This document shows, piece by piece, positions 1 to 64,000 of a DNA stretch of 64,000 nt (position 1 is the first letter of the stretch; every line of letters starts with the position of its first letter). The translations under genes were made by a program, and so were the position numbers. Source of the stretch: Chloroflexota bacterium. GTDB taxonomy: Bacteria > Chloroflexota > Anaerolineae > Anaerolineales > Villigracilaceae. The notes under the pieces were generated by a model, which saw nothing but the letters and a program-made list of their open reading frames with translations, ran no database searches and was not told where the DNA came from. The stretch is from NCBI GenBank assembly GCA_013388855.1, contig JACAEM010000038.1, positions 62,001 through 126,000 on the forward strand, read 5' to 3'.

Positions 1-416
1 TGGACTTCCACCTCATCGGGCAGGGAGTCAGAGCCAAGATTTGTGACTAGCGTCACTGCCGCGCCCGACTTGAGCGCCGGTACGATCAATCCGCGCAGCC
101 GCAGCGGGGCATCATCAAATGCAACCAGCGCCACCTTCCGCGCAGAGGCAGGCAGGTTGAAGCCGCGTCCCAGCGGGCCGCGTAGATGAAGTTCCCGCCC
201 TGGAATCCACGAATCCGGAACCGGGGCGGCGGCGATAAAACCTTGAGGGGTGGAATCCGTAGAAAAGATGGAGGCAGGCAAAGGCGAGTCGGAGGCGTCG
301 CTGGCAAGCAGGTATTGCCCCGGAGCCGGAATCAGGTTCGTGGGGCAAGAAATCCGCGTATGACGGAGTCCATCCTCCAACATCAATTCAACCACTTGTC
401 CTTTGCCTGTATGCAT
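1..416 (-). CDS. FNR-type reductase subunit, PyrK-like (3' end outside window)
   Basis: The minus strand is open from an ATG at 416 to the window edge (138 codons, no stop). The product starts MHTGKGQVVELMLEDG and resembles the FAD-binding beta barrel of ferredoxin-reductase-like proteins. It contains 'APGQYLLAS' and then 'RGPLGRGF', which matches the GPLGxGF motif typical of dihydroorotate dehydrogenase electron-transfer subunits (PyrK). The NAD-binding half and any C-terminal cysteine cluster lie outside the window, so PyrK cannot be separated from related hydrogenase or sulfhydrogenase gamma subunits. It is divergent from the SPFH gene, with a 54-bp spacer. No convincing Shine-Dalgarno was seen. 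Confidence 0.6.
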   Translation of the reverse strand, partial: MHTGKGQVVELMLEDGLRHTRISCPTNLIPAPGQYLLASDASDSPLPASIFSTDSTPQGFIAAAPVPDSWIPGRELHLRGPLGRGFNLPASARKVALVAFDDAPLRLRGLIVPALKSGAAVTLVTNLGSDSLPDEVEV

Positions 417-437
417 ATCGCTATGCTATCATGGCGG

Positions 438-443
438 TATAAT
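438..443 (+). promoter_or_regulatory. -10 box of the SPFH gene
   Basis: A perfect TATAAT lies 27 nt before the ATG at 471, and GGAGGAAC (462-469) gives a strong ribosome binding site. No clear -35 box was found. Confidence 0.45.
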
Positions 444-470
444 AATTTCAACTTTAATTTTGGAGGAACA

Positions 471-1505
471 ATGAATATTGCTGATGTCATCAAATCGTTG
501 GCTGGGCTGGCATGGCTGGCTGTGGTCGGGCTTGGCATTCTTACGATTGCGCGTGCAAGCCGTAACCAAAACGCCAAAGGAATAGGTTCGCTTGTGGTTG
601 GCATGATCGTCCTGGCGGTCGTGCTGACGCTTGTCGGCGCCGGGCTGGTCTTTATCGAGCCTACCGAAGCGGGTGTGGTCATCACCATCCTTGGGGAGGG
701 CGGTCTGCGACCCGAACCGCTTCAGGCAGGTTTGCACTGGATTGTGCCATTCGTAGAAAGAGTCGAACTCTACCCTACCACCACGCAAACTTTCACCATG
801 GCGCGTACATCCGCCGAGGGTGAAAACCAGGGGGAGGTCACCGTCGAAGCCCGCACATCCGATGGACAACGGATCTTTGTTGATTCATCCGTGATTTTCA
901 AGATCGAACCTTCGGCAGTGATCCAGATTCACAAGGCTTGGCAGCGACGGTATCAGGATGACCTGATCCTGCCGCAGGCTCGCGGAATCATTCGTGACGC
1001 CGTTTCGCAGTACCGCGTGGACGAAGTCTTAAGCACCAAGCGGTTCGACATGACCAATCATGTCACCGAAGAGTTGAGAAAAGTCATGGCGGAAAACGGC
1101 TTGACCCTGGTTGACTTTGTGCTGCGCGACATCACCTTCACCGAAGAATATGCCCAATCCATCGAGCAGAAACAGATTGCCGAGCAGCAGGCGCTGCAAG
1201 CCAAGTTTGTGGTCGAGCAGAAAAAACAGGAAGCTGAACAAGCCCGGCAAATCGCGCAGGGTCAGGCGGATGCAGCGGTGATTGCCGCGAAGGGAGCGGC
1301 AGAGGCGCAAATCATCCAGGCGGAGGCGCAGGCGAAAGCCAATGAGTTGATCGGTCAATCGATCCAGGACAACCCGGAAATTTTGCAATACCAATACATC
1401 CTGAAACTGGCGCCAGGTGTGCAGACCATCTTCATCCCTAGCGGTAACCAGTTCATTCTGCCTTTGCCTAATACGACGATCAACCCGGCTGTTGAAACGC
1501 CATAG
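471..1505 (+). CDS. SPFH/prohibitin-family membrane protein
   Basis: A 344-residue protein starting at 471, chosen because GGAGGAAC sits just upstream; an in-frame open stretch reaches back to 186 but overlaps the divergent gene. Two hydrophobic segments (about residues 8-28 and 40-62) are followed by an SPFH/Band-7 domain (about 62-245; 'FIEPTEAGVV', 'GLHWIVPFVERVELYPT') and an Ala/Gln/Glu-rich coiled coil (about 235-300) typical of prohibitin-like scaffold proteins. The family forms membrane-associated oligomers involved in protease control or membrane microdomains. It stands alone here, with no NfeD or FtsH partner, so its partner is unknown. Confidence 0.85.
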   Translation: MNIADVIKSLAGLAWLAVVGLGILTIARASRNQNAKGIGSLVVGMIVLAVVLTLVGAGLVFIEPTEAGVVITILGEGGLRPEPLQAGLHWIVPFVERVELYPTTTQTFTMARTSAEGENQGEVTVEARTSDGQRIFVDSSVIFKIEPSAVIQIHKAWQRRYQDDLILPQARGIIRDAVSQYRVDEVLSTKRFDMTNHVTEELRKVMAENGLTLVDFVLRDITFTEEYAQSIEQKQIAEQQALQAKFVVEQKKQEAEQARQIAQGQADAAVIAAKGAAEAQIIQAEAQAKANELIGQSIQDNPEILQYQYILKLAPGVQTIFIPSGNQFILPLPNTTINPAVETP

Positions 1506-1521
1506 AACAACCCGACAGAGC

Positions 1522-1567
1522 ATGGAAAGTAGAAAGTGGAAACACTCTTCTACTTTCTACTTTCCAT
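1522..1567. terminator. Perfect 16-bp hairpin, possible terminator
   Basis: Arms 1522-1537 and 1552-1567 are perfectly complementary with a 14-nt loop and are followed by TTTTC. The hairpin lies between the SPFH gene and selD. Positions 1517-1539 (left arm plus flanks) recur as an identical 23-bp string at 12501-12523, so this may be a dispersed repeat acting as a terminator. Confidence 0.55.
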
Positions 1568-1580
1568 TTTCATTAACACC

Positions 1581-2639
1581 ATGCCCATTCCTCACTCTGG
1601 ACGCGAAATCCGTCTGACGACACTTTCCGCCTGTGCGGGTTGAGCGTCTAAATTAAGCGCGGATGCGCTGACGCAGGTTCTGCGTCCCATCAAAGACATC
1701 TTTGACGCCGCCTCCTTTCCGGACCTGTTGGTGGGGCTACGGGAACCAGATGACGCGGCTGTTTGGCGTTTGGCTGACAACCAAGCCATCGTAGTCACCA
1801 CCGACTTCTTCACCCCGGTGGTGGACGATGCCTATGACTATGGCTCCATTGCCGCGGCGAACAGCCTCTCAGACGTGTATGCAATGGGCGGGCATCCCTT
1901 CCTGGCGTTGAACGTCGCCGCGCTGCCGGACAATCTGCCGACCGAGGTATCCAGCGAGATCATTCGCGGCGGCGCGGAGAAAGCGCGCGAAGCCGGGGTC
2001 GTCATCGCGGGTGGGCATACGGTCAAGGATAAAGAGCCGAAATATGGGCTTGTCGTCGTCGGCTTTGTCGATCCGCATAAGATGTTGAGCAAAGGCGGGC
2101 TTCAGGTGGGCGACGCGTTGGTCTTGACCAAGCCGCTGGGTTTTGGCGTCACGACAACGGCGCTGAAGCGTGAACAGGCTGATGAACGGGATGTACAGGA
2201 AGCGGTTTTGTGGATGAAACGGTTGAATAAAACAGCAGGTCAACTGGCAAACGAGTTTGGTCTGCGCGGCGGAACGGACATCACCGGTTACAGTCTGCTT
2301 GGTCACGCCATGGAAATGGCGGAGGCTTCGGGAGTCGCGTTGAAGATGGAATTCGCCGGGATCCCATTTGTTTCAGGGGCAAGAAAATACGCCGAGATGG
2401 GCTGTTTCGCCGGCGGGGCATTCGACAATAAAATGTATTTCGAGTCAAAGGTCAAATTTGCCGGTCTGCTCGATGAGCAAAGCCAGATGCTTTTGTTCGA
2501 CCCACAGACGAGCGGAGGATTATTGTTGGGGGTGCCGCAGAATAGATTGGGTGGCTTCATTTCACGTGCGCAGGAGTTGGATCAGTCCGTCTGGGAAATC
2601 GGGCGCGTCGAAGCGGGAGCAGGCATCGAGGTCAGGTAG
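1581..2639 (+). CDS. selD: Selenide, water dikinase (SelD), itself a selenoprotein with Sec at UGA 1641
   Basis: SelD makes selenophosphate from selenide and ATP, the selenium donor for Sec-tRNA and selenouridine synthesis. The frame opens at ATG 1581 (MPIPHSGREIRLTTLSACAG), meets TGA at 1641-1643, and continues as ASKLSADAL in the same frame to 2639. The pattern RLTTLSACAG-U-ASK aligns with the SelD active-site loop (E. coli SYSHGAGCGCK-type; Cys17/Lys20), so the UGA falls exactly on the catalytic Cys/Sec position and the essential Lys follows three residues later. With Sec at residue 21 the protein is 352 residues, normal for SelD. Downstream hallmarks include 'TTDFFTPVVDD', 'NSLSDVYAMGG', 'GGHTVKD' and 'DPQTSGGLL'. 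A caller that treats UGA as stop would give a product starting at 1728 without its active site. Confidence 0.93.
1641..1674 (+). promoter_or_regulatory. UGA(Sec) codon and bacterial SECIS-like hairpin
   Basis: Directly after the UGA (1641-1643) lies a two-part stem. GCGTC (1644-1648) pairs with GACGC (1670-1674), AGCGC (1656-1660) pairs with GCGCT (1665-1669), a 7-nt bulge TAAATTA (1649-1655) sits on the 5' side, and the apical loop is GGAT (1661-1664). The loop begins 17 nt after the UGA and starts with GG, in line with known bacterial SECIS rules (loop about 16-37 nt downstream, G among the first loop bases, unpaired U below it). It should recruit SelB. Confidence 0.88.
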
Positions 2640-2656
2640 AACCGGTTCATCCATAG

Positions 2657-2687
2657 TACAATATGGGTGAGTGAGAAATTTGAAGGA
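2657..2687 (+). promoter_or_regulatory. Possible -10 box and ribosome binding site before the small ORF
   Basis: TACAAT at 2657-2662 and GAAGGA at 2682-2687 precede the ATG at 2690. Together they could start a transcript covering the small ORF and the CNNM gene. No clear -35 box was seen. Confidence 0.35.
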
Positions 2688-2689
2688 CC

Positions 2690-2935
2690 ATGTCTGAAAT
2701 CCCCATAGAAATCAATCATAATTTTTGGTTGTCTATTGCCCTGTCTTCTGGCCGGGCAGAAAATGAATGTGACAGACAACCGCTTCAAATCTCCTGCTCG
2801 GTACGGGACAAGCCAATCCCCATAAAGCAGAATTATCTTTCATATCTTGTCACCGGAAACGTTCCGGATTTGTCTGGTTTAAGCGCCCATATCTTTTATA
2901 CTGACTGGAGAAAATTTCCAGGAAGGAACTCATGA
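2690..2935 (+). CDS. Hypothetical 81-residue protein overlapping the next gene
   Basis: The frame has its own GAAGGA ribosome binding site and ends in an ATGA overlap with the CNNM gene (ATG 2932), a layout seen in coupled genes. The product (MSEIPIEINHNFWLSIALSSG...) has no recognisable domain, signal peptide or membrane segment. Codon use looks less biased than in neighbours and a CCGGAA-ACG-TTCCGG hairpin (2853-2867) lies inside it, so this may instead be a leader region. Confidence 0.3.
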   Translation: MSEIPIEINHNFWLSIALSSGRAENECDRQPLQISCSVRDKPIPIKQNYLSYLVTGNVPDLSGLSAHIFYTDWRKFPGRNS

Positions 2936-4251
2936 GTTATTGGACTGAAGTAATCATCATAGGAGTATTGATTATTCTGAACGGGGTATTGGCAATGTCG
3001 GAAGCGGCGCTGGTTGCCTCGCGTAAAACTAAATTGCAACAGTACGCCAACGAGGGTGATACGTCATCGTCTACCGCATTAAAGTTGATGTCGGATCCGA
3101 ATGTCTTTCTCTCGACAATCCAGATCGGAATCACGTTGATCGGCGTTCTATCCGGCGCAGTCGGTGGAGCGACAATATCGGAACGGCTCGCGCTGGAGTT
3201 TTCCAAAATCCCGACCCTTCAACCGTACAGTGAAGGACTGGCGTTGGGGATTGTGGTTGTGATTATCACGATCCTGTCGCTGTGGCTGGGCGAACTGGTT
3301 CCCAAACGGATGGCGCTTCATAACCCGGAGCAGATTGCCCGCGTGGTGGCGGGACCGATGCTTTTCATCTCAAAAGTATTTTCGCCCATCGTGAAGATTC
3401 TGAGCCGATCCACCGATTTTGTGTTGAGATTGTTCGGTGTGACCGCGTCGAACGAGCCCCCCATCACGGAGGAGGAATTCCAGGTATTGCTCGATCAGGG
3501 TACCCAGGCCGGCGTCTTCGAAGAGGCAGAGCAGGATATGGTGGAAGGGGTGTTCAGCCTCGGTGACCGACGGGTTTATTCGCTCATGACACCCCGGACT
3601 GAAATCGTCTGGTTGGATATCGAAGACAGCATCGAGGAAATCCGGGCCAAGATCGCAGGGAGTGAATTTTCGCGTTTTCCGGTTCGGCAGGATACCCTGG
3701 ATGTGATCCTTGGCATTGTGAAGGCGCGCGATCTGCTCGTGCCAAGTCTGGGCGGGGAAACGATCAAACTAAAGGATCTCTTGCGTCCTGCTTATTTCAT
3801 CCCCGAAACGATGTTCGCTTCGCGCGCCCTGGAAATTTTCAAGGAAAAGGGGACCGAGATTCTGCTGGTAATCGATGAATTCGGCGGCTTGCAAGGGCTG
3901 TTGACGATCAACGACATCCTCGAGGAGATCGTGGGGCAGATCGAGTTGGAGGAACCGCAAGCCACGCAAAGGCAGGATGGATCCTGGCTGTTGGACGGAA
4001 TGCTGGAGGTGGATGAGTTCAAGGAAATATTCAAACTAAGTTCCCTCCCGCATGAGGACGAGTACGAAACCCTGAGTGGGTTTATCATGATGTCGCTGGG
4101 ACGCGTTCCACAGGCGGCAGACCATTTCGAATGGCACGGTTTCCGCTTTGAAGTCATCGACATGGACGGTCGCCGGGTGGACAAAGTGTTGGTGACCACC
4201 CTACCTCAGCGTCCGCTTGCATCAGAACCGATCGGTAATAAGGTGAAATAA
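2932..4251 (+). CDS. CNNM/CorC-family transporter (DUF21-CBS-CorC_HlyC)
   Basis: A 439-residue membrane protein of the hemolysin C/CNNM family, implicated in Mg2+ or Co2+ transport or efflux. The N-terminal DUF21 region (about 1-190) has four hydrophobic helices, with family features 'MSEAALVASRKTKL' and 'LWLGELVPKRMAL'. A CBS pair follows (about 205-330; 'VYSLMTPRTEIVWLD', 'FSRFPV', 'LLVIDEFGGLQGLLTINDILEEIVG') and then a CorC_HlyC domain (about 345-425). AGGAAGGAAC precedes the ATG. The full domain set and length fit the family; the transported ion cannot be told from sequence. Confidence 0.9.
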   Translation: MSYWTEVIIIGVLIILNGVLAMSEAALVASRKTKLQQYANEGDTSSSTALKLMSDPNVFLSTIQIGITLIGVLSGAVGGATISERLALEFSKIPTLQPYSEGLALGIVVVIITILSLWLGELVPKRMALHNPEQIARVVAGPMLFISKVFSPIVKILSRSTDFVLRLFGVTASNEPPITEEEFQVLLDQGTQAGVFEEAEQDMVEGVFSLGDRRVYSLMTPRTEIVWLDIEDSIEEIRAKIAGSEFSRFPVRQDTLDVILGIVKARDLLVPSLGGETIKLKDLLRPAYFIPETMFASRALEIFKEKGTEILLVIDEFGGLQGLLTINDILEEIVGQIELEEPQATQRQDGSWLLDGMLEVDEFKEIFKLSSLPHEDEYETLSGFIMMSLGRVPQAADHFEWHGFRFEVIDMDGRRVDKVLVTTLPQRPLASEPIGNKVK

Positions 4252-4272
4252 TCGCTTTTCATAACCCACAAC

Positions 4273-5022
4273 ATGCCCGGCAATTTCCTACGCGCAGTCA
4301 TCTTTGATTTCGGCGGGACGCTCATGTATGGACGTCAAGCCTGGGAGCCCATCGTCGCTCAAGCAGACGATGCCCTGACCGGTTATCTGCGCTCGCAGGG
4401 GATGGATCTGAACATCACGACATTCCCCCATCAATTCCGCAAACGGCTGGACCAGTATTTCAAACAGCGTGAAAAAGATCTGCTCGAAACAACCTATACA
4501 TCGGTTCTGCGCGAATTGCTTGCAGAAAAGGGATATGACGATGTGCCCGATCATATTCTCCGGAATGCCCTCGACGCCCTGTTCGCTGTAACTCAAAGCA
4601 ACTGGGAATTAGAGGAGGATGCAATTCCCACCCTGCGAAGACTCGAATCGAACGGGTATCGCATGGGGATCATCTCGAACGCAGGCGACGATCAGGATGT
4701 GCAACAACTGGCGCGCCGGTTTGGAATCAGTCAGTTTTTCGATTTCATCCTCACCTCCGCCGCGTGCAGTTACCGTAAACCGCATCCGCGCATCTTCGAG
4801 CTTGCCCTCTCAAATTGGTATTCGCTCCCCTCGGAGGCGGTCATGGTGGGAGATACACTCGAGGCGGATATCGCCGGGGCGCAGAAGGCTGGATTATACG
4901 GGATCTGGATCAGCCGCCGCGCTGCGCCGAGGACAGAAGATCAGCTCCACATCCAGCCAGACGCGAGTCTGTCTTCGTTGTCTGAACTTCCTGCGGCGCT
5001 CGATCGTCTTCAAGTTCAATAG
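4273..5022 (+). CDS. HAD-superfamily hydrolase
   Basis: A 249-residue HAD phosphatase. Motif I is 'VIFDFGGTLMYG' (the expected second Asp is Gly, so DFGGTL replaces DxDGTL as in several HAD subfamilies), motif II 'IISNAGDD', motif III Lys in 'SYRKPHPRIFELAL', and motif IV 'MVGDTLEADIAGAQKAG'. A helical cap lies at about residues 20-105. It follows the CNNM gene by 21 bp and may be co-transcribed. Substrate unknown. Because the second motif I Asp is absent, strong phosphomonoesterase activity should not be assumed. Confidence 0.8.
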   Translation: MPGNFLRAVIFDFGGTLMYGRQAWEPIVAQADDALTGYLRSQGMDLNITTFPHQFRKRLDQYFKQREKDLLETTYTSVLRELLAEKGYDDVPDHILRNALDALFAVTQSNWELEEDAIPTLRRLESNGYRMGIISNAGDDQDVQQLARRFGISQFFDFILTSAACSYRKPHPRIFELALSNWYSLPSEAVMVGDTLEADIAGAQKAGLYGIWISRRAAPRTEDQLHIQPDASLSSLSELPAALDRLQVQ

Positions 5023-5134
5023 CACACACCGACTTGTCAAGCGGATATTGACATTTTCGCTTCCAGCATTGCCGCTTGTGTACGCGTTGGAACGGTTATC
5101 TTATCCATTCAAATGGATGCCCGGCGCATACGTC

Positions 5135-5163
5135 TTGTAATTCCCATTGGAAGCCTATATACT
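5135..5163 (+). promoter_or_regulatory. Promoter of the 5193 gene
   Basis: TTGTAA (5135-5140), a 17-nt spacer and TATACT (5158-5163) match the housekeeping consensus. AAGGAGGAAC (5181-5190) then precedes ATG 5193. Confidence 0.6.
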
Positions 5164-5192
5164 ACCCCCAAAATCGAACTAAGGAGGAACCC

Positions 5193-6077
5193 ATGCAATT
5201 GGATGCCATTCTTGAAGTCACAATCGGACTCGTGCTTACCTGGCTTGTCATCAGCATCGGTGTGATGCAGGTGCAGGAATGGATGGAAAACTGGCTTTCC
5301 TGGCGTTCCCAATATCTGGAGAGAGCGGTTCGCGGCATGTTGGAGGACGAGACGATGAGTGCGCAATTTTTCACCCATCCCTCCATCAAGGCGCTGTACC
5401 GGAAATCAGGGAAGAACATCATGCCGCCCAGTATCCCTCCCGAACGGTTCGCAAAGGTCATCCTCGACATTTTCGTCAATGCCGGCAAGCCCGTTGACCA
5501 AATGCCGGAAGGTCAATGGTCCATCGAAAAGATGCAACACCAGCTCAAGGAAATGCAAAAAACACACCCGGAACTCGCCTTGAAACTCGGCTATATTTTC
5601 AAAGGCATCGACGACACATCGGAAGCTTTGGAGAAGAAACTGGCGGAATGGCACAAAGGGATCGAGGATTGGTTCAACGACGCCATGAGCATGGTGTCGT
5701 TGGAGTATAGAAAGAACGCACAGAAATGGGCGTTTCTCATCGGTCTGTTCATTGCGGCGCTCCTTAACGTGGACACCATCAATATCGCCACACAACTCTG
5801 GCGCGAGCCTCTTCTGCGCGAGACAATTGTCGCCCAAGCGGAGGCACAGGTGGCAGCCGGAATTACAGATTACCAAAGTGTGGTCGCTGATCTCCAATTA
5901 CCTGTTGGCTGGAACGCTAAATCCACGCCGGTTGACCTTTCCGGTTGGCTCTTGAAAGCCTTTGGATTGGTGCTGAGCGGAGCCGCCGCTGCGCAAGGCG
6001 CTCCCTTCTGGTTCGACGCGTTGCGGAAACTGGTCGGATTCAAATCCCAGTCCTCGCAAAAATCAAAATCGGACTAA
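5193..6077 (+). CDS. Uncharacterised membrane protein (294 residues)
   Basis: The start at 5193 is set by AAGGAGGAAC. A hydrophobic helix lies at the N-terminus (about 5-27), followed by a long soluble helical stretch ('WLSWRSQYLERAVRGMLED', 'PPSIPPERFAKVILDIFVNAG'), a second membrane segment near 175-195 ('WAFLIGLFIAALLNVDTINIATQLW') and a third near 250-275 ('LSGWLLKAFGLVLSGAAAAQGAPFWFDAL'). The last motif resembles C-terminal segments of other uncharacterised bacterial membrane proteins, but no named family is recognised. A STAS protein gene follows 40 bp downstream. Confidence 0.75.
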   Translation: MQLDAILEVTIGLVLTWLVISIGVMQVQEWMENWLSWRSQYLERAVRGMLEDETMSAQFFTHPSIKALYRKSGKNIMPPSIPPERFAKVILDIFVNAGKPVDQMPEGQWSIEKMQHQLKEMQKTHPELALKLGYIFKGIDDTSEALEKKLAEWHKGIEDWFNDAMSMVSLEYRKNAQKWAFLIGLFIAALLNVDTINIATQLWREPLLRETIVAQAEAQVAAGITDYQSVVADLQLPVGWNAKSTPVDLSGWLLKAFGLVLSGAAAAQGAPFWFDALRKLVGFKSQSSQKSKSD

Positions 6078-6117
6078 AATAGACCTATTCGCCCAATCAC
6101 CCAGAAGGAGCACCCCC

Positions 6118-6522
6118 ATGGAGATCAAAGTTTCAACTGAAAACGGCAGAGTCCCGGTCACAGTTATGCACGTGGACGGCAACATCGATGCGGCTTCGTA
6201 TGAGACTTTCAAGGCAAAAGCCGATGAACTCATCAAAAATGGCGCACGGCACATCCTGGTGGACCTCCTGCATGCGCCCTTCGTGAGCAGCGCCGGACTC
6301 CGCGCCTTGCACGGAATCTTCAACGACCTGCGTGCAATCAACAAGGATGACGGCATGAGCGATGAAGAAATAAAGAAGGGCATCGGAGACGGAACCTATA
6401 AATCGCCGCATCTGAAATTGCTGAATCTCTCCAACGAGACCCTGACAGCTTTCAAACTCAGCGGGTTCGACATGTACATCGAGACCTTCACCGACAGGAA
6501 GACCGCCATCGCCTCCTACTAA
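6118..6522 (+). CDS. STAS-domain protein (anti-sigma factor antagonist type)
   Basis: A 134-residue single-domain STAS protein. 'VMHVDGNIDAASYETFKAKADELI' is the first strand-helix unit, and 'FVSSAGLRALHGIF' carries the Ser-Ser-(A/S)-G-L site where SpoIIAA/RsbV-type antagonists are phosphorylated. An Asp/Lys-rich insertion of about 25 residues ('INKDDGMSDEEIKKGIGDG') before the last strand is unusual. AAGGAG lies upstream. A PP2C phosphatase of the SpoIIE class (21587-22822) could act on such a protein, but no cognate kinase is adjacent. Confidence 0.82.
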   Translation: MEIKVSTENGRVPVTVMHVDGNIDAASYETFKAKADELIKNGARHILVDLLHAPFVSSAGLRALHGIFNDLRAINKDDGMSDEEIKKGIGDGTYKSPHLKLLNLSNETLTAFKLSGFDMYIETFTDRKTAIASY

Positions 6523-6541
6523 GCCGATGGCTGATGCCACC

Positions 6542-6567
6542 AAAGGACGCGTACGCGCGTCCTTTTT
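6542..6567 (+). terminator. Rho-independent terminator
   Basis: AGGACGCG (6544-6551) pairs with CGCGTCCT (6556-6563) around a TACG loop, followed by TTTTT. Confidence 0.85.
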
Positions 6568-6577
6568 GATTCTCCGC

Positions 6578-6583
6578 TATAAT
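6578..6583 (+). promoter_or_regulatory. -10 box of rarA, near-leaderless
   Basis: TATAAT ends 7 nt before the ATG at 6591, placing the expected transcription start at or next to the start codon. A GATTC (GANTC) site lies at 6568-6572. No Shine-Dalgarno is present. Confidence 0.65.
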
Positions 6584-6590
6584 CCCTGTC

Positions 6591-7997
6591 ATGCCCGATC
6601 TCTTCGACCATGCCATGCAGGAACGGATGAAAAGTGAGGCGCCCCTCGCCGCGCGGATGCGTCCGCGCACACTGGAGGAATACATCGGTCAGGAACACAT
6701 CATCGGCGAAGGCAAGCTTCTGCGCCGCGCCATCGAATCGGATCGCATGTTCTCCTCCATCATTCTGTGGGGACCTCCCGGCACAGGCAAAACCACGCTT
6801 GCCCAAGTCATCGCCAATACCACCAAGAGCCACTTTGTCACCATTTCTGCAATCCTTGCAGGCAAAGCGGATTTGCGCGCCGTCATTGACGAAGCCATCG
6901 AACGCCGGCGCCTGCACAACGAACGCACCATTCTCTTCGTGGATGAGGTTCATCGCTGGAACAAAGCCCAGCAGGACGCGCTTCTGCCGCACGTCGAGGC
7001 GGGAGTCGTCACCCTCATTGGCGCAACAACCGAGAATCCATACTTCGAAGTCATCAAGGCGCTGATCTCGCGTTCGCGCGTTTTCCAGTTACGAAATTTG
7101 AATCAGACCGAGACCGGCATTCTGATCGACCGCGCCCTCACCGACAAGGAACGCGGGTACGGAAACAAGAATATCATCCTTGACCCGGATGCCCGCGCCC
7201 ATTTGATCGAAGTTGCCGGCGGCGACGCGCGCAACGCGTTGAACGCCATTGAACTTGCCGTGGAATCAACCGCTCCCGATAAAGACGGCGTCGTCCACAT
7301 CACATTGGACGTGGCGCAGGAATCCATTCAGCGCCGTGCAGTGCTGTACGACAAGGACGGCGATGCCCACTACGACACGATCAGCGCGTTCATCAAGTCC
7401 GTGCGCGGCTCGGACCCGGATGCCGCTCTTTATTGGCTTGCCAAAATGATCTACGCCGGGGAAGATCCGAAGTTCATCATCCGCCGGTTGATCATCCTAG
7501 CTGGTGAAGATATTGGACTCGCCGACCCGATGGGACTGGTGGTCACTGCGTCAGCCGCCCAAGCCTTTGATTACATCGGCTTGCCCGAAGGCATCTATCC
7601 CATTGTCGAGGCAACGCTCTATCTCGCTACTGCGCCGAAATCCAACAGTGCGGGGGCGTATTTCAAAGCGATGAAGAAAATCGAAGAGGAAGGACAAGTC
7701 TCCGTGCCGCGCCACCTTATGGACGGTAATCGTGATGCTGCTGCGATGGGACACGGAAAAGATTATATCTATCCGCATGAGCACGAAGGACACTTCATTC
7801 CGCAACAATACCTGCCAAAGCGCCTGTTAGGCACCTATTTTTATACTCCATCGCAAGAAGGGTACGAAGCGCAAGTCACAGCGCGACTTGACCTATGGCG
7901 CGAAGCGCAGCGCAAGGCATTGGGAATCACAAAAGTGGAAAATATCCCAGCCATGAGCGAGGAACAGGTTCAGGAAATGAAGAGGAAAATCAAGTAA
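6591..7997 (+). CDS. rarA: Replication-associated recombination protein A (AAA ATPase)
   Basis: RarA/MgsA is a clamp-loader-like AAA+ ATPase acting at stalled replication forks. The 468-residue product has Walker A '[12 protein letters not shown]', Walker B '[22 protein letters not shown]', the sensor region '[13 protein letters not shown]', and the C-terminal MgsA domain ('[18 protein letters not shown]', '[18 protein letters not shown]', '[18 protein letters not shown]'). It normally reads 'HRFNKAQQD'; here the Phe is Trp. Length is normal for the family. The start follows from the near-leaderless promoter. Confidence 0.93.
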
Positions 7998-8070
7998 GCG
8001 CCGCGTTGAAGGCTGAAAGTTGCAGGTCGCGCAATTTTCAAAACCAAACCCTCAACCTTTACCTTCAAAC

Positions 8071-8706
8071 ATGCCAATCCTTTTACTGATTCGACATGGT
8101 GAAAACGACTTCACCAAAAAACACAAACTTGCAGGGCATCTCCCCGAAGTTCATCTGAATGAACGCGGACAAAAACAGGCTCAAGAGCTGGCAGACGCGT
8201 TGAAAGATGTCCCAATCAAAGCCATCTATTCAAGTCCACTGGAGAGGGCACGAGAGACGGCGGCGCCCATTGCAGAGGCGCGCGGGCTTGAGGTCCAGAT
8301 CGAGACGGGGTTGATCGAGACAAATGTCGGCAAATGGCAGGGACGCTCCCTCGCCATGTTGCGCCTCCAAAAGCGTTGGAAGGTTGTTCAGCACGCCCCA
8401 TCCCGCGCGCAATTCCCCGAAGGGGAGACATTCTACGAATGTCAGGCGCGCGTGGTTGCCGCGCTCGATACAATCATTCAAAAGCACAGACCACAGGATG
8501 TCATCGCCTGTGTCTTCCATGCCGACCCGATCAAACTGGCAGTGTCGCATTACATTGGCATGCCGCTCGATCATTTTCAGCGGCTGGGGTGTGACACCGC
8601 GTCCGTGTCGGCACTTCACATCGGCGAGATGGGCGCAATTCTGATCAAGTTAAACCAACGTCCACCATTCGAGTTTTTGCCGAAGGAAAAGAAAAGCAAA
8701 GCCTGA
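8071..8706 (+). CDS. Histidine phosphatase (phosphoglycerate mutase-like)
   Basis: A 211-residue branch-1 histidine phosphatase. The catalytic motif 'LIRHGENDFTKK' gives the nucleophilic His near residue 8; 'YSSPLERARETAAPIA' supplies the conserved Arg and Glu, and the second His lies in 'IACVFHADPIKLAVSHYIG'. The start at 8071 is chosen because RHG proteins begin shortly before this motif; the open frame extends back to 8020 without homology. Substrate is unclear: CobC-like, phosphoserine phosphatase-like and broad phosphatases share this pattern. The preceding gap holds degenerate GTTGAAGG/CCTTCAAC-like heptamers. Confidence 0.85.
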   Translation: MPILLLIRHGENDFTKKHKLAGHLPEVHLNERGQKQAQELADALKDVPIKAIYSSPLERARETAAPIAEARGLEVQIETGLIETNVGKWQGRSLAMLRLQKRWKVVQHAPSRAQFPEGETFYECQARVVAALDTIIQKHRPQDVIACVFHADPIKLAVSHYIGMPLDHFQRLGCDTASVSALHIGEMGAILIKLNQRPPFEFLPKEKKSKA

Positions 8707-8756
8707 CCAGGTTCGGCTGGAAGGTTTTTGGAGCAAATCCATCAAAAGGAACTTTC

Positions 8757-9560
8757 ATGAACTTTTTCGAAAACTTAAGAAGGATTTTCCGTCAGGAAAG
8801 TCTCGCTGATCGCAAAGAACGAATGCTCCGTGCCGCTTTGTACGGCGCGCTGATCGCCACCGCCTACACAGTGACGCTTTCGCTCATCAATGTGTACACC
8901 TTTCCCAATCTGCCGCTGGCCGTCGATTGGGGACGAACCATCGGCATGTGGATCGGCTACAGCCTCGCATTTGCTTTTTTCGGGGCGGTTGCAGGCTGGT
9001 TCACGGAGGACTACGAAGGGATCGTTGGCGGCGGTCTCATCTTCACCATATTGCTGGCAATCGGTTTCATGCTTTTCTCCAACATCGAGAATGCCCTGAC
9101 CCTGCAATCGATCATCATGGCATTGCCGCTGTTCGGCGTGGGCATGCTGGGAGCCTGGGGATTGAGGTGGGCTTCCAAGCGTCATCTGGAGATCATACAC
9201 AAAGAAACACCTGCTCTGCGCCGAAAGAACCTGACACGACACATCCTGATTATCGTCTTGGTCGGGTTGGTGCCCGGCGCTTTGGGTCGCATGGGTTTTC
9301 CCGCCGAGCGCGCCGTGGGACAACTGCATGAACTGCTGCAAGCTGCGCCAGATGACCCGTCGGTGTGGACGCGCCTGCCGTTGAAGCAGGCACCAGGGCT
9401 TCAGGACCATTTCGGCATGGAATACGTGATCTACGCGCGCCAGTCACTTTTGTCTGCCGGGGCACTGGACATACGGGTCCGGTTTGCGGATGGCTATACT
9501 TTAACCTGTCTCTTGCCCGAGGAAACTAACATCCTATTCATCACACAATGCAGTGAATAA
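8757..9560 (+). CDS. Uncharacterised polytopic membrane protein
   Basis: 267 residues with a Shine-Dalgarno (AAAAGGAAC) before ATG 8757. A short amphipathic N-terminus is followed by about five hydrophobic segments (about residues 25-45, 60-85, 90-112, 118-136, 160-180), then a C-terminal soluble domain of about 80 residues containing 'APDDPSVWTRLPLKQAPGLQDHFGMEYVIYARQS'. No named family is recognised. The C-terminal part probably lies outside the membrane. Confidence 0.7.
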   Translation: MNFFENLRRIFRQESLADRKERMLRAALYGALIATAYTVTLSLINVYTFPNLPLAVDWGRTIGMWIGYSLAFAFFGAVAGWFTEDYEGIVGGGLIFTILLAIGFMLFSNIENALTLQSIIMALPLFGVGMLGAWGLRWASKRHLEIIHKETPALRRKNLTRHILIIVLVGLVPGALGRMGFPAERAVGQLHELLQAAPDDPSVWTRLPLKQAPGLQDHFGMEYVIYARQSLLSAGALDIRVRFADGYTLTCLLPEETNILFITQCSE

Positions 9561-9572
9561 GGTCGCCGCATT

Positions 9573-9603
9573 AGCCGGAGCGAACAAAAGATTTGCTCCG
9601 GCT
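9573..9603. terminator. Hairpin between convergent genes
   Basis: AGCCGGAGC (9573-9581) pairs with GCTCCGGCT (9595-9603) around a 13-nt loop. It lies between two convergent genes and may terminate either; there is no clear T-run. Confidence 0.5.
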
Positions 9604-9635
9604 CTGGATGCTGCCCACATGCCGCAACGGTAAAT

Positions 9636-12458
9636 TCACATCCACAACTTCGCCAATTCATTCAAGGATCGATAATACGGTTCGATACTTGGAATGTAAT
9701 GCGCCTCGTTCTTTGCATGGGGACCGACGCCAGACTGACCCCAAACGACGGCTTGACCACCGGGAGCGAATCGCGCGCTGGTGCCAGGAAGTTTTTTCCC
9801 AATTCTCGCCTCTTCCCCACCCGACGCCTGTTTCACCGCTTCGATTAACGCTTTCAACGCTGGATTCTTCGGATCGCACGCCACACCGTTTTCCATTACC
9901 GAAAAGCGAACTTCCAGTTCGCTTTTCGCGCAATACTCCTCGACCGCAGACCGCAGACCGAGGACATCATCCTGCGGAATGGGACGAATTTCCACGCCCA
10001 AAATTCCCTCCGCGGCAGTGATGTTATACACGCCCGGAGTCCCCACATTGATGAACGGAAATTTTGCCTGCGACTGCCAGCCATCCGCAGCTTTGAGCGT
10101 GAGATGATTGGTAAAAATTTCGCTCAAAGCAGAACGTGCGGCAATGAGTTTTTCGCTGAGATCGCCTGTGCCGGCGATTCCCGAATGACCTTTCGCTCCG
10201 CGCGCAATGACATCGAAACGCATCACGCCGCGATTTTCCACGCAGATTTCGCCGAAGAGTTCGCTCCCTTTTTCGCCGGTCCGTTCGCCAGCAATGAAAA
10301 GAGATGGCTTTAAACCTAGCTCATTCAACACGTGTGGTGTACCCCAGGACTCCGCTTCACCATTTTCCTCGTTGCCAACAAGCAATAAAGAGAGGTTAGG
10401 AAAAGAGTCCATCTTGCCTGCACGCAAAGCATCTTTCATCCAAACCAGATATGTGGCGACGACCGTTTTCATGTCTGCGGCGCCGCGACCATGGAGGTAA
10501 TCGCCTTCGATGCGAGGGATGAACTGGGAGTCGTCGGGGTCTGGTTCGACAACGTCGAAGTGACCGGTGAGGAGGATTTCATTTTCCCCCTCACCCTTAC
10601 CTCCTCTCCCTCCGGGAGAGGGGAACTTGGCAAATACCGCCGGATATTTTCCATCGAAATATTTGACGTCAAGTCCAGCGTTGCGCAGGTAGTCATCAAC
10701 CAGGGAGCCTGCACGATGAACCTCTTCCAATCGTTCATTGGGCGAGGCAGTGACGGATGGAATACGAATCAATTGCTGGGCAAGGTCGAGAATTTCAGAG
10801 GTCTTATCTGGATAGGAGGTTTCGATCACAGCTTGTGTCCTTGAACGGAATTGGATGGGAGGGGTGGGAGCCTGGCGCGCGGCGTCACGACCGCGCTGGA
10901 GGAATTCGGCGATCTTGGAGGCATCGGCGCCGAGAGAACCATAATCGGAGGTAATGCGTTCCACGTCGGCTTTGATCTCCGCTTCGTGCTCGTAGAAAAA
11001 ATCCTTCAGGACACTTACGGGAACTTCATCATTTTCGCCCAACTCCATTTGCAGCCGGGCACGGATCTTTTCAGAGGTGTTGCGCCCACCTGCTGACATT
11101 TCCATGAGCGGCGTCAAATCATTCCACATGTCCAAAGCCTCGGCGAGAGGCTTAAGCTCGTTGAGAGTCCATTTGAGGAAGGCTCGCATCGAGATGGGCT
11201 TTCCTGTCAGCGGGTTTTCAATTTCGGCACGCAAACCATATTGCGCGGCAAGTTTTTCGTTGGCGCGGGCACGGGTGATATCCTCCCGGTCGTAACGGAA
11301 GGAACGGGCAAAGGTTGGATCCGAGTAGATGCGGAGGAGAAGGAGATGCTTGAAAGTCAGATTCGCGATGTCCAGGTTCAGCGAGTGACCACCCTCATCG
11401 GTGCGGATTTCGACGCGTCCCATCGGCAGATTGATGCGCGCCATCAGGTTTTGTTTTTCAATTTGCAATGCCATTTCCTCGGGAGGAGTCGGTTGACCGG
11501 CGGCGAACAAGCCACGGGCGTAGAGAGAGGCGAGTTGGTCGCTGGTGGTGGAGATGATCCGCTCGACAGGTTCGGCAAAACTGCGGGCGCGGACAGGAGT
11601 CCAGTTGTTGTTTCCAAAGCGGACACCGCGCCGGACGAGGTCATAGGAAATTTCGAGGTAGTCGTTGTAGGAACGGTAAAGGTCGGGGAGGTCGATGGCA
11701 GCTGGGTTTGGGAAGGTGAGGTTTCGGATCGAATCGAATTCGGTGAGGGCGACGACGGCGCGTCCACCACGGACCTCAGCCCGCATCGGCGTGGAAGCGC
11801 TGGTAGCGATGAAAAGCGGGGCAAAAGCACGTAAGAGACGAGTGGCTGTAATGTAGAACTCGGACTTGAATTCGTCGAGGTGCTGGTCGCCGCGCTCGGC
11901 AGCGGAGAGGTGCATGAAATCCCAGGCGAAGAGCGGATCGGGCAGGGACATGTTGGTGTGGATGCCGCAGACCGCCAGGCCTCCGTCGTAGAGGTCGACG
12001 CATTTTTCGAGGTAACGGCGTTTGGCAAGACTCCAGTTACCGGGGATGGAGTGGTGACCGATGTCGGTGAGGAAGAGCAGGTTACCGTGCCAGTAATGGA
12101 GACGTTCGCCGAAGTTGATACCCGCGCGATGCAAGGCATTGATGAGCGAGGCTTCCTGTAACCGCGCTTCGTAGATCGCCCCGCGCGGGCTGTAATACGG
12201 GCGCGTCGCCCATTCGATCATCCAGTGGAAGACTTCGAGCTGGCTGAACTGCGCCTGCCACGGCGGGATACACTCGGCGCGGAGGTAATCTACAAAGGAG
12301 TGCTGGCTGGGTCCTGCGCCCACCGTGAGCAAGGGACGCAGGTCTTCATCGAGGAGGTTCCATTCTTGTTCAAAACCGTTGAGTCCGCTGGAGGGTTTCT
12401 CCTTGATGGCTTGTTCGAGGGCAAGGAGGTATTTGTCGGCGAATTTTTGAGGGGACAT
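9636..12458 (-). CDS. Fusion protein: GCS2-like carboxylate-amine ligase + M20 metallopeptidase
   Basis: 940 residues in one frame from ATG 12458. Residues about 1-500 resemble the GCS2 family of glutamate-cysteine ligases and carboxylate-amine ligases: 'GLNGFEQEWNLLD' is the Glu-rich ATP/Mg entry motif, and 'CGIHTNMSLPDP', 'SASTPMRAEV' and 'RVEIRTDEGGHS' are further active-site-like blocks. After a linker, residues about 530-940 form an M20 (ArgE/DapE/CPG2) peptidase with 'LLTGHFDVVEPD', 'GRGAADMK', 'LVGNEENGEAESWGTP' and 'NRGVMRFDVIARGAKGHSG', so the two-zinc site looks intact. An in-frame palindromic repeat (10586-10624) inserts about 13 residues just before the GHFDVV motif. The fusion suggests formation and hydrolysis of a gamma-glutamyl or similar amide by one polypeptide; the actual substrate is unknown. 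Confidence 0.8.
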   Translation of the reverse strand: MSPQKFADKYLLALEQAIKEKPSSGLNGFEQEWNLLDEDLRPLLTVGAGPSQHSFVDYLRAECIPPWQAQFSQLEVFHWMIEWATRPYYSPRGAIYEARLQEASLINALHRAGINFGERLHYWHGNLLFLTDIGHHSIPGNWSLAKRRYLEKCVDLYDGGLAVCGIHTNMSLPDPLFAWDFMHLSAAERGDQHLDEFKSEFYITATRLLRAFAPLFIATSASTPMRAEVRGGRAVVALTEFDSIRNLTFPNPAAIDLPDLYRSYNDYLEISYDLVRRGVRFGNNNWTPVRARSFAEPVERIISTTSDQLASLYARGLFAAGQPTPPEEMALQIEKQNLMARINLPMGRVEIRTDEGGHSLNLDIANLTFKHLLLLRIYSDPTFARSFRYDREDITRARANEKLAAQYGLRAEIENPLTGKPISMRAFLKWTLNELKPLAEALDMWNDLTPLMEMSAGGRNTSEKIRARLQMELGENDEVPVSVLKDFFYEHEAEIKADVERITSDYGSLGADASKIAEFLQRGRDAARQAPTPPIQFRSRTQAVIETSYPDKTSEILDLAQQLIRIPSVTASPNERLEEVHRAGSLVDDYLRNAGLDVKYFDGKYPAVFAKFPSPGGRGGKGEGENEILLTGHFDVVEPDPDDSQFIPRIEGDYLHGRGAADMKTVVATYLVWMKDALRAGKMDSFPNLSLLLVGNEENGEAESWGTPHVLNELGLKPSLFIAGERTGEKGSELFGEICVENRGVMRFDVIARGAKGHSGIAGTGDLSEKLIAARSALSEIFTNHLTLKAADGWQSQAKFPFINVGTPGVYNITAAEGILGVEIRPIPQDDVLGLRSAVEEYCAKSELEVRFSVMENGVACDPKNPALKALIEAVKQASGGEEARIGKKLPGTSARFAPGGQAVVWGQSGVGPHAKNEAHYIPSIEPYYRSLNELAKLWM
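10586..10624. repeat. Palindromic repeat inserted in a coding sequence, copy 1
   Basis: The string runs CCCCCTCACCC...CCTCTCCC-TCC-GGGAGAGG, an inner palindrome with one outer arm. Read on the minus strand it encodes P-S-P-G-G-R-G-G-K-G-E-G-E inside the M20 domain without breaking the frame. It belongs to the same family as the repeats at 26380-26427, 61129-61160 and 61326-61363. Confidence 0.8.
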
Positions 12459-12500
12459 GAGATGTTCCTAGGGCATGATGGATTGAATGAAAGAGGAAAA

Positions 12501-12523
12501 AGAGCATGGAAAGTAGAAAGTGG
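12501..12523. repeat. Copy of a 23-bp dispersed repeat
   Basis: Identical over 23 bp to 1517-1539, but here only one arm of the hairpin is present. It lies in the 123-bp gap between the aminotransferase and the GCS2-M20 gene. Confidence 0.6.
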
Positions 12524-12581
12524 TGTGTAGCAGGTTGATTTAATACAATTTTCCTCTTTCTTCCTCTCCGGTTCCCGCTTT

Positions 12582-13886
12582 TTATTTCTTCAACTCATTC
12601 AACCCTTCCATCAACCTTTTAAACGCGCCTTCTGTCCGTTCGACGGGCGTGGCGTAGGAGAAGCGAATCCACTCGCCGCCGAAGGGCGAGAAGAACGCGC
12701 CGGGGACAATGGCGACGCCGTGATTCTCAGCAAGATATTGACCGAGCGGTTCGGTGTCTGCCCAGCCTTTGGCCTGGATAAATTCACCAACGTTGATGAA
12801 GGCATAGTAACCTTTGCCGATGATGTGCTGAAGCCCGCTTTCGGCGAGGAGTCTCTTCAGGGTAATGCGGCTGGCATTGGTTGGTTCAATAATGGACTTG
12901 GCGGCTTCGGCAAATCCCATTTCGTAGGCAGCCATCGCAACTGCCAATGAGAAGAACGAAGGCATGACGGTATGCGAGGCGCGCGCTGTAATGAACTTGA
13001 TGACGGCTTCATCCGCGATGAGATGGCAGTTGCGGATGTTGGAACCGCCGAGCGATTTGGTAATCCCATCCAGGAACATGATGCGCTTGCGTTCTTCAGG
13101 GGTGAAGAATTTGAGGAAGGAGTTCAAATCCATGGGCGATTCGTCGGTCACGTAGTGATACATCCAATCGAAAAGCACAAAAGCGACTCCCGCTTTGAGC
13201 GCGGCTTTGGCGAGGGAGACCTGCTTCTCGATGGCGATAGTCAAGCCAGTGGGGTTATCGGGGTTGGTGACGACGAGGCCGGCAATCTTGCGTCCCTTCG
13301 ATTCAGCAAACTTCATGCTCTCGCGGATCGCATCTTCGGAGTATGCCCAGCCCTGTGCGGGGTCGCCGGGAGTCCAGAGCACGTTCGCGCCCACGCCATA
13401 CGGTCCCCAGTTGTAGGAGATCCACGGGACGCGCGAGACCATGATCACGTCGCCCTGCCGCCCGTGACCAAGCGCCATCATAGCTTGATAGGCTTTGACG
13501 AGGGCATCGCGTCCGCCTGCGGTGCCGAGCACGTTGGCAGGTCCCCAGCCAGAGGAAGAATCCAACTTCCAATATTGTTCGATCACAGATTTGCGATAGG
13601 CGTCTGTGCCGAAGGGCATATCGTAGGCGGTTCCATGCTCGAGTTGGAGTTGAAGCGCACGCTCCAGCAACGGTTTGGGCGTTCCGGGCAGGGACGCGCC
13701 ACCGTCACCCTGCGAGGCATCGAAGATCTTTGCACCGGGATTCTTTTCCAGGTAGACCTTCAATGACTTATTGATGAGGAACATCCGTGACGGTGGAATA
13801 TCCATCATCTCCTTGAGATGGTCGCTGACAGGGACCAGATTCTTCTCGTCAACGGCAAAGACGGGGGTGGTGTTGGAAATGGACAT
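12582..13886 (-). CDS. PLP-dependent class I/II aminotransferase
   Basis: 434 residues from ATG 13886, selected because AAGGAGAG lies just upstream; an in-frame ATG at 13928 sits inside a hairpin. Fold-type I features are 'GTAGGRDALVKAYQAMMAL' (cofactor-phosphate loop), 'VVTNPDNPTGLTI' (NPxNPTG), 'FVLFDWMYHYV' and the PLP lysine in 'FLDGITKSLGGSN'. It is transcribed toward the GCS2-M20 gene and could be in the same unit. Aspartate/aromatic aminotransferase-like or a related enzyme; donor and acceptor are not predictable. Confidence 0.85.
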   Translation of the reverse strand: MSISNTTPVFAVDEKNLVPVSDHLKEMMDIPPSRMFLINKSLKVYLEKNPGAKIFDASQGDGGASLPGTPKPLLERALQLQLEHGTAYDMPFGTDAYRKSVIEQYWKLDSSSGWGPANVLGTAGGRDALVKAYQAMMALGHGRQGDVIMVSRVPWISYNWGPYGVGANVLWTPGDPAQGWAYSEDAIRESMKFAESKGRKIAGLVVTNPDNPTGLTIAIEKQVSLAKAALKAGVAFVLFDWMYHYVTDESPMDLNSFLKFFTPEERKRIMFLDGITKSLGGSNIRNCHLIADEAVIKFITARASHTVMPSFFSLAVAMAAYEMGFAEAAKSIIEPTNASRITLKRLLAESGLQHIIGKGYYAFINVGEFIQAKGWADTEPLGQYLAENHGVAIVPGAFFSPFGGEWIRFSYATPVERTEGAFKRLMEGLNELKK

Positions 13887-13904
13887 GATTTCTCTCCTTA
13901 AGAA

Positions 13905-13930
13905 AAATGCCCCGACATTTCGGGGCATTT
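13905..13930 (-). terminator. 11-bp perfect hairpin in the aminotransferase leader
   Basis: AAATGCCCCGA (13905-13915) pairs with TCGGGGCATTT (13920-13930). On the minus strand it is followed by a T-run, so it looks like an intrinsic terminator only 18 nt before the aminotransferase start. It could be an attenuator. Positions 13931-14113 show no gene. Confidence 0.6.
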
Positions 13931-14113
13931 GGTGTACTTAGTTTTTGTGAACCGGTTCCCGTTCACCTGACAGCCACCAACGTCCCGTTACCGTTTTATG
14001 GGTGCGAGTAGCATTGGTGATATTGCTATCAAGGATGGACCGACTAAACATTGGGCGCAAGGATACCACCGGGAAATATATGCGTCAAGAAGGGATTTCC
14101 ATTAAAACAAAAA

Positions 14114-14137
14114 CGACGGCGCAGAACTGCGCCGTCG
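14114..14137 (-). terminator. Terminator of the VOC/DUF6958 operon
   Basis: CGACGGCGCAG (14114-14124) pairs with CTGCGCCGTCG (14127-14137) and, on the minus strand, is followed by TTTTTG. It lies 13 bp past the stop of the 14150-14440 gene. Confidence 0.85.
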
Positions 14138-14149
14138 CCCATGTTCCGA

Positions 14150-14440
14150 TCAACCAGTGATCTCGATCAATTGCGGTTTGGTATTGGGGACACGACGGAT
14201 TTCGCCGCGTGCCTCCAGGTCCAGCTTGACGGTGGTGTAATACCACATGACCGAGCCATCAAAGGTCTTCATCAGCTGTTCTTCGAGCAGGTTCCCCAGC
14301 CGGGTGAAAGACATACTCCCGTGGGCGCGGAGATTCTTCAAGATGGCGTTGCGCATCAGTTCATATTTCGACTTCTCGATTCGGACACCCTGTTTGCGTG
14401 GTTCAGGATGGATGGTGAGAAAAAGTTCCTCTGCCGCCAT
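14150..14440 (-). CDS. Small conserved protein, DUF6958-like
   Basis: 96 residues from ATG 14440, preceded by GAGGATAT; the frame is open further upstream but overlaps the VOC gene. Product: MAAEELFLTIHPEP... with 'KQGVRIEKSKYELMRNAILKNL' and 'GSVMWYYTTVKLDLEARGEIRRV', which I associate with the small DUF6958 family and which has the look of a winged helix. Second gene of a two-gene unit, 8 bp after the VOC gene. Function unknown. Confidence 0.7.
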   Translation of the reverse strand: MAAEELFLTIHPEPRKQGVRIEKSKYELMRNAILKNLRAHGSMSFTRLGNLLEEQLMKTFDGSVMWYYTTVKLDLEARGEIRRVPNTKPQLIEITG

Positions 14441-14448
14441 ATATCCTC

Positions 14449-14820
14449 TCATTTGTTGTAATCCGGATTCTTGCTGGTGTAGAGCGCAAGGGTATTGCCG
14501 GTGGGGTCTTTGAAGAGTCCAAACCAACCCGTGCCGGGAATCTCCGTCTTCGGATGGACGACCGTGCCGCCAAGTTTTTCCACATTCTTCAGGTCGGTGT
14601 CAATGTCATCGCTGTGGATGTATACCAACACCTGCCCGACTGGGTTCTCGTCGGAGGCTTTGTTGAAGCCGCCGCCGTAGCCGCTCCCATCCGACCACAT
14701 GGTGTAATCGAACTCTGCCGCGTGTTCCATCTTCCAGCCAAAGAGGGCTTCATAGAATTTCGCTGCAGACGGGATGTCGGAAGCAGGGATCTCAATGTGA
14801 ACAACATTTCGTTTGGACAT
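14449..14820 (-). CDS. VOC-family (glyoxalase/bleomycin resistance-like) protein
   Basis: 123 residues from ATG 14820, with AAAGGAGAG upstream (an earlier in-frame ATG at 14838 would sit in this ribosome binding site). One pair of beta-alpha-beta-beta-beta units: 'VVHIEIPASDIPSAAKFYEALFGWK' and 'QVLVYIHSDDIDTDLKNVEKLGGTV', ending 'GWFGLFKDPTGNTLALY'. Candidate metal ligands are His8 (VHIEIP) and the C-terminal residues. Single-domain members act as dimers. Its promoter carries a LexA-like operator, which would fit a stress or antibiotic-related role, but the ligand is unknown. Confidence 0.85.
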   Translation of the reverse strand: MSKRNVVHIEIPASDIPSAAKFYEALFGWKMEHAAEFDYTMWSDGSGYGGGFNKASDENPVGQVLVYIHSDDIDTDLKNVEKLGGTVVHPKTEIPGTGWFGLFKDPTGNTLALYTSKNPDYNK

Positions 14821-14857
14821 GATTCTCTCCTTTGCCAAATTGGATGACGATGGGCGG

Positions 14858-14886
14858 ATTATAGAACATACGTTCTAAAACGTCAA
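14858..14886 (-). promoter_or_regulatory. Consensus promoter with LexA-like operator
   Basis: On the minus strand: TTGACG (14886-14881), exactly 17 nt, TATAAT (14863-14858). The spacer holds the 14-bp palindrome AGAACATACGTTCT (14863-14876 read on the plus strand). This matches the Gram-positive SOS box CGAACRNRYGTTCG at its core GAAC-N4-GTTC, so a LexA/DinR-type repressor would block RNA polymerase here. Confidence 0.7.
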
Positions 14887-15015
14887 GCGCCAGATGTGGG
14901 CAGGCAAAACAAATGACGGTCACTTATGGGATGACAATCGAGCGCCCAAAGGCGATTCTCTCGGGGGGAAGGTTGTTTCCGTTTACGGGATCAATTTCCG
15001 GCGGGATGGGAGGCG

Positions 15016-16350
15016 TCATTCATATTTCAGCGCAAGCACGGGAATCATGGTCGCGGCGCGCAGGGCGGGATAAAGTCCTGAAAGCATCCCAATAAACGTT
15101 GAGAAGACCAGCGCGAACAATGGCAGCCACAATGGGGTGTAAACCGCGACGCTCGGCGGGATTCCGCCCTGCTGGCTCGCCTGATTGGCAAGATAAACGA
15201 TGGCAAGCACATTGATTCCCTGCCCGGCAAGCCACCCGATGACAACGCCGCCCAGTCCGCCGATGAAGCCGATACCCGCCGCCTCCCCCAAAAAGATGGC
15301 AAGCACGTCTCGGTTGGTCGCGCCGACCGCTTTCATCAGACCAATCTCACGCGTGCGCTCGAGAATCGACATGGCCATAGTGTTGGCAATGCCGATGGCG
15401 GCAACCAGCAATGCGATCGCGCCGACGCCGCCAAAGATAAACTGCAAAACCAGGTAAAAGCTGTTGATGCCTTCCACAAAGGACTGTGGGGTGAACGCCT
15501 GAAATCCCATTTCATTGATTTGGTTGGCAATATCCAAGGCTTCTCGCGGATCGACGACCTTAACGATGACTTGGTTGTAACCGTCCTTGTTATAGTTGAT
15601 CTTGACGCCGCTCGCCCACTCATTCAGGGACTTGACTTCGCTCAACGGCATGAAGACAGTCCAATCCGTATCATTGCCCGTCTCCTCCAGCACACCGGTC
15701 ACGCGCAAGCTGAGGTTCTTGCGGATTTCGTTCCCCTCCGAGTCCCATTTCATGGCAACGATCTGCAACTGCTGGTTATACAGATCAGGAGGCGGAGGCG
15801 GCTCCTGACCGGGACGCAAACGCGGGTCCCAAAAATTGGAGGAAATCTTCGCCCCGATGACCACTCCGCCGCGCTTCAACTCGGTGGAGCCTTGCATGGC
15901 TTCCATGCCTAACACAGCCAGGTCGAGGGTGTCCACGCCGCGCAGACTTGCACCACCCTCCAGCCGCTGGAATTTCATCGTCATTCCGGAATAAAAATAC
16001 TCCTGCGGAATAACTGCCTCCACACCGGGGATGCCGCGCAATTGATCGAGCGCATCGTTCGTTAAAAGTGGAGGCTGATCTGCCGACTGACCGGGAGCGC
16101 TCCCGGGTCTGCCGCCTCCCTCCATGAACACACCCCCGCTGCCGCCCATCGCCGAAGAGACCTGAATCTGGCTGAGATCGCCGATTCCATACAACTGCTC
16201 ATTCGCGTTTCTCTGCAACCCGATAGCCAGCGAAACGAGGATCACTACCGCGGACGTACCAATGACCACGCCAATGGCAGTCAATGCCACGCGTGCCTTG
16301 CGGCGGCTCAGGTTTCCGAAGATCAAGCGGAGCAGATCAAAGAACTTCAC
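15016..16350 (-). CDS. MacB-like ABC transporter permease
   Basis: 444 residues. An N-terminal membrane helix (about 22-45, 'RKARVALTAIGVVIGTSAVVILVSLAIGL') is followed by a MacB periplasmic core domain (about 50-290) and three C-terminal helices of the FtsX type (about 300-330, 350-380, 400-425). 'NTMAMSILERTREIGLMKAVGA' is the classic FtsX coupling motif. It is the last gene of a four-gene minus-strand operon (19379 to 15016) with an ATPase, a secreted CARDB-like protein and a Yip1 protein. It probably works as a mechanotransmitter rather than a classic importer. Confidence 0.9.
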   Translation of the reverse strand: MKFFDLLRLIFGNLSRRKARVALTAIGVVIGTSAVVILVSLAIGLQRNANEQLYGIGDLSQIQVSSAMGGSGGVFMEGGGRPGSAPGQSADQPPLLTNDALDQLRGIPGVEAVIPQEYFYSGMTMKFQRLEGGASLRGVDTLDLAVLGMEAMQGSTELKRGGVVIGAKISSNFWDPRLRPGQEPPPPPDLYNQQLQIVAMKWDSEGNEIRKNLSLRVTGVLEETGNDTDWTVFMPLSEVKSLNEWASGVKINYNKDGYNQVIVKVVDPREALDIANQINEMGFQAFTPQSFVEGINSFYLVLQFIFGGVGAIALLVAAIGIANTMAMSILERTREIGLMKAVGATNRDVLAIFLGEAAGIGFIGGLGGVVIGWLAGQGINVLAIVYLANQASQQGGIPPSVAVYTPLWLPLFALVFSTFIGMLSGLYPALRAATMIPVLALKYE

Positions 16351-16352
16351 AA

Positions 16353-17882
16353 TCAGCCTTTTCCAGTCCCGGGTTTGACCTGAATGGGTTGCTCGATTCC
16401 CGGTTCAAGCATCGGCGCGCCGCCATCAGCGTCCGGAGCGGAACTGTCGAGACCGAGCAGTCCGAGAATGAATCGCCAGATTTTTTGCCAGAGCGTCTCC
16501 TCCGTCGGAATCGGAAATTCCTCCCCGCCGCCATTCAGGGATGGATCCACCGGTTCCTCGACAAACCCCTCCATTACTTCCACCTCCAGGGTTTTTTCGA
16601 TGGTGCGAGGCTGGTTGAAATCGTCCACGTAATCGATGGTGATATCGAGGGTCACTATGCCGGACTGTTCGGGAATCAACAACGCATCAAGCGTGAAATA
16701 ACCGCCCGCGTCCAACGACCCGACCAGGCTGGTCCCGTTTTCGATTGTTCCTCCCTCTGACGTGATCCTGATATTTCCCAGCACCGAGAGGCGCTTTCCC
16801 AGGTTGACAACCTGGATCGGCAATGGACCGGGTTGACCGACGAAGAATGCGTCGGGGGGACGGTAAAAACTAACATCCACGCTCGGCAGGCTGTAGACCA
16901 GCAACGTGATGACCTGTTCATCATTGATCACTTCGTTCCTGTCATTCAAATACGAGAACGTTACCTTCATCGGATACGCGCCAGGATTGGTGGAAACATT
17001 GACGATAAGGTTTTGAGTCGCCTGTGTGGTATTGCCCGCCGCCAGGTCGCCCAACGACTGCACATTCGAGGCACCGACCGGCGCAAAGTTCGTGAACTCG
17101 CCGCTTCCTCCGGATACTCCGCCTGCCTGTGGCGTGCCGTTGTCGCTGCCGCCGCTCGAGCCGCCCCCCACGATCATTGTGACGCGCTGTGCGTTGGCAT
17201 TGCCGACATTTTTGACGGTCATCTTGAGTTCGAACTGCATCCCCGGTTGGAGCGGGTCGATGCTCGCCGAGTAATCCGTGATGACCAGCTGCGACGTTTT
17301 CACGCCCGTGGGCGTGGCGGTCGGGCCAGAAACCCCGCTACCGGAAGAAGTTCCATCGACCTTGATGGATAACGTAAATTTATCGGAATAGGTTGCCCCG
17401 GCGTCATCGTAATATGTGACCGTCAGGTCAACAACAAGGACGCCAGCCGATAAATCGCCGCTGACCAGAAACCCCTGGCTGACACTTACCTCGTTATCCG
17501 CCCCGACTGTGCCCAACACAGCAACCCCGCCATTCTTGGTCGGCACGAGGTTGGCGGAAGAGAATACAGCCTGCGCGCTATACGCGGCAGCCGTGCCCGC
17601 GTTCTCGAGCACGATATTCAACTTAACGCTACCACCATTTTTGAAATTTCCGGATGGTTTCGACGTCCGTACCACAAACTGCGGTCGGACGAACGGCAAA
17701 GTGGCGGTGGGAGGGCGCGGCGTGTTCGATGGCACAGGCGTATCGGATGGAACACTGGTATTGGTCGCCGTAGGGGTATCCGTCGCCTGTCCTTGCAACG
17801 AATACACCGAAATCGGCGCCAGGCCGAATAAAAAGGCAATCAACAAGCCCATGGCAGTTAAACTTTTGCGTATGGATAACAT
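16353..17882 (-). CDS. Secreted CARDB/COG1361-like protein of the ABC operon
   Basis: 509 residues: a signal peptide (about 1-30), a Thr/Pro/Ser-rich linker (35-62, 'TDTPTATNTSVPSDTPVPSN'), then repeated immunoglobulin-like units ('GSVKLNIVLENAGTAAAYSAQAVFSS', 'GMQFELKMTVKNVGNANAQRVTM', 'PLPIQVVNLGKRLSVLGNIRI') as in CARDB/NEW3 and COG1361 S-layer-type proteins. A hydrophobic stretch near 465-480 ('LWQKIWRFILGLLGL') may anchor it. Start 17882 abuts the ATPase stop and has AGGAGAG upstream. It takes the place where a MacA-like adaptor would be expected. Confidence 0.8.
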   Translation of the reverse strand: MLSIRKSLTAMGLLIAFLFGLAPISVYSLQGQATDTPTATNTSVPSDTPVPSNTPRPPTATLPFVRPQFVVRTSKPSGNFKNGGSVKLNIVLENAGTAAAYSAQAVFSSANLVPTKNGGVAVLGTVGADNEVSVSQGFLVSGDLSAGVLVVDLTVTYYDDAGATYSDKFTLSIKVDGTSSGSGVSGPTATPTGVKTSQLVITDYSASIDPLQPGMQFELKMTVKNVGNANAQRVTMIVGGGSSGGSDNGTPQAGGVSGGSGEFTNFAPVGASNVQSLGDLAAGNTTQATQNLIVNVSTNPGAYPMKVTFSYLNDRNEVINDEQVITLLVYSLPSVDVSFYRPPDAFFVGQPGPLPIQVVNLGKRLSVLGNIRITSEGGTIENGTSLVGSLDAGGYFTLDALLIPEQSGIVTLDITIDYVDDFNQPRTIEKTLEVEVMEGFVEEPVDPSLNGGGEEFPIPTEETLWQKIWRFILGLLGLDSSAPDADGGAPMLEPGIEQPIQVKPGTGKG

Positions 17883-18611
17883 CTACTCTCCTTGAATATC
17901 CCGCGCGGTTTCCAGTGCCGCGGATTGATATTCCGCCTCACTGACCACGCGCCCATCGAGAAGGTATATCTTATGCGTGGCAAACCGGATCATGCGCGGG
18001 TCATGGGTGACAACGAGCACAGTTCGCCCGGAACGATGCAGGTCAGATAGCAGCTGCATGATTGCCGCGCCGCTCGAAGTATCGAGGTTGCCGGTCGGCT
18101 CGTCCGCCAGGATCAGACTGGGATTGTTGACCAAGGCGCGGGCAATGGCGACGCGCTGTTGTTGTCCGCCGGAAAGTTCGGTGGGTCTATGGTCGGCGCG
18201 GTTCCCCAACCCGACCTGCTCCAGGAGACCGCCTGCCTGTTTCCCACGCTGGGTGGCGTTCATCCCCGCAAACTGCATGGGAAACGAGACGTTCTCCAAC
18301 GCGGTCATGCTGGGGATTAGGTTGAAGGATTGGAAAACGAATCCCATGGTCCGGCGTCGGAAGAGCGCCAGCGCGTTTTCATCCATCTGGTCCAGCCGTT
18401 GCCCATCCACCAAAATCTCTCCGGAGGTGGCACGGTCCAATCCACCGAGCAGGTATAGCAGGGTACTTTTCCCGGAGCCGGAGGGTCCCATCACTACGGT
18501 GAAGGTGTGGGCTTCGATGTCGAGGTCCACACCGTCGAGGGCCCGCACCACCTGTCCGCCCATTTGGTAGTGTTTGGTCAGCCCTTTAATGCGGATAAAC
18601 GGAGCGTCCAT
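17883..18611 (-). CDS. ABC transporter ATP-binding protein (MacB/LolD type)
   Basis: 242 residues with Walker A 'GPSGSGKSTLLYLLGGLD', Q-loop 'FVFQSFNLIPSM', signature 'LSGGQQQRVAIARAL', Walker B 'LILADEPTGNLD' and switch 'VVTHD'. The pattern places it in the LolD/MacB-type branch that pairs with FtsX-like permeases. It sits between the Yip1 gene (6 bp upstream) and the CARDB gene (no gap). Confidence 0.95.
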   Translation of the reverse strand: MDAPFIRIKGLTKHYQMGGQVVRALDGVDLDIEAHTFTVVMGPSGSGKSTLLYLLGGLDRATSGEILVDGQRLDQMDENALALFRRRTMGFVFQSFNLIPSMTALENVSFPMQFAGMNATQRGKQAGGLLEQVGLGNRADHRPTELSGGQQQRVAIARALVNNPSLILADEPTGNLDTSSGAAIMQLLSDLHRSGRTVLVVTHDPRMIRFATHKIYLLDGRVVSEAEYQSAALETARDIQGE

Positions 18612-18617
18612 GATCGA

Positions 18618-19379
18618 TTAGAAGAACGGTCTTTGAATGGATGAGCCGCCCGTTCCCGAACCAATCAAACCCAAGCCAGCCTGTGCCGACATAACAATTC
18701 CCACAACGATGAAAACAATGATGAACGCCTTGCTGCGGGGTAGACCGTCCAGAATGGAAAGACCGATCACAAACAGAACAAAATTCCAGAGGAGGAAGAT
18801 ATCCATCCGACTCAACAATTGTGCTGCCAACCCCGCGCTGGACGCAAAACCGGATAGCCCCGGGCTGGCAATCACATGACCGGATGCAAGCATGAAGATC
18901 ACCCGCAGGAGGTCTCTCAAAGCAAACGGGAGGCTCCCCCATGCGGCGAGATTGAGCGCGCTTTGCATCGAACCGCGCCCGCCGAACAGGGTTGAGCCAA
19001 GGTGAAGCATTCCCGCCAGCACCAGCCAGCCAAGCCACAAGCCGGTCAAGGAGCCGACCATTGGGATCACGTACATGAAAACCGGTCCCTGTGTGGCCTG
19101 CTGCGCTTGCATATAATCATCCTGCATTTCAGGCAACCAGTACTGCCAGTCGGGTGGCAGGGTGACCTCGCCCATCATTGCCGCGCGTGTTTTGAAATAA
19201 CCGGCGACAAGCACCGCCAGAATCGCCATGATGCTTAGAATGATCATTGGCGTGGACCAGGTGGCGCGCGTTTCGGACGACATTTCAGCAAATGCCTGCT
19301 GCGGTCGCAGTAAAACCGAAAGCGACCGGGCTAAATCAAAACGACGGGTGGGTTGTCTTTGAAGTGTAGTATCTGTCAT
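18618..19379 (-). CDS. Yip1-family membrane protein
   Basis: 253 residues with about five membrane segments. 'SLSVLLRPQQAFAEMSSETRATWSTPMIILSIMAILAVLVAG' is the typical Yip1 N-terminal region, and helices near 120-145, 155-180, 195-215 and 220-240 follow. As first gene of the ABC operon it may be a membrane partner of the exporter. Function unproven. Confidence 0.75.
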   Translation of the reverse strand: MTDTTLQRQPTRRFDLARSLSVLLRPQQAFAEMSSETRATWSTPMIILSIMAILAVLVAGYFKTRAAMMGEVTLPPDWQYWLPEMQDDYMQAQQATQGPVFMYVIPMVGSLTGLWLGWLVLAGMLHLGSTLFGGRGSMQSALNLAAWGSLPFALRDLLRVIFMLASGHVIASPGLSGFASSAGLAAQLLSRMDIFLLWNFVLFVIGLSILDGLPRSKAFIIVFIVVGIVMSAQAGLGLIGSGTGGSSIQRPFF

Positions 19380-19434
19380 AGGATTGGGTGAAGAGATTCT
19401 AACACGCCTTAAGGTACCAAAATTAAACGTAAAA

Positions 19435-19458
19435 ACGGCTGGATTTGTTCCCAGCCGT
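19435..19458 (-). terminator. Terminator of the PIG-L gene
   Basis: ACGGCTGG (19435-19442) pairs with CCAGCCGT (19451-19458); on the minus strand the hairpin is followed by TTTTT. Confidence 0.75.
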
Positions 19459-19480
19459 CAAAAAATGAGTTTTTCAAAAA

Positions 19481-20323
19481 TCAGACCCCGTCGAACAAGT
19501 CGCGCTTTCTCCCAAACTGTCCATTGACCGGTGGGTAGGCTTGCATGTACTCCTCCTTTTCACCGAATACTTTGGTGATGAATCCCATCAACCCACGCCG
19601 CATTTGGATACCTCCCTGGGAGGCATGCTGTTCCCCTGCTTTGCGCTTGATCTCCGCCACCGGTCGAATGTCCACAGTCACATGGACAGGGAAATCCACG
19701 ACCAGTTCGGTCAGGTCGATATCGCCGTTGCGTCCCCATTTGCGCGGGTCCTTGCCGAAGATCGGCATTAGGCGCGTCATCACCTTGAGGAACCAGCGCG
19801 GGAAAACGTGATAGTAGAGGGCACGCGGCTTGAACGGCGACCCAGCCTCGGGGTGGAAGGAGGCGTCGTCCGCTTTTTCGAAGGCGAGCGTCGTTGCCCG
19901 CTGGATGTGGATGTGGTCTGGATGCTTGTATCCGCCGATGGGGTCGAAAGTCAGGACGATGTCTGGTTTGAGTTCGCGGATGTATTTGACAACGCGTCCC
20001 GCCACTTCGTCAATGGGGTGATTGATTTGCGCATCGGGGTGTTTATTGGCGTCCATGCCGGGCATGCCCGAGTCACGATAACCGAGGAAAAAGACTTCTT
20101 TCAAGCCAAGAACCTTCGCCGCCCGCATCAATTCAACAGTGCGCAATTCGGCAGTATCTTTGTAGCCTCTAAGGTGTTCCTCATCCGCCGAACCGGCTTC
20201 GCCGCGCGTAGCGCAGACATAGTAAACATCGTACCCATTTTGCGCGTACAGGGCGAGCGTGCCGCCCAAACCAAAAGACTCGTCATCGGGATGTGCAAGT
20301 ACCGCCAGGATTGTTTTGCTCAT
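19481..20323 (-). CDS. PIG-L/LmbE-family deacetylase
   Basis: 280 residues. The zinc motif 'AHPDDESFGLGGTL' at residues about 11-24 and 'GGYKHPDHIHIQRATTLAF' with the second His pair define the PIG-L family of N-acetylglucosaminyl deacetylases, which includes MshB and BshB of thiol cofactor synthesis. 'CATRGEAGSADEEHLRGY' is the family's usual RGE motif. A ribosome binding site (GAGGAAAC) precedes ATG 20323. Mycothiol, bacillithiol or glycan substrates are all possible. Confidence 0.9.
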   Translation of the reverse strand: MSKTILAVLAHPDDESFGLGGTLALYAQNGYDVYYVCATRGEAGSADEEHLRGYKDTAELRTVELMRAAKVLGLKEVFFLGYRDSGMPGMDANKHPDAQINHPIDEVAGRVVKYIRELKPDIVLTFDPIGGYKHPDHIHIQRATTLAFEKADDASFHPEAGSPFKPRALYYHVFPRWFLKVMTRLMPIFGKDPRKWGRNGDIDLTELVVDFPVHVTVDIRPVAEIKRKAGEQHASQGGIQMRRGLMGFITKVFGEKEEYMQAYPPVNGQFGRKRDLFDGV

Positions 20324-20405
20324 GTTTCCTCTTATAATCGAATTGATCAGAGTATGACCGGTATTATGACAACACAGTATAGACAGAATTTACAAAGGAG
20401 TTTGA

Positions 20406-21548
20406 ATGAAATTTGAAACATTAGCCATCCATGCCGGGCAGGAGCCAGACCCCAACAACGGCGCAGTGATGACACCCGTGTACCTCACCTCCACCTACAA
20501 GCAGGATGGCGTCGGCAAACCGCGCCAGGGATACGAATACTCGCGCACCATGAATCCCACGCGCAAAGCCCTGCAGGATTGCCTCGCTGCGCTCGAAGGC
20601 GGGAACTTCGGTCTCGCATTTGCATCGGGACTCGCCGCGACGGACACCATCCTTCGATTGCTAAATGCGGGCGATCATGTCCTCGCCGGGAATGACGTCT
20701 ACGGCGGTACCTTCCGCCTGTTCGACAAGGTGCTGCGCCGCTTCTCTCTCGACTTCACGTTTGCCGACACGACCGATCCGGAATCGGTGGCTGAGGCTTT
20801 GACTCCATCAACGCGCCTCGTCTGGCTGGAGACTCCGACCAACCCTTTCCTCCGCATTACAGACATCCGCGCCGTGGCGGAAGTCGTTCACGCCCATAAA
20901 AACAACCCATTGCTGGTGGTGGACAATACCTTCGCAACCCCATACCTGCAACGTCCGCTCGAACTGGGTGCAGACATCGTCGTCCACTCAATGACCAAAT
21001 ACCTCGGGGGCCACTCCGACGTGGTCGGCGGCGCAGTCATCGTCCAAGACAAGGACCTTGCCGACAGGCTCTACTTTCTGCAAAACGCAGTTGGTGCGGT
21101 AATCGGACCGATGGATTCCTTCCTTGTGTTGCGCGGAATCAAGACCCTCCCCCTCCGCATGGACCGGCACTTCGAGAACGCGTCTGCCATCGTGGAGTTT
21201 TTATCGAATCATCCCAAAATAGAGAGGCTGATTTACCCATTCCATGAGAGTCATCCACAGTATAAGATCGCCAGACAACAAATGAAGAACGGCGGCGGGA
21301 TGATTTCTTTCATCATGAAAGGCGGGCGGGATGCGGCAATCAAAGTGGTGGAAAATACGGAGATTTTCACTCTTGCCGAATCGCTAGGCGGTGTGGAATC
21401 GTTGATCGAAGTCCCAGCTGCGATGACCCATCTCTCGGTCGCCGGCTCGCAGTTGGAAGTAGATCCGGGGCTGGTCCGCTTATCCGTTGGCGTTGAACAC
21501 AAGGAGGATTTGATCGAGGATCTGAAGCAGGCGCTGGAAAAGGCTTGA
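20406..21548 (+). CDS. Cystathionine gamma-synthase/lyase-family PLP enzyme
   Basis: 380 residues, divergent from the PIG-L gene with AAAGGAG before ATG 20406. Family marks: '[24 protein letters not shown]', '[15 protein letters not shown]', '[37 protein letters not shown]' (PLP Lys in [11 protein letters not shown]) and '[17 protein letters not shown]'. The near-complete Cys/Met-metabolism PLP motif set fits MetB, MetC or CGL; the reaction direction cannot be told. An MTA/SAH nucleosidase at 46856-47530 is distant. Confidence 0.9.
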
Positions 21549-21557
21549 TGACTGCAA

Positions 21558-21584
21558 AATAGACCGGGCATTACCCGGTCTATT
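21558..21584. terminator. Bidirectional terminator
   Basis: AATAGACCGGG (21558-21568) pairs perfectly with CCCGGTCTATT (21574-21584) between two convergent genes. Confidence 0.8.
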
Positions 21585-21586
21585 CG

Positions 21587-22822
21587 CTATTTCGCATGGA
21601 TGGCAACCAGCGTGACATCGTCATCCTGTTTGGAACCATTCTGATAATTGATCAACCTGCTCAGGAGTTCGTCACAACTTGCCTGCGCTGAAAACGACTT
21701 CAATCCGGCGACGGTCGTTTTGATGCGTTCCAAACCAAACGGTTCGCCTTTCGGGTTGCGGCAATCGGTCATTCCATCGGTGAACATGACCAGGAGGGAA
21801 TCCTTCGGCAGGGTCAAACTATATTCATCCAGAGCAATATCCTCCCACAACCCCAACGCCATGCCGGGTTTATGCGGCAGGCGATGGACCTCTCCATTTG
21901 CAGTCAACAGCAGCGGTGGTTCGTGTCCCGCGCGGGCATAGGAAAACTCGCCAGTCGTGGTATCCAGAACCCCATACAAAGCCGTCACAAATTGGGTGGA
22001 TTTTTCAAGACGGGTGATGTGAGTATTCGCCATTCGCAAGACGTCGCCGGGTCTCATGGAGCTATCGGCTTCAGCAATAATGAGGGCGTGCGCTCTCGCC
22101 ATAAAGATTGCAGACGGCACACCCTTATCTGCCACATCACCGATCAACACACCAAGTTTGTCATCCCCCAATTCGAAGACGTCATAAAAGTCGCCGCCCA
22201 CCTGCCGCGCCGGGAGGATACGCCCGCCAAAATCGAAGGCTTCATTGACGGGAAGGACATCCGGCAGGATCGACATTTGAATATCGGCGGCAACTTTCAA
22301 CTCCCGCTCCATACGTTCCTTCTCGATCAATTGCTCTTGGGCGGCTTTCAATTCATCGTAAGCTTGCTGCAATTGCCGGTTCTTTTCAGTCAATCCACGG
22401 AAGGTCTGCACATTCGTGTTGACCAGCCGCTGGCTGAGTACACCCACCATGGATTTTGCCAGTTCAGGGTGACGTTGCAAAAGGTCTTTAAATTGAGTGC
22501 GGCTCATGCTCAGAAGAACAACATCGCCGCGCGCCCGTGCGCCTGCGGTGCGCAATCCGCCCGGCTGGATGAGACTCATTTCACCGATATATTCCCCTTC
22601 ATGCAAAGTGTTCAGCACCAGCACGTCGCCAGTCTCGGGTCCCATCACGATTTCCAACTCGCCCGACACGACAATATACAAATGCTCGCCGACATCCCCC
22701 TCGCGGAATAGGATTTCTTCTGATTTTAGGTTGACGACTTCCAGTTCGGACATCAAACGGTCCAATTCATCCATGGGAAGATCGGTAAAAAACGGGATCT
22801 GGGCAAGCAGGTTCACAGACAT
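21587..22822 (-). CDS. cNMP-binding/SpoIIE-type PP2C phosphatase
   Basis: 411 residues: a cyclic nucleotide-binding fold (about 10-125; 'LFREGDVGEHLYIVVSGELEIV', 'GEYIGEMSLIQPGG'), a coiled coil (about 145-190; 'QLQQAYDELKAAQEQLIEKERMERELKVAADIQ') and a SpoIIE/RsbU phosphatase domain (about 195-410; 'PARQVGGDFYDVFELGDDKLGVLIGDVADKGVPSAIFMA', 'ARAGHEPPLLL', 'VMFTDGMTD', 'KQDDDVTLVAI'). The metal-binding aspartates are present. Such proteins dephosphorylate STAS antagonists; candidates in the window are at 6118-6522 and 24096-24458. Confidence 0.92.
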   Translation of the reverse strand: MSVNLLAQIPFFTDLPMDELDRLMSELEVVNLKSEEILFREGDVGEHLYIVVSGELEIVMGPETGDVLVLNTLHEGEYIGEMSLIQPGGLRTAGARARGDVVLLSMSRTQFKDLLQRHPELAKSMVGVLSQRLVNTNVQTFRGLTEKNRQLQQAYDELKAAQEQLIEKERMERELKVAADIQMSILPDVLPVNEAFDFGGRILPARQVGGDFYDVFELGDDKLGVLIGDVADKGVPSAIFMARAHALIIAEADSSMRPGDVLRMANTHITRLEKSTQFVTALYGVLDTTTGEFSYARAGHEPPLLLTANGEVHRLPHKPGMALGLWEDIALDEYSLTLPKDSLLVMFTDGMTDCRNPKGEPFGLERIKTTVAGLKSFSAQASCDELLSRLINYQNGSKQDDDVTLVAIHAK

Positions 22823-22899
22823 ATTCGGATTCTTTTCAATAAATGGGTCTCGTTCCTATTGTACACGAACAGATAGCTTTCGCTACCATTTTCGAGAAA

Positions 22900-23535
22900 C
22901 TAAAACTCAACGGTTTCCTTCCCGGCCAGCTTGTTCTGAATCCGTTCGACGACCGTGTCGAGGTGCCTCTGCTGATGGACATAATCCAGATCGTCCGTTC
23001 GGATCGTGAGGACAGGACACAGGTCAAACGCGCCCAGCCAGTCGTCGTAGAAAGAATCGAGCAGGGAGAGATATTCGGGCGTGATACCGGTCTCCATATT
23101 CCGGGCGCGGCGGCGGATGCGATCCATCAATACATTCACCGGCGCCTTGAGGTAGATTAACAGATTCGGGCGCGGTATGCTGTTCACGACCAGATCAAAC
23201 AGGCGGCGATACGCGAGGTAATCGCGCTCGGAAACGTCCCCCATGTGATGCAGGGCGCGGGCAAAGATATAACAATCCTCATAAATGCTCCTGTCCAGGA
23301 TCGCCGACCGGGCATCGCGCGCCGCCGTCAGGTATTGCTCGGCACGGTGTCCCAGAAAAAAGATCTGCAAATGGAATGCCCAGGCGCGCATATCGGCGTA
23401 AAAATCCGCCAAATAGGGATTATCCGCCACCGATTCGTAACCGGTCCACCAGCCGAGCCGCGAACCGATTCGCTCCGTCAGCGAGGTCTTCCCCACCCCG
23501 ATATTCCCGGCAACGACGACGAGATGTTTGGTCAT
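22900..23535 (-). CDS. Deoxynucleoside kinase
   Basis: 211 residues from ATG 23535, matching the family's short N-terminus. P-loop 'VVVAGNIGVGKTSLTERI', 'ILDRSIYEDCYIFARALH' (the DRS-type motif), and the lid region 'DRIRRRARNMETGITPEYL' identify the dCK/dGK-type kinases that phosphorylate deoxynucleosides with ATP. Upstream in-frame codons to 23583 have no counterpart. Substrate preference is not visible. Confidence 0.88.
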   Translation of the reverse strand: MTKHLVVVAGNIGVGKTSLTERIGSRLGWWTGYESVADNPYLADFYADMRAWAFHLQIFFLGHRAEQYLTAARDARSAILDRSIYEDCYIFARALHHMGDVSERDYLAYRRLFDLVVNSIPRPNLLIYLKAPVNVLMDRIRRRARNMETGITPEYLSLLDSFYDDWLGAFDLCPVLTIRTDDLDYVHQQRHLDTVVERIQNKLAGKETVEF

Positions 23536-23613
23536 AAATGCCTCACAACGTTGAGATTGTAGCAGTATAGGCGCACCAAACAAATTTGTCGAGACTTCAT
23601 CAAGACTGTTGTG

Positions 23614-23633
23614 TATAATTCGGCTTCAAGGAG
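23614..23633 (+). promoter_or_regulatory. -10 box and ribosome binding site of the 23639 gene
   Basis: TATAAT at 23614-23619, then CAAGGAG at 23627-23633, ending 5 nt before ATG 23639. The leader is about 13 nt. Confidence 0.55.
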
Positions 23634-23638
23634 AATTA

Positions 23639-24082
23639 ATGGACTCGAAACTCAAAATACGGGACGCTTCCGGCTGGACCATGATGGTTTTCGGCCTCAT
23701 GGCGTTCATCATCGGACTGATAGGGCTGATCCGACCCGAATTGCTTCTATCACTCCTCGGCTTTTCCATTTTGGATCGCGTCTCACGCGCCGCCGGAGAC
23801 TACACGATTGTCTTCGCGACCGCATCTTCGATGGCGTCGTTCAATATCGGCGTGTATTACATCCTCGCTGCGTTGAACGACATGAAAAAGTTCTACCTCT
23901 GGACCGTACCATTCCGCCTGGTAACCTTCACCGTGTTCACAATCATCGCTGTGTTGGGAATCGCCCCCATGCGTTTCATCGCCGTGGGACTTTGGGAGGG
24001 AATTGGAGCGGCCGCCACCGGGATCGCTCTTTATTTCAATGGCAGACTGACATCCCGGGGCCCTCTCATCAACGAAGAGTAG
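23639..24082 (+). CDS. Small four-helix membrane protein
   Basis: 147 residues, start set by CAAGGAG. Four hydrophobic segments (about 13-35, 55-80, 85-108, 112-132) make almost the whole protein. 'MMVFGLMAFIIGLIGLIRPELLLSLLGFS' opens it. No named family is recognised. The STAS-like gene begins 13 bp after its stop, so the two are likely co-transcribed. Confidence 0.7.
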   Translation: MDSKLKIRDASGWTMMVFGLMAFIIGLIGLIRPELLLSLLGFSILDRVSRAAGDYTIVFATASSMASFNIGVYYILAALNDMKKFYLWTVPFRLVTFTVFTIIAVLGIAPMRFIAVGLWEGIGAAATGIALYFNGRLTSRGPLINEE

Positions 24083-24095
24083 CAGGAAGCACAAT

Positions 24096-24458
24096 ATGAA
24101 ATCAACGTGGATTGAATACAAAGGCAAAAAAATCTTTTATCAGGACTTTTCCAAAAACTTTTACAACTCTGCCGCAGTGAAAGCCGAACTGGAGGAGGTG
24201 CAGGAGATCGTCAAAGCCCAGCCGCTTGACTCAGTACTGGTCCTCACCGACATGCGTGATACCAACATTGGAAGCGATCTTCTTCCCATAATGAACGAGG
24301 CGTCCGCTGCCACGAAAGCATACGTCCACAAAACAGCCGTCCTGGGTGTAACGGGCATAAAGCGCAAACTGGCAGACTTGCTTACAGCATTGACCGGTCA
24401 ACAGTTAAAATATTTCGACGACATCGAAGCCGCCAAACGATGGCTGGCGGAAGAATAA
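24096..24458 (+). CDS. STAS/SpoIIAA-like domain protein
   Basis: 120 residues of a STAS-like fold: 'YNSAAVKAELEEVQEIVKAQPLDSVLVLTDMRDTNIGSDLLPIMNEASAATKAYVHKTAVLGVTGIKRKLADLLTAL'. The phosphorylatable Ser motif of true antagonists is not obvious, so it is more likely a SpoIIAA-like lipid-binding or regulatory variant. AGGAAG precedes ATG 24096. Confidence 0.65.
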   Translation: MKSTWIEYKGKKIFYQDFSKNFYNSAAVKAELEEVQEIVKAQPLDSVLVLTDMRDTNIGSDLLPIMNEASAATKAYVHKTAVLGVTGIKRKLADLLTALTGQQLKYFDDIEAAKRWLAEE

Positions 24459-24470
24459 ACCCCGAATGCC

Positions 24471-24519
24471 AGAACTCCGAGTTTACCTTTCCCCCTGGGG
24501 ATGAAAAACCCGGAGTTCT
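24471..24519. terminator. Hairpin before the phosphohexomutase promoter
   Basis: AGAACTCCG (24471-24479) pairs with CGGAGTTCT (24511-24519), with four further inner pairs. TATAAT at 24524-24529 follows and probably drives the next gene. Confidence 0.55.
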
Positions 24520-24561
24520 ACTTTATAATGCCGATGTCATTATTTCACGGAGGAGAACCTC

Positions 24562-25986
24562 ATGGCATACAAAATCAAGTTCGGCACAGATGGCTGGCGG
24601 GGAGTGATCGCAGAAGACTACACCTTCGATAACGTCCGCCGCGCGGCGCAAGGATTTTCTTCCTACTTGCTCGAAAAGGGATTTGCCGGAAGATGGGTCG
24701 TTGTTGGACACGACAAGCGTTTCCATTCGGAGAATTTCGCCGCAACCACTGCCGAGGTGTTGGTCGGCAACGGGTTAAATGTCTACCTGACCGAGGGTGC
24801 AACACCGACCCCGGTCATCGCCTTCGCCGTGGTGGAGAAAAAAGCATGCGGCGCGGTCAACATCACTGCCTCGCACAACCCGCCCACGGATAACGGATTC
24901 AAAGTCCGGGACCCGAATGGCGGCGCGATCGACCCGGAGGGATTGCTCCGCATCGAAGCGCTGATTCCGGACTCGGTCGAGTCGGTGAAGCGGGTCGCCC
25001 TCGACGAAGCCGTGCGCGGCAAAAAGGTCGTCTACTTCGATGCATCTGAAGGGTATATCGAGAATCTCAAGAAACTGGTTGACCTGCAAAAGATCAGGGA
25101 TGCCGGCTTTACCGTTCTTGTGGATGCGATGTGGGGCAACGGTGCCGGCTGGTTCACCAAGCTGCTTGGCGGCGGCAAGACAAAGATCATCGAAATCCAC
25201 AATGAGCGCAATCCCTCCTTCCCGGAGATGAAACGACCAGAACCCATCCGGCCGAACATTGACGTTGGGCTCAAAGCAACCGTCGCGAACCACGCCGACG
25301 TCCTGCTCATCACCGACGGAGACGCTGACCGCTGCGGCATTGGCGACGAGAATGGTGAGTTTATCAACCAGTTGCGCGTTTACGCTCTGCTGGCGCTCTA
25401 TCTGCTCGAAGTGCGCGGCGAACGCGGCGACATCGTCAAGACCCTCTCGACCACCGGCATGTTGAACAAACTTGGCGAAATTTACGGCGTGCCTGTCCAT
25501 GAAACCGGCGTGGGCTTCAAATATGTCGCGCCGAAGATGATAGAGACAAACGCCATGATTGGCGGCGAAGAGAGCGGCGGTTACGCCTTCCGCAACAACG
25601 TGCCAGAGCGCGACGGCATTCTCGCCGGGTTGTACTTCCTCGATTTCATGGTGCGCACCGGCAAGAAGCCGACTGAATTGCTCAAGATGTTGTTCGATAA
25701 GCTCGGCGGCGAATATTTCTATGACCGAGTCGACTCCCCCTTCAGCGGCGAACGCAAAGCCCGTGAAGAGTTGATTCTCAAAAACAACCCCCAGACCCTC
25801 GGCGGCTTGAAAGTCACCGGATTGGTCACTGTGGATGGTTTTCAGTTCAAACTCGAAGACGGCGGCTGGATGCTCATCCGTTTCAGCGGCACGGAGCCGA
25901 TCATGCGTATCTATTGCGAGACCATGCACAAGGAAAAGGTCAAGGCAATTCTGGATGATGGTCTCAAGGTGGCAGGGATCCAATAA
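24562..25986 (+). CDS. Alpha-D-phosphohexomutase (phosphoglucomutase/phosphomannomutase)
   Basis: 474 residues. The active-site serine loop is '[15 protein letters not shown]', the metal loop '[18 protein letters not shown]', the sugar-specificity loop '[14 protein letters not shown]' (GEESG, typical of glucose/mannose enzymes) and the phosphate-binding C-terminal domain '[17 protein letters not shown]'. GGAGGAGAAC precedes ATG 24562. All four family domains are present at normal length. The enzyme interconverts hexose 1- and 6-phosphates for glycan or central metabolism. Confidence 0.93.
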
Positions 25987-26017
25987 CCTGCCCGAACACT
26001 GATGAAGCCATACACCG

Positions 26018-26044
26018 AGTCCCGCAAATCATGCGGGACTTTTT
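26018..26044 (+). terminator. Rho-independent terminator
   Basis: AGTCCCGCA (26018-26026) pairs with TGCGGGACT (26032-26040), followed by TTTT. Confidence 0.9.
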
Positions 26045-26104
26045 CGTGATTTCCTACCCTGTTATCCATGAAGATGGTCATCTGGTTTTTGCTCATTCTT
26101 CTGT

Positions 26105-26110
26105 TATAAT
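26105..26110 (+). promoter_or_regulatory. -10 box of tatD
   Basis: TATAAT lies 21 nt before ATG 26132. No ribosome binding site is seen in the short leader. Confidence 0.55.
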
Positions 26111-26131
26111 TTTCACAATCTTTGTCCGATT

Positions 26132-27001
26132 ATGCTGACCGATACTCACTGCCATCTCGATTTCAACAAGTTCGATGAAGACCGCGAGGCGGTCATTCAG
26201 CGCGCGTTGGACGCGGGATTGACCCGTCTTCTCATCCCGGCATTGGATCACAAATCGGCTCTTGCCGGACTTCGGCTTGCGGAGGCGCACCCGAACATTT
26301 TCTGCGCCATCGGCTTCCACCCAACAGATCTGGATAAGTGGGAGGAGGCTTCGATTGAGAAATTACGGACTTTAATACTCCCTCACCCTATCCCCTCTCC
26401 CACGGAGAGAGGGACTCAGGGTGAGGGAAAGATCGTCGCCATCGGTGAGATCGGGCTGGATTATTACTGGGTCAAGGAACCGGAGGAACGCGCACAGCAA
26501 CGCGAGGCACTGAAACAGCAGCTTCGACTCGCTGAGGAAGTGAACAAGCCGGTCATCATCCACATGCGCGAGGAGAACGATGCCTGGTTCGGGCAGGCGT
26601 CCATCGATCTGTTGGAAATCCTGTCAGAGTGGCATACGCGATTGATGGCGGAATCAAGCCCGCTCGTGGAAAGACCCGGCGTACTCCATTCCTTCAACGG
26701 GAATTTGGAAACAGCCCGGAAAGCCATTCACCTGGGCTTCTACATCGGTGTGACCGGTCCTGTTACGTACAAAAACGCGGAAGAAAAGCGTCAAATCATC
26801 CGTCAATTGCCCCTGGAACGGCTGCTCATCGAGACTGACGCGCCATTCCTGACGCCCGTGCCGCACCGAGGCAAGCGCAACGAACCTGCATTCGTGGCGC
26901 ATATTGCTGATAAAATTGCAGAAATTCATTCGACAACCCGCGAATGGGTCGGTGAGATCACCACGGCAAACGCCGCGCGCCTATTCGGTTGGGGAGGCTG
27001 A
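26132..27001 (+). CDS. tatD: TatD-family metal-dependent hydrolase with in-frame repeat insertion
   Basis: 289 residues of a TIM-barrel DNase/hydrolase: 'MLTDTHCHLDFNKFDEDR' (metal HxH), 'AIGEIGLDYYW' (metal Glu), 'VIIHMREEND', 'VLHSFNGNLETA' and 'LLIETDAPFLTPVPHRGKRNEPAFV' (metal Asp). Between the first helix region and AIGEIGLDYY the palindromic element 26380-26427 adds 16 codons, giving L-P-H-P-I-P-S-P-T-E-R-G-T-Q-G-E-G; normal TatD proteins have a short loop there. The catalytic residues are untouched, so it may be active. Stop 27001 is 4 bp from the next start. Confidence 0.93.
   Translation: MLTDTHCHLDFNKFDEDREAVIQRALDAGLTRLLIPALDHKSALAGLRLAEAHPNIFCAIGFHPTDLDKWEEASIEKLRTLILPHPIPSPTERGTQGEGKIVAIGEIGLDYYWVKEPEERAQQREALKQQLRLAEEVNKPVIIHMREENDAWFGQASIDLLEILSEWHTRLMAESSPLVERPGVLHSFNGNLETARKAIHLGFYIGVTGPVTYKNAEEKRQIIRQLPLERLLIETDAPFLTPVPHRGKRNEPAFVAHIADKIAEIHSTTREWVGEITTANAARLFGWGG
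26380..26427. repeat. 48-bp palindromic element inserted in tatD, copy 2
   Basis: Outer arms CCCTCACCCT (26380-26389) and AGGGTGAGGG (26418-26427) are perfectly complementary; inner arms CCCTCTCC and GAGAGAGGG flank the centre. The length is a multiple of 3, so translation continues through it. This is the most complete copy of the family in the window. Confidence 0.85.
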
Positions 27002-27005
27002 CCTT

Positions 27006-27974
27006 TTGAGTACGACCACTTTTTTCACGTCGGTACAAGATCAACTTCAATTCGTCGAGCGACGGATTCGGGAGCAAGCCGGGGAGGAACATCACCCGGA
27101 CTTGCGTTCTGCCTTGGATCACCTCCTCGCCGCCGGAGGGAAGCGCATCCGCCCCACCCTGGGCTTGCTCGTCGGAAATATGCTGGGCGCGCCCGAGGAA
27201 AAACTCATCACCCTCGGCGCTTCGGTGGAATTATTGCACACGGCCACGTTGGTCCATGACGACCTAATCGACGGCGCACTCCTTCGTCGCGGCATGCCCA
27301 CGTTGAACGCGCGCTGGTCTCCCGCGGCAACCGTGCTGACTGGCGATTTCCTCTTTGCCCGCGCCGCCAAGCTTGCCGCGGAAACCGATTACCTGCCCCT
27401 GATGAAACTTTTTGCCGACACACTGGCGACCATCGTCAACGGTGAACTGACCCAGATGTTCTCTGCGCGCGGCGTGATCGACCGGAGCAATTATTATGAC
27501 CGCATTTATGCCAAGACCGCTTCGTTGTTCGAGATGTCCGCGCTGGCGGCGGCAATGGTCGCCACCGAGGAAGAGGAGACGCGCGTTTCGATGAAAGTCT
27601 TCGGCTACGAAGTGGGCATGGCGTTTCAAATCGTGGATGATATTCTCGATTTCACCGGCGAACAGTCGGCGGTGGGTAAACCCATCGGCTCGGACCTGCT
27701 CAATGGATTGGTCACGCTCCCCGCCATTTATTACGCCGAAGAGCATCCTGAGGACCCGGATGTGTTGTCCCTGCCCAACGGCGGCTGGAAGGATACCGAT
27801 TGCGTGCAGCGGTTGGTGGATGGTATTCGCAAGAATGCCGCCATCGAGAAAGCCATGGAAGAAGCGCGAGAAGCTGTCAGCCGCGCGCTCAGCGCCTTGG
27901 AAGACGCTCCCGCCTGCCCGGAGAGGGTAGCGCTGGAAAACCTGGCGAAGTTTATCGTGGATCGCAAAGTTTAA
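27006..27974 (+). CDS. Polyprenyl diphosphate synthase
   Basis: 322 residues from a TTG at 27006, chosen for the GGGGAGG (26991-26997) upstream; an upstream in-frame start would overlap tatD by about 100 bp. First Asp-rich motif 'TATLVHDDLIDGALLRRG', second 'AFQIVDDILDFTG', plus 'GGKRIRPTLGLL'. These trans-prenyltransferases build the isoprenoid side chain of quinones or undecaprenyl-like lipids; chain length is not readable here. It follows tatD within 4 bp. Confidence 0.9.
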   Translation: MSTTTFFTSVQDQLQFVERRIREQAGEEHHPDLRSALDHLLAAGGKRIRPTLGLLVGNMLGAPEEKLITLGASVELLHTATLVHDDLIDGALLRRGMPTLNARWSPAATVLTGDFLFARAAKLAAETDYLPLMKLFADTLATIVNGELTQMFSARGVIDRSNYYDRIYAKTASLFEMSALAAAMVATEEEETRVSMKVFGYEVGMAFQIVDDILDFTGEQSAVGKPIGSDLLNGLVTLPAIYYAEEHPEDPDVLSLPNGGWKDTDCVQRLVDGIRKNAAIEKAMEEAREAVSRALSALEDAPACPERVALENLAKFIVDRKV

Positions 27975-27976
27975 AG

Positions 27977-27993
27977 AAGACTTCGGAAGTCTT
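27977..27993. repeat. Short palindrome between two genes
   Basis: AAGACTTC-G-GAAGTCTT lies 2 bp after the prenyltransferase stop, followed by a related GAGACTTTCGAGGTCT string. It may be a repeat remnant or weak terminator. Confidence 0.4.
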
Positions 27994-28021
27994 GGAGACT
28001 TTCGAGGTCTATGGAATTTAC

Positions 28022-28525
28022 ATGCCCACCCCTCGTAAACCATTCCGTATCAATGTCGGCTTCATCATCCATGAGGAAGTTGGCTTTGCGACCGAGATTC
28101 CATTTGAGTTGGAGAAAGCCAAGCTCGAAGACTTTGAGTTACGGAATTTGCTCGGCTCGGTCAGCATCGGGCGGACGCCGCAGGGATTGGTGGTACAGGG
28201 AAAATTTTCCGCAGATACGAAACTGGAATGTGTGCGTTGCCTGCGCCAGTTCTGGCGTCCGCTTGTATGGGAAATCACCGAGCTATACGCCTTCAACAAG
28301 AAAAACGTGAGTGAGTCGGGACTCCTGCTCCCCGACGACGCGCACATCGATCTGGCTCCGCTCCTGCGCGAGTATGCCCTGCTCGAAGTGCCCATCAATC
28401 CAATCCATGCTCCAGAGTGCAAAGGTTTGTGCATCGAGTGCGGGCAGGATTTGAACATAAAGGATTGCGGTCACAGCCAACACGATGAAGACTCGCCTTT
28501 CTCTGTTTTGAAAAAATTGCTTTAA
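28022..28525 (+). CDS. YceD/DUF177-family protein
   Basis: 167 residues. 'GFATEIPFELEKAKLEDFELRNLLGSVSIGRTPQGLVVQGKFSADTKLECVRCLRQF' and the C-terminal 'APECKGLCIECGQDLN' match DUF177 (YceD), which supports 23S rRNA or bL32 levels in other bacteria. Two Cys pairs (CVRC and CKGLCIECG) suggest zinc binding. The usual neighbour rpmF is not found in the 88 bp before the next gene. The start codon has only a weak ribosome binding site. Confidence 0.85.
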   Translation: MPTPRKPFRINVGFIIHEEVGFATEIPFELEKAKLEDFELRNLLGSVSIGRTPQGLVVQGKFSADTKLECVRCLRQFWRPLVWEITELYAFNKKNVSESGLLLPDDAHIDLAPLLREYALLEVPINPIHAPECKGLCIECGQDLNIKDCGHSQHDEDSPFSVLKKLL

Positions 28526-28613
28526 TTCGTATCAAATATGATATATCCCAAAGGCAAGTTCTTTAGGATATTTTCCGTGCAAATCTAACGACTAGAATCG
28601 TCGGATTTCAGCC

Positions 28614-29828
28614 TTATTTTCTTCTTTCCTGATACCTTTTATATACCCGCTTCCAAGCATCGGTGGGATGATCGGGTTTATTCTTTCTGTGTACGTCCTT
28701 GCTCAGGCGAAATGCCAAGTCTTCCAGAATACCAGAGATGGTCTCATTGGGTTTTTGATACACTGGCGGCTGACCCAGATTGATGGCATCCACCAGAACA
28801 TCCTGCACGTAGGGAATGGCGGCTAGCATGGGGATTCCAACGGCGGACTCGATCTTATCTTTCTTCAGGCTGGAATGCGGGAAAGTGGCATTCAACACAA
28901 ACCTGAGCTTTTCCTTTGAGTAACCAAGTTTTTTATAAGTATCCAGAGCGGCAGTAATAGCACGAATGGATGCCATATCGGGCGTGGCAATCATAAGGAT
29001 CAGGTCTGCCATATCCAGCGCCTGAATGGCGGGTTCGCTGAAATCATGCGGCAGATCGGCGACGACATACTGGTAGTGATCTTTGACCAGACTCAGCGCC
29101 GTGCCCAACGTTTCGCCACGTATCGTCTCTGCCTCCGACGGGAAGGTTGGGGCGGCGATGAAATGCAATCCGCTTTCGTGGGAGCCAATGATCGAACTCA
29201 TGGCATCCATATCCAGGTCCCCGCCAGTGAACGGGGCGATATCCGCCCAGGTACGTTTGAGCGTCATATTGAGCATGAGCGCCACCTGTCCGGCGGTCAT
29301 GGTCAGGTCAAGCAAAATGGACGGCTCATGCCAAAGCGAATACAAACCCGCGCCCAGGTTGACTGCCAGCGTGGAACTGCCTGTGCCGCCGCGCAAACTA
29401 TGAACCGCGATCATGTATCCGGTTTCCTGGATCGGCGTCATCCGGGATGACTTGACGGCTTCCATGCGCCGGAGTAAAGCGGTTATGCTGGCGGTCAATT
29501 CAGCCGCTTCGAACGGTTTGGTCAAGTGTCCATCGGCACCCGCTTCGAAGGATTTGATTTTATCCTCCAAGCCAGATTGCGCCGTCAACACAAGGATGGG
29601 TGTGGCAGCGAATTGCGGTTCGCGACGCAGGGTACGCGTTAGTTCGTAACCATTGATATCCGGCATCATCACATCAGTGATGATGGCATCGGGTTTCAAC
29701 GCCCGGGCCTGAGATATACCTCGCAATCCATTTTCGGCAAAATGGATTTCATAGTGGAGCGGTTCGAGCGCACGGGCTACCAATTGGTGATTAAGCGGTT
29801 CATCGTCAACAACGAGAATGCGTGTCAT
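28614..29828 (-). CDS. Response regulator fused to CpaE/MinD-like ATPase
   Basis: 404 residues. An N-terminal receiver domain (about 1-125; 'RILVVDDEPLNHQLVARAL', phospho-Asp in 'PDAIITDVMMPDINGYEL', Lys in 'LTKPFEAAEL') is followed by a CpaE-type ATPase domain (about 140-390; deviant Walker A 'SLRGGTGSSTLAVNLGAGL', where the GKT lysine is replaced by Ser, and 'YVVADLPHDFSEP'). CpaE proteins localise Tad pili and polar machinery. ATG 29828 has AAAGGAG. It is 11 bp behind the hybrid kinase and is probably its output regulator. Confidence 0.88.
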   Translation of the reverse strand: MTRILVVDDEPLNHQLVARALEPLHYEIHFAENGLRGISQARALKPDAIITDVMMPDINGYELTRTLRREPQFAATPILVLTAQSGLEDKIKSFEAGADGHLTKPFEAAELTASITALLRRMEAVKSSRMTPIQETGYMIAVHSLRGGTGSSTLAVNLGAGLYSLWHEPSILLDLTMTAGQVALMLNMTLKRTWADIAPFTGGDLDMDAMSSIIGSHESGLHFIAAPTFPSEAETIRGETLGTALSLVKDHYQYVVADLPHDFSEPAIQALDMADLILMIATPDMASIRAITAALDTYKKLGYSKEKLRFVLNATFPHSSLKKDKIESAVGIPMLAAIPYVQDVLVDAINLGQPPVYQKPNETISGILEDLAFRLSKDVHRKNKPDHPTDAWKRVYKRYQERRK

Positions 29829-29839
29829 CTATACTCCTT

Positions 29840-32800
29840 TCATGGCAGATGGGTGGACAGGAATTCTTCGACCCGACGAACCTCTTCATCCAGACGGGCA
29901 ACAAGGGTTGGTGCAAGTGTCAGGTCTTCGCGCTTGCCGATCTCTTCCAAATGGAGGGCAAGGGCGGCAAGGCGGTCAGCGCTGAAGTTCAGGGAAATTC
30001 CCTTGAGATTGTGAGCGAGGCGGGCAAGAGTGTTGATATCTCCTTTTTCCAGCGCGGCATGAATGTCTTTCATTCGAACAGGCAAGTGTTCTTTATAATC
30101 CTTGTACATTTCCAACATAAAGTCACGGTCGCCATCGAAATGCGCCAGGGCGGACTCGAAATTAACGGGCGGTGCATCGGACGGGAGATCCGGCTGGAAA
30201 ATGGGAGTGGCTTTTCTTGCGTCTGAAGCGGATGTTGATTCACCGAACAAATCATCTTCCATCATCAAAAGAGAATCATCCGTCGAAGAATAATCCTGTG
30301 GAACATCATCCTCTTTCTTGAGCGGTTCGGCGGTTTGCGTCCAGCGTTCCAAAACATTAAACAACACCTTGGGCTGGAGTGGTTTTGTGACATAATCGTC
30401 CATGCCCGCATCGAGGCAGCGCTCACGGTCACCCTGCATGGCGTGAGCAGTCATGGCAATAATAGGAATATGCTGACCCCGCTCCTTCTCCCAAGCACGG
30501 ATGTGCGCTGTGGCATCGAAGCCGTCCATATCGGGCATTTGCACATCCATAAGGACAACATGGTATTGCTCTGACTTGAATTTCTCCAGCGCCTGTATGC
30601 CAGTCTCCACGGCATCGACGGAGTAACCAGCTTTTTGTAAAAGGGTCACAGCCAGTTTTTGATTGATGGGATTATCTTCCGCGAGTAGGATTCGCAAATC
30701 AGACCTTTTTTGTTCGGAGATCGTGTGACGTGTAACGAGCCCCACGCTTTCTTCGGGGCGCCCCAACACTGCGACTACAGCATCGAAAAGCATTTGTTGT
30801 TTCACAGGTTTGAGCAAATATCCCGAACAACCCAATGCTTCGAGGCGGGCAGCATCCCCGCGCTGCCCCATGGAGGTGAGAATCAGGATCTTCACATCCT
30901 TCACCGCCGTGTCACTCTTGATGGCACGCGCGGTTTGCTCGCCATCCATGCCGGGCATCTGCATATCAAGCAAAACGACATGGTACGGATCGCCCAACCG
31001 ATGAGCGTTCCGCAACGCTTCCAAACCTTTCGCCCCAGTTGCTACCGCATCGACACGCGAACCCAGCGCCTCCACGTTCCTGGTGAGGACCATGCGGTTT
31101 GTCTGGTTGTCGTCCACAATCAGGATACGCGCTTCCACCAGATTCACGGGGCCGAGCGTGAGCGGAGCCGTGCCGCGTTTTTCGATAGGCTGTCTTTCAA
31201 ATTCGATGTCGAACCAGAAGGTGCTGCCAATGCCGGGCCTGCTTTCCAGCCCGATCCTTCCGCCCATGGCTTCGACCAATTGGCGGCTGATGGCCAGCCC
31301 CAGGCCTGTCCCGCCGTAATGACGAGTGGTGGAGCCATCTGCCTGTGTAAAACGCTCGAAGATCGCGGCTTGGCGTTCGTGGGGAATACCAATGCCTGTA
31401 TCCTGTACCACAAAATGGACCTGAACGTGAGTATCTGTCTCTTTTACCGGCTCTGCCTGAATGATGATCTCGCCTTGATGCGTGAACTTGATGGCATTCC
31501 CCACCAGGTTGACCAAGATCTGACGCAGCCGCCCTGGATCGCCGCGCAAGTTGGATTTTAACTCCGGGTGGATGAGACAAGCCATCTCCAGCCCTTTATC
31601 CTGTGCACGCTTGGCGAGGGTGTAGGCAACATCCTCCACTGTGTTGCGCAGATTGAAGTCGATATTTTCCAATTCCAGTTTACCCGCTTCAATCTTGGAG
31701 AAATCCAAAATATCGTTGAGCAAGGTCAAAAGAGCCTCCGCGCTTTGCAGGGAGGTCTGTAAATAATCGCGTTGTTCGGAGGTAAGGTTCGTATCCAAAG
31801 CCAGTTCCAACATGCCGATTACACCGTTCATCGGTGTGCGGATCTCGTGGCTCATATTGGCAAGAAATTCGCTCTTGGCTTTATTGGCTTGTTCAGCTTC
31901 GTGTTGGGCGCGAACAAGCAAGGATATGTCGTGGTACAGTGCAAGGATACCGACTTTCTCTCCGTTCACAAGGACAGGCACACCAAAAATTTCCACATCC
32001 ACAAAGGACCCATCTTTGCGGCGTCGTTTCCCAATGGCGTGGACAGGTACATCCTGCATGACGGCTTGTGTGTATTGGCGCGCTTCTTGAACTCCATCTT
32101 CGGTATTGATCAGCATATCCAAGTCTGCGCCCAATACTTCATTGTTACTATAGCCGTATAGCTCCTCAAAAGCCGGATTAACAGAAACAATCGTGTGACT
32201 GTTATCCAGCACAACAACGGCAACAGGGCTGTTTCGAACCAGCGATTCAAAATATTGTTTCTGCCGTAGGATCTCCGCTTCGTGCTGCTTGCGTTCGGTT
32301 ATATCCTCTTTGACTGCCAGGAAATGCGTGACCTTCCCAGCTTCGTTCAGGATCGGTGAGATGGTCGCAGCTTCCCAATACAGATCACCGTTCTTTTTTC
32401 TGTTATGGAATTCTCCATGCCATTCCCCGCCTGCCTTGATTGTCTCCCACAGATTTTTATATTCGTCTTGGGATGTATAGCCTGATTTCAGAATGCGTGA
32501 ATTTTTCCCCAACACCTCTTCAATGCGATAACCTGTCGTTTCGGTGAACTTTGGATTGGCATACACAATACTGCCATCCAGATCAGTAATGACAATTGTA
32601 GAGGCGCTTTGTTCCACGGCACGGGAAAGCTGCCGGAGCTTTTCCTCTGCAATCTTTTGACTGGTGATATCCCTGCCAACTCCCACCAGCCCGACAATGT
32701 TCCCGCCATCATCGCGCAATGGAATTTTGGTGGTCATAACCCAGACTGGATTCCCATGAGCATCCAGCCCGGGTTCTTCACGATTTACGACAGAAACACC

Positions 32801-33598
32801 GGTTTCAATCACAGCCTTGTCATCTAGCCAGAATTTTTCCGCCAGTTCTGCCGGGTAATAATCAAAGTCCGTCTTGCCAATTACATCCTCCATCTGTTTA
32901 CCACCGGAGGCGAGCCAATCGGCGGTGTTGGAGACTGTCTTTCGCCCCTGGGTATCCTTTACATAGATACGATCAGGCAGGTTGTCAATCAAGGTGCGGA
33001 GCAGGTTCCGCTCCAGCGAGAGGCGGTTTTCCATTTTCACACGCTGGGTAATATCGTGCAGGATGAAGAGATTTTGACTCTCCGTGTTTCCCGACTGAAG
33101 CGGATAGGTGGACACATCGTACAGACGATCCAACCAGAAAAATCCATTTTCGCTGTTTTGAAGACCGACTTCCCTGCCCCACCCGGAAGCAGACAGCACA
33201 TCAGCGAGTGGCTTTCCAATCACAAAACTGAAGGTGGTATTCAGGCGGTCAATCACCGCGTGGTTGCAGCGCAGGATGACACCATTCGCATCGGTGACAA
33301 AGATCGGGTCGGAAAATGAATTAAAAATCGCCTCCCACTCCTTTTTCCCACGGTCAACAAGAATAGCAAGATTGCGCTGGGAGCCTGCCATGGCAGATAA
33401 GAATCCCAGAACGAGAGGGGCGGAATCGATGATCCAAAGCAGCGGTTGAGACCGTTGAACCGCCAGGAAGGATGCAAAGTTCAAAGGCAGATTCAGGGTG
33501 GTGATTTCGATCCAGGTGCCCACCAATGGAAACAAAAAACCGCCCGCAAATCCCCAGAGGGCATAACGGTAAAGGAGAGGATCGCAAAACAATCTCAT
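29840..33598 (-). CDS. Hybrid sensor histidine kinase, multi-PAS, two REC and HPt
   Basis: 1252 residues. Two N-terminal membrane helices (about 10-30, 50-70) precede four PAS domains (about 85-195, 205-325, 335-455, 460-580; '[19 protein letters not shown]', '[17 protein letters not shown]'), a HisKA dimer helix with the phospho-His in '[19 protein letters not shown]' (about 600-670), HATPase_c ('[18 protein letters not shown]', about 705-830), REC1 (about 850-970), REC2 (about 1000-1120; '[15 protein letters not shown]') and a C-terminal HPt ('[15 protein letters not shown]', about 1165-1250). It is a full phosphorelay that could feed the CpaE-type regulator 11 bp downstream. Confidence 0.93.
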
Positions 33599-33723
33599 GA
33601 CTACCTCCTACCAGTTTGGTTTTAACAAGCTGCCCAATGTTTGAAGTGTAGCACTGATTGCCCGTCAAATATCTTACAATTTGATAATGTACGCGAGTAC
33701 TTCTCCAGTCAAAAACGAATCCA

Positions 33724-33752
33724 TTGACAAAGATTGTTCATCCGCCTACAAT
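33724..33752 (+). promoter_or_regulatory. Consensus promoter of the intergenic ncRNA
   Basis: TTGACA (33724-33729), exactly 17 nt, TACAAT (33747-33752). A GAATC (GANTC) site at 33717-33721 touches its upstream edge. No ORF begins downstream within 300 bp; expected start of transcription is near 33760. Confidence 0.8.
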
Positions 33753-33759
33753 TGCGTCC

Positions 33760-33930
33760 ATGAACATCAGATCTGATTTCTCAGCGGTGGTAATACCTGT
33801 GCCTGCGCCGGGTGCAAATGCGACCATGTTGATGTCTACCATGGAAATGTTGTGTCGCGCCTGGATAGCACGTTAGGTTCCTGCATCTGCCGAAAGGTAA
33901 CGGGCTGTCCACAAATAGGACAGCCTTTTT
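33760..33930 (+). ncRNA. Putative structured ncRNA of about 170 nt, class unassigned
   Basis: The transcript from the 33724-33752 promoter would run into the intrinsic terminator at 33903-33930. In between, hand folding gives one long rod: ACCT (33795-33798) and GTGC (33799-33802) pair with AGGT and GCAC (33868-33878), CCGGGT pairs with GCCTGG (G-U pairs included), and GCGAC pairs with GTCGC. I saw no coding frame of value. The size, strong promoter and terminator resemble 6S-type RNA, but the 6S consensus was not verified; SRP RNA and T-box motifs are absent. Confidence 0.55.
33903..33930 (+). terminator. Rho-independent terminator of the ncRNA
   Basis: GGCTGTCC (33903-33910) pairs with GGACAGCC (33918-33925), followed by TTTTT. 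Confidence 0.92.
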
Positions 33931-33946
33931 GTTTGCATGTATGACA

Positions 33947-34044
33947 TGTCGTTGCGAGGACGACAGCCCGAAGTGATCCTATGTAACCACGCAAGGAAAA
34001 TTTTTATACTGCGAGAAGATCGTTTTGCGCTGCTCACAACGACA
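33947..34044. repeat. REP-like element with inverted ends, before metG
   Basis: TGTCGTTGCGAG (33947-33958) and CTCACAACGACA (34033-34044) are nearly complementary ends of a 98-bp segment; TCGTTGCGAGGA-like strings are a common bacterial intergenic repeat type. AGAGGTAAG then serves metG. Confidence 0.45.
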
Positions 34045-34062
34045 CTTTAAACAGAGGTAAGC

Positions 34063-35847
34063 ATGCCTGAAAATATTTTGATCGCCATTGCCTGGCCATA
34101 CGCCAATGCCGAAATCCACGTCGGGAACATCACCGGTTCCCATTTGCCCGGGGATATTGTCGCGCGTTACCACCGCCTGAAAGGGAACAAGGTCCTTGTG
34201 GTCAGCGGCACCGATTCGCATGGGACCCCTGTTGTTATCGCCGCAGATAAGGAAGGGAAGCCGGTCGAGGAAGTGTATAAAAAGTATCATGACGGATTCC
34301 TCGAATTGTTCCAGGGCTTTGGCATCACCTACGACCTGTTCACCACCACCCATACCGAGAACCATTTCAAGGTGTCGCAGTCCATTTTCCTTGCCTTGCA
34401 GAGAAACGGCTACATGTTCAAGCAGTTCAGCAAACAGTGGTATTCCCCCACCGCAAAAAAGTTTCTGCCCGACCGTTACGTCGAAGGGACATGCTACATC
34501 TGCGGTTATGAAAACGCCCGCTCCGATCAATGCGACAAGTGCGGCAATGTGCTTGAGCCGGAGAGGCTCATCAACCCGCGCGCCAAGACCGGCGACGGGG
34601 CGCTTGAACTGCGCGAGACCGAGCATTTCTATCTCGATCTCTCCAAGTTGGAACCGGAGGTCAAGAAGTTCCTGCGTGAACGCGCCGATCACATGCGCGA
34701 TACCGTCATCGGTGAGTCATTAGGCAAGATCGAAGCAGAGGGGCTCAAGCCGCGCCCGATCACACGCGATCTCGATTGGGGCATTCCCGTTCCTGTCGAA
34801 GGTTGGGAGGGCAAATGTCTCTACGTGTGGTTCGAAGCCGTCATCGGCTACCTCTCTGCGCCGATTGAATGGAGTCAGTTATCGGCTGAGAAAGAAGCGT
34901 GGCGCGAGTGGTGGGCGAATCCCAAGGCAAAGCAGTTCCACTTCATCGGCAAGGACAACATCTTTTTCCACACATCCCTGTGGCCCGCGCAACTGATGGG
35001 TGCGGGCAGCGCGTTCATGGACATCTTCGCAGGCGACGAGATTCCGCTCACACTGCCTTATGATGTGCCCGCCAATCAGTTCATGAATCTTGAAGGGCAG
35101 AAGATCAGTGGCTCGCGCAATTGGGCGGTCTGGGGACGCGACGCCCTGACGCGTTACGACCCCGACGCACTGCGCTACTACCTGACGGTCAACATGCCCG
35201 AGAACAAGGACAGCGATTGGGATTGGGCGGAATTCGTGTCGCGCAACAACAACGAATTGGTGGCGACCTGGGGCAACCTGGCGAACCGCGTGCTGGCATT
35301 TTGCTACAAACACTGGGAGGGACACGTTCCTGCCATCGATGAAAGTACGCTCCGCGACGCGGACCGGAACCTGCTCGCCGTTATCGAAAACGGATTCGCC
35401 ACCGTGGGCGCAGAACTCGAAGCTGTGCATCTGCGTTCAGCGTTGGCAGAAGCGATGAAGCTTGCCACCGCGGTGAATGTGTATCTCGACGTCAACGCGC
35501 CGTGGAGCGCCATCAAAACGGACAAAGACTCCGCTGCGCTGACCATCTTCACCGCCCTCAAAGCTATCGACTCGCTCAAGGTGCTCTTCTCCCCATTCCT
35601 ACCGTTCACCTCCGAGCGCCTGCACGGATTCTTTGGCTACGAGACTCCGCTCTTCGGCGAGCAATACATTGAAGAAGTGAGCGACTCGCTGGGTACACAC
35701 AAGGTACTGAGGTACAAAGGCGTTGATGGCGTTTTCTGGAAACCCAGTGGACTCAAGCCGGGGCAAAAGTTAAATCAACCCGGCCCGCTGTTCAAGAAGT
35801 TGGAAGAGAAGGTAATTGAGGAGGAGCGGGCGAGATTAGGGAAGTAA
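34063..35847 (+). CDS. metG: Methionine--tRNA ligase
   Basis: 594 residues. It charges tRNA-Met. Class I signature 'PYANAEIHVGNITGSHLPGD' (HVGN in place of HIGH), zinc-binding insertion 'CYICGYENARSDQCDKCGNVLEPERL', 'WFEAVIGYLSA' and the anticodon-binding helical domain ('NRVLAFCYKHW'). The KMSKS loop reads KISGS ('EGQKISGSRNW'), so the second lysine is missing, a known kind of variation in MetRS. The C-terminal tRNA-binding EMAP domain of some MetRS is not present. Length is typical for the shorter form. Confidence 0.95.
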   Translation: MPENILIAIAWPYANAEIHVGNITGSHLPGDIVARYHRLKGNKVLVVSGTDSHGTPVVIAADKEGKPVEEVYKKYHDGFLELFQGFGITYDLFTTTHTENHFKVSQSIFLALQRNGYMFKQFSKQWYSPTAKKFLPDRYVEGTCYICGYENARSDQCDKCGNVLEPERLINPRAKTGDGALELRETEHFYLDLSKLEPEVKKFLRERADHMRDTVIGESLGKIEAEGLKPRPITRDLDWGIPVPVEGWEGKCLYVWFEAVIGYLSAPIEWSQLSAEKEAWREWWANPKAKQFHFIGKDNIFFHTSLWPAQLMGAGSAFMDIFAGDEIPLTLPYDVPANQFMNLEGQKISGSRNWAVWGRDALTRYDPDALRYYLTVNMPENKDSDWDWAEFVSRNNNELVATWGNLANRVLAFCYKHWEGHVPAIDESTLRDADRNLLAVIENGFATVGAELEAVHLRSALAEAMKLATAVNVYLDVNAPWSAIKTDKDSAALTIFTALKAIDSLKVLFSPFLPFTSERLHGFFGYETPLFGEQYIEEVSDSLGTHKVLRYKGVDGVFWKPSGLKPGQKLNQPGPLFKKLEEKVIEEERARLGK

Positions 35848-35887
35848 ACAAGAATTCGGATGTCATGATGACATCCGAATTCTTGTT
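35847..35887. terminator. Perfect 20-bp-arm palindrome spanning both stop codons
   Basis: Arms 35847-35866 and 35868-35887 are perfectly complementary around one base. The last base of the metG stop and the stop of the convergent TIR-FGE gene lie within or against it. It is likely a bidirectional terminator. Confidence 0.85.
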
Positions 35888-37301
35888 AAAGAGTTGGAGG
35901 GGCGACAACTATCCTAAAACCAAGGTAAGGCTCTTTTCGATCTGGCGCTGCACAGCCGCGTTTTGCAGAACGCACAGAAAATCTTTCGCTTCTGGTTGTA
36001 AATGAACCTTTAATCACCCTTTCGCCCGAATCTTCAGGGTTTTCTCTTCCGTCATCCACATCGTAAGGGTAAGGTTTGTATAGGCTTTGAGTCCATTCCC
36101 AGATGGACCCCATCATATCCGTAACCTCGAAGGGACTATCGGTAATAGGGGAAAAGGCGCCGACATTCGTCGATTCCATATTGCTACGAAGTTCATCTAT
36201 CTTTTTCTTGAGCAAATCAAGCGTTGAATTTTCCAGAGCAGTTTCAGTGATAGATAAATTCGTCTTAGAAAAATTAGCGTTGAACCCCGCGAGGTTATGG
36301 AAGTACTTATTTCCCTCAAGCTGAATTTTCTTCCTCAAACGTACCGATAATTCTGGTCTTCCACTATTTAAATAATCATCTAGATTCTCATTTCCCCAAG
36401 GCCACTCTGCGCCCAAATCACCTCTGGATGCCCTCTCCCATTCCGCTTCCGTCGGAAGGCGGAACACAAGTTCACTGGGTATCTCTTTTTTGAATATTTT
36501 ATTCAACCACTTTGTATATTCCACCGCTTCATGCCATGAAACATTCACCATTGGCTGATCCAGTTTCTTTTTCCAGTCTCTTGGTAAAACTGCAATACGG
36601 CGGGTTGAAACTGCGTATTCACTGAATTGCTCATTTGAGATCGGAAAACAGGTAATCCAATAGTTATAGGGGATTTCATAAGGACGTTGAGGGTGCTCGT
36701 CATCTCCCGATAAATTATTGGAAGCCCTACTTCCCATAATAAATTTACCTTTTGGGATTTTCATGAAACGAAATCCGCCAAAAGTTGTCGTGGTAAGGTC
36801 ATCAACGACTCTAGGTTGATGCGAGGAAATCCAATGTGCCGAGGGAGTTTTCGCTGTTTTTCCGGAAATAATATCGAACTGCCTTTCCATGCTTTTACGA
36901 ATACGCAAATAAGCCTGTTCCATATCCTCTTCAAAAGCGGGGAAGTCAACACATTGTAGCGAACGCAAAGGTTGCGGCGTTATGCAATCATCCAAACGAA
37001 TGGGAATTATAAAAATCGAACTTTCAGGTTTTTCTTTTGAAAGATCAACCACTAACCTAATTTCCCGCTGAAAATCACCCTCCCGCTCCAAGGATTGTTT
37101 CGATAAAAACACCAGCGCTACATCCGTAGATTTGAGCATCTCTTCAAGTTTAAATTCACGATTTTGACCCGGTAAAAGGTTTTCTTCATCCAACCAGGGG
37201 GCAATCCAGCCCTCTTCCAAGAGACGTCGATATAAACGATGAACCATCGGCTTATCATACAGCCCATGACATAGGAATACGCGGAGTTTGCGGTCAGCCA
37301 T
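35886..37301 (-). CDS. TIR domain fused to FGE/SUMF1-like domain
   Basis: 471 residues: a TIR-type domain (about 3-140; 'LRVFLCHGLYDKPMVHRLYRRLLEEGWIAPWLDEENLLPGQN', and 'LEREGDFQREIRLVV', whose Glu matches the position of the catalytic Glu of NAD-cleaving TIRs) followed by a formylglycine-generating-enzyme-like domain (about 175-470; 'FGGFRFMKIPKGKFIMGS', 'VNVSWHEAVEYTKWLN', 'FRLPTEAEWERASRG', 'EVTDMMGSIWEWTQ', 'GFRIVV'). The Cys pair needed for formylglycine formation is not conserved ('FTTRSERFSVRSAKRGC'), so the domain is probably a binding module. A 50-residue coiled-coil-like insertion splits it. Base composition is more AT-rich than the flanks. Confidence 0.85.
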   Translation of the reverse strand: MADRKLRVFLCHGLYDKPMVHRLYRRLLEEGWIAPWLDEENLLPGQNREFKLEEMLKSTDVALVFLSKQSLEREGDFQREIRLVVDLSKEKPESSIFIIPIRLDDCITPQPLRSLQCVDFPAFEEDMEQAYLRIRKSMERQFDIISGKTAKTPSAHWISSHQPRVVDDLTTTTFGGFRFMKIPKGKFIMGSRASNNLSGDDEHPQRPYEIPYNYWITCFPISNEQFSEYAVSTRRIAVLPRDWKKKLDQPMVNVSWHEAVEYTKWLNKIFKKEIPSELVFRLPTEAEWERASRGDLGAEWPWGNENLDDYLNSGRPELSVRLRKKIQLEGNKYFHNLAGFNANFSKTNLSITETALENSTLDLLKKKIDELRSNMESTNVGAFSPITDSPFEVTDMMGSIWEWTQSLYKPYPYDVDDGRENPEDSGERVIKGSFTTRSERFSVRSAKRGCAAPDRKEPYLGFRIVVAPPTL

Positions 37302-37307
37302 GGTTTA

Positions 37308-37994
37308 CTAAATTCCCAATGCATCCTTCCTTAATTTGAGAGCCGCTTTCAATTTTTCAAGTGCAGTATCACGTTTGGAATCCGGAAAATAGTCCAGGAA
37401 TTGCCTGTCCCGCAACTGGCGGGGAACGACACAATCATCCAATCGCACAGGCAGGACAAAGACCGCTCCTTCCAGTTTTTCCGTGGCAATTTCCAATACC
37501 CGGCGCAATTCCTTTTGGACATATCCCTCCTTGGCAACCGAAACGCTTGAAACACAAACAATGACGGCATCAGCCGCTTCCACAGCGGTTTCAATCTCAA
37601 GGTTCCAATCCTGCCCGGGCAGGATCTTTTCTTCGTCCAGCCAGGGATCAATCCACCCTTCAGCGAGGAGTCGCTGATACAGCTCGCGGACAACAGGTTT
37701 GTCCTGCGAGGCGTGACAGAGGAAAACGCGCAATTTACGTTTGTCTGATTGCCGAATGTTTCTTCCCACCTTGGGTTTGTCAGCATCTGGAATCCGCCCT
37801 TTCAGCCCGGCGATTTCCTCCTCCAATTCTTTGATCTTTTCCTGCAACTCTTCCAGTTCAATAATCACATGCGGAGGGGTATCCATCCCATATAAGGCAC
37901 GGCGCTCCTCCAAAATATAAGACTTTCGAAGCAAAGTCTTCAGCACTTTTTGCTTTGAATCAAGATACTCGCTTAAATTCGCAGTGTCAGGCAT
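37308..37994 (-). CDS. Coiled-coil plus TIR-domain protein
   Basis: 228 residues from ATG 37994 (a TTG at 38033 after GGGGAGG would add 13). A helical region with a heptad-rich stretch ('VIIELEELQEKIKELEEEIAGLKG', about 45-70) precedes a TIR domain (about 90-215; 'RKLRVFLCHASQDKPVVRELYQRLLAEGWIDPWLDEEKILPGQDW'). The Glu in 'AKEGYVQKELRRVL' matches the NADase Glu position. It is 6 bp upstream of the TIR-FGE gene, with the same TIR subtype, so the two are probably one operon and may form a hetero-assembly. Confidence 0.83.
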   Translation of the reverse strand: MPDTANLSEYLDSKQKVLKTLLRKSYILEERRALYGMDTPPHVIIELEELQEKIKELEEEIAGLKGRIPDADKPKVGRNIRQSDKRKLRVFLCHASQDKPVVRELYQRLLAEGWIDPWLDEEKILPGQDWNLEIETAVEAADAVIVCVSSVSVAKEGYVQKELRRVLEIATEKLEGAVFVLPVRLDDCVVPRQLRDRQFLDYFPDSKRDTALEKLKAALKLRKDALGI

Positions 37995-38156
37995 ATCCAC
38001 CGATTCCTTTGATCTGGGGGTGATCTTTGTCAAACCTCCCCAGTCATGGATTTACTCGAATTATACGGCAAAAAGGACTTAACAGAGATTTTACACCGGC
38101 ATCATATTCGAGTTACAAGGAACGTTTATACTCTTCCGTATAAAACAGGAGAAACC

Positions 38157-38642
38157 ATGAAAACAACAACCAGAAACATTCTCTTCCTACTTACCGTCTT
38201 TGCCCTGCTTCTCAGCGCCTGCAAAGCCAATGTCTCACGAAACGGTGACGGCTCCCTCGATGTGGAGACATCCATCACCCAGCAGGAGCTGCAGGAGGTG
38301 ATCTCGTCGTCGATCGCCGATCCGCTCATCCAGAATTTGACCGTTTCTCTTCAATCCGGGTACATCCTGGCTTCGGGCACCCGCCAAAGATTGAACGACT
38401 CCAGCAACACCGACACGCTTTCCTTCCGTCTCGACTTGGAGGCAAGCAACGGCGAACTTGTCGCGACCATTTCCGATGCACAGCTTGATGGAAAGCCCAT
38501 CGAACAGAACCGCGTCGAGAACTGGAACCAGACTATCACGAACAGGATCGCCCTCATCGGGCAAAAGAATCCGAACAGCACCCTGAAATCCGTAACCATC
38601 ACATCCAGCGAAGTGATCATGATCTGGAACGTGGCAAGATAG
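38157..38642 (+). CDS. Lipoprotein of unknown function
   Basis: 161 residues from ATG 38157 (ACAGGAG upstream). Signal peptide with lipobox 'ALLLSAC', Cys at about residue 21, then a domain with 'ISSSIADPLIQNLTVSLQSGYILASGTRQRLN' that resembles LMBD/AMIN-type beta folds only weakly. It is divergent from the TIR operon. No named family is recognised. Confidence 0.8.
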   Translation: MKTTTRNILFLLTVFALLLSACKANVSRNGDGSLDVETSITQQELQEVISSSIADPLIQNLTVSLQSGYILASGTRQRLNDSSNTDTLSFRLDLEASNGELVATISDAQLDGKPIEQNRVENWNQTITNRIALIGQKNPNSTLKSVTITSSEVIMIWNVAR

Positions 38643-38681
38643 CAAGTTCTCGAACCATGCAATTCCATTCAGGGTCCGAAA

Positions 38682-38705
38682 ATCATCCCCCTTCGCGGGG
38701 ATGAT
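38682..38705 (+). terminator. Hairpin after the lipoprotein gene
   Basis: ATCATCCCC (38682-38690) pairs with GGGGATGAT (38697-38705) around a 6-nt loop. Confidence 0.6.
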
Positions 38706-38768
38706 CGAATTTAACGGGAGCAATCCAAACAAACATTATGAATCCATGTCAGAAACACCACCGGGTTA

Positions 38769-38793
38769 CCACCGCCCGGGCGGTGGGTATAAT
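38769..38793 (+). promoter_or_regulatory. 18-bp palindrome next to a leaderless -10 box
   Basis: CCACCGCCCGGGCGGTGG (38769-38786) is a perfect palindrome one base before TATAAT (38788-38793). The -10 box is 6 nt from ATG 38800. The palindrome covers the -35 to -10 gap and looks like an operator. Confidence 0.6.
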
Positions 38794-38799
38794 TTAGGT

Positions 38800-41031
38800 A
38801 TGACCGAATGGATTGGCAAAATGCTGGGGAAAGTGCGCATCGATTCTCTGCTGGCGCGGGGAGGCATGGCAGAGGTCTATCTGGGAGAACATGTCGCCCT
38901 GCAGCGCGAAGTGGCGGTCAAGATTCTCCGCGCCCAATATGAAGATGATCCACAACTGCTGGAACGTTTCCAGCGCGAAGCGCGCGTCGTCGCCAAACTA
39001 CGCCACCCCAACATTGTCCAAGTCTTTGATTTCGACACCATCGAGAATCACCCCTACCTGGTCATGGAATATGTCCCCGGTCTATCGCTCTCGCGTTACC
39101 TGCATGTTCTTCACGGACGGAACGGGCGGCTGGAACTCCCGATTGTCAGCCGGATCATCACCCAGGTGGCAAGCGCGCTTCAATATGCCCACGAAGCCGG
39201 AGTAATTCACCGGGATGTCAAACCCGGCAACATCCTTCTTACCTCCCGTTCGAGTAAGGTCGTCGCGGGCAAACCGCTTCCGGGAGATTTCGAACCGATC
39301 CTCACCGACTTCGGTCTGGTTCGCTTTCTCAATTCGACGCGCCAAACCGTGACCGGGGTGATCGCAGGCACGCCCGCCTACATGAGTCCCGAACAGGCGC
39401 GCGGCGAACCCACCGACGAACGCACCGACATCTACTCGCTGGGCATCGTCCTCTACGAGTTGCTGTCGGGTCACGTCCCCTTCGACGGGGAAACGACGAT
39501 GGCGGTCATTCTCAAACAGATCACCGAGTCGCATCCGCTCATTCCCGGATTATCGGAACCCATGCAGCGCGTTCTCATGCACGCGCTGGCAAAAAAACCC
39601 GATGAACGCTTCCAAACGCCGAACGACCTTGCCGACGCGTTCAACGCGACGCTCCACGAAACCACAGACGCCGCCACCGTCATGGAGTCAGATCCGAAGG
39701 TCACAACTCGTATCACAAAGGTTGGCTATCGTTCTCCCAAAAAACGGACGAGGCTGCTTCCCGCGCTCATCGCCGGATTTACGGCGGTCATCCTTGGCGG
39801 ATTCCTTCTGTTCAGAGGGTATGCATTGCCGCCCAGCATACCGACTGAACCCATTCATCCCACACAGTCACCGACCATCACATCCCAACCAACACCGGAA
39901 ACACCGCCGGCGCTGCTCCCGCTGGGCCCAACCGGTGTGCTCCATTTTCAAGACGGCGTTTCCATTCTGGATCAGGCTGCCCTCACCGCTCTGGCAATGC
40001 CAATCCCGCCCAATGGCACTCATTACGAAATCTGGCTGGTCAACGAAACGGAACGGTACAGCCTGGGTGTGTTGGCGCTCGACATGAATGGCAAAGGCGA
40101 ACAGATCAGCACCAACGCCAGCGGCAACAATTTTGTCGCCCTATACGATCAAGTCGAAATCACCATCGAACTTGACACAGACACTGACCCGGCGCCATCC
40201 GGGATCGTCGCATATTCCTCCACGTTGCCCCAAGAGGGATTGACACATATCCGCCACCTGCTCCATTCCTTTGCCGGCGCTCCAGATGAGATGGCACTGG
40301 CTCAGGGCTTGAAAACAGACATCGACCTGCTTGTGAAATTCGCAAACGATATGCAAGAGTCCCAACAGGCTGGTGATGAGGCACGATTACGGCAGAGCGC
40401 CGAGGCAATCCTGAATCTGCTCGTCGGCAGCAAAAGTGAAGACCACAAAGACTGGGATGGGGACGGTCAAACGATGGATCCGGGAGACGGCTTTGGGCTT
40501 CTCCTCAACGGCAACAATCCCGGTTACATCCAGGCGGTATATTCACACTCCGATTACGCGGTGATTTCCCCCGGGGCAACACAAAACATGGTCGTTCATG
40601 GGCAGGAAGTGAAAGCCTGCGCACAAAACCTTGCGGAACGAGTCTCACAAATGCGGGAACTTGTTTTGGATATTCTGGACTCGACGCCTAACTCGGATCT
40701 TTCCAAGCCGGTTGCTGATTCCGTTTTCCTGGCGGAGCAACTACAAAATGGCATCGATCTGGACGGCGATAAGACCATCGAACCGATTGTGGGAGAATGC
40801 GGGATAATCTCCCTCCTTCAGTCTGCCTATTCCATGGCAGACATGTCCCTCCTGCCTGTCGATTTTGTTTTCGCCGAGGGAACCGTCACTGGAACTGCCA
40901 CACCTACCGGAGCCACTTTCGCGCCGGCGCGTACGTCGGTCCGGTCAACGAACACTCCCGGCAATCCGACCGTCAAACCACCTAACACCCACAAGCCGCC
41001 AACCAATACCCCCAAACCAAAGAAGAATTAA
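38800..41031 (+). CDS. Ser/Thr protein kinase with RskA-like extracellular domain (paralogue A)
   Basis: 743 residues from ATG 38800, six bases after TATAAT. Kinase domain about 10-270: 'LARGGMAEVYLGEHVALQREVAVKIL', 'VIHRDVKPGNILL', 'DFGLVRF', 'AGTPAYMSPEQARG'. A short extra loop separates HRDVKPGN from DFG. A membrane helix lies near 320-342. Outside, residues about 375-480 resemble the anti-sigma-K (RskA) C-terminal domain ('GTHYEIWLVNETERYSLGVLALDMNGKG', 'VEITIELDTD'), followed by a helical region with an EF-hand-like loop ('DWDGDGQTMDPGDGFG', about 550-566) and a Thr/Pro-rich tail. It shares this whole plan with the 47609 kinase. Confidence 0.9.
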   Translation: MTEWIGKMLGKVRIDSLLARGGMAEVYLGEHVALQREVAVKILRAQYEDDPQLLERFQREARVVAKLRHPNIVQVFDFDTIENHPYLVMEYVPGLSLSRYLHVLHGRNGRLELPIVSRIITQVASALQYAHEAGVIHRDVKPGNILLTSRSSKVVAGKPLPGDFEPILTDFGLVRFLNSTRQTVTGVIAGTPAYMSPEQARGEPTDERTDIYSLGIVLYELLSGHVPFDGETTMAVILKQITESHPLIPGLSEPMQRVLMHALAKKPDERFQTPNDLADAFNATLHETTDAATVMESDPKVTTRITKVGYRSPKKRTRLLPALIAGFTAVILGGFLLFRGYALPPSIPTEPIHPTQSPTITSQPTPETPPALLPLGPTGVLHFQDGVSILDQAALTALAMPIPPNGTHYEIWLVNETERYSLGVLALDMNGKGEQISTNASGNNFVALYDQVEITIELDTDTDPAPSGIVAYSSTLPQEGLTHIRHLLHSFAGAPDEMALAQGLKTDIDLLVKFANDMQESQQAGDEARLRQSAEAILNLLVGSKSEDHKDWDGDGQTMDPGDGFGLLLNGNNPGYIQAVYSHSDYAVISPGATQNMVVHGQEVKACAQNLAERVSQMRELVLDILDSTPNSDLSKPVADSVFLAEQLQNGIDLDGDKTIEPIVGECGIISLLQSAYSMADMSLLPVDFVFAEGTVTGTATPTGATFAPARTSVRSTNTPGNPTVKPPNTHKPPTNTPKPKKN

Positions 41032-41122
41032 TCGGCCTTCTCCTTCAGTCAAAGAGTCCCGGTTTAATTACGATAAAAAGGGTCAAAGAAAGACTCTATT
41101 TGGGGTAATTTCCACAACTATC

Positions 41123-41152
41123 CTGTAACCTTTTCATAGCGGAGAGAACGTA
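41123..41152 (+). promoter_or_regulatory. Candidate ECF-type promoter of the HYR protein
   Basis: CTGTAACC (41123-41130), 18 nt, CGTA (41149-41152). The ECF sigma gene has the same layout (CTGTTACT, 18 nt, CATA; 51249-51278). A CCTATCA/TGATAGG hairpin (41185-41202) and a GGAGGCAGGT ribosome binding site follow. Confidence 0.5.
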
Positions 41153-41216
41153 ACTGACAAAAATGTATGGCGTCATGCCTGCGTCCTATCAAGATTGATA
41201 GGCTTTGGAGGCAGGT

Positions 41217-44200
41217 ATGTCAAGAACCAACACGTACGTGAGATCGTTTCTATCTATTTTATTGATCATCAGCATCAGCCTGATGAATGTTAACACGGCA
41301 CTCGCAGACGACAGCGCTCCCCCGCAAGAGACCGCGACCCCAACCGAGGAACCCGTTCAGCTCACAGAGGAACCAGCCGAGCCAGCCGCGACCGAAACGC
41401 CAACAGTGGAGGAAACCCCTGCAGCAGTTGAGGAAGTACCCACCGCGACTGAGGAAGCACCGGCTGAGGTGGAAGAAACGCCTGTGAATGAGGGGCAGGT
41501 TCTGGCTGAGGAAGAACCGACCCTCTTCTCGCAGATCCCGGAAGAGACCGATGTAGTCGTTCTGGATGAAAATGGCGAGTCGCTTCCGTTGGTATCCAGC
41601 GAAGCATTGGACATCATTCTGGAAACAGACCCGATGTGGTGTCCGGCAGGTGTCCTGCCGGGTGGACCGGGTTGTACAACGAACTTTTCATCCATTGCCC
41701 TGCTCATCAACAACATGATTTCCAACACCAACGCCTATGACCAGGCTGGTGTTATTTACTTCACATCGAATCCGGGCGCATCCTTCTCTCTGACCACTTC
41801 GAGCTTGGGCACCGCCGACTTCAACCAACTGAGCGACAACAACCTTATCCTGCAAGGCGGTTGGAACGGACAGAACGGTGCGAATGCTCAATTCAACGGG
41901 CAGACCAACTTTGGAAACAACTTCCTTGTAATTGGTACATCCAGTAATCCGTGGATCGGTAATATTACGCTGAACAATTTCTCCTTCAACGGGGTTTCAA
42001 GCACGAACGCAGTGACGGTGTACACGACCAGCGGCGACATCACACTGAATAATGTGGATGTCGCACAGCAATCGGGCAACGATTACACCGCCAACCTCGT
42101 GTCGAACTCAGGCGATATCGTCGTGCAAAACGGAAGCACCTTCGATGGTGATAATACAGGCGGAGACACCAACATGGGGTTCAATGCCTCCACCAACACC
42201 GGCTCCATCACCATCACCGGAACGGCCGCCAATCCGATTACCTTCATCGATGCGGCGGGCAGTGGAAACTTGATCAACTACAACGGCGCCACATTGAGCG
42301 CGCCGGTTGTTACGCTGACCTACGTCGAAGCCATCGACAATGACTTGAACGGTATTTATATTTCAAACGCCACAACAGTAACGCTGAACAATGTCGTCGC
42401 CGGTGACAATTCAGACGGAAACGGCACCAATCCGCCGGGGGCAAACAACAGCGTCGGTTCCGGCGTGTATATCCAGGGACCTGCCGGCGGTACAATAGTG
42501 AACATCAACGGCGGGCTCTTCGCGAACAATGAGCGCTATGGCATTGAGATTCACAACGGAAACGTCGTTATCATTTCGCAACCCACCTACGGGACCGGGT
42601 CTGACCGCAATGGCATCGGGACCATCGGACCGAACAATGCCCCGGATTTGAATGTGCCCGCCAACATCACCGTGGAGGCAACCGGTCCTGCGGGAGCCGC
42701 GGTGAATTTCACGGTGACAGCTACAGACGTGGAAGATGACCCGGATCCGACTCCCACTTGTAACCGCACATCCGGCAGTATCTTTCCAATCGGTACAACC
42801 ACGGTCACCTGCTCGGTCACCGACTCGTGGGGTGTCAATATGACTGATTCCTTCACAGTTCGTGTCCGCGATACCACGGGTCCGGTTCTCAGCCTGCCGG
42901 CAAACATTATCCAAGAAGCAACCGGTCCATCAGGCAGGGCCGTCACTTTCACCGCCACCGCCACGGATCTTGTCGATGGTCCGCGAACCGTGCTTTGCAT
43001 CCCCGGTTCAGGTTCCACTTTCGGAATCGGCACAACCACCGTCAACTGTTTTTCCAGCGACTCGCGGTTCAATTTCTCCTTTGGCAGTTTCACGGTCACG
43101 ATTCGCGACACAACGCCACCGGCACTGAACCTTCCATCGAACATCGTTGTGGAAGCGACAAGTCCGGCTGGCAACGTTGTGGCATTCTCTGCGACCGCAA
43201 CTGACATCGTAAGCGGTTCTCGACCTGTCTCATGTACTCCGGCATCGAATAGCACCTTTCCGGTTGGTGTTACCACTGTGAATTGCTCAGCTTCCGACAC
43301 GCGCGGCAATACCGCCAACGGCAGTTTCACCATCACCGTGCAGGATACGACGCCGCCTTCTCTGCATCTGCCTGCAAACATCACCGCCGAAGCGACAAGC
43401 GCTTCTGGCGTCACCGTGACATTCAGCGCTTCTGCCACAGATATTGTGGATGTCTCCGTCCCGACAGTTTGTTCCCCCGCACCAGGAAGTACCTTCCCGC
43501 TTGGCATTACGACAGTCAATTGTTCCGCAACAGACTCACACGACAACTCAACAAATGGCAGCTTCACAGTCACCGTGCAGGATACTACCGCTCCGATCAT
43601 CGCCCCGCATCCTGACATCATCGAAGAAGCCACCAGCGCCGCAGGAGCCGTGGTCACCTACACCAGCCCGTCCACCTCTGATGCGGTTGACGGCGCAGGG
43701 ACAGCCACCTGCTCGCCAGCCTCCGGCTCGACCTTTGCCTTCGGCAACACCATTGTCACCTGCAACGCAACGGATACGCACGGCAACGCGGCGACTCCAA
43801 CCACCTTCACCGTCACTGTGCAAGATACCACATCGCCCACACTGAGTTTACCGGCAGACATCATTATTGAAGCCACCAGTCCCTCGGGCGCGGTTGTGAC
43901 ATTCACCGCTTCGTCTTCGGACATTGTGGATGGCTCCGTCCCCGTGAACTGCACCCCCGCTTCAGGAAGCATCTTTGCCTTAGGCACAACAACGATCAAC
44001 TGTTCTGCAGCCGACTCTCATGGCAATACTGCCAATGACAGTTTCACCGTTACTGTACAGGACACGACCGGACCGGAATTGACCCTTCCTGCGAATATCA
44101 CCGCCGAGGCGACGAGCGCTTCTGGTGCCGCCGTAACCTTCGCGTCCTCCGCATTGGACATCGTCGATGGTTCCCTGCCTGTGACATGTACCCCCGCATC

Positions 44201-45038
44201 GGGAAGCGTCTTCCCGCTCGGCACCACGACGATCAACTGCTCTGCGACTGACTCGAACAACAACACGACCACCGGCAACTTTACGGTCACAGTACAGGAT
44301 ACCACCGCCCCTGTCATTGCCCAACCAGCGAACAGAAGTGTCATTACAAACAATAATTCCGGCAAAGAGTTTGTCAACTATCCCCTGCCAGCGACATCCG
44401 ATGCCGTTGACGGTCCCGGATTCGCCACATGCACGCCCGCGCCGGGAAACATCTTTCAGGTTGGGATAACCACCGTCACCTGCACCGCAGTCGATGCAGC
44501 AGGCAATATCGCCACACCTGTAACTTTTACGATAAATCTCAAGTATATTGCGCCAATTTGGAAGAATAGCGAAGCCTTCATCCCGGTCACTGGCGGCGAG
44601 ATTATCAACCTGGATTGCAACACGAACATCCTGGTAGCTGGCATCGAACTTGTCTTCCATAACCTGTGCAACCACCAGACGATTGTAAACATCCTGGATG
44701 AGACCATCCTGCCTGGTGGACTGCCGTCTGGCTTTACTTTCGTGGCAGGTCTCGATATCGCAGTATTCAGCGAAAACCAGATCGTCAATCCATTGCCCAC
44801 CGGAGCCGGGGTCGAGATGACTTTCCCCCTCCAGGGCTCGCAACAGGATTTTGCTGTACTCTTCTGGGATGGCGTCAAATGGGTCGAGATCATCCAGCAA
44901 ATCGAAGGCTCAGAACTTGCCAGAATACTCAGCACAGAGTCTGCAAACGATTTATACAAAATCATCTCTGCCGAGGGCGGAATATATAAGGCCCTCACTG
45001 CCGGGAAAACGGGGATCTTTATCCTGGTCAAAAAGTAA
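41217..45038 (+). CDS. Secreted multi-HYR-domain surface protein
   Basis: 1273 residues from ATG 41217 (GGAGGCAGGT upstream; the ATG at 41205 lies in that site). Signal peptide about 1-30, a Glu/Pro/Thr-rich stretch (about 32-125; 'PPQETATPTEEPVQ'), a Gly/Asn-rich right-handed beta-helix-like region (about 150-470; 'NITLNNFSFNG', 'GDITLNNVDVAQ'), eight HYR domains (about 478-1130; each starts like 'LPANITVEATGPAG' and holds 'TTTVNCSATD'), and a C-terminal region of about 140 residues. HYR domains are Ig-like adhesion modules. It is probably a cell-surface adhesin or sheath protein. The domains are diverged at DNA level but share codon blocks. Confidence 0.9.
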   Translation: MSRTNTYVRSFLSILLIISISLMNVNTALADDSAPPQETATPTEEPVQLTEEPAEPAATETPTVEETPAAVEEVPTATEEAPAEVEETPVNEGQVLAEEEPTLFSQIPEETDVVVLDENGESLPLVSSEALDIILETDPMWCPAGVLPGGPGCTTNFSSIALLINNMISNTNAYDQAGVIYFTSNPGASFSLTTSSLGTADFNQLSDNNLILQGGWNGQNGANAQFNGQTNFGNNFLVIGTSSNPWIGNITLNNFSFNGVSSTNAVTVYTTSGDITLNNVDVAQQSGNDYTANLVSNSGDIVVQNGSTFDGDNTGGDTNMGFNASTNTGSITITGTAANPITFIDAAGSGNLINYNGATLSAPVVTLTYVEAIDNDLNGIYISNATTVTLNNVVAGDNSDGNGTNPPGANNSVGSGVYIQGPAGGTIVNINGGLFANNERYGIEIHNGNVVIISQPTYGTGSDRNGIGTIGPNNAPDLNVPANITVEATGPAGAAVNFTVTATDVEDDPDPTPTCNRTSGSIFPIGTTTVTCSVTDSWGVNMTDSFTVRVRDTTGPVLSLPANIIQEATGPSGRAVTFTATATDLVDGPRTVLCIPGSGSTFGIGTTTVNCFSSDSRFNFSFGSFTVTIRDTTPPALNLPSNIVVEATSPAGNVVAFSATATDIVSGSRPVSCTPASNSTFPVGVTTVNCSASDTRGNTANGSFTITVQDTTPPSLHLPANITAEATSASGVTVTFSASATDIVDVSVPTVCSPAPGSTFPLGITTVNCSATDSHDNSTNGSFTVTVQDTTAPIIAPHPDIIEEATSAAGAVVTYTSPSTSDAVDGAGTATCSPASGSTFAFGNTIVTCNATDTHGNAATPTTFTVTVQDTTSPTLSLPADIIIEATSPSGAVVTFTASSSDIVDGSVPVNCTPASGSIFALGTTTINCSAADSHGNTANDSFTVTVQDTTGPELTLPANITAEATSASGAAVTFASSALDIVDGSLPVTCTPASGSVFPLGTTTINCSATDSNNNTTTGNFTVTVQDTTAPVIAQPANRSVITNNNSGKEFVNYPLPATSDAVDGPGFATCTPAPGNIFQVGITTVTCTAVDAAGNIATPVTFTINLKYIAPIWKNSEAFIPVTGGEIINLDCNTNILVAGIELVFHNLCNHQTIVNILDETILPGGLPSGFTFVAGLDIAVFSENQIVNPLPTGAGVEMTFPLQGSQQDFAVLFWDGVKWVEIIQQIEGSELARILSTESANDLYKIISAEGGIYKALTAGKTGIFILVKK
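42650..44330. repeat. Eight tandem HYR-coding units, about 240 bp each
   Basis: The recurring strings encode 'PANI.(A/V)EAT' and 'TTINCSATDS...TFTVTVQDTT'. Units 6 and 7 are most alike. Such tandem copies can change number by recombination. Confidence 0.75.
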
Positions 45039-45061
45039 ACAAGAGGGAAATCCATTGAAAA

Positions 45062-45093
45062 CCCAGAGGGACGGCGTATGCCGTCCCTCTGGG
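45062..45093. terminator. Bidirectional terminator
   Basis: CCCAGAGGGACGGC (45062-45075) and GCCGTCCCTCTGGG (45080-45093) form a perfect 14-bp stem with a GTAT loop, between convergent genes. Confidence 0.9.
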
Positions 45094-45103
45094 AGATTAA
45101 GTC

Positions 45104-46333
45104 TTACGATCTCACATCTTTTTTCAGGAAGAGAAGAAAACCTATCAAACGCAACGCCGCACTCAGCCACAATGCACCGCCAAGTCCGATGTAACCTGCC
45201 AGCCATGTCCCGACCAGCGGGGCAAGAACGGTTGAAAGATATTGCATGGATTGTGCAAGCGAAACAAAGGTTGCGCCATATTCGGGTGGGACTGTTTTCA
45301 TCAATTCGTCAAAGAAAACAAGATCAAGACCCGCCTGAAAAAAACCTGCCACCCCTGCAAAGAGAATGATCCAGCCCACCCGAGGCGCCGCGGCAGTCAA
45401 TGCGGGATACAGGATCATTCCAAAAGTCGTTGCCAACAGCACGAAACGCCCTCCCCATTTTCGGGAAGCGCGGGGCCAAATGAAATATCCAGCCAGCATC
45501 ACAAGAGTCATTGTCATCGTGATCGTACCGATTTCCGCGTCGGTCGCGTCCACCTCTCGCACGAAGAACAGCGGCATGATCGGTTGCGCCAACACCAGCG
45601 CGGAAAAATACACAAACCGCTTGGATGCGAAAGAGACAAATGCCGGATTCGCCCGCACAAGGGAAACATAATTTTGCAAGTTCTCCACAAAAGAACGACT
45701 TGTTGCCAGCGGTGGAGGGATCTGGTCTGGAACCTTGATTTTCCTAGAAAAATAAAAGCTCAAAAGCCCACCCAGCGATAGAACGAGGAACATGGTCGCG
45801 TAGTTGACGGGAAATGCAAGCAGGTCGATCGCGCGGGTGACGAGGAAGGTGCCGATTACACCCGTCAACCCAAAGATCGCCCAGCGACGGCTCAACAGGG
45901 CATAACGCCCCTCCGGTCCTGCGACCGCGTTCATCACCACAGAGAAAGCCACAGCCAGCGCGGTTTGCGGAAGTGTCGCGAACGCCCAGATCCCCAGCGT
46001 GGCAAGGATGACATATTCTTCATCAATAACAAGTGTCAAAATACCCGTCAGCGCGTAACACAGGATCACCAGCAGACGTGAGAGGCTGTACCAAGGGACG
46101 ATGTTTTTTCTCGTTTGCAGAAACCGACCCACCAGAATGGCGAGGATCAACCCGGTCAATCCGGGCATGGAGGTTAGCAACCCTACCTGGAAATTGCTCG
46201 CGCCAAGGCGGGTGAGAAAAACCGGCAGGAATGGAGCAGAGATGTTCGAAATGCTTACCCCAATACCGTCGATCTGGACATATCGGAAGTTTCGCTTTTG
46301 GATCCGGTTATCTTCTTCAGTGGGAGGATTCAT
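45104..46333 (-). CDS. MFS transporter
   Basis: 409 residues with about twelve hydrophobic segments in two halves. 'GLLTSMPGLTGLILAILVGRFLQTRKNIVPWYSLSRLLVI' carries the loop 2-3 motif in a diverged form. A TATAAT (minus strand, 46348-46343) lies 9 nt before ATG 46333, so the mRNA has almost no leader. Substrate unknown. Confidence 0.82.
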   Translation of the reverse strand: MNPPTEEDNRIQKRNFRYVQIDGIGVSISNISAPFLPVFLTRLGASNFQVGLLTSMPGLTGLILAILVGRFLQTRKNIVPWYSLSRLLVILCYALTGILTLVIDEEYVILATLGIWAFATLPQTALAVAFSVVMNAVAGPEGRYALLSRRWAIFGLTGVIGTFLVTRAIDLLAFPVNYATMFLVLSLGGLLSFYFSRKIKVPDQIPPPLATSRSFVENLQNYVSLVRANPAFVSFASKRFVYFSALVLAQPIMPLFFVREVDATDAEIGTITMTMTLVMLAGYFIWPRASRKWGGRFVLLATTFGMILYPALTAAAPRVGWIILFAGVAGFFQAGLDLVFFDELMKTVPPEYGATFVSLAQSMQYLSTVLAPLVGTWLAGYIGLGGALWLSAALRLIGFLLFLKKDVRS

Positions 46334-46372
46334 GGGAGGTTAATTATAACGTTCCCAAGGTAAAATTAACGC

Positions 46373-46861
46373 ATGATACAAATCAGGGCAATCAAACAGG
46401 AGGAAGTCACTACAGCCAGAAGGCTGATCTACTATGTGGCACATGAAGTGTATAAGGATACGCGCACCCTTGATGAATCCATGGCTTTTTATGACGCGAA
46501 GGGGGTGCTGGAGGACATGGATGATGTTCAGAAATCATATTTCGACGATAACGGAACCTTTCTCGTTCTGATCGACAAAGATCGGATCGTCGGCACGGGG
46601 GCTATCAAAAAAATCGATGCCGAAACCTGTGAACTCAAACGTCTCTGGTTTTTGAGGGAGTATCGCGGCAAAGGTTTAGGCCACCAGATGATGCAGGAAC
46701 TTCTAACTTTTGCGCGAAGCCGGGGGTATCGGCGCGTGCGTCTCGAGACCGACCCTGTGGCACAATCGCAGGCGCTGAATTTTTACAAGCGGCTTGGGTT
46801 TTACGAGATTCCGCGCTACAGCCAGAACCAGGATGAGATCGCACTGGAACTCATCCTATAG
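46373..46861 (+). CDS. GNAT-family N-acetyltransferase
   Basis: 162 residues. Acetyl-CoA motif 'LWFLREYRGKGLGHQMMQELLTFARSRGYRRVRLETDP' (R-G-K-G-L-G) and 'ALNFYKRLGFYEIPRY' are typical. It is divergent from the MFS gene and overlaps the nucleosidase by 6 bp at its 3' end. Substrate unknown. Confidence 0.9.
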   Translation: MIQIRAIKQEEVTTARRLIYYVAHEVYKDTRTLDESMAFYDAKGVLEDMDDVQKSYFDDNGTFLVLIDKDRIVGTGAIKKIDAETCELKRLWFLREYRGKGLGHQMMQELLTFARSRGYRRVRLETDPVAQSQALNFYKRLGFYEIPRYSQNQDEIALELIL

Positions 46862-47530
46862 GCGGACACAATCCAGCCAGTCCGGCAGCTGCTCGATCAA
46901 ACGTTTCATAATTCTTTTTGCGCGGTCGTTGAAGAGTTCGATGTTGTCGTACGCTTCGCCGCCTTTTTCACTGACGATATCGCTGACGGCGCGGAGAATC
47001 AGCAAACGCGCGGCATTTCTATTTGCGACCCACGCTAGCGCGGCGGATTCCCAGTCTGCGGCAAGGGCCTCTTTCGCACGGAGGAAGGGAATCTTCTCGG
47101 GCGGCAGGTCGCTGTCGGCGGAGACGATGAGCCCGCGTCGGGCGGGGTGAGGCTCGGGTCCGGGAAGCCAGCTCAGGTCGAGGGAGGAGGCGTAATAGGT
47201 CGAGATATTCAGGTCTCCCATCAGTTCGACAATGTCATACACGATCGTCCGCTCGACGAGGATGACCTCCCCTTGTTGAACAACGCCTTCGAAGCCGCCG
47301 CAGGTCCCCAGGTTGACAATCAGGTCGGGGGCAAAATGGTCGATTACATATTGGATCGCGCCGGCAGAGGCGATTTTCCCCCAACCGGCGTGGAAGAAAG
47401 TGACCCGCCACCTGCCAACGGTTGTATCAAAAAATTCTCCGAAAGGGAAGCGCTGCATCCGGGCTTCAGGAAATAACGGCTTGACTCCCTCCCATTCGGC
47501 AATAGCAGAGACTATTATGGCTGTTTTCAT
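46856..47530 (-). CDS. MTA/SAH nucleosidase-family protein
   Basis: 224 residues of the PNP/UDP phosphorylase superfamily. 'VNLGTCGGFEGVVQQGEVILVERTIVYDI', 'AADWESAALAWVANRN' (substrate-ribose Glu) and 'LRAVSDI' (catalytic Asp) follow the MTAN pattern. The family cleaves 5'-methylthioadenosine and S-adenosylhomocysteine. Futalosine hydrolase-like members look alike, so the exact substrate is open. Confidence 0.82.
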   Translation of the reverse strand: MKTAIIVSAIAEWEGVKPLFPEARMQRFPFGEFFDTTVGRWRVTFFHAGWGKIASAGAIQYVIDHFAPDLIVNLGTCGGFEGVVQQGEVILVERTIVYDIVELMGDLNISTYYASSLDLSWLPGPEPHPARRGLIVSADSDLPPEKIPFLRAKEALAADWESAALAWVANRNAARLLILRAVSDIVSEKGGEAYDNIELFNDRAKRIMKRLIEQLPDWLDCVRL

Positions 47531-47596
47531 GGTACGAATTTCCTATCTTTGTGAAGATTGCAATCAAATTTAGATAATTGTCGTCGGAATTGGTTG

Positions 47597-47602
47597 TATA
47601 AT
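47597..47602 (+). promoter_or_regulatory. -10 box of kinase B, leaderless
   Basis: TATAAT ends 6 nt before ATG 47609. The start codon should be the first or second base of the transcript. Confidence 0.65.
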
Positions 47603-47608
47603 CCCATT

Positions 47609-49705
47609 ATGCCCGATTGGATTGGACAGACTGTCGGCAAGGTTCGAATTGAAAAATTTCTGGCGCGCGGGGGGATGGCAGAGGTGTATCTTGGCACGCA
47701 CCTGACTCTGGAACGCCCCGTTGCGGTCAAAGTCATGCACAGCTATATCGAGGAATCGCCTGAATTGCAAACGCGTTTCCAGCGTGAGGCGCGGGTAGTG
47801 GCAGGATTGCGCCATCCCAACATCGTGCAGATCTACGACTTCGACACTCACGAGGGACATCCTTATATCGTGATGGAATTTCTGAGGGGCACATCCCTTG
47901 CCGCGTATCTCCGTCATCTCCACGAAAAAAAGGAAGTACTTCCCCATGTGAAGATTGGGCGGCTGCTCGGCAGCCTGGCATCCGGTCTTGAATATGCCCA
48001 CACACAGGGAGTGGTTCACCGCGATATCAAACCGGCGAATATTTTACTTCACAGCAAGGTGGGAGATTTCACCGTCGAACGTCCGCTTTCCAAAAATATC
48101 GAGCCGATCATCACCGACTTCGGTCTGGTGCGCATCGTTCATTCCGCCACTCAAACCGCCTCCGGCATGGTCAGCGGCACGCCCGCTTACATGTCCCCTG
48201 AGCAGGCTCAGGGAGTAAAAGTGGACCACCGGACGGATATTTATTCATTGGGGGTCGTGCTGTACGAAATGCTCGCCGGACGCGTGCCGTTCGAGGGCGA
48301 CAGCACAATGGCAGTCATCTACAAACATATCAACGAGCCTCCGCCTCCAATCGATGACATACCGGAACAAATCCAGGCGGTTATCACCAAAGCGCTCGCC
48401 AAAGACCCCAATGACCGGTATCAGAACGTCCGTGATCTCGCAGCGGATTTCATGGACGCGATTGGCATGCAAGCCGAAGCGGAAACCTACCTCCCGGCTC
48501 GATCCTCGACGCCGAAACCGGCCACCGTTATCAAGCAACAACAACCAGCTCGAAAATCTCTTTGGGTCGGGGCGGTGGTGATCGCTTGTGCATGCGTTTC
48601 CATCTTCGCTTTGGGAGCGGCTGGAATCTCCGCCGCATCCTTCCTGCCGCGCCTGACTGCTCAGGCAAGTCCCACAACGCCATCCATACAACACACGGAA
48701 GCAACACATCCCACAAATGATGTCATCCCGGTTACGGGCGACGAACCTGTAGGAGTATTGCGGTTTCAAAGCGGCGCGGCATTGATGGACCAGGTCACCG
48801 TCAGCGCCAGCCTCGATCTCCCTCCTGAAAACACACAATATGAAGTCTGGCTGATCAACGACGAACGCGAATCGCGTCGAAGCATCGGTGTGTTGACGCA
48901 GAACGAAGCCAGACAATTCACTCTGACGTTTGTCGATCCGCAGAACGGCAATCTGCTCGCGGATGCCAATCGCATGGAGATCACCATCGAACCTAAACCG
49001 GATGATAGCCCAAATTCGTCGCGGAATGTGGCATATTCGTCTTCGTTACCGTCCGGTTCGCTTGGACACATCCGCCATCTCATGGTAGCCACAGACGAAA
49101 CACCCAATCAGATTGCGGTCAGCGTTGGGCTGATCGAGACCATCGAGTTGATCAATCAGTCTACAAAGTCGATGTCCGAAGCATATGCCGCGGGCGACCG
49201 CGCGGGGATGCGGTCCCACGCGGAAGCCGTGATAAACCTGATTGTAGGGAAGGACGATCCGCAGCTCTATCTTGATTGGGATGGGAATGGGACAATCAGT
49301 GATCCCGGAGATGGCTACGGCTTGCTCATCAATGGCGAACAGGCAGGCTACCTTGATGGCATGATCCATCACGCCAGTTACTCCGCGGATGCAACCGGCG
49401 CAACGAACCTCATCCGCATCCATGCCGGACATGTGGAAATCTGCATCCAGAATCTGGAGACCTGGTCGCCGGAGTTGCGGGATATTGCCATCCGCATTGC
49501 ACGATCCACCGACGAACAGAACATAGAGGCCGATCTTGCACAAGCCTCCGCCCTGGCAGATCAACTCATGAACGGGATCGATATTAACGGGAATGAATCG
49601 ATAGACCCGATCACCGGAGAAGGCGGGGCACTGACGGCAGTCCAGCACGCCGAATACATGTCCGATATGTCCATACTACCGGGGGAAAACCGGATACCGG
49701 AATAG
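47609..49705 (+). CDS. Ser/Thr protein kinase with RskA-like extracellular domain (paralogue B)
   Basis: 698 residues from ATG 47609; an in-frame ATG at 47558 lies upstream of the -10 box. Kinase domain about 8-265 ('FLARGGMAEVYLGTHLTLERPVAVKVM', 'VVHRDIKPANILL', 'ITDFGLVRI', 'SGTPAYMSPEQAQG'). Membrane helix near 315-343, then the RskA-like domain (about 378-470; 'TQYEVWLINDERESRRSIGVL', 'MEITIEPKPDDSPN'), an EF-hand-like loop ('LDWDGNGTISDPGDGYG', about 555-571) and a further helical part with 'ADQLMNGIDINGNESIDPITG'. It lacks the Thr/Pro-rich tail of paralogue A. Confidence 0.9.
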   Translation: MPDWIGQTVGKVRIEKFLARGGMAEVYLGTHLTLERPVAVKVMHSYIEESPELQTRFQREARVVAGLRHPNIVQIYDFDTHEGHPYIVMEFLRGTSLAAYLRHLHEKKEVLPHVKIGRLLGSLASGLEYAHTQGVVHRDIKPANILLHSKVGDFTVERPLSKNIEPIITDFGLVRIVHSATQTASGMVSGTPAYMSPEQAQGVKVDHRTDIYSLGVVLYEMLAGRVPFEGDSTMAVIYKHINEPPPPIDDIPEQIQAVITKALAKDPNDRYQNVRDLAADFMDAIGMQAEAETYLPARSSTPKPATVIKQQQPARKSLWVGAVVIACACVSIFALGAAGISAASFLPRLTAQASPTTPSIQHTEATHPTNDVIPVTGDEPVGVLRFQSGAALMDQVTVSASLDLPPENTQYEVWLINDERESRRSIGVLTQNEARQFTLTFVDPQNGNLLADANRMEITIEPKPDDSPNSSRNVAYSSSLPSGSLGHIRHLMVATDETPNQIAVSVGLIETIELINQSTKSMSEAYAAGDRAGMRSHAEAVINLIVGKDDPQLYLDWDGNGTISDPGDGYGLLINGEQAGYLDGMIHHASYSADATGATNLIRIHAGHVEICIQNLETWSPELRDIAIRIARSTDEQNIEADLAQASALADQLMNGIDINGNESIDPITGEGGALTAVQHAEYMSDMSILPGENRIPE

Positions 49706-49729
49706 AGTCGCGCTACACCGGCGAACCTA

Positions 49730-50671
49730 CTACAAAGAGGACCTGTCCATCCTGCCAAGGATGGACCAGTTTCCTATGCCAAAGTTCATTCGTTCCCTGA
49801 TGCTTCTTTCCCCAAATTTATCCTTGGGAATTTCTTTTTCCTTGTACACTTCCCACGTCTCCGTGTGGATGATGGATTGCTTTGGCGCCAACTCGGTGAG
49901 GGGTCCCAGGCTTTGCAGTTCCACCATACGGTGATTGCTGAACGCTTCCGAATTACACCCAAAATCGGGATACTCCTCATCGCCGCGCACACCAAAACGC
50001 TTGACGAAGAAGACATCGTCAAAGAGATATCCCATCCAACCGTGCGGATTGAAATATCCAATCTTTATCCCTTCGCGCGGGGCGCCAGCTTTAATGCCGA
50101 CAAACTCCTCCCCCAACCTCAGCCGCCTGTCGCTCCATTGGGTGTAAGGCCACAACGCAAAACGACGATTGGGCTGCAAACCATCCGAGTCCGTCAATTT
50201 GACCTGCTGAGGCAGGATACCCACCCCGCCGGGGCGCATCATGGTGATTGCCCATGGGGATATTTTCACCGGTTCCTTCCCATGATTTTCCAGGGTATGC
50301 TTCACCAGCACAAATGGTCCTGAAGAACTCAATTGGATGGACATTATCTTACGGATATGGGATACGCTTTCGATGATTCCCTTCAGGCGGACACCGCTGG
50401 TTTTGCTTTCGACCTCCAGCCCCCTATTGTCCGGCACATAGCTAAACGAAACCGTCTCCGGCGCGACCGAGAGGCGGTGACCGCCAAAATAATGGAAATC
50501 GCCATGGATGGTGGTTTTAAATACATCCGGCGTTTCGGCAAATAAATTTTCCCCCATCCAGGTTGGAATCAGGCGCACAATACGAGGTCCCGCTTCAGCA
50601 AGACACTCCACTTGGAAGTGTTCGTTCTCGATGATTATGGTAGTGCTTCCATGGAAATTACCGGTTTTCAC
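49730..50671 (-). CDS. DUF4380-like protein, beta-sandwich/mutarotase-like
   Basis: 313 residues. 'ENEHFQVECLAEAGPRIVRLIP' and 'FHYFGGHRLSVAPE' resemble DUF4380 and aldose-1-epimerase-type beta-sandwich proteins; 'SPWAITMMRPGGVGILPQQ' and 'IHTETWEVYKEKE' follow. No catalytic residues can be assigned. A hairpin near 49745-49766 is part of the 3' end of the frame. Confidence 0.65.
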   Translation of the reverse strand: MKTGNFHGSTTIIIENEHFQVECLAEAGPRIVRLIPTWMGENLFAETPDVFKTTIHGDFHYFGGHRLSVAPETVSFSYVPDNRGLEVESKTSGVRLKGIIESVSHIRKIMSIQLSSSGPFVLVKHTLENHGKEPVKISPWAITMMRPGGVGILPQQVKLTDSDGLQPNRRFALWPYTQWSDRRLRLGEEFVGIKAGAPREGIKIGYFNPHGWMGYLFDDVFFVKRFGVRGDEEYPDFGCNSEAFSNHRMVELQSLGPLTELAPKQSIIHTETWEVYKEKEIPKDKFGERSIRERMNFGIGNWSILGRMDRSSL

Positions 50672-50737
50672 AGGTCAATCTTAGCCTGAAAAATCATTTC
50701 CGTAAATATCAGTTTTATTATCGAAAGTTACATGGAA

Positions 50738-50743
50738 TATAAT
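50738..50743 (+). promoter_or_regulatory. -10 box of the thioesterase gene, leaderless
   Basis: TATAAT is 5 nt before ATG 50749. Confidence 0.6.
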
Positions 50744-50748
50744 GCGGC

Positions 50749-51240
50749 ATGGCCATTAAACAACCCAATTCACGCATGTGTTTCATCTGCGGGCTTGAAA
50801 ACCCCGCCGGTTTGCATCTCCACATCTACGAGACCGAACCCGGGGTGGTGGAGACCACCTACCTTGCACCCGGGCATTTTCAAGGCTATCCTGGCGTGCT
50901 CCATGGAGGCATCGTCGGAGCAATCATCGACGAGGTCGCCGGGCGCGCCCACATGGGCAGCGACCCCGCCAACCCGCGTTTTATGTTCACCGCCAAACTC
51001 GAAGTAAAGTACCGCAAAAATGTACCGATTGGCAGAAAACTCAGGATTGTCGGAAGAGCCGGAAAATCCAAATCGAGATCGGCGGAAGCCTGGGCAGGGA
51101 TTTACGACGCCGAAACAGGCGAACTCTTTGCAGAGGGGAATGTTTTGCTGATGGACATCCCAAGAGATCAATTCGACATGTCCAAACTGGACGAATTGGG
51201 GTGGAAGGTGTATCCAGAGACACCCCCAACCTTGAATTAA
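50749..51240 (+). CDS. PaaI-type hotdog thioesterase
   Basis: 163 residues. 'CFICGLENPAGLHLHIYE' and 'PGHFQGYPGVLHGGIVGAIIDEVAGRAH' carry the hotdog active-site helix with the HGGI...DE motif. 'GNVLLMDIPRDQFDM' is a typical C-terminal end. Members hydrolyse acyl-CoA thioesters; the substrate is unknown. Confidence 0.88.
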   Translation: MAIKQPNSRMCFICGLENPAGLHLHIYETEPGVVETTYLAPGHFQGYPGVLHGGIVGAIIDEVAGRAHMGSDPANPRFMFTAKLEVKYRKNVPIGRKLRIVGRAGKSKSRSAEAWAGIYDAETGELFAEGNVLLMDIPRDQFDMSKLDELGWKVYPETPPTLN

Positions 51241-51248
51241 ACAATTTC

Positions 51249-51278
51249 CTGTTACTTTTTTCAGCCTCCTGCAACATA
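51249..51278 (+). promoter_or_regulatory. Candidate autoregulated ECF promoter
   Basis: CTGTTACT (51249-51256), 18 nt, CATA (51275-51278). Same layout as upstream of the HYR protein (41123-41152). The sigma gene follows with CAGGAGG (51325-51331). Confidence 0.5.
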
Positions 51279-51334
51279 GTAGTGTGCACAAATACCATGG
51301 AACGAGACATCATCTCGCTCCAAACAGGAGGTTT

Positions 51335-51913
51335 ATGACCACCCTCATGGCAACAAAGACAGAAAGCCCTCCCACGAATGAAATCGAACTAGCGCGCGAA
51401 GCGGTCGCCAATGTGGACGCGTTCACCGAGTTGTATCACCGTCACTCCGCGCGGGTCTATCGCTATCATATGGCGCATACCGGGAACGTGAAAGATGCGG
51501 AAGACCTCACCTCACAAACATTTATAGCGGCGCTCGAAGGCATCCGCTCGTTTCGAGGAGCGAGTTCCTTCGCGGCGTGGATCATGGGAATTGCTGCAAA
51601 GAAGAGACTCATGTTCTTTCGCGGACGCAAGCCCGAAGTCCCGCTGGAAGCGGCGCTTCACATCCCAAGCCCGGGGGTGCCTCCCGATAAAGAAGCTTCC
51701 CGGCGGCTGCAAATGGAAACCGTTTCCCGCGCACTCCGACAAATATCGGCAGACCGGGCGGAGGCGATTGCCCTCTCCTTTTTTGGCGGACTTACAAACG
51801 CCGAGATCAGCCGCCTGCTCAACAAAAGTGAAGCCGCGGTGAAGATGCTCATCTCGCGCGGCGTGCAGGACCTACGCGAACGGACCTCCCACGAATTGGA
51901 GGTGGAACTATGA
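51335..51913 (+). CDS. ECF-type sigma-70 factor
   Basis: 192 residues from ATG 51335. Sigma region 2 ('FTELYHRHSARVYRYHMAHTGNVKDAEDLTSQTFIAALEGIRSFRG', about 30-75) and region 4 ('LRQISADRAEAIALSFFGGLTNAEISRLLNKSEAAVKMLISRGVQDLRE', about 130-180) are present with the helix-turn-helix intact; region 3 is missing as in ECF factors. CAGGAGG precedes the start. Its stop overlaps the next gene (ATGA), a strong sign of translational coupling with its anti-sigma factor. Confidence 0.9.
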   Translation: MTTLMATKTESPPTNEIELAREAVANVDAFTELYHRHSARVYRYHMAHTGNVKDAEDLTSQTFIAALEGIRSFRGASSFAAWIMGIAAKKRLMFFRGRKPEVPLEAALHIPSPGVPPDKEASRRLQMETVSRALRQISADRAEAIALSFFGGLTNAEISRLLNKSEAAVKMLISRGVQDLRERTSHELEVEL

Positions 51914-54834
51914 ATGATAAATTTACCAGTGCACATCAGGAAGATGCAGAATTCGTAGAAAAATTGAACGCACTTTCCGAGCAGACAAACCCGGACCCGC
52001 GCTTTGCAAACGAACTTGAGCGTCAGCTAAAAGCCGCGCACAAACCGCGAACCATCTGGTGGATACCGCAGACCAATTCGATCCTCCCATCGCTGGGATG
52101 GGTCGTATTGGTTGTTGCCGCAGGCTTTCTGCTGAACTGGAGCATCCGCAATTTGATCCCAACACATCAGCCGGCATCCGGCGGCACCCCGGAAGGATAC
52201 ATTTGTCCCGTCACGCAACCTAATACGTTTTTTCCTCCCGGGGAAACGACTGGCCCTGAAAATGCCATTGGCAATGACCAGATCATCGTTGAATACTGGA
52301 AAAATGGAACGGACTCCCTGCTCACTGAAAACCCGGCTGACAATTCCTTTCGCTGGGAAGTGTGGTGGTGGAGAAACGTCACCGGCGCATTGGATATTGA
52401 AGGACGTCGCATCGATGCCGAATCTGAATCGTTGCATGTCGAATTTGCGGATAGTACAGGCGATACTGGTCCGCAGAAAACAATCCTGATCTTCCCATCC
52501 CCCGGCTGTTGGGAGGTGACCGGTCGTGCCGGTGATGCGTCCCTGACCTTCGTGTTTGAGGTCGCGTCAAGGCAGACAATTCCCACACCAGAAGCGGTCA
52601 TCGAAACCAACACAACGCCTACCCCCCACTCCGGCGGCTACGACTGGCGTAACACGAAGCTATATCTCTCCGTCCCTCTACCTCAAACGCCCTCGGATGC
52701 AAAGTTGTTCACAGTAAAGAATGAACAACCCGTTAGCATCGAAACGGCTAAAGCAATGGCGGCTCAATTCGGGATACAGGGCGTCGTTTACGAAACACCG
52801 AGTCCTCTGTCTGGTAATCTTGGTTATCTCGTCACAGACGGAAAACAAAGGCTGTATATCCAGTCAGACATCAACTTCAGCTATTACGCTGATTATGGCA
52901 CGTATCACTTCATGAGTGGCGGAAAGAACATCACCGACGAGCAGGCTGCGGCAGTCATTGAGGCGTTCATGCAATCGCATGGGCTTAACTTCCCATACCG
53001 CATCGAGAACCCTCACACAAATCCCGGCATGTACTATGTCCTGCCGCTTACACAGGATGGCTTGCGCATCCAATTTGACTACAATATGCCTTCGCGGATC
53101 GAGATCACCATTGACGAGAACGGGCAGGTCATCTTGTTGGCTTCCTACCGCATCGAGTTTGATACGCTGGATGGCGAGTATGGCATCATTTCCGCCGAGG
53201 AGGCATTTCAACAGGTACTTGACCAATCAGACACGATACAGAACGGCGTATTGGAGATCATGCGCTCCGGCGGCGGGACATCCGATCCCGGTTTCTGGTC
53301 GCGCACCCATCCTGATAACGAGACCATCACGATTTACGGCCAGCCTCTCATATACCCGGCAGCGGAGGCAGGTAGAGCGCCATTCATCAGCATCGGTCAA
53401 TTCACCGCCACTGGAAATGTTGCCGGTATCGAAAACGTGGAATATACCACCTACATCGAAGCAACCGGACAATTCATCGATGAAAATGGAATCCGCAAAT
53501 TCAACGTGGACACCTGGCAGGTCACGACTGCTCCAGAAGCCTACCTCTCCGGCTCTTTGCGCCGCGAAGGTGGACAGATCATACTGACCGCCGATGATGG
53601 AAGCGGCGAGTATGTGATCGAAGACGCGCCCGCCGACCTGCCACTCAATACCACCATTCCCGACGACTACCTCGCAGTCCACGGCTTCATGGCGGGAGGT
53701 GAATTGGTCTGGGATTCCATCCAATTTTATCCCAGCGGCTCGGCGGGAGGCGGCGGAGGCGGGGGTGGCAATGGCTTTTATCAACTCAACCTGAGCGGAA
53801 CACCCGTCCCGTTCCCCAGCTCAACAACTACTCCTGAAATCGGTCAAGGGCAGGACAATTACACTGTACAAGATGGGGATACGCTCAATTCCATCGCTGC
53901 GAGCTTCGGAGTCACCGTTGAAGCACTGATGGAAGCGAACGGTATTGACGATCCCGGCATGATCTACATCGACCAAAGACTCATCATCCCCGGCATGGAG
54001 CCAGTCCAGACAGTCACTGTTGGACAGCGGCTGGAAGGCATGCGGGGTATCTTCCAGGTCAACATTTACAGGCAATCTGATGGGAGCGAACGCGTAGAAT
54101 ACGGCTTCTTCGATCTCAACGCAAATAATCCTGCCTACTACCTTCTGGAAGGCGCAGACCTGCAAAATTTGCAAAGCTATCACAACCTGCCGCTCGACAT
54201 CTGGGGCGAAGTTAGCGCATTCGACCAGTTTGGGAAGCCCATCGTGCGGGTGGAACGCCATGAAATCCCGTTCCCTGACCTGCAATTCAAGATCATGCAA
54301 GGGAAGCAGAAGCAGGCACAGGTGGATGGCGAACCGGCGCTTCTTTTCACCAGTTCCGATGGAACCACCTACATCCAATTGACACCTATCGGCACCCTTG
54401 CAGACCTTCACTCCCTGATGGGCAGCGAAGGCGACGAGGTCATCATGGAAACGCTGGCGATCCCCGGCGAATCGGTTGGAGGGTATCCGGGGCTTCGCGT
54501 CTTCAGCAGCGCAATGGCAGTCAACCCGAAGGACGGTCAAAGCGCAGAAATGACGATTACGGCGAATCAGCCCAGCATCATGGAAGAAGCGCCGTCCAAT
54601 CCTGATGCATACGTCCCGCCTGCCGCGACCATCGAAGTGGTGGAACTGGTCTATTACGTCCCTGACCCCGCATACAGCAATTCCAACCCAAACAGCGGCA
54701 GTGTCCAATACATCCAACCGGCTTGGCGCTTCTACGGTCACTATAGCAACGGGGACGAGTTCGAATTCCTCGTGCAAGCGCTCAAAAAGGAATTTTTACT
54801 CCCCGAACTGGCGCCATACCGGTCGCCGGGATAA
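51910..54834 (+). CDS. Giant anti-sigma-like membrane protein with LysM domain
   Basis: 974 residues. A short cytoplasmic part (1-57; no zinc-binding anti-sigma Cys-His motif) is followed by one membrane helix (about 60-80; 'LGWVVLVVAAGFLLNWSI') and about 890 residues outside the cell. The outer part has Thr/Pro-rich spacers, repeated beta-rich units including 'ITDEQAAAVIEAFMQ', a Gly-rich run (about 612-621) and a LysM domain (about 648-692; 'YTVQDGDTLNSIAASFGVTVEALMEANGIDD'). LysM binds peptidoglycan-type glycans. The gene overlaps the sigma gene by 4 bp. Position and topology suggest an anti-sigma factor that senses the cell wall; this is inference. Confidence 0.8.
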   Translation: MNDKFTSAHQEDAEFVEKLNALSEQTNPDPRFANELERQLKAAHKPRTIWWIPQTNSILPSLGWVVLVVAAGFLLNWSIRNLIPTHQPASGGTPEGYICPVTQPNTFFPPGETTGPENAIGNDQIIVEYWKNGTDSLLTENPADNSFRWEVWWWRNVTGALDIEGRRIDAESESLHVEFADSTGDTGPQKTILIFPSPGCWEVTGRAGDASLTFVFEVASRQTIPTPEAVIETNTTPTPHSGGYDWRNTKLYLSVPLPQTPSDAKLFTVKNEQPVSIETAKAMAAQFGIQGVVYETPSPLSGNLGYLVTDGKQRLYIQSDINFSYYADYGTYHFMSGGKNITDEQAAAVIEAFMQSHGLNFPYRIENPHTNPGMYYVLPLTQDGLRIQFDYNMPSRIEITIDENGQVILLASYRIEFDTLDGEYGIISAEEAFQQVLDQSDTIQNGVLEIMRSGGGTSDPGFWSRTHPDNETITIYGQPLIYPAAEAGRAPFISIGQFTATGNVAGIENVEYTTYIEATGQFIDENGIRKFNVDTWQVTTAPEAYLSGSLRREGGQIILTADDGSGEYVIEDAPADLPLNTTIPDDYLAVHGFMAGGELVWDSIQFYPSGSAGGGGGGGGNGFYQLNLSGTPVPFPSSTTTPEIGQGQDNYTVQDGDTLNSIAASFGVTVEALMEANGIDDPGMIYIDQRLIIPGMEPVQTVTVGQRLEGMRGIFQVNIYRQSDGSERVEYGFFDLNANNPAYYLLEGADLQNLQSYHNLPLDIWGEVSAFDQFGKPIVRVERHEIPFPDLQFKIMQGKQKQAQVDGEPALLFTSSDGTTYIQLTPIGTLADLHSLMGSEGDEVIMETLAIPGESVGGYPGLRVFSSAMAVNPKDGQSAEMTITANQPSIMEEAPSNPDAYVPPAATIEVVELVYYVPDPAYSNSNPNSGSVQYIQPAWRFYGHYSNGDEFEFLVQALKKEFLLPELAPYRSPG

Positions 54835-54842
54835 TCAAGAAA

Positions 54843-54877
54843 TACATACCGCCATCACACCGATGGCGGCATGTATT
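54843..54877 (+). terminator. Terminator after the anti-sigma gene
   Basis: CCGCCATC (54850-54857) pairs with GATGGCGG (54863-54870), and ATACAT/ATGTAT extends the stem. Confidence 0.75.
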
Positions 54878-54898
54878 TAACTGTATAATACAGTTAAC
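54878..54898 (+). promoter_or_regulatory. 21-bp palindromic operator over the -10 box
   Basis: TTAACTGTA and TACAGTTAA are perfect 9-bp arms around TAA. The -10 box TATAAT (54885-54890) is inside. The FAD subunit gene starts at 54919 with GTGGAGGT. The palindrome lies on the core promoter, where a repressor would work. Confidence 0.65.
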
Positions 54899-54918
54899 TC
54901 CCGTGGAGGTTTATTCCC

Positions 54919-55665
54919 ATGATCACTGCCTATCATCGTCCTCAAACGCTGGATGAAGCCCTGACTCTCCTCACTCGACCGAATGTCCTGCCCCTTGGCG
55001 GCGGCACGCTTCTCTCCAAGCCGACGGCTGAGTCCATTGAAGTGGCGGACCTGCAAGCCCTTGGACTGGATACCGTCAAAAAGAATGGCAATACTCTCGA
55101 ACTTGGCGCGGCGCTCACACTGCAATCCCTGCTCGAATCGGAACATTGCCCGCCCGCCTTGAAATCCGCGTTAAAACTGGAAGCGCCGCTCAATATCCGC
55201 AACTCTGCCACCCTCGCCGGAACATTGATCGCGTGTGATGGGCGCTCCACCTTCGCAAGCGTTTTGCTGGCATTGGACGCAAAACTCACAGTCACCAGCA
55301 AACAGAACGGAGAGGAAACCCTCAACATTGGGGATCTGCTCCCTTTGCGCGAACAAGTGCGCGGCAAGCTCATCACGAAGATTGTGATCCCGCTCACTGT
55401 GAAGCTCGCTTTCGATTACGTTTCCAGAACCCCTGCCGACAAGCCCATCGTCTGCGCTGCGCTCGCGCAATGGAATTCCGGTCGAACGCGCCTCGCACTG
55501 GGTGGTTATGGCAAGAGTCCCATCCTAGCCATGGATGGCACCGAAGCCGAAGGAATTGAGTCCGCCGTAAAGAACGCTTTCCACGAAGCGAACGACGAAT
55601 GGGCGTCGGCGGAATATCGCATGGATGCCGCCGCAACGCTGGTAAAGAGGTGTCTGGCGTCCTGA
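54919..55665 (+). CDS. FAD-binding subunit of xanthine dehydrogenase family
   Basis: 248 residues of a CoxM/XdhB-type FAD subunit. 'VLPLGGGTLLSKP' is the first FAD contact (usually PAGGTDL) and 'APLNIRNSATLAGTLIACDGRSTF' the second. The C-terminal domain is short. Partner subunits carrying FeS and molybdopterin lie at 61375 onward, 5.7 kb away and separated by unrelated genes. Its promoter has a 21-bp palindrome, so it is probably inducible. Substrate unknown. Confidence 0.85.
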   Translation: MITAYHRPQTLDEALTLLTRPNVLPLGGGTLLSKPTAESIEVADLQALGLDTVKKNGNTLELGAALTLQSLLESEHCPPALKSALKLEAPLNIRNSATLAGTLIACDGRSTFASVLLALDAKLTVTSKQNGEETLNIGDLLPLREQVRGKLITKIVIPLTVKLAFDYVSRTPADKPIVCAALAQWNSGRTRLALGGYGKSPILAMDGTEAEGIESAVKNAFHEANDEWASAEYRMDAAATLVKRCLAS

Positions 55666-55672
55666 TACATCG

Positions 55673-55678
55673 TATAAT
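55673..55678 (+). promoter_or_regulatory. -10 box of the CAP-LysM gene, leaderless
   Basis: TATAAT is 6 nt before ATG 55685. Confidence 0.65.
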
Positions 55679-55684
55679 TATTAG

Positions 55685-57061
55685 ATGCGTTTCCTTAGAT
55701 TATGCCTGTTCATTGTCCTCGGAATGGGTATATTTCATCACCCACAAGCCGTCCAGGCAAATGACATTCAATCCGCCCCATCCTACCAGGTCAGCGCGTA
55801 TGATTTGATCATTGCGATGAACATTTTGCGCGTTTCGTATGGGCTCCCGGCATTGACGGAAGACCCCATTGTGAATGCCGTCGCCCAATCCACGGCGGCG
55901 ACCATGGCCGCCAACAATATGTCCTGGCATATTGGCAATGTGCGCGGCCGGCTGGCGGCTGCGGGATACGGCAATGGCGGCACCGTGTGGGCAACGGAAA
56001 ATTTTGCAATGAGCAGTGGAGGCATGGGCATCGATGAGATCATGGCGGTCTGGGCAGACCCGGACCATATGCGCCCGGCGGTCGAGCCGGCTTATTGTCA
56101 CGTAGGGGCGGGTGTCGCTGAAGCGAACGGAAGAATCTATTATGTCCTGCAGGCGGCGTACGTTTCCGGGCAGGAGTGCGGAAGTTCATCGCCTTCATCA
56201 GGGCTCACCCCACAAGCGGGCGCATCCAATCCAATATCGCAGTTGATCATACCGGTAAAGATCGCCACACCGGATGCAAACGGCAAGGTCTATCATGTCG
56301 TCCAGGCAGGTCAATCCTTCTGGTCCATCGCAATTGCCTACCAGATCACCATCCAGGACCTGGAAACCTGGAACAATCTCTCCCGCACGGCGCCATTGCA
56401 GGCTGGTCAGCGTTTATTCATTCCCGATAAGAACACGGAAGGCTATGCCACGCCGACGCCGTTCGGAATGATCGTCCCCTCATCCCCGGATGCAGAAGGC
56501 AGGATCGTCCACGAAGTTCAAGCATATCAGGCATTGATCACCATTGCCGAAGCGTATCATGTTTCTGTGGATCAGATACTGACATTGAATGGACTTCAAG
56601 CGGACTGGCCTCTGCAAATCGGGCAAAAACTTGTGATCTCCCCGGGCAATACCACCCCCAGCCCGACATTAAGCCCTCTACAGCAACTTACTCCGGAGGC
56701 GGACGGTAACTATTACCATACAGTCCAGAGCGGTGAGACGCTCTCATGGATCGCCGATTTATACGATGTGCCGCTTTCAGACCTGATGACCTGGAACGGA
56801 CTCACTAACACCTCTGTCATTCGCCCCGAACAAAAATTACTTCTTCTGGTCACCCCACCTGCAACACCGAGCGCTACACAGACTCAGATTCCCACAACCA
56901 CCTCGTCCCTTTCTCCATCCATCACTCCACAGCCGCCGACAGGAACTCCAGCCGTCGTTGCAACAGAATCCCCTCCGAGATTTGGACTGGGTCTTATCTT
57001 GGGTGTGGCCGCAATTGTGATTGGTGGATTGCTCTGGTGGAGATTTTCGCGCAAGAGGTAG
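55685..57061 (+). CDS. CAP-domain protein with three LysM repeats
   Basis: 458 residues: signal peptide about 1-27, CAP/SCP domain about 38-155 ('NILRVSYGLPALTEDPIVNAVAQ', 'HIGNVRGRLAAAGYG'), LysM repeats near 198-243, 275-318 and 345-390 ('YHVVQAGQSFWSIAIAYQ', 'HEVQAYQALITIAEAYH', 'HTVQSGETLSWIADLYD'), a Thr/Pro-rich stretch and a C-terminal membrane helix ending in Arg-Lys-Arg ('LILGVAAIVIGGLLWWRFSRKR'). It is an envelope protein that binds glycan and is anchored at its C-terminus. The YkwD-like CAP domain may act on the cell wall, but no enzymatic function is established. Confidence 0.87.
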   Translation: MRFLRLCLFIVLGMGIFHHPQAVQANDIQSAPSYQVSAYDLIIAMNILRVSYGLPALTEDPIVNAVAQSTAATMAANNMSWHIGNVRGRLAAAGYGNGGTVWATENFAMSSGGMGIDEIMAVWADPDHMRPAVEPAYCHVGAGVAEANGRIYYVLQAAYVSGQECGSSSPSSGLTPQAGASNPISQLIIPVKIATPDANGKVYHVVQAGQSFWSIAIAYQITIQDLETWNNLSRTAPLQAGQRLFIPDKNTEGYATPTPFGMIVPSSPDAEGRIVHEVQAYQALITIAEAYHVSVDQILTLNGLQADWPLQIGQKLVISPGNTTPSPTLSPLQQLTPEADGNYYHTVQSGETLSWIADLYDVPLSDLMTWNGLTNTSVIRPEQKLLLLVTPPATPSATQTQIPTTTSSLSPSITPQPPTGTPAVVATESPPRFGLGLILGVAAIVIGGLLWWRFSRKR

Positions 57062-57109
57062 TCTTTCCATGACTGCCGGAAAATTGGACACAGAAGCGCC
57101 TACCCTGCT

Positions 57110-58203
<1,094 letters not shown>

Positions 58204-58213
58204 AGAGGAGAAA

Positions 58214-61123
58214 ATGACTAAAACATTCAATCTGGTACGAGAGGAAAATATTCCTGAACTGAACTCGGTCGCAAAATTATATGTGCACAAGCGCACGGGC
58301 GCGCGGCTGCTTTCGGTCATCAACGATGACGAGAACAAAGTGTTCAGCATCAACTTCCGCACCACGCCAAAAGACTCGACCGGTGTGGCGCACATCCTGG
58401 AACACTCGGTATTGAACGGCTCGCAAAAATACCCGGTCAAGGAGCCTTTCGTGGAATTGCTCAAGGGTTCACTGGCGACCTTCGTCAATGCGTTTACCTT
58501 CCCCGACAAGACTTGTTATCCGGTGGCGAGCCAGAACGTGCAGGATTTCTACAACCTGATCGATGTGTACATGGACGCGGTATTGCATCCGCTCATCAGC
58601 GAGCAGACGCTGATGCAGGAAGGCTGGCATTACGAGATCAACGATCCCGGCGAACCGCTCACCTACAAGGGCGTAGTCTTCAACGAAATGAAGGGTGCGT
58701 ACTCGTCACCTGACGGCGTGCTCGAGACGCGGATCTTCGAGTCGCTTTTCCCCAAACATATCTACGGGGTCGATTCCGGCGGCGATCCGCGTCACATCCC
58801 TGATCTGACCTATGAGAATTTCAGGAATTTCTGGGAGACCTATTATCATCCGTCCAACTCATTCATTTTCTTTTACGGCAACGATGACCCTGAATACCGT
58901 CTGAAACTTATGGATGGTTACCTCAAGCCGTACAAAAAGAAAAAAGTGAAATCAATCGTTCCGCTTGCCAAACCGTTCAAACGCGCCAAGAAGGTTGAAT
59001 ACCCATACGACTCGGGAGACGACAAGGGCATCGAAAAGAAAAATTATCTCGTCGTCAACTGGAAGCTGCCCGACACATCGGATGCCGTGCTCAATTTCAG
59101 CTTCCGCATTCTCGGTCACATTCTGATCGGCACCCCCGCATCCCCGCTCAAAAAGGCATTACTCGATTCGGGTCTCGGCGAAGACCTGGCGGGCATCGGT
59201 ATGGAAACAGAATTGCGTCACATCGTATTCTCGACCGGTCTCAAAGGCACACGCAAACGCCACGCAAAGAAGATCGAGAAACTGATCTTCGACACGCTCG
59301 AGTCGCTCGTCCGCGACGGCATCGACCCCGACATGATCGCGGCTTCGATGAACACCGTCGAGTTCCGCCTGCGCGAGAACAACACCGGTTCGTATCCCGT
59401 CGGTATCGCCCTCATGCGCCGCGTGCTGACCACCTGGATCCACGACGAAGACCCGTTCAAATTGCTTGCCTTCGAAGAGCCGCTCAATGCCATTAAAGCC
59501 AAGCTGGCGAACGATAACCGCTACTTCGAGAAATTGATCCAGACCCATCTGCTGGAAAACATCCACCGGACGACTCTGCGCCTCACCCCGGACCCGGAAC
59601 TGGGTCGCCGTTTCGACGAGGACGAGAAAGCCCGGTTGGCGAAGATTCGCGCGTCGCTGAACGAGACTCAAATCTCGGAACTGATCGAAAACACCAGAAA
59701 ACTCAAACTCAGGCAGGAAACTCCCGACTCGCCGGAAGCATTGGAAAGCCTGCCGGTTCTCAAATTGCAAGACTTGGAAAAGGAGAGCCGAAATATTCCG
59801 ATTGATGTTTTGACCATTCAAGAGACACCCGTGTTGTATCACGACCTGTTCACGAACGGGATCGTGTATCTCGATCTCGGCTTTGACCTGCACACGCTCC
59901 CCAAGGAACTCATCCCGCTGACCGAGATCTTCGGGCGCGCGCTGTTCGAAATGGGAACCGAGACCGAAGACTATGTCAAGCTTGCACAGCGGATCGGGAA
60001 AAGCACGGGCGGAATCCACGCCGATGCGGTCAGCGCGTCAGCCTTCGGGTCACGCGAGAACGTGCTCAAGTTGTTCGTGCGCGGCAAAGCGACGGTGAGT
60101 CAAGCCGGTGAGATGTTGAACATCATCCGGGACATCCTGCTTAAAACAAATTTCGATAACCGCAAACGTCTTAAGCAGATCGTACTGGAGGAAAAAGCCG
60201 GATTGGAATCCGGATTGGTACCGGGCGGTCACAGTTTTGTGAACATGCGTCTGCGCGCGCAGTTTGGCGAATCCGGCTGGGCAATGGACGAAATGAAGGG
60301 CATCGGTTACCTATTTGCCCTGCGTCAACTCGCCGAAGACATCGACAAAAAGTGGAAGTCTGTACTGAAGAAACTTGAGACCATGCGTGACCTGCTGATC
60401 AACCGCCGGGCGCTGATCTGCAATGTGACGCTCGACTCTGCGAACTGGAGAACCATCCAGCCGCAGTTCGACTCCTTCCTTTCGGCGTTGCCGTCAAAGG
60501 ATGCCAAACTGCAAAAATATGACATCCAGCCTTTTGCCAAAAAGGAAGGGTTGACGATCCCTGCGCAGGTCAATTACGTGGGAAAGGGCGCGAACCTGTA
60601 CGACTTGGGTTATCAGCACGATGGCTCGGCGGAAGTCATCGTCGGTTATCTGCGTATGGCGTACCTGTGGGAAAAAATCCGTGTACAAGGCGGCGCGTAC
60701 GGTGCGTTCGCGGCATTCGATGACCGCTCAGGCGTGTTTACCTTCCTTTCTTACCGCGACCCAAACATCGCCAATACAATTGCCGCCTATGATAAAGCCG
60801 CTGATTTCCTCAAGCATCTCGACTCCTCGCGCCTCACGGAAAACGAATTGACCAAAGCCATCATCGCCGCCATCGGCGATCTGGATGCCTATCAACTGCC
60901 CGATGCCAAGGGCTATACTTCCATGATGCGCCATCTCACCGGTCGCACGGATGAAATGCGGCAAAAGATCCGCGACGAAGTGCTCTCCACCAACGGAGAA
61001 GATTTCATTGCTTTCGGAGAAGTGCTCGAAAAAGTGGCACAATCCAACTCTGTGGCAGTACTTGGGGCGCAGAGTGCGATCGAGTCAGCAAACGTTGGAT
61101 TGGAAGTGGTGAAGGTGTTATGA
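58214..61123 (+). CDS. M16C metallopeptidase (PreP/presequence protease-like)
   Basis: 969 residues. Inverted zinc motif HxxEH in 'GVAHILEHSVLNGSQKYPVKEPFVELLKGSLATFVNAFTFPDKT', with the distal Glu region downstream ('GVVFNEMKGAYSSPDGVLE'). The C-terminal half contains the inactive M16 repeats and 'IRVQGGAYGAFAAFDDRSGVFTFLSYRDPN'. Length and order fit the PreP/CymA-type peptidases that clear small peptides. AGAGGAGAAA precedes ATG 58214. Confidence 0.93.
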   Translation: MTKTFNLVREENIPELNSVAKLYVHKRTGARLLSVINDDENKVFSINFRTTPKDSTGVAHILEHSVLNGSQKYPVKEPFVELLKGSLATFVNAFTFPDKTCYPVASQNVQDFYNLIDVYMDAVLHPLISEQTLMQEGWHYEINDPGEPLTYKGVVFNEMKGAYSSPDGVLETRIFESLFPKHIYGVDSGGDPRHIPDLTYENFRNFWETYYHPSNSFIFFYGNDDPEYRLKLMDGYLKPYKKKKVKSIVPLAKPFKRAKKVEYPYDSGDDKGIEKKNYLVVNWKLPDTSDAVLNFSFRILGHILIGTPASPLKKALLDSGLGEDLAGIGMETELRHIVFSTGLKGTRKRHAKKIEKLIFDTLESLVRDGIDPDMIAASMNTVEFRLRENNTGSYPVGIALMRRVLTTWIHDEDPFKLLAFEEPLNAIKAKLANDNRYFEKLIQTHLLENIHRTTLRLTPDPELGRRFDEDEKARLAKIRASLNETQISELIENTRKLKLRQETPDSPEALESLPVLKLQDLEKESRNIPIDVLTIQETPVLYHDLFTNGIVYLDLGFDLHTLPKELIPLTEIFGRALFEMGTETEDYVKLAQRIGKSTGGIHADAVSASAFGSRENVLKLFVRGKATVSQAGEMLNIIRDILLKTNFDNRKRLKQIVLEEKAGLESGLVPGGHSFVNMRLRAQFGESGWAMDEMKGIGYLFALRQLAEDIDKKWKSVLKKLETMRDLLINRRALICNVTLDSANWRTIQPQFDSFLSALPSKDAKLQKYDIQPFAKKEGLTIPAQVNYVGKGANLYDLGYQHDGSAEVIVGYLRMAYLWEKIRVQGGAYGAFAAFDDRSGVFTFLSYRDPNIANTIAAYDKAADFLKHLDSSRLTENELTKAIIAAIGDLDAYQLPDAKGYTSMMRHLTGRTDEMRQKIRDEVLSTNGEDFIAFGEVLEKVAQSNSVAVLGAQSAIESANVGLEVVKVL

Positions 61124-61128
61124 ACCAT

Positions 61129-61160
61129 CTCCCTTTCCGGGAGAGGACCGGGTGAGGGTC
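61129..61160. repeat. Palindromic repeat, copy 3 (inverted orientation)
   Basis: CTCCC-TTTCC-GGGAGAGG and GGGTGAGGG are the same blocks as in 26380-26427, read in the opposite direction. It begins 6 bp after the M16 stop and ends 11 bp before the DUF559 remnant. Confidence 0.8.
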
Positions 61161-61171
61161 CATTTGCCAAT

Positions 61172-61378
61172 ATGGAAGCCGCCAGAACTGAATATCTTGA
61201 ATCGATTGGACGCAAGGTGATTCGATTTACAAATGAGGATGTTCGGTTTAATATCAATGCAGTGGTACAAGAGATAAAAGATGCTTGTGAACGATTAAGA
61301 CAAGAACGAAATTTTCGAGGGAGCGCCCCTCACCCTAACCCTTTCCCCACTGGGGAGAGGGAAATGGAGACCATATGA
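61172..61378 (+). pseudogene. DUF559 endonuclease-like C-terminal remnant
   Basis: The 68-residue frame begins M-E-A-A-R-T-E-Y-L-E-S-I-G-R-K-V-I-R-F-T, matching the last third of DUF559 (Vsr-like) nucleases ('R..YLE..GY.VIRF.N.DV..NI..V...I'), but the N-terminal catalytic part is missing. Its tail 'GSAPHPNPFPTGERE' is the translated copy of the palindromic repeat. It overlaps the next gene by 4 bp (ATGA). The start at 61172 is not supported by a good ribosome binding site. Confidence 0.7.
61326..61363. repeat. Palindromic repeat, copy 4
   Basis: CCCCTCACCC...CTTTCCCCACTGGGGAGAGG carries one outer arm and both inner arms. It encodes A-P-H-P-N-P-F-P-T-G-E-R-E at the end of the DUF559 remnant and stops 11 bp before the next ATG (61375). 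Confidence 0.8.
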
Positions 61379-64000
61379 ACATCATACTCACCATCAACGG
61401 CACAAAACATGAAATAAGTTGTGCCTCTTCCGAGACTCTGCTCACTGCGGTGCGCAGACTGGGCTACTACGGCGTGAAATTCGGCGACGAGCAGGGGCTT
61501 TCCGGGGCGGATACCGTCCTGTTCGATGGCAAGCCGGTCAATGCCGGGTCGATGCTGGCGGCGCAAGCCGAAGGACATCACATCGTCACCATCGAAGGGC
61601 TGGGCGAACATCCCGAACAGGGCTGGCGCAAGACGGAGGGATTGCATCCGCTGCAGCAAGCATTTGTCGAAGCGGGTGCAATCCAGTGTGGATATTGCAC
61701 ACCTGGGCAAATCCTTGCGGCGAAGACACTGCTTGAGAAGAATCCCAATCCTACTGAAGAGGAAGTGCGCGATGCCATCGCGGGTGTTTTGTGCCGCTGC
61801 ACGGGATATGTCAAGCCGGTGCAGGCTGTGATGAAAGCCGCAGCCGTCATGCGTGGCGAGGTGGAATTTGGCGAAGGAATTTTGGTCTCATTCGAGCCGC
61901 CCAGCGGAAGGCCACAGGGCGAGGAGCCTTCACCGACTTTATCCGACACTCAAACCAAAACCTTGCCCAAAGTGTTTGTCACGCCTCAGACACAGACCTA
62001 TCAGACCGTTGGCAAACCCGAAAAAAAAGTGGACGCCATCAAACTGGTGCAAGGCAAGCCCGCCTTCACTGCGGACATCGACATGCGCGGCATGTTGCAT
62101 GCCCGTGTGTTGCGCAGTCCACATGCACACGCGCGCATCAAAAAGATCGATGCCAGCAAGGCTCGTGAATTGAAGGGCGTCGCCGCGGTGTTGACCTGGC
62201 AGGACATTCCGCGCGTCGTCTATTCCACAGCGGGGCAGTCCGACCCGATCCCCGGTCCACTGGATTCGTTCTCGCTGGATAACAAAGTCCGTTTCGTGGG
62301 TGACCGCGTGGCGATGGTCGCGGCGGAAACGCCTGAGATCGCGGAAAAAGCGCTCGCGTTGATCGATGTGGAATATGAAATATTGCCCGCCATATTGGAC
62401 TCGCGCGACTCCATGAAACCGGATGCGGTTCGGATTCACGATGAGCCGGAGTACGTTAACTTCGCCGTTTCCAACCCGGAAAAGAATCTCGCCGCCCACA
62501 TCCGCATCGACATCGGCGATGTGGAGAAAGGCTTTGCCGAAGCGGATGAGATCTTCGAAGCGGAATACGAAGTGCCCAAGGTCCAGCAGGCACATATCGA
62601 GCCGCATGTCGCCGTAACCTACTGGGATGAAGACGACCGGCTGGTTATCCGCACTTCCACGCAGGTCCCGTTCCACGTGCGCAGGATGCTCGCGCCCGTG
62701 CTCGGACTGCCCGTCAAACGCATCCGCGTCATCAAGCCGCGTATCGGCGGCGGCTTTGGCGGCAAACAGGAAGTGTTGATGGAAGATGTACCCGCACACC
62801 TGACCATTGCCACCAAGCGACCTGTCATTTACGAATATTCTCGTGAAGAGGAATTCGTTGCCGCACGCTCCCGCCACCCAATGAAGGTACGGATGAAAAC
62901 CGGTGTGAAGCGCGATGGGACAATTACTGCCAACTCCATGTACGCCCTTTCTGATACGGGAGCCTATGGCTGTCACGCGCTGACCGTGACGGGCAACACG
63001 GGTCACAAGGCGATGGCGCTTTACGTCGGCGACGGGGAGTATCGCAAGAGTCCCAACATCCGCTTCTACGCGGACGTGGTGTACACCAACACGCCCCCCG
63101 CCGGAGCCTTCCGCGGATACGGCGTGCCGCAGGGCTATTGGCCGCTCGACCGCCACATTGAAACCATCGCTCGCAAGATGGGCTTTGACCCCATCGAATT
63201 CCGCCTGAAAAACGCCATCCGCCCCGGCGAATACCATCCCTTCTCGACTGCGTGGAATGAAGGACGCGAACCACGACCCGAGATCATCCACACGGTTGGA
63301 TTGGAACAGTGCGTGGCGCAGGGTCGCGCCGCCATCGGCTGGGACGACAAGTTTGGTAACCCGGACTGGCATCGGACAAGCCAGCCAAACAAGAAAAAAG
63401 GCATTGGCGTTGCGATGGTCATGCAGGGAACTGCGATCCCCTATCTTGATATGGGCGGCGCGTCCATCAAGATGAACGATGATGGATCGTTCAACCTGCT
63501 CGTCGGCGCAACCGACCTCGGCACCGGCTCGGATACCGTCCTCGCGCAGATGGCGGCGGAGGTGTTGGGCGTTCCGCTCGAGGACATCATCTGCTACTCC
63601 TCCGATACCGACTTCACGCCGTTTGACAAGGGCGCATACGCTTCTTCGACAACTTACATTTCGGGAACGGCAACGGTCAAGGCGGCAGAAAAATGCGCCG
63701 AGCGGATCAAAGCCAGGGCAGCTGATATGTTCAAGGCCCAGGGTTTGAACATTCAACCTTCAGACCTGAAACTTGCAAACCGCACAGTGATCGCCCCTAA
63801 TGGACAGACCATCCCTCTGAGTGAGATCGCTCTCGACAGCCTGCACAAGAACAACCAGGAGCAGATCATGGGCGTGGCAAGTTACGTCTCGCCGGTATCG
63901 CCGCCTCCGTTTGCGGCGCAGTTCGCGGAAGTAACCGTGGATGAAGACACAGGCGCGGTAACGGTGGACAGGCTTGTGATGGCGGTCGATTCGGGCGTCA
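61375..64000 (+). CDS. Molybdenum hydroxylase, fused FeS and molybdopterin subunits (3' end outside window)
   Basis: 875 codons are visible. Residues about 1-80 form a plant-ferredoxin-like fold without its four cysteines ('YYGVKFGDEQGLSGADTVLFDG', where families have Cys-rich CxxxxCxxC). Residues about 80-165 hold the second [2Fe-2S] domain with cysteines intact ('QCGYCTPGQ', 'LCRCTGY'). After a Pro/Gln/Thr-rich linker, the molybdopterin subunit starts near 215 ('AIKLVQGKPAFTADIDMRGMLHARVLRSPHAHARI') and includes 'RIGGGFGGKQE' and 'AGAFRGYGVPQGYW'. The enzyme family hydroxylates N-heterocycles or aldehydes. With its plant-type cluster missing, electron flow to FAD is doubtful. Confidence 0.88.
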   Translation, partial: MNIILTINGTKHEISCASSETLLTAVRRLGYYGVKFGDEQGLSGADTVLFDGKPVNAGSMLAAQAEGHHIVTIEGLGEHPEQGWRKTEGLHPLQQAFVEAGAIQCGYCTPGQILAAKTLLEKNPNPTEEEVRDAIAGVLCRCTGYVKPVQAVMKAAAVMRGEVEFGEGILVSFEPPSGRPQGEEPSPTLSDTQTKTLPKVFVTPQTQTYQTVGKPEKKVDAIKLVQGKPAFTADIDMRGMLHARVLRSPHAHARIKKIDASKARELKGVAAVLTWQDIPRVVYSTAGQSDPIPGPLDSFSLDNKVRFVGDRVAMVAAETPEIAEKALALIDVEYEILPAILDSRDSMKPDAVRIHDEPEYVNFAVSNPEKNLAAHIRIDIGDVEKGFAEADEIFEAEYEVPKVQQAHIEPHVAVTYWDEDDRLVIRTSTQVPFHVRRMLAPVLGLPVKRIRVIKPRIGGGFGGKQEVLMEDVPAHLTIATKRPVIYEYSREEEFVAARSRHPMKVRMKTGVKRDGTITANSMYALSDTGAYGCHALTVTGNTGHKAMALYVGDGEYRKSPNIRFYADVVYTNTPPAGAFRGYGVPQGYWPLDRHIETIARKMGFDPIEFRLKNAIRPGEYHPFSTAWNEGREPRPEIIHTVGLEQCVAQGRAAIGWDDKFGNPDWHRTSQPNKKKGIGVAMVMQGTAIPYLDMGGASIKMNDDGSFNLLVGATDLGTGSDTVLAQMAAEVLGVPLEDIICYSSDTDFTPFDKGAYASSTTYISGTATVKAAEKCAERIKARAADMFKAQGLNIQPSDLKLANRTVIAPNGQTIPLSEIALDSLHKNNQEQIMGVASYVSPVSPPPFAAQFAEVTVDEDTGAVTVDRLVMAVDSGV

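Follow-up and report, generated by a model that had tools for sequence, protein, structure and literature searches.

BoxC repeats, also called PIT or "triplex motif" (TM, TMECO), were discovered in the 1990s (PMC4666352), and the formation of an intrastrand triplex in vitro is one of their published traits (PMC4666352). In the account of Holder 2015 (PMC4666352) E. coli MG1655 harbours 23 copies, which are always intergenic; the origin of the repeat is given there as unclear, and a look around the E. coli copies yielded no remnants of a transposase or integrase. From Table 1 of the same paper we computed that four of the five published E. coli pairs are arranged as + then −, with 16–27 nt in between. 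Three other systems are of interest for comparison. In REP/RAYT units (PMC2817692) a small gene for a DNA-cleaving enzyme, the Y1 tyrosine transposase, is situated between two inverted palindromes, which are also dispersed genome-wide. Rickettsia palindromic elements of about 150 bp are found in frame in many unrelated genes (PMC10969869). Finally, one DUF559 gene has been assigned to the EDxHD/Vsr-like homing endonucleases (Taylor 2011, cited in PMC9403480). The DUF559 domain is found in Vsr-like endonucleases, and a DUF559 protein causes an SOS response in Caulobacter cells lacking a methyltransferase (PMC12907096); palindromes are not mentioned in the DUF559 literature passages considered here. 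In the open literature we recognised no report joining BoxC-type repeats with a DUF559-like nuclease, or describing in-frame insertion in Chloroflexota.

The window, that is, the whole stretch of 64,000 nucleotides that was analysed, contains a full-length, imperfect palindrome of 48 bp at 26380-26427 (+ strand) within a gene of the TatD family of DNases (26132-27001, +). A partial copy consisting of one outer arm and the hairpin is located at 10586-10624 (− strand) within an M20-peptidase fusion gene (9636-12458, −). The profile E-values are 9.8e-13 and 2.9e-10, respectively, both copies being among the profile's own 18 training sequences. The first-pass annotation had described two related palindromes which are both translated, and this was confirmed: they belong to the same family, and translation uses one and the same phase of the repeat in both, giving the peptides PHPIPSPTERGTQGEG in TatD and PSPGGRGGKGEG in the M20 protein. 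In the M20 copy, though, the second outer arm is largely missing, and this copy fails the two-arm pattern (up to three mismatches), for which the scan of the 64-kb window gave two matches, at 26380 and 61327, against 0.09 in shuffled sequences. The Pfam match to TatD_DNase (5e-82) spans the element, and both PDB homologues that were aligned show a gap at that place; the Peptidase_M20 match starts directly after the element. A position next to catalytic motifs had also been proposed and holds for these two cases, as GEIGLD in TatD and TGHFDVV in the M20 protein follow a few residues after the insert.

Both copies belong to a large family. A genome-wide count gave 42 occurrences of the exact hairpin core and two of the reversed control; together with the profile E-values this places the family beyond chance. 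Searching with a profile built from 18 copies gave 154 strand matches at E ≤ 1, of which those listed reach about E 0.02. Hand-merging, with a best E of up to about 1e-3 and weaker or unlisted matches left out, resulted in about 72 loci in the source Anaerolineales genome. The repeat reaches E 1e-4 in 81 of 101 genomes of the order Anaerolineales, a survey in which at most about 50 candidates were scored per genome and copy numbers saturate; many genomes of the relatives are fragmented. The architecture, a hairpin CCCTCTCCC-loop-GGGAGAGGG followed by a third arm GGGTGAGGG, is found in the same sequence and order in published BoxC (PMC4666352), which is likewise interspersed and of which several E. 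coli copies form inverted pairs. A consensus-like query of 47 bases matched E. coli DNA with 91.5% identity over 47/47 bases, and a query coverage of at least 80% was reached in 61 of 5,426 E. coli genomes. Judged by its sequence, the tatD/M20 element is thus a BoxC / PIT / TM repeat, an already known family. An exact-pattern scan (at least 117 stretches, assigned by record title) extends its range to Pseudomonadota, Acidobacteria, Verrucomicrobia, Planctomycetota, Myxococcales, Chloroflexota and others. No annotated feature lies under the best place in any of the best 60 of 324 E. coli records. The same applies to 37 of the 40 plasmid records listed (of 82; the gene table is incomplete), and in the remaining three the repeat is located within Pseudanabaena genes.

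In the source genome the copies are not confined to intergenic DNA as they are in MG1655. Using a coding model trained on 42 ORFs of the window and at least 45 codons on each side, 39 of the 72 copies were called as in-frame read-through; an earlier run at identical cut-offs had given 38. Of 302 positions drawn at random from these stretches, 222 scored as read-through, so the copies are depleted in genes, yet far from excluded. A majority of copies inside genes and translated in frame is new with respect to published BoxC. Thirty-six of 38 host proteins were scanned with Pfam, the other two overlapping scanned ones, and the position classes were counted by hand. In 18 proteins the element lies within a single Pfam match: HemD, amine oxidase, the LeuRS editing domain, TrpC (IGPS), an IF-2B family protein, TatD, radical SAM, UvrD, the Fmt C-terminal domain, a luciferase-like protein, the MetH activation domain, a PurQ-type GATase_5, an ABC ATPase, GatB, N6-methylase, PGI, a MobA-like protein and Amidohydro_3. 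In a lipoyl ligase the match is split in two and its first stretch ends at the element, and in the remaining 17 the element lies between, before or after Pfam matches. Among 38 phase calls, some of them uncertain, the frame PSPxGRG..GEG is used 19 times, PLPxGEG 14 times and the third frame five times. One UvrD-type helicase gene (contig C15, 134552-135363) contains three in-frame copies, two of them adjacent.

The first-pass annotation had suggested a mobile element that is tolerated in proteins and resembles Rickettsia palindromic elements. Interspersed, insertion-prone and in frame in many genes, the repeat agrees with the first part, but it is not a new family. The resemblance to the Rickettsia elements extends to in-frame insertion in unrelated genes; with 47-48 bp the repeat is set apart from them by comparison with their described length (PMC10969869), and further by the other phylum and by a candidate mobiliser gene.

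This gene, which the first-pass annotation had not associated with the repeat, encodes a DUF559 nuclease. At 61172-61291 (+; hmmsearch 6e-9, L032 1346-1465) the window contains what is left of the C-terminal part of such a gene for a Vsr-like DUF559 nuclease. It is flanked by a pair of degenerate copies that had likewise been missed: a left repeat at 61127-61158 (+), read from the sequence and below the reach of the profile, with the hairpin followed by the GGGTGAGGG arm towards the remnant, and a right repeat at 61326-61367 (−; profile E 0.0012), inverted relative to the left one. The whole region, 61127-61367, lies between two genes and looks like a decayed BoxC-DUF559 unit.

Complete BoxC-DUF559-BoxC units were found in frame inside MetH and ValS of Anaerolineales. 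On contig C3 of the source genome, a single frame runs from the pterin domain of MetH through a pair of BoxC copies into DUF559 and a further BoxC before the contig ends, and the remainder of MetH begins on contig C42. In relatives the unit is uninterrupted; one of them (L364) has a protein of 1415 aa with the domains S-methyl_trans, Pterin_bind, DUF559, B12-binding and activation. DUF559 (PF04480) is furthermore contained in ValS (L376), UvrA (L374) and a UvrD-type protein (L377). Of 24 DUF559 matches in frames of at least 450 aa, 16 have repeats within 150 bp on either side and 18 on at least one side, versus 2 and 4 of 34 matches in shorter frames (Fisher 9e-7); except for the unit on C3, these loci had been picked for their DUF559 score and the length of the frame, and repeats played no part in the choice. 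The six long-frame matches with no repeat on either side include those in UvrA and the UvrD-type protein. In six of ten MetH units (L364-L369) the nearest repeats are inverted on both sides; the profile did not show inverted order in the other four, and the ValS unit has the opposite order. One of the MetH loci (L366) starts with a SAM riboswitch (1-112, Rfam), upstream of metH in G059.

The filled MetH site reads DIDEIINR-[BoxC..DUF559..BoxC]-HETAV, and orthologues without the unit have a short linker instead (DIDEIINRGDFPTKHETAV in L399), so that the clean empty sites looked for are indeed seen at MetH. A pair of sister species, G002 with a filled and G015 with an empty site (L380/L395), has MetH sequences identical at 496/509 and 317/326 positions on the two sides of the site (about 97%). 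This patchy occupancy of the same site is reminiscent of EDxHD/Vsr-like homing endonucleases. Signs of an intein or group I intron with a homing endonuclease were absent: no splicing domain was found in seven DUF559 fusion proteins and no intron in seven loci (Rfam); in contrast to those systems, the unit is simply translated.

The association is not restricted to Chloroflexota. DUF559 was found in 20 of 20 BoxC-bearing Pseudomonadota genomes (by title), which had been sampled via element loci and of which five were already known to have a match before the search. At 30 Pseudomonadota loci with 32 DUF559 matches, repeats lie on both sides in 15 and on at least one side in 22 cases. All 15 two-sided cases are inverted, with the left repeat scoring best on the + and the right one on the − strand and the GGGTGAGGG arm facing the gene, so these units possess the terminal inverted repeats by which MITEs and insertion sequences are recognised. 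They are 418-466 bp long (about 420-470; the L441 stretch contains Ns), and their ends, by eye often AAGCCCC...GGGGCTT, are alike across species. Thirty-seven of 44 elements lie within 200 bp of the DUF559 gene, where 12% of the bases are located (p 3e-27). With a gene on a Pseudanabaena plasmid, in which DUF559 is flanked in frame on both sides, the architecture is present in three phyla. In a record of E. coli KE47 a BoxC copy follows directly after a DUF559 gene. Comparison of a 448-bp Xanthomonas unit with the plasmids gave a repeat-sized piece in one record and no second whole unit.

A tree of 62 DUF559 rows, built on few columns and with many forks left open, contains 27 rows flanked by a repeat on one or both sides. 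Of these, 21 fall into one cross-phylum group (22 rows, 97/90) that comprises the MetH and ValS units and genes of Xanthomonas, Thermomonas and Chromatiales; the BoxC-flanked rows outside are L342, L358, L362, L375, L382 and L389. No BoxC was found in a group of 24 rows of stand-alone Anaerolineales genes. A rule that all DUF559 genes are flanked by BoxC fails, for just two of the 30 best-scoring Anaerolineales loci carry the repeat. The DUF559 profile was built from motif-bearing frames. The strict catalytic motif is present in 8/19 flanked Anaerolineales, 17/30 stand-alone and 26/30 named-genome loci, counts on which no claim rests, and a looser motif in 17/19, 29/30 and 26/30, respectively.

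From these data we infer that BoxC is mobilised by DUF559. Probably, small mobile units exist whose sole gene encodes a DUF559 nuclease (Vsr-like, PD-(D/E)XK); BoxC would form their terminal repeats, and a solitary BoxC would be their non-autonomous version. The nuclease would recognise the folded GC-rich palindrome and cut the DNA, and repair would then copy or move to new sites either the whole unit or, in trans, a solitary BoxC. Insertions into genes would survive if their length leaves the reading frame intact and the element itself reads open, adding a Pro/Gly-rich loop that may be tolerated at surface turns. Loss of the nuclease gene would leave single or double BoxC scars; the + then − pairs of E. 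coli look as in a unit without its gene. The plan is that of REP/RAYT with a different enzyme, DUF559 taking the place of the Y1 tyrosine transposase. BoxC units are inserted inside genes, which is a further difference from REP/RAYT, and the GT(A/G)G head of REP was not seen by eye in the consensus or at the unit ends. We propose that BoxC-DUF559 works like REP/RAYT and is not a member of it. Points that weigh against mobilisation by DUF559 are the target-site duplications looked for by eye and not seen, the scarcity of BoxC at the best-scoring Anaerolineales DUF559 loci, the six long-frame matches with bare flanks, the E. coli control genome with no DUF559 match reported, and the four MetH units and the ValS unit that do not show the inverted order. 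We also lean, by a small margin, towards a wider reading: BoxC across phyla would represent the terminal inverted repeats, and the relics after internal deletion, of a previously undescribed class of very small mobile elements of about 440 bp with DUF559 as the sole gene, each nuclease lineage would have its own co-evolving palindrome, and in Chloroflexota such elements would have colonised essential proteins in frame and without splicing.

Alternatively, BoxC could be independent of the nuclease, moved by something else or spread by replication slippage or template switching, with DUF559 genes targeting BoxC copies. No target-site duplication was seen by eye at the unit ends or at the MetH site, which is in line with such an origin, and BoxC is abundant in E. 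coli (23 copies in MG1655), for whose control genome no DUF559 match was reported. From the control genome it follows that BoxC can persist without DUF559. Against this stand the two-sided Pseudomonadota flanks, inverted without exception and with the same arm facing the gene, the likeness of the unit ends across species, the empty MetH sites, which look free of BoxC, and the other palindromes borne by other DUF559 lineages. We therefore regard an independent BoxC as unlikely.

Palindromes near DUF559 genes are indeed common. A stem of at least 9 within 110 nt on either side was found for 80 of 94 DUF559 genes versus 10 of 375 windows of the same loci (thresholds 9 and 10 were used; 11 misses BoxC, whose stem is shorter), and 23 of 30 stand-alone Anaerolineales loci have a strong palindrome. 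The inverted-repeat score of the flanks exceeds the 95% level of shuffled sequences in 24/27 long-frame, 18/26 named-genome, 12/29 stand-alone and 2/9 plasmid loci. By eye, a palindrome unlike BoxC in sequence but similarly organised lies immediately upstream of the stand-alone Anaerolineales genes and of most of the nine DUF559 genes from the plasmid collection. Just ahead of their start codons, many of the stand-alone genes (L331-L360) carry palindromes of other families, for example of the CCTCCCCAATTT..AAATTGGGGAGG type. Such hairpins might be terminators or attenuators of the DUF559 genes with no role in movement. They are GC-rich, and since a hairpin stem also lies near 19 of 51 ordinary genes (TatD/M20 controls; p 6e-9 versus DUF559 genes) some of the flanking palindromes could be terminators. 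But the units lie in uninterrupted frames within essential genes, whose transcripts a terminator at that place would truncate, and the same repeat is dispersed alone genome-wide; as a general explanation this is very unlikely.

Even less credit can be given to a REP-type RAYT transposase as the mover of BoxC. REP/RAYT units share the plan of a gene between inverted palindromes (PMC2817692), and a search for Y1_Tnp in the source genome and 100 relatives gave some match in 90 of the 101 genomes. However, the single match of the source genome lies in a frame of 544 aa of a kind that is common in the relatives and also occurs in G035, G038 and G053, in which no element reached E 1e-4, and for the source genome this mover is largely refuted. 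The Y1_Tnp domain is located on contig C19 at 74896-75252, about 5 kb from the nearest listed element.

As had been proposed, orthologues with and without the element were aligned, and filled and empty sites were observed for both TatD and M20. Of the 101 genomes 91 have TatD, and the comparison covered 30 of these loci. Among ten of the own genus, five contain the insert (the source genome, G001, G006, G007 and G014; 12 nt shorter in three), four do not, and G003 has an unrelated sequence at the site. In this last gene (L095) about 90 bp of unrelated in-frame sequence replace the loop where others carry BoxC; this part of TatD may attract insertions in general. The element is absent from the orthologues L071-L085, and among 20 loci of other genera BoxC sequence was found in G042 and G051 (L086 and L090), at the same site. 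The BoxC remnant in L090 contains a second, different palindrome, GTCCGACAGT-ACA-ACTGTCGGAC. For M20 the element was seen by eye in 6 of 29 loci, once as a double copy. In LeuRS it occupies the same site in the source genome, in G006 and, in another genus, in G047, and the loop is short in G001, G005, G007, G014, G024 and G025.

The first-pass annotation had reasoned that the same inserted peptide in distant genera would point to ancestral sequence. Such inserts do exist for TatD (L086, L090), but the gene trees demand repeated change: the best trees need four gains or losses for TatD and four for M20 (bootstrap 4-5), and well-supported branches force two in each. A single ancestral insert without later change thus does not fit. 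Together with the LeuRS site, filled in some genomes and short in others, this makes it likely that a site was filled repeatedly or that inserts were lost, and the data do not choose between the two. That the inserted peptides are ancestral loops merely resembling the repeat is practically refuted despite their recurrence at the same site in several genera, given that their DNA matches a genome-wide repeat with 72 loci, many in unrelated genes, that many orthologues have short loops, and that the best trees require several gains or losses.

New here are the in-frame genic copies, the filled and empty sites and the tight flanking of DUF559 by BoxC, all read directly from the DNA. In E. coli MG1655 BoxC is described as always intergenic and without mobility genes nearby (PMC4666352); in the source genome more than half of the copies lie in genes, and a nuclease gene is flanked. 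The DUF559 gene between inverted BoxC copies is a direct candidate for the mover of a repeat of unclear origin, and if this is true, the widespread DUF559 family would gain a role. A bacterium can bear dozens of translated selfish inserts in its core enzymes, among them GatB and one of the aminoacyl-tRNA synthetases, and such inserts matter for gene annotation and for the question of how loops arise in proteins.
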